From assembly GCA_021159235.1 (NCBI GenBank), contig JAGGSF010000109.1:1-10329 (forward strand): DNA of 10,329 nt, in the 5' to 3' direction. Positions 1 to 10,329 of the stretch are shown one piece after another. The notes below the pieces were generated by a model. It had not been told where the DNA came from. It made no database searches and was given only the letters and a program-made list of their open reading frames with translations. A program made the translations under genes and the position numbers. Each line of letters starts with the position of its first letter. Position 1 is the stretch's first letter. The stretch is from Deltaproteobacteria bacterium (GTDB taxonomy: Bacteria > Campylobacterota_A > Desulfurellia > JAGGSF01).

Positions 1-879
1 ATCCCACTTGTTTAAAACCACAATGAGGCACTTGTTTGATTTCTGGGTGTAAGATGCAATTTTTTTGTCTTCAGCTGTTACCCCTTCTTTTGCATCGACA
101 ACGAGAATGACAATATCTGCTCTATTTATGGATAGTATGCTTCGTAAGGTGCTGATCTTTTCTATATCTTTCTTTATTTTGCTTTTTCTTCTTAGACCTG
201 CCGTATCTATGAGAAGATATAATTCATTTTTATATTTAAATTCTGTATCTATGCTGTCGGTTGTGGTTCCGGGAAATGGACTTACATTGACCCTTTCCTC
301 ATTTAATATGGCGTTTACTATACTTGATTTCCCTACATTTGGTCTTCCTACCACCGCTATTTTTGCAGCGTGGGTCTTTTCTTTTCTTTCTCCTTCTTTA
401 GCAAATGAGAGTAGCTTTTCTTTCAAGAGGTCTATATTTTTTCTATGTGTTACGGATATAGGTATGATTTCACCAAATTTGTAATATTCATTGATATTTT
501 CTTGACTTTTCTTGGTATCTATCTTATTTGCAACCAGTAGAACAGGTTTATTGTATTTTCTCACCATCTCCATCAGTTCTTCATCTTCCTGAGTAGGGGA
601 TTGAGTGGCATCGAATAAAACGATTATTATATCTGCCCTTTCTAAACCTATGGATATTTGATTTAGGATGTAGGGAGAAAGCTCCATTTGTTTAGAAAAA
701 CCACCGGTATCTATAAACATGAAGTTTTTACCATTGATTTCCCCGTAATCAACAATCCTGTCCCTTGTGGTATGTGGTATGTTAATTACTATACTTTTCC
801 TTTTTCCTACCAGGAGGTTGAATAGAGAAGATTTTCCTACATTTGCTCTTCCTACGATGGCAACCTGAGGAACGCTCAT
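1..879 (-). CDS. der: Ribosome assembly GTPase Der (EngA), C-terminal part cut by window edge
   Basis: Double-GTPase that binds the 50S subunit and is needed for its maturation. The visible 293 codons contain two G domains in tandem, the hallmark of Der. Domain 1 has P-loop GRANVGKSS (residues 10-18), the switch threonines in HTTRD, DTGG (57-60) and NKID (118-121). Domain 2 has GRPNVGKSS (178-186), PGTTTDSID, DTAGLRRKSK (225-234) and NKWD at the very edge (290-293). The rest of domain 2 and the C-terminal KH-like domain lie beyond base 1. The start is the ATG at 879-877, which overlaps the stop codon of the upstream GH57 gene as ATGA, so translation is probably coupled. The domain 1 P-loop has Ala where most Der proteins have Pro. 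Identity is near certain from the paired motifs. Confidence 0.96.
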   Translation of the reverse strand, partial: MSVPQVAIVGRANVGKSSLFNLLVGKRKSIVINIPHTTRDRIVDYGEINGKNFMFIDTGGFSKQMELSPYILNQISIGLERADIIIVLFDATQSPTQEDEELMEMVRKYNKPVLLVANKIDTKKSQENINEYYKFGEIIPISVTHRKNIDLLKEKLLSFAKEGERKEKTHAAKIAVVGRPNVGKSSIVNAILNEERVNVSPFPGTTTDSIDTEFKYKNELYLLIDTAGLRRKSKIKKDIEKISTLRSILSINRADIVILVVDAKEGVTAEDKKIASYTQKSNKCLIVVLNKWD

Positions 880-2942
880 ACTATCCAATTCTCTTTTTCT
901 AATTCACTATCCGGAATAACTATCTGAATATATCCCCATTGAGGAAAACGCTCTTCTGTAGCCTTGCCTCTTATCTCCACAAATAATGTTACAATTTCTC
1001 TTTCTTTCAGGTTGAATGATTTTCTTTCTATGCCTATCTCTATTATTTCGCCCCTACATATCTTTATTCCCTCTTCTCCCTTGCTGATAAGTTTGTTTTC
1101 CTTACTGTAATGAAGGGTGGTAACCTTATCTTCTTCTACAATTATTCTATGTGTTTGGTCGTTGGTTAAGGTGATCTTCAGTATTTCTAAGCTGCGAAAA
1201 CAATCTATGCGCAGGTAAAGAAATTGTTCATCAAAACACCAGTAAATCTTTTTTATTGTCTTTTTTGAGGGATGCATTGTGGAGAGGATATCTTCGTATT
1301 CACCGGCGCCCAGCCATTCATAGTAGGAGGTAATTTTCCCATCGATTGTTGGAGTGATAAATGTAGCGGGTTTTTTCTGCGGTTCAATGAATGTTCTTAT
1401 TTTTTTTATAGGTTCATCTAAAACGGATGGGGGCGTTTTCGATGAAAAGAGATAGGCATTTTTCAAATGTATTCTGTATAGATTGTCGAACAAAAGATCC
1501 TGTTGCGAGCTATGTTCTGAACCATACCACCAGTTCCAATCGCTACCTTCAGCTATATATATTTCTCTTTCGCTCTGTTTTGATATTTCTTTCAGGTCTT
1601 CTTTCGTTTTCTTCAACAGTTCCCATGATTTATTGTCTTCTTCATCACCAATCCAGACCTTGAAATCTGCATTTATCCATGAACCAGGCCATATATCGTT
1701 GTTCAGGGGCAGGATTTCATCCTCGTGTTCTCGTAGATACTGGGATGGTGTGGTTAGGGTGATACTGTCATCCTCGTTTAGTCTCCTGTAAAGTAACTTG
1801 AGGAAGGGATAACCGTTTTTTCTGTAATATTCCCACGCGTTTTCTCCATCCAGTATAACACTTACTATAGGATTGTTGTTGCCGTTTGTTTTTCTCTTCA
1901 TGGTGCTTATGAAATCTTCTACTGCTCTTTCCTCATCCATTTGAGCATAGGTGAAGGCGATCTTATCGGACAACTCCGTATCTCTGAAGAAGATATAGAG
2001 AGGCAAGTCTTTATATTTGTAACATCTATAAGGTGTGGCTGAAGGAAGGGTGTGTTTTAATATTACATCACCTGTCATAATGAAGTTAAATCCCTCTTGA
2101 GCTACCATATTTAGCGTTTCATCACTAACTGAACCTTCAGAAGGCCACAAACCCTTTATTTTCCCATTCAGGAGTTTTTCTGCGAATATCTTGCCTTCTT
2201 TTATCTGTTTTCTTGCATCTTCTGGATGAGTGAAACGAGATGGTAGTTTGATATCTGGTGAGCAAATAGAGGCTATATTTGTGTCGATGAGCAGAGGAAG
2301 GATGGGATGATAGAATGGAGATGTTGTTATTTCAATTTTTCCTTCAGTAAACGCCTCTCTGTACAGAGGAATAATTCTTTTCATAATTTCCATCTGTTTG
2401 TTGTAGATGGTTTTTTTATCATCTTCTGTAAAGTTTCGGTCTTTAGTAATGAGACTTTTTATTTCTCTGTCTTTTCTTTTTGTGTATTCTCCAAACCATG
2501 CCAGGTTGAACAGTACTTCGATGTCCCTTATCTCCTGTATGGTAAAGCCAGAGGAAGAGATCACCCCCTTGGAGCTTTTAAGCAATTGTCTTTTTTTGTA
2601 CAGTTGACTATAGCGGGGAGATTCGGAAATTACTCGATGGTTAGCATAGAAAAAGTTGGAAATGATATATACCTTTTCTTCCTCATTCAAGGCTGATGTG
2701 TCTTTCAGCATCATTTCGTTCTGGATTTCTTTTACATTGTTGTGTGTATAGTCTTCTATTTGCTCTAATAATACAGGTGTAAGATTGAATGATACCTTCG
2801 CCTCTTCTTCTCTGGCAATCATCAACATATCGTAGTAGTCTTTTGCAGCATGTAATCTCACCCAGGGCATAAGATATGTATGTTCCCTGTCGTTTTTGTA
2901 ATATGGCTGATGCATGTGCCATACTATAAAAAGATAAATCAT
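876..2942 (-). CDS. Glycoside hydrolase family 57 (alpha-amylase / glucanotransferase-like)
   Basis: 688-residue enzyme with an N-terminal GH57 catalytic domain. Family regions are seen in order: HMHQPYY (9-15), TSPFYHPILP (207-216), GLWPSEGSVSDE (264-275, predicted nucleophile E269), FFRDTELSD (318-326, predicted acid/base D321) and ILDGENAWE (363-371). GH57 enzymes retain configuration on alpha-glucans, so glycogen or maltodextrin turnover is likely; amylase, glucanotransferase and branching enzyme cannot be separated by eye. Residues about 525-688 form a separate beta-rich module (IDGKITSYYEWLGAGEYED), possibly a DOMON/CBM9-like sugar-binding domain; this is inference. There is no signal peptide, so it is probably cytosolic. 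The ATG at 2942 was chosen because GH57 proteins begin just before HxHQP; an upstream ATG at 3053 would overlap the divergent gene. No Shine-Dalgarno sequence precedes the start. It is followed by der with a 4-base overlap. Confidence 0.9.
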   Translation of the reverse strand: MIYLFIVWHMHQPYYKNDREHTYLMPWVRLHAAKDYYDMLMIAREEEAKVSFNLTPVLLEQIEDYTHNNVKEIQNEMMLKDTSALNEEEKVYIISNFFYANHRVISESPRYSQLYKKRQLLKSSKGVISSSGFTIQEIRDIEVLFNLAWFGEYTKRKDREIKSLITKDRNFTEDDKKTIYNKQMEIMKRIIPLYREAFTEGKIEITTSPFYHPILPLLIDTNIASICSPDIKLPSRFTHPEDARKQIKEGKIFAEKLLNGKIKGLWPSEGSVSDETLNMVAQEGFNFIMTGDVILKHTLPSATPYRCYKYKDLPLYIFFRDTELSDKIAFTYAQMDEERAVEDFISTMKRKTNGNNNPIVSVILDGENAWEYYRKNGYPFLKLLYRRLNEDDSITLTTPSQYLREHEDEILPLNNDIWPGSWINADFKVWIGDEEDNKSWELLKKTKEDLKEISKQSEREIYIAEGSDWNWWYGSEHSSQQDLLFDNLYRIHLKNAYLFSSKTPPSVLDEPIKKIRTFIEPQKKPATFITPTIDGKITSYYEWLGAGEYEDILSTMHPSKKTIKKIYWCFDEQFLYLRIDCFRSLEILKITLTNDQTHRIIVEEDKVTTLHYSKENKLISKGEEGIKICRGEIIEIGIERKSFNLKEREIVTLFVEIRGKATEERFPQWGYIQIVIPDSELEKENWIV

Positions 2943-2949
2943 GGGGTCA

Positions 2950-2977
2950 ATTATATTGCAATTGCTTGAGAAAACAA
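2950..2977 (-). promoter_or_regulatory. Sigma70-type promoter for the GH57-der unit
   Basis: Reading leftward, the -35 is TTGTTT (2977-2972), then a 16-base spacer, then a perfect -10 TATAAT (2955-2950). Only seven bases separate the -10 from the ATG at 2942, so the predicted transcription start falls at or next to the start codon. No Shine-Dalgarno sequence fits in that space, which suggests a leaderless mRNA. Its -35 directly abuts the -35 of the opposing promoter. Confidence 0.6.
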
Positions 2978-2994
2978 GATATGTTTGATATAAT
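2966..2994 (+). promoter_or_regulatory. Extended -10 sigma70-type promoter for the ferredoxin-pur-hemL-atp series
   Basis: The -35 is TTGAGA (2966-2971), followed by a 17-base spacer and a perfect -10 TATAAT (2989-2994) preceded by TGA (2986-2988), an extended -10. Five bases after the -10 comes the ATG at 3000, so the predicted transcription start is on or beside the start codon and the transcript would be leaderless. The 8-base palindrome GCAATTGC (2958-2965) lies just upstream and could be an operator; that is only a guess. Confidence 0.7.
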
Positions 2995-2999
2995 TTAGT

Positions 3000-4058
3000 A
3001 TGCAGATCTTTAATGCTTCTTCTTGTGGAGATGTGAAGATCAATGAAAATCATTGTGCAAGGCTCCTTTTTGCACGCAGCAGGTGTGATGATTGCATGAG
3101 ATCATGTCCACAGGACGCTATATCGTTTTCTACAAGAGAGTATAAAGTAGCCAGGGATTGTAATGGATGCGGTATATGTTATTCCGCCTGCAGGACAGGG
3201 GCAATAAAGCTGAGTGATAATCTGGATGAGGTTGTTTTAAATAAGATATTGAAGGAGGCAAAAAGGAAAAAAGTGCGTTTTTTGTGCAGTAAGGCAAAAG
3301 CGGACGAAGATTCATATAATGTGGTTTTGTCCTGTATTAGCAGATTAACGGAAAATGTTTTATTTAGACTCATTAAAACAGGATTTGAGGTAGAGATAGT
3401 TAAGGGTGAATGCAGCGGCTGTGAATATGAAAAGAGTTTGTTTGTTTTTGAGAGGAATATGAACTTCTTAGAGGATATTCTTTCTTCTTTTAACATTAAA
3501 GAAAGGCCTGTTATTAAGCAGGAAATAGCCGAAAAGGAAATAGAAAAAGAAGAGTCTCCACGCCGGGAATTTTTTAGGATGTTTGCCAAGCCCATAAGGG
3601 ATATGCGGGCAGAAAAACCCAGGAGACTGTTCTTTATGGATTTAATTCAAGGGCCTTTGTCTGAAAGAGAAACAGATTTTCTATTGAATATATCTATAAA
3701 TGATAACTGTAATCTGTGTGGTGCATGTGTTTTTGTCTGTCCTACGAAGGCCATCACTGTAGAAAAAGACGATATAAAAGGTGTAATATATTTTTCTCCT
3801 TCCCTGTGCGTAGGTTGCAGGAATTGTATAGATGTTTGTATGAAAGAAGCGGTGAAGGGAGAAAGGGGAAATATGGTGTTGTTGAACAGAGATACGGTAA
3901 AATTAAAGGAGCTAAATAGACAGGTGTGTACGCATTGTGGCACCGTTTTTTACTCTGCGGGTGAAAAAGAGTTGTGTGATATATGTAAAATGAGGAAAGA
4001 GAAAGAAGATGCCTTGTTTGCTTCCTGGGAAGAGCAGAGGAGGAAAAATGACAGATAG
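3000..4058 (+). CDS. Four-cluster polyferredoxin with Cys-rich middle domain
   Basis: 352-residue iron-sulfur protein, presumably a cytosolic electron carrier or adaptor; partner unknown. N-terminal ferredoxin pair: cluster one from C19 plus C29-C32-C36P (RCDDCMRSCP), cluster two C54-C57-C60-C64 (CNGCGICYSAC). Middle domain (about 90-160) has single Cys residues in FLCSK, LSCISRL and GECSGC, and resembles from memory the MvhD/FlpD-like or thiol-rich segments of similar ferredoxins. A charged linker contains SPRREFFRMFAK (187-198). C-terminal ferredoxin pair: C237-C240-C243-C247P and C270-C273-C276-C280. A final CTHC (310-313) and CDIC (326-329) look like a zinc ribbon. The ATG at 3000 sits five bases after the -10 and has no ribosome site. 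A GTG at 3033 is the alternative start, but its GGAG is only two bases away. It overlaps the next gene by 11 bases. Confidence 0.82.
   Translation: MQIFNASSCGDVKINENHCARLLFARSRCDDCMRSCPQDAISFSTREYKVARDCNGCGICYSACRTGAIKLSDNLDEVVLNKILKEAKRKKVRFLCSKAKADEDSYNVVLSCISRLTENVLFRLIKTGFEVEIVKGECSGCEYEKSLFVFERNMNFLEDILSSFNIKERPVIKQEIAEKEIEKEESPRREFFRMFAKPIRDMRAEKPRRLFFMDLIQGPLSERETDFLLNISINDNCNLCGACVFVCPTKAITVEKDDIKGVIYFSPSLCVGCRNCIDVCMKEAVKGERGNMVLLNRDTVKLKELNRQVCTHCGTVFYSAGEKELCDICKMRKEKEDALFASWEEQRRKNDR
4038..4043 (+). promoter_or_regulatory. Ribosome binding site fixing the start of the CBS/DHH gene
   Basis: AGGAGG, a full Shine-Dalgarno match, lies four bases before the ATG at 4048. It favours this start over the in-frame ATG at 4009, which would add 13 residues with no family resemblance ahead of the DHH motif. 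Confidence 0.75.
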
Positions 4059-5334
4059 GGTCTTTGTTATTGGACGAAAAAATCCTGATACAGATGGGAT
4101 TGCATCTGTTATCGGTTATGCTCACCTGAAGAATAAGATTACAGGGGAAGACAGGTATGTTCCAGTTACGGCAGGATTGTTAGAAGTGAGAACGATGAAG
4201 ATTTTGGATTTTCTGCTAATAAAATATCCTCCACTTATGGAGGATTTGAATCTTCATGTTTCAGATATTATGGCGAAAAGGGTGATTGTAGCTCCTTTAG
4301 GTACCCCTATTGTAGAGGTATTTAAGATCATGGTTAAGGAGGATATTCGTGTTGTTCCAGTTGTAGATAATGAAAACCGGTTTTTTGGATTGGTGGGTTT
4401 TATCGATATTGCTAAGAAGAGTATATCTACCGTTGTTCCTGATGTATTCAGGAGGGTGAAAACAAGTATCGAGTTGATGTCGAGGTCTGTATCTGGTGAT
4501 GTAGTGAATAGTGTGGATGGAGGTGAGGAATTTATAGCTAATATTATGGTGGTTGCTACCAGTGCGGAAAGATTTTGTTCTGATATAGATACATTTGATG
4601 CGAGAGGAGTGGTAGCCGTGGTAGGAGACAGGGAGGATGTGCAAAGGGTGGCTATTGAAAAAAGGGTAAGATGCCTGGTGATATGTGATGGTTATGAGTT
4701 GAGTGAGGAGTTGCTTGAACTTGCAAGGAAAAATGAGGTTTCTGTGATTTATTCTCCCTATGGTGCTTGTACCACGGTTGGTTTGATTGAATGGAGCACG
4801 CCTGTTTATACAATTGCCAACAAGGGTGAGAGCGTAGCGAGACAGGGAGAAAGGGTAAATGATATAAGGGAGAGAATGCTTACCTCTCCCAATCGTGCCC
4901 TACCTGTGATTGATGAAAAAACGGGGAAGGTTTTGGGAATAATCACACGCACAGATCTCGCTAAGCATGTTGCAAGAAGGGTTATTTTAATTGATCATTC
5001 GGATACGCTTAATGCACCGGAGGGTATATTCAGCTGTGTTGTTGAGGAAATTATTGATCATCATCGATTTGGTGATATAAGATTAAAGGAGGCAGCCCGA
5101 ATAAGGACAGAGCCCTGGGGCAGTACATCGGCTATCGTAGCGGACGAATATATGAAGCATAATTTAAAACCGGAGAGGAAGATTGCTCTCCTTCTGGCAG
5201 CTGGAATAATGATAAATACAGAATTTTTTGAGAAAGCTACCACCACAGAAAAGGACAAGGAAATGTTTGAATGGCTTATGGATATAAGCGGGGAGGATAA
5301 GGAGAGCTTTATTTCACGCATTAAAAATTTATAG
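4048..5334 (+). CDS. Degenerate CBS-DRTGG-DHH protein, pyrophosphatase-like, DHHA2 domain absent
   Basis: 428-residue relative of family II (Mn-dependent) inorganic pyrophosphatases with a regulatory insert. Order: first DHH segment with GRKNPDTDG (9-17); CBS 1 (about 70-125, VSDIMAKRVIVAPLGT); DRTGG-like region (about 135-248); CBS 2 (about 250-308, ending GIITRTDLAKH); second DHH segment with ILIDHSD (313-319), IIDHHRF (335-341) and AAGIMINTEFFEKATTTEKD (384-403). It ends at about residue 428, where the linker to DHHA2 would begin; purC follows after 8 bases, leaving no room for that domain. Two metal ligands of the family are changed: the first-motif His is R10 and the last-motif Asp is N390. 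D14, D16, D316, H338 and H339 remain. Pyrophosphatase activity is unlikely. CBS domains in this family bind adenine nucleotides, so a sensor or regulator role is inferred. Confidence 0.85.
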   Translation: MTDRVFVIGRKNPDTDGIASVIGYAHLKNKITGEDRYVPVTAGLLEVRTMKILDFLLIKYPPLMEDLNLHVSDIMAKRVIVAPLGTPIVEVFKIMVKEDIRVVPVVDNENRFFGLVGFIDIAKKSISTVVPDVFRRVKTSIELMSRSVSGDVVNSVDGGEEFIANIMVVATSAERFCSDIDTFDARGVVAVVGDREDVQRVAIEKRVRCLVICDGYELSEELLELARKNEVSVIYSPYGACTTVGLIEWSTPVYTIANKGESVARQGERVNDIRERMLTSPNRALPVIDEKTGKVLGIITRTDLAKHVARRVILIDHSDTLNAPEGIFSCVVEEIIDHHRFGDIRLKEAARIRTEPWGSTSAIVADEYMKHNLKPERKIALLLAAGIMINTEFFEKATTTEKDKEMFEWLMDISGEDKESFISRIKNL

Positions 5335-5342
5335 GGGTATTG

Positions 5343-6047
5343 ATGAAGCAGGTATATGAAGGAAAAGCAAAGATTCTTTATGAGACGGAAGACCCCGGGT
5401 TTCTAATTATGCACTTCAAGGATGATGCTACAGCATTCAACGGGAAGAAATTTGCTATAATAAAAGATAAGGGACGCTTGAATAAGGAGATAACTACCAT
5501 TACTTTTGGCTGGTTGGAAAAAGCGGGTATTGACACACACTTTGTAAGGGATATATCGCAAAATGAGATCCTGGTAAGAAAGGTGAAGATTATACCGCTG
5601 GAAGTTGTGGTGAGAAATGTTGTTGCAGGTTCTTTGTCTAAGCGAATGGGTTTAAAGAAGGGCGAGAAACTGAAATTTCCCATTGTTGAATTTTATTACA
5701 AAAGTGATGAACTGGATGATCCTATGCTGAATGAATATCATATTCGAGTATTTGATATAGCAGACGAAGAAACAATTGAAAAGATGAAAGAAATTGCCTT
5801 TTGTGTTAATGATTTGCTAAAGAAAAAATTTGAGCAAGCAGGTATTTTACTGGTGGATTTTAAAATTGAATTTGGCAAAGATGAAAATGGAAAACTCATA
5901 CTGGCAGATGAGGTTACACCGGATGGAACAAGATTGTGGGATATGAAAACAGGAGAGGTGCTGGATAAAGATAGATTTAGATTTGACCTGGGTGATTTGA
6001 TAGAGGGGTATGAGAAGATTTTAGAGAGAATAAGGTGCGTTTCGTAG
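5343..6047 (+). CDS. purC: Phosphoribosylaminoimidazole-succinocarboxamide synthase (SAICAR synthetase)
   Basis: Joins CAIR and aspartate with ATP hydrolysis to form SAICAR in de novo purine synthesis; cytosolic. At 234 residues it has the normal bacterial length. Seen: VYEGKAKILYET (4-15) at the ATP site, the family signature PLEVVVRNVVAGS (85-97), the second signature LLVDFKIEFG (169-178), DEVTPDGTRLWD (189-200) and FRFDLGD (212-218). The ATG at 5343 is preferred over the TTG directly before it because AGGGG (5333-5337) is five bases upstream. It follows the CBS/DHH gene by 8 bases, and purS starts inside its last codons (13-base overlap), so the genes are almost certainly co-transcribed. 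Confidence 0.97.
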   Translation: MKQVYEGKAKILYETEDPGFLIMHFKDDATAFNGKKFAIIKDKGRLNKEITTITFGWLEKAGIDTHFVRDISQNEILVRKVKIIPLEVVVRNVVAGSLSKRMGLKKGEKLKFPIVEFYYKSDELDDPMLNEYHIRVFDIADEETIEKMKEIAFCVNDLLKKKFEQAGILLVDFKIEFGKDENGKLILADEVTPDGTRLWDMKTGEVLDKDRFRFDLGDLIEGYEKILERIRCVS

Positions 6048-6271
6048 TGCTGGTAAAGCTGAAACAGGGGATACTGGATCCGCAGGGAAAAGCGATAAAG
6101 AAGGTTATAGAAAGAAGAGGGGAAGATAGAATTAAGGATATAAGGGTGGGGAAGTATTTTGAAATAGAGGTGGAAGAGTCAAATAAGATAGAGGCTCAGA
6201 AGATAGTGGAAAAGGTAGCCAAAGACACCCTTTCCAATCCCATCATAGAGACGGTTGATATAATACAATGA
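6035..6271 (+). CDS. purS: Phosphoribosylformylglycinamidine synthase subunit PurS
   Basis: Small 78-residue subunit of the three-part FGAM synthase (PurS-PurQ-PurL), where it bridges PurQ and PurL and helps channel ammonia. Family features: the beta strand FVVLVKLKQGILDPQGKAI (3-21), the helix KKVIERRG, IRVGKYFEIEVEE (36-48), and the C-terminal LSNPIIETVDI. The start is a GTG at 6035, inside the 3' end of purC; the frame has no ATG upstream that preserves the family N-terminus. Its TGA overlaps the purQ ATG as ATGA. The low-efficiency GTG start and both overlaps point to translational coupling with purC and purQ. Confidence 0.95.
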   Translation: MRFVVLVKLKQGILDPQGKAIKKVIERRGEDRIKDIRVGKYFEIEVEESNKIEAQKIVEKVAKDTLSNPIIETVDIIQ

Positions 6272-6960
6272 AGGTGGGTATTGTTGTTTTTCCTGGAACA
6301 AACTGTGACAGGGATGTTTTCTGGTCTGTGAAACTACTGGGTGGGGAACCCATATACATCTGGCATGAGGAAGAAGATGTAAGGGATGTAGATTGTATTA
6401 TATTGCCAGGTGGTTTTTCTTATGGGGATTACCTTAGGCCTGGAGGATTGGCTAAGTTTTCAAAGATAATGGATAAAGTAGCTCTATTTGCGGATGAGGG
6501 GAAACCTGTTATAGGTATATGTAATGGTTTTCAGATTTTATGTGAATCGGGACTCCTTCCTGGCGTCCTTATGAAAAATGAAAATATGCGTTTTATATGC
6601 AGGGATATATATGTAAAGGTTGAAGAAAGTAGATGTGTGTTTACAAAGGATATTGAGGGTAAGGTATTGAAGATGCCCATTGCTCATAAGGAGGGAAATT
6701 TTTGGTGTGATGATGAGACATATGAAAGGATGAAGGAAAATGGGCAGATTGTTTTCAGGTATTCTACATCCAGTGGTGAAGTAAAGGATGAGGCAAATCC
6801 CAATGGTTCGCTGCATAATATTGCGGGAGTATGTAATACTAAGGGGAATATTTTAGGCATGATGCCTCACCCTGAGAGAGCTTGTGAGAAGCTTTTGGGT
6901 AGTCTGGATGGAAGAAAGATTCTAAATTTCGTCAAGGAGAAAAGATGGGCAAGAAGATGA
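6268..6960 (+). CDS. purQ: Phosphoribosylformylglycinamidine synthase subunit PurQ (glutaminase)
   Basis: Class I glutamine amidotransferase subunit of FGAM synthase: it hydrolyses glutamine and passes ammonia to PurL. The protein is 230 residues. Start motif VVFPGTNCDRD (6-16), oxyanion loop LPGGFSYGDYLRPGG (46-60), nucleophile C85 in GICNGFQ, MPIAHKEG (136-143), and catalytic H201 and E203 in MMPHPER. It overlaps purS by 4 bases and hemL by 16. The large subunit gene purL is not in the window, so the three-part enzyme is encoded at two or more loci in this genome. Confidence 0.97.
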   Translation: MKVGIVVFPGTNCDRDVFWSVKLLGGEPIYIWHEEEDVRDVDCIILPGGFSYGDYLRPGGLAKFSKIMDKVALFADEGKPVIGICNGFQILCESGLLPGVLMKNENMRFICRDIYVKVEESRCVFTKDIEGKVLKMPIAHKEGNFWCDDETYERMKENGQIVFRYSTSSGEVKDEANPNGSLHNIAGVCNTKGNILGMMPHPERACEKLLGSLDGRKILNFVKEKRWARR

Positions 6961-8252
6961 GCAAGGTGGCATTTTCAGAGGCAGAGAGGTACATCGCGGG
7001 TGGAGTTGACAGCCCGGTGAGAGCATTTAAAGCGGTGGGTGGAGATCCACTATTTATTCAGAAGGGAAAGGGTAGCAGGATTTATGATATAGATGGCAAT
7101 GAATACATAGATTATGTGGGTAGTTGGGGACCTGCTATTTTAGGTCATGCACCGGAGGAGGTAATAGATGCAGTGAAAAGGGTTACGGAACAAGGCTTGA
7201 GTTTCGGTGCACCTACAATACTGGAAACAGAATTGGCAAAGAGGGTTATAGAAGCTATCCCTTCCATTGAAAGGGTGAGGTTTGTGAGTTCCGGTACAGA
7301 AGCGACGATGAGTGCTTTAAGACTGGCCAGAGGATTTACAGGGAGAGAGAATATCGTGAAGTTTTCAGGATGCTATCATGGACATGTGGATTCTATGCTG
7401 GTGGAGGCAGGTTCTGGTGCAACAACCTTTGGAAGTCCTACCAGCCTGGGCATTCCACAGGATTTTGCTCGTCATACCATTGTTCTCCCATATAATGATA
7501 TAGATGCCTGCTATAATGTTTTTAAAGAGAAGGGAAATACTATTGCCTGTGTTATTGTTGAACCGGTAGCTGGTAATATGGGAACGGTTTTGCCAGGTGA
7601 GAATTTTTTGGGTGATTTGAAAGAGATCACCTTGAAGTATAAGAGTATACTCATATTTGATGAGGTTTTAACGGGATTCAGGATCACCTATGGTGGTTAT
7701 CAAAATCTGATAGGGGTAAAACCTGATCTTACATGCTTGGGGAAGGTGATAGGTGGGGGAATGCCGGTAGCTCTTTATGGAGGGAAAGAAGAGATTATGA
7801 GTCTTGTTTCTCCTCAAGGTGATGTTTATCAAGCAGGGACCCTGTCTGGAAATCCTCTGGCCATGATTTCAGGGATCAAAACCCTGGATATTTTGAAGAG
7901 AGAAAAACCTTATGTTTATCTCCATCAAACAACAGAGGAGCTGGCTTTAGGGTTGGAGGAAGAAGCAAAGAGAGCTGACCTGCCTGCTAAGGCCAGCTTT
8001 ATAGGTTCCATGTTTACACTGTTTTTCTCTGATAAAAGGCCTGAGAATTTTGATATGGTTAAGAGATGCGATACATCTTTGTTTTCACAGTATTTTAATG
8101 GTATGCTAAAAAATGGTGTATATCTTCCCCCATCCCAGTTTGAAACAAATTTCGTATCCTGTACCCATACTAAAGATGATATTAGAAGAACGATTGATGC
8201 TTCAAGGGAGGTATTTAAAGATATCAAAAGACAAAAGAGATTTTTATCGTAA
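6945..8252 (+). CDS. hemL: Glutamate-1-semialdehyde 2,1-aminomutase
   Basis: PLP enzyme turning glutamate-1-semialdehyde into 5-aminolevulinate in the C5 route to haem, sirohaem and corrinoids. 435 residues, the usual length. Seen: GGVDSPVRAFKAVGG (19-33), SSGTEATMSALRLARG (115-130), GCYHGHVDS (142-150), IFDEVLTGFR (237-246), and the predicted PLP-binding K267 in CLGKVIGGGMP, then AGTLSGNP. AGGAG at 6935-6939, five bases before the ATG, supports the 6945 start inside the end of purQ. Its 3' end is overlapped by the atpZ-like gene. No haem gene neighbours it, so its link to the pur and atp genes is positional only. Confidence 0.97.
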   Translation: MGKKMSKVAFSEAERYIAGGVDSPVRAFKAVGGDPLFIQKGKGSRIYDIDGNEYIDYVGSWGPAILGHAPEEVIDAVKRVTEQGLSFGAPTILETELAKRVIEAIPSIERVRFVSSGTEATMSALRLARGFTGRENIVKFSGCYHGHVDSMLVEAGSGATTFGSPTSLGIPQDFARHTIVLPYNDIDACYNVFKEKGNTIACVIVEPVAGNMGTVLPGENFLGDLKEITLKYKSILIFDEVLTGFRITYGGYQNLIGVKPDLTCLGKVIGGGMPVALYGGKEEIMSLVSPQGDVYQAGTLSGNPLAMISGIKTLDILKREKPYVYLHQTTEELALGLEEEAKRADLPAKASFIGSMFTLFFSDKRPENFDMVKRCDTSLFSQYFNGMLKNGVYLPPSQFETNFVSCTHTKDDIRRTIDASREVFKDIKRQKRFLS

Positions 8253-8460
8253 CCTGTATACGGCGACAACGATAGGCTTTAGTGTTGTCTTTTCGGTGTT
8301 AATTGGAGGCGCTATAGGGTATCTTTTAGACAGATGGTTTCCCAGCCTGCACCCCTGGCTGTTTTTTATTTTTCTCTTTTTTGGTATTGTTGCTGGTTTT
8401 GAGAATATGTATAGAGGTTTTAAAAAGCTGAAAAAAAATGATAACGATAAGAAGACTTGA
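8197..8460 (+). CDS. atpZ: AtpZ/AtpI-like small membrane protein of the F0F1 operon
   Basis: Small hydrophobic protein of the AtpZ type (putative F0F1 ATPase gene 1 family), proposed in other bacteria to help c-ring assembly or Mg2+/Ca2+ uptake. Two membrane helices: about TATTIGFSVVFSVLIGGAIG and WLFFIFLFFGIVAGFENMY, joined by the family motif GYLLDRWFPSLHPW. The tail is basic (FKKLKKNDNDKK). The start is uncertain. The ATG at 8197 (87 residues) is the last ordinary start before the conserved part and lies inside hemL. The best Shine-Dalgarno sequence, AAGGGAGG at 8204-8211, lies after that ATG and nine bases before an ATA at 8221. It overlaps the next gene by 23 bases. Confidence 0.8.
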   Translation: MLQGRYLKISKDKRDFYRNLYTATTIGFSVVFSVLIGGAIGYLLDRWFPSLHPWLFFIFLFFGIVAGFENMYRGFKKLKKNDNDKKT

Positions 8461-8800
8461 ACAGATACAATTGGTGGTGTATCTTCTATCAATAGTTTTT
8501 TCTTATCTTGTGGGTGGGGTGGAGATGTGTACAGGCGTGGTAGTGGGAGGAATAATAATTTTTATTGATTGGTTTTTGCTAAAAAATATGTCTTTTTATT
8601 TTGTGAAAAAGAGGGGTAAAGGCGCTATATTTGGTTCGTTGATACGATGTATATTTATTGGTGTTTTACTTTCACTCTCATTCAGCCTCTTCGGGTTAAA
8701 TGTAGGTGGTGTTTTGTGGGGTGTTTCCATAGTGCCTTTATCTCTGCTCTTGGTTACATTTTATTTAACTTTTAATTATCTTAAAGCGGGAGGAAGTTAA
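8438..8800 (+). CDS. atpI: ATP synthase subunit I (AtpI-like), assembly factor
   Basis: 120-residue membrane protein with four predicted helices: about residues 10-27, 31-50 (GVVVGGIIIFIDWFLL, Gly-rich as in AtpI), 63-84 and 88-115. AtpI proteins are encoded just ahead of atpB and aid c-ring assembly or stability without being part of the final enzyme. Its place between the atpZ-like gene and atpB supports the call. The short-motif family gives weaker evidence than the neighbourhood. It starts inside the atpZ-like gene with no good Shine-Dalgarno sequence of its own, so it is probably translated by coupling. Confidence 0.82.
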   Translation: MITIRRLEQIQLVVYLLSIVFSYLVGGVEMCTGVVVGGIIIFIDWFLLKNMSFYFVKKRGKGAIFGSLIRCIFIGVLLSLSFSLFGLNVGGVLWGVSIVPLSLLLVTFYLTFNYLKAGGS

Positions 8801-8801
8801 A

Positions 8802-9473
8802 GTGGAAGCACCAACGGTACTGGATTTTGTGATTAAATGGACTCATTTGCCGCATTATCTGGTTTTTACCTGGTTTATAATGTTTATTATCATAGTGTTT
8901 TCTTTAATCGCTCGTCTGAGTCTGAAACTTATGCCCTCAGGTTTTCAAAATGTAGTGGAAAGCATAGTAGAGATGTTGTATTCTTTTGTGGAAGACATAT
9001 TGGGGAAGCATACCAAAAAACATTTTCCCCTTATTGCTACACTGGCTATATTTATCTTTTTTGCCAATATTGTTGAACTTGTTCCGGGTTTTGTTCCTCC
9101 TACCAGCAACTGGAATACAACTATTGCCATGGCACTCGTTGTATTTGTTTATTATCAATATTTAGGTATAAAGACACACGGTATAAAGTATATCAGGCAT
9201 TTCATGGGTCCTGTATGGTGGCTTACACCTTTAATGATACCGATAGAGATAATCGGTCATTTTGCTCGCATTCTCTCTCTTTCTGTACGACTTTTTGGTA
9301 ACATTATGGGTGATGATTTACTCCTGGCTATTATATTTTTTCTAATGCCAGTGCTTGTTCCCTTACCTATAATGGCATTGGTGCTTTTAGCAGCTACTAT
9401 TCAGGCCTTCATCTTTTCACTCCTTTCCACTCTGTATATTGCCGATGCTATAAGCGGAGGGGAAATTGAATAA
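8802..9473 (+). CDS. atpB: F0F1 ATP synthase subunit a
   Basis: Membrane stator subunit that forms the ion half-channels beside the c ring. 223 residues, multi-helix. Key motif LSLSVRLFGNIMGDD (158-172) with the essential stator arginine R163; also IPIEIIGHFAR (146-156) with E149, and the last helix TIQAFIFSLLSTLYIADA with Q201. The start is a GTG at 8802, supported by GGGAGG at 8788-8793, eight bases upstream; the preceding atpI stop ends one base before. The N-terminus is short with no long periplasmic extension. It is followed by atpE after a 66-base gap, not by atpF, consistent with a split atp gene set. Confidence 0.97.
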   Translation: MEAPTVLDFVIKWTHLPHYLVFTWFIMFIIIVFSLIARLSLKLMPSGFQNVVESIVEMLYSFVEDILGKHTKKHFPLIATLAIFIFFANIVELVPGFVPPTSNWNTTIAMALVVFVYYQYLGIKTHGIKYIRHFMGPVWWLTPLMIPIEIIGHFARILSLSVRLFGNIMGDDLLLAIIFFLMPVLVPLPIMALVLLAATIQAFIFSLLSTLYIADAISGGEIE

Positions 9474-9480
9474 AATTTTA

Positions 9481-9508
9481 TTGACTTTGTCTGATTTTTT
9501 GCAATACT
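9481..9508 (+). promoter_or_regulatory. Possible internal promoter ahead of atpE
   Basis: TTGACT (9481-9486), 16-base spacer, AATACT (9503-9508, four of six matches). This is the only sizeable gap in the rightward gene series. A second promoter here would raise c-subunit output, which needs many copies per enzyme. No terminator hairpin is visible between atpB and atpE, so read-through is also expected. Confidence 0.35.
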
Positions 9509-9539
9509 TTAAAACGCATTTTTTGATAAGGGGGGTTTG

Positions 9540-9890
9540 ATGTTGAGAAGAGGCGGAATTGTTTTTCTTAGTTGTATGGTTGTGTTATTTTTAATAGCTC
9601 CTGCTTTTGCTCAGGAAGTAAAGGATGCTGCACATCTGTCAATGTTCAATCATTATATGTATGTGGCACTTGCTGGAGCGTTGGGATTGGGCTTTGCTGC
9701 TCTGGGATGTGGTATCGGGCAAGGTCTGGCTATTCAGGGCACGGCAACGGGTATAGCACGTAATCCTGGGGCGGGAGGAAGGCTTTTGACCGTTATGATG
9801 ATTGGTCTGGCCATGATAGAGTCTCTGACCATTTATATGTTGGTTGTGGTGCTTATTATCCTCTATGCAAACCCGTTTCATGTTATTTAA
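9540..9890 (+). CDS. atpE: F0F1 ATP synthase subunit c with N-terminal signal peptide
   Basis: Proteolipid that forms the rotating ion-binding ring. 116 residues, longer than the usual 75-90 because of an N-terminal signal peptide: LRRGG, a hydrophobic core to about residue 20, and a likely cut after A24 in PAFAQ. The mature part is a two-helix hairpin: helix 1 with GLGFAALGCGIGQGLA (49-64), polar loop ARNPGAGG (73-80), helix 2 with MIESLTIYMLVV (92-103). E94 is the ion-carrying carboxylate, and Q61, S95 and Y99 sit where Na+-coordinating residues occur in Na+-type rings. The ATG at 9540 is preferred over TTG 9537 because AAGGGGGG (9528-9535) lies four bases before it. Signal-peptide c subunits are known from deltaproteobacterial-type ATP synthases. 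Confidence 0.95.
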   Translation: MLRRGGIVFLSCMVVLFLIAPAFAQEVKDAAHLSMFNHYMYVALAGALGLGFAALGCGIGQGLAIQGTATGIARNPGAGGRLLTVMMIGLAMIESLTIYMLVVVLIILYANPFHVI

Positions 9891-9926
9891 CTTGAAAAGA
9901 AATGGTTTAATGTTATTTTTAATACA

Positions 9927-10009
9927 GGAGGAGTGGCCGAGTGGTTTAAGGCGGTGGTCTTGAAAACCACTGTGCGAAAGCACCGTAGGTTCGAATCCTA
10001 CCTCCTCCG
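9927..10009 (+). tRNA. tRNA-Ser (anticodon UGA)
   Basis: Acceptor stem GGAGGAG (9927-9933) pairs with CTCCTCC (10002-10008); discriminator G at 10009. The anticodon arm gives loop CTTGAAA, anticodon TGA. The long variable arm is GTGC-GAAA-GCAC, a GNRA-capped stem typical of serine tRNAs, and the T arm is GTAGG TTCGAAT CCTAC. The 3' CCA is not encoded (GCTTT follows). No clear promoter or terminator separates it from atpE, so it could be processed from the atp transcript. Confidence 0.96.
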
Positions 10010-10017
10010 CTTTTTAA

Positions 10018-10110
10018 GGAGAGGTGGCCGAGTGGTTTAAGGCGCTCGCCTGCTAAGCGAGAGTAGAGATTAAAGCTCTATCGCGGGTTCGAATCCCGCC
10101 CTCTCCGCCA
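10018..10110 (+). tRNA. tRNA-Ser (anticodon GCU), CCA encoded
   Basis: Acceptor stem GGAGAGG (10018-10024) pairs with CCTCTCC (10100-10106); discriminator G10107 followed by encoded CCA (10108-10110). The anticodon arm is CTCGC-CTGCTAA-GCGAG, anticodon GCT. The long variable arm is TAGAG-ATTAAAG-CTCTA, and the T arm is GCGGG TTCGAAT CCCGC. It lies eight bases after the other serine tRNA and shares its D-arm region almost exactly. Confidence 0.96.
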
Positions 10111-10252
10111 TTTTACGATTTTTGCGAAATAAATTCCCTCGGGCTAAACCTATCACGGGCAAAATAATCCAAAGAATATAAAAGCTTCAGATGCTGTGAT
10201 TATCTCAGATTAAGATATAAACAGAATATCTTCATAAGATTCTCCCCACCGT
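10111..10252. other. 142-base stretch without a gene between tRNA-Ser and terminator
   Basis: No convincing reading frame or RNA family is seen. The only structure noted is an AT-rich inverted repeat, AAGATAT (10212-10218) and ATATCTT (10226-10232), with a 7-base loop. It may be the trailer of the tRNA transcript or hold a small RNA ending at the following terminator; neither can be shown here. Confidence 0.4.
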
Positions 10253-10278
10253 AAAAGGAGGGCTTAAGCCCTCCTTTT
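10253..10278. terminator. Perfect palindromic, bidirectional intrinsic terminator
   Basis: An 11-base arm AAAAGGAGGGC, loop TTAA, and complementary arm GCCCTCCTTTT. The GC-rich core with A-tract on one side and T-tract on the other allows termination in both directions. It would end the rightward tRNA (and possibly atp) transcripts and the leftward gene whose stop codon (10279-10277) lies in the T-tract. Confidence 0.88.
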
Positions 10279-10329
10279 ATTTTATATAATCAACAGGAGG
10301 AAAGTTAAATTTTTTCATCCAAATCTTTT
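10277..10329 (-). CDS. C-terminal end of a leftward gene of unknown function (partial)
   Basis: The minus strand is open from the right edge to TAA at 10279-10277, reading KIWMKKFNFPPVDYIK. The stop falls directly at the shared terminator, as expected for a convergent gene. Only 16 residues are visible, so no function can be given, and an open frame this short could be chance. The terminator position is the main support. Confidence 0.4.
   Translation of the reverse strand, partial: KIWMKKFNFPPVDYIK

Follow-up and report, generated by a model that had tools for sequence, protein, structure and literature searches.

What is a pyrophosphatase-like protein kept for when it lacks the DHHA2 domain and two metal ligands of its family? 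The question is raised by a gene in a 10,329-nucleotide stretch of DNA (the window), which is one entire contig (C40) of a 1.13 Mb genome, rated 100% complete, from the sulfur-reducing class Desulfurellia. A first-pass annotation had proposed that the encoded protein lost pyrophosphatase activity and either became a nucleotide-responsive regulator or acts on a different phosphoester. Our analysis points to a probable regulatory role and not an enzymatic one. Our preferred reading, to which we assign a probability of about 0.6, is that it is a pseudoenzyme, a dead CBS-pyrophosphatase retained as a soluble sensor of adenine nucleotides in the service of the cellular economy of pyrophosphate.

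Results

The gene (4048..5334, forward strand) was defined by its reading frame, Pfam and 22 orthologues, and encodes a 428-residue CBS-pyrophosphatase paralogue that has no DHHA2 and is predicted to be catalytically dead (here, the short form). AGGAGG at 4038..4043 on the same strand, 4 nt 5' of the ATG, reads as the likely ribosome-binding site, and the stop codon is TAG (5332-5334). Pfam gave the layout DHH-CBS-DRTGG-CBS-DHH, with the DHH pieces spanning residues 4-387, all encoded on the forward strand. The first DHH segment (residues about 1-66; 4048..4245) holds motif 1, GRKNPDTD, where R10 (codon CGA, 4075..4077, in VIGRKNPDTD) replaces the metal-ligand His in the alignment. It is followed by CBS1 (residues 71-124; 4258..4419), whose nucleotide motif is degenerate (G or D for S/T), the Pfam-assigned DRTGG domain (residues 147-248; 4486..4791) and CBS2 (residues about 250-310; 4795..4977), with an invariant GxxTRTD and R283. 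The second DHH segment (residues 311-428; 4978..5331) carries the DHS, DHH and INT motifs and stops at the DHH domain boundary; in it N390 (codon AAT, 5215..5217, in IMINTEFF) replaces, again by alignment, the metal-ligand Asp.

A Pfam scan found neither DHHA2 nor DHHA1 in the 428 residues. Frame, codons and Pfam thus bore out each detail first noted for this protein (R10, N390, the missing DHHA2 and a purC gene 8 bases on), and the DHHA2 substrate ligands Lys/Arg/Lys, which were not on that list, are gone as well. There is no DHHA2 domain anywhere in the window's genome and therefore no split partner for the short form; a separate DHHA2 protein completing the enzyme was ruled out on this ground. 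Against NF011443, a diphosphatase equivalog with a curated cut-off of 335 bits, the window protein scored 312.4 bits, below the cut-off, and two of three orthologues scored also fell under it. The third (L050 6402-7697), at 337.8 bits, would be named a manganese-dependent diphosphatase despite having no DHHA2.

Viewed in isolation, a protein with a domain and ligands missing might come from a decaying gene or an assembly error. We found an orthologue in 22 of the 25 genomes of Desulfurellia, spread over three families and including single-contig genomes, with 43-48% identity between the window's protein and those outside its genus. Within the window's genus, three separately assembled genomes carry the gene (89-90% identity); in the two besides the window's it has the same genes around it, and the contigs are 38 and 61 kb long. 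The end position is shared by all 22 orthologues (428-434 aa counted from the conserved start), as are the R and N substitutions, and dN/dS lies far below 1: 0.02-0.17 across orthologue pairs, being 0.02-0.11 in most and 0.17 in G001-G002. In the window-G002 comparison the short form gave 0.10, close to purC (0.083) and hemL (0.087). The first-pass view that this is not simple decay therefore holds, and the agreement of all 22 orthologues, the three separate assemblies of the genus among them, speaks against an assembly error having removed DHHA2. We give either artefact practically no weight.

We next considered whether the altered site could still be catalytic. We aligned the 22 short forms with 40 full-length relatives, of which 13 belong to Desulfurellia and the remainder to many families. 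All 22 short forms had R in motif 1 and N in motif 4, where all 40 relatives had H and D. D14, D16, D316, D337, H338 and H339 were invariant in both groups. The modelled active site of the Shewanella pyrophosphatase comprises His8, Asp12, Asp14, Asp72, Asp93, His94, His95, Asp146, Lys203, Arg293 and Lys294 (PMC13219714). Going by motif position, the short form has lost five of the eleven: His8 and Asp146 by substitution, and Lys203, Arg293 and Lys294 with DHHA2. At residue 318 the DHN motif reads DHS in all 22 short forms (N in 37 of the 40 full-length relatives); this residue may correspond to the conserved Asn312 of the D. hafniense enzyme, whose Ala variant reversed the effect of ATP (PMC10742508).

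An AlphaFold2 model built on the 22-row alignment (pLDDT 89, pTM 0.74) was aligned to known structures (3l31/3l2b, 1wpn), which confirmed a DHH domain interrupted by CBS-DRTGG-CBS. Model residues 3-428 paired with residues 2-187 of the B. subtilis pyrophosphatase, its DHH domain (Z about 29, 1.5-1.6 A, 184 residues), and residues 66-303 matched the regulatory region of the nucleotide-bound C. perfringens CBS-pyrophosphatase (structure with AMP and Ap4A; Z 22.8). The last residue, L428, paired with B. subtilis residue 187, the end of that DHH domain. The short form thus ends at the DHH boundary, and the loss of DHHA2 is therefore clean. The R/N pair in 22/22 orthologues, the end of the fold and the low dN/dS together lend good support to the proposed loss of pyrophosphatase activity under continued purifying selection, and the short form almost certainly does not hydrolyse PPi.

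To our knowledge, no DHH phosphoesterase works without a lid, either DHHA1 or DHHA2. A phosphoesterase with a different substrate and a reduced metal site, the second of the early proposals, would make sense of the six DHH-domain active-site residues that stay invariant, DHH itself included. It would have to work without the His8 and Asp146 equivalents and the Lys/Arg/Lys of DHHA2, five of the eleven Shewanella pyrophosphatase residues (PMC13219714), and with no lid of either kind found by Pfam in a protein that ends at its DHH domain. The proposal gained no support, and we consider it improbable. Somewhat less improbable, although still doubtful, is that the metal-poor DHH site senses PPi or phosphate, with R10 holding the anion in the metal's place and the CBS pair serving as a second input. 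R10 is invariant, and with its positive charge where a metal was lost it could bind phosphate. R351 is likewise invariant, and such a role would suit a gene that in relatives lies beside hppA (below); the main PPi-binding Lys and Arg residues of DHHA2 are, however, missing.

The short forms made up one clade in our tree (support 100/100, stem 0.94), with the class's full-length paralogues grouping apart. Descent from the class's own full-length paralogue was unsupported, the short clade not being nested within it and standing on a stem of that length. No short form was found outside the class in a search of 386 genomes; relatives turned up in 20 outside genomes, where every open frame measured 536-607 aa. 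A contig search with the single protein reached one relative that was close, besides distant ones, several of the latter covered only partly. A single clade on a long stem, with only full-length relatives in the 20 outside genomes, marks the short form as an ancient paralogue peculiar to this class. Its descent has been chiefly vertical, and the window's family branches as sister to the two others.

A full-length paralogue co-occurs with the short form in 13 of the 22 genomes; the other nine, the window's included, are without any DHHA2 protein. Where both are present, the short form could enter hetero-tetramers with its full-length relative and tune it, and the DHH and CBS contacts through which the family assembles (PMC10742508) would permit this. 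The nine genomes mean that it cannot be the general role. Completeness falls short in some of them, but three score high (the window's 100%, G004 and G008 99%), and we think a hetero-tetramer very improbable as an explanation of the short form, a shade more so than an altered enzyme.

The sensor reading depends on the CBS pair, whose residues we assigned by alignment to the D. hafniense and C. perfringens positions examined in PMC11172384. The fold of the pair is present (Z 17-18 to AcuB). CBS2 keeps the G, T and D of G-h-h-T-x-x-D and R283 in 22/22 short forms; CBS1 has lost the S/T of G-h-h-S/T-x-x-D/N in 22/22, and at the position of D. hafniense Lys100 12/22 have R and 10/22 a hydrophobic residue. 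An engineered D. hafniense CBS-pyrophosphatase without DHHA2 has no activity, forms a tetramer and still binds both an AMP analogue and Ap4A (PMC10742508). Because the short form has the same domains, we would expect it to be an inactive nucleotide-binding tetramer. By this analogy it likely binds adenine nucleotides, although the altered CBS1/Lys100 site may give it a different ligand preference or weak binding. The early suggestion of a nucleotide-responsive regulator is thus the best surviving reading, favoured by the CBS2 motif and the engineered analogue and qualified by the lost CBS1 S/T.

We then compared gene neighbourhoods. In the two other families with the short-form gene (f3 and f4), it is followed in 19/19 genomes, on the same strand, by hppA, which encodes a proton-pumping membrane H+-pyrophosphatase and whose ATG lies 13-21 bp past the short-form stop with a purine-rich ribosome-binding site in the gap. 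After hppA there usually come purC, purS, purQ, hemL and ATP synthase genes. On the 5' side the neighbour varies repeatedly from genus to genus while the hppA pairing stays. The pairing is not universal among carriers, being found in 0/3 genomes of the window's genus, where hppA is missing from the slot, the short-form gene abuts purC and a polyferredoxin gene lies upstream. In the window, purC (5343..6047, forward strand) begins with an ATG 8 bp past the short-form stop, and hppA intervenes before the pur genes in other families. The rest of the conserved cluster, purS, purQ and hemL and then ATP synthase genes, follows at 6035..8252 on the same strand (names from sequence and order). Family f2 (L090) retains hppA-purC-purS-purQ behind tRNA-synthetase-like genes and has neither a short nor a full-length CBS-pyrophosphatase. 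The gene kept without hppA in the window's genus and hppA kept without the gene in f2 limit how firmly the two can be tied.

The polyferredoxin gene (3000..4058, forward strand), whose 3' end overlaps the start of the short-form gene by 11 bp, stands beside it only in the window's genus; relatives occur in most of the class but are located elsewhere. The context first described accordingly needs amending: the polyferredoxin neighbour is genus-specific, and hppA, which across the class usually accompanies the gene, is absent from the window, this genus having apparently lost it from the operon. In the polyferredoxin, two ferredoxin blocks flank a stretch with weak likeness to FlpD, and the C terminus is zinc-ribbon-like with CxxC-CxxC; its relatives elsewhere in the class show 30-39% identity, and the copy in G013 is broken by a stop. 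The first ATG (3053) of the GH57 frame at 876-3053 overlaps the polyferredoxin start. Because the L083 orthologue begins near the window's MIYLFIVWHMHQPYY, the true GH57 start is probably about 2942.

Retention beside purC without hppA in the window's genus, at a dN/dS of about 0.10, is what one would expect if the sensor targeted another product of the cluster, PurC/PurS/PurQ or ATP synthase, and adjacency to hppA were merely an old neighbourhood. Against this, hppA is the sole neighbour kept in all 19 f3 and f4 genomes: the pur genes do not directly follow hppA in f4, and in G013 all genes beyond hppA differ and yet the short-form gene-hppA pair is kept. A target elsewhere in the cluster is therefore unlikely, although it deserves more weight than a PPi sensor.

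The membrane pyrophosphatase of the window's genus lies outside the short-form operon, split over contig ends C1 and C35 in G000 and whole in G002 (loci: L086 7966-9972; L084 1-1809; G000:C1:39908-40048). It is about 45% identical to the operon type, whereas operon types are 66-77% identical among the other families; it carries GNTTAA where the rest of the class has GNTTKA; and it falls in a separate clade (SH-aLRT 99-100). In membrane pyrophosphatases, A at that position marks K+-dependent and K marks K+-independent enzymes (PMC10897367). Vertical descent from operon hppA was rejected on these three differences. Because identity, cation-site type and clade all differ, operon hppA appears to have been lost in the window's genus, with an unrelated membrane pyrophosphatase type serving instead. 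Identities and dN/dS gave no clear sign of relaxed selection on the short form after this loss. A second, partial membrane pyrophosphatase at G013:C88:2-1387 possibly reflects a mixed assembly or a second type. No family I soluble pyrophosphatase was found in the class. With neither DHHA2 nor a family I enzyme, the membrane pyrophosphatase is the only recognisable pyrophosphatase in the window's genome, and the second full-length pyrophosphatase that the first-pass annotation had thought worth seeking is not there.

Discussion

We propose that an old paralogue of the CBS-domain family II pyrophosphatase has lost DHHA2 along with two metal ligands and survives as a sensor. The protein would form a tetramer through its CBS and DHH parts, bind adenine nucleotides at the CBS pair, mainly via CBS2, and shift shape between AMP/ADP and ATP/Ap4A states, and the dead DHH platform would relay the nucleotide state to a partner protein. 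The likeliest partner would be the membrane pyrophosphatase, whose PPi consumption and proton pumping would then track energy charge; in the window's genus it would be the replacement membrane pyrophosphatase or another product of the retained operon. Gene order makes the membrane pyrophosphatase our leading candidate target, held at less than even odds. Slightly more tentative is the full proposal of a dedicated cytoplasmic regulator of a membrane-bound H+-pyrophosphatase, derived from a soluble CBS-pyrophosphatase and coupling PPi-driven proton pumping to adenylate energy charge. We found no description of a natural DHHA2-less CBS-pyrophosphatase, and no protein regulator of prokaryotic membrane pyrophosphatases or hppA, among the open-access papers that we searched.

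Derived from CBS-pyrophosphatases but short of two metal ligands and DHHA2, and in the window's case scoring below the curated cut-off, the short form does not merit the name pyrophosphatase, although its mode of action may well resemble that of such an enzyme's regulatory half. One orthologue just over the diphosphatase cut-off indicates that such proteins risk being listed as active pyrophosphatases. With sensor and enzyme apart, the short form could allow work on CBS signalling free of catalysis, and it offers a testable candidate for tying membrane pyrophosphatase to energy charge.

Loss of catalysis on a DHH fold has a precedent in CDC45, an inactive relative of the DHH nuclease RecJ that was kept as a protein part. 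Like the short form it is a non-catalytic DHH phosphoesterase fold; unlike it, CDC45 is RecJ-related, has no CBS or DRTGG domain and serves in replication. The DHH-DHHA1 phosphodiesterases (GdpP, NrnA) differ in having DHHA1, which is absent from the short form. Closer in proposed mode of action is AcuB of Bacilli, a stand-alone CBS energy sensor that binds and inhibits its operon partner AcuC when AMP-bound (PMC13121692). Both have a CBS pair, which binds adenine nucleotides in AcuB and probably does so in the short form (the short-form CBS superposes on AcuB with Z 17.7), no enzyme of their own and an operon partner, putative for the short form, but AcuB belongs to a different family, with an ACT domain where the short form has DHH, and acts on AcuC. 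Closest in architecture are the CBS-pyrophosphatases of C. perfringens and D. hafniense, which share the DHH domain split by the same insert and the same fold of both parts; the short form differs in lacking DHHA2 (with SRKKQ and the substrate Lys/Arg), the motif 1 His and the motif 4 Asp, in its altered CBS1 and in DHS for DHN. The engineered DHHA2-less D. hafniense protein (PMC10742508) has the same domain content but keeps its metal ligands, whereas the short form is natural, conserved and R/N-substituted. The short form may thus be seen as the natural counterpart, kept across a bacterial class, of a laboratory construct built to ask how CBS domains control a pyrophosphatase.
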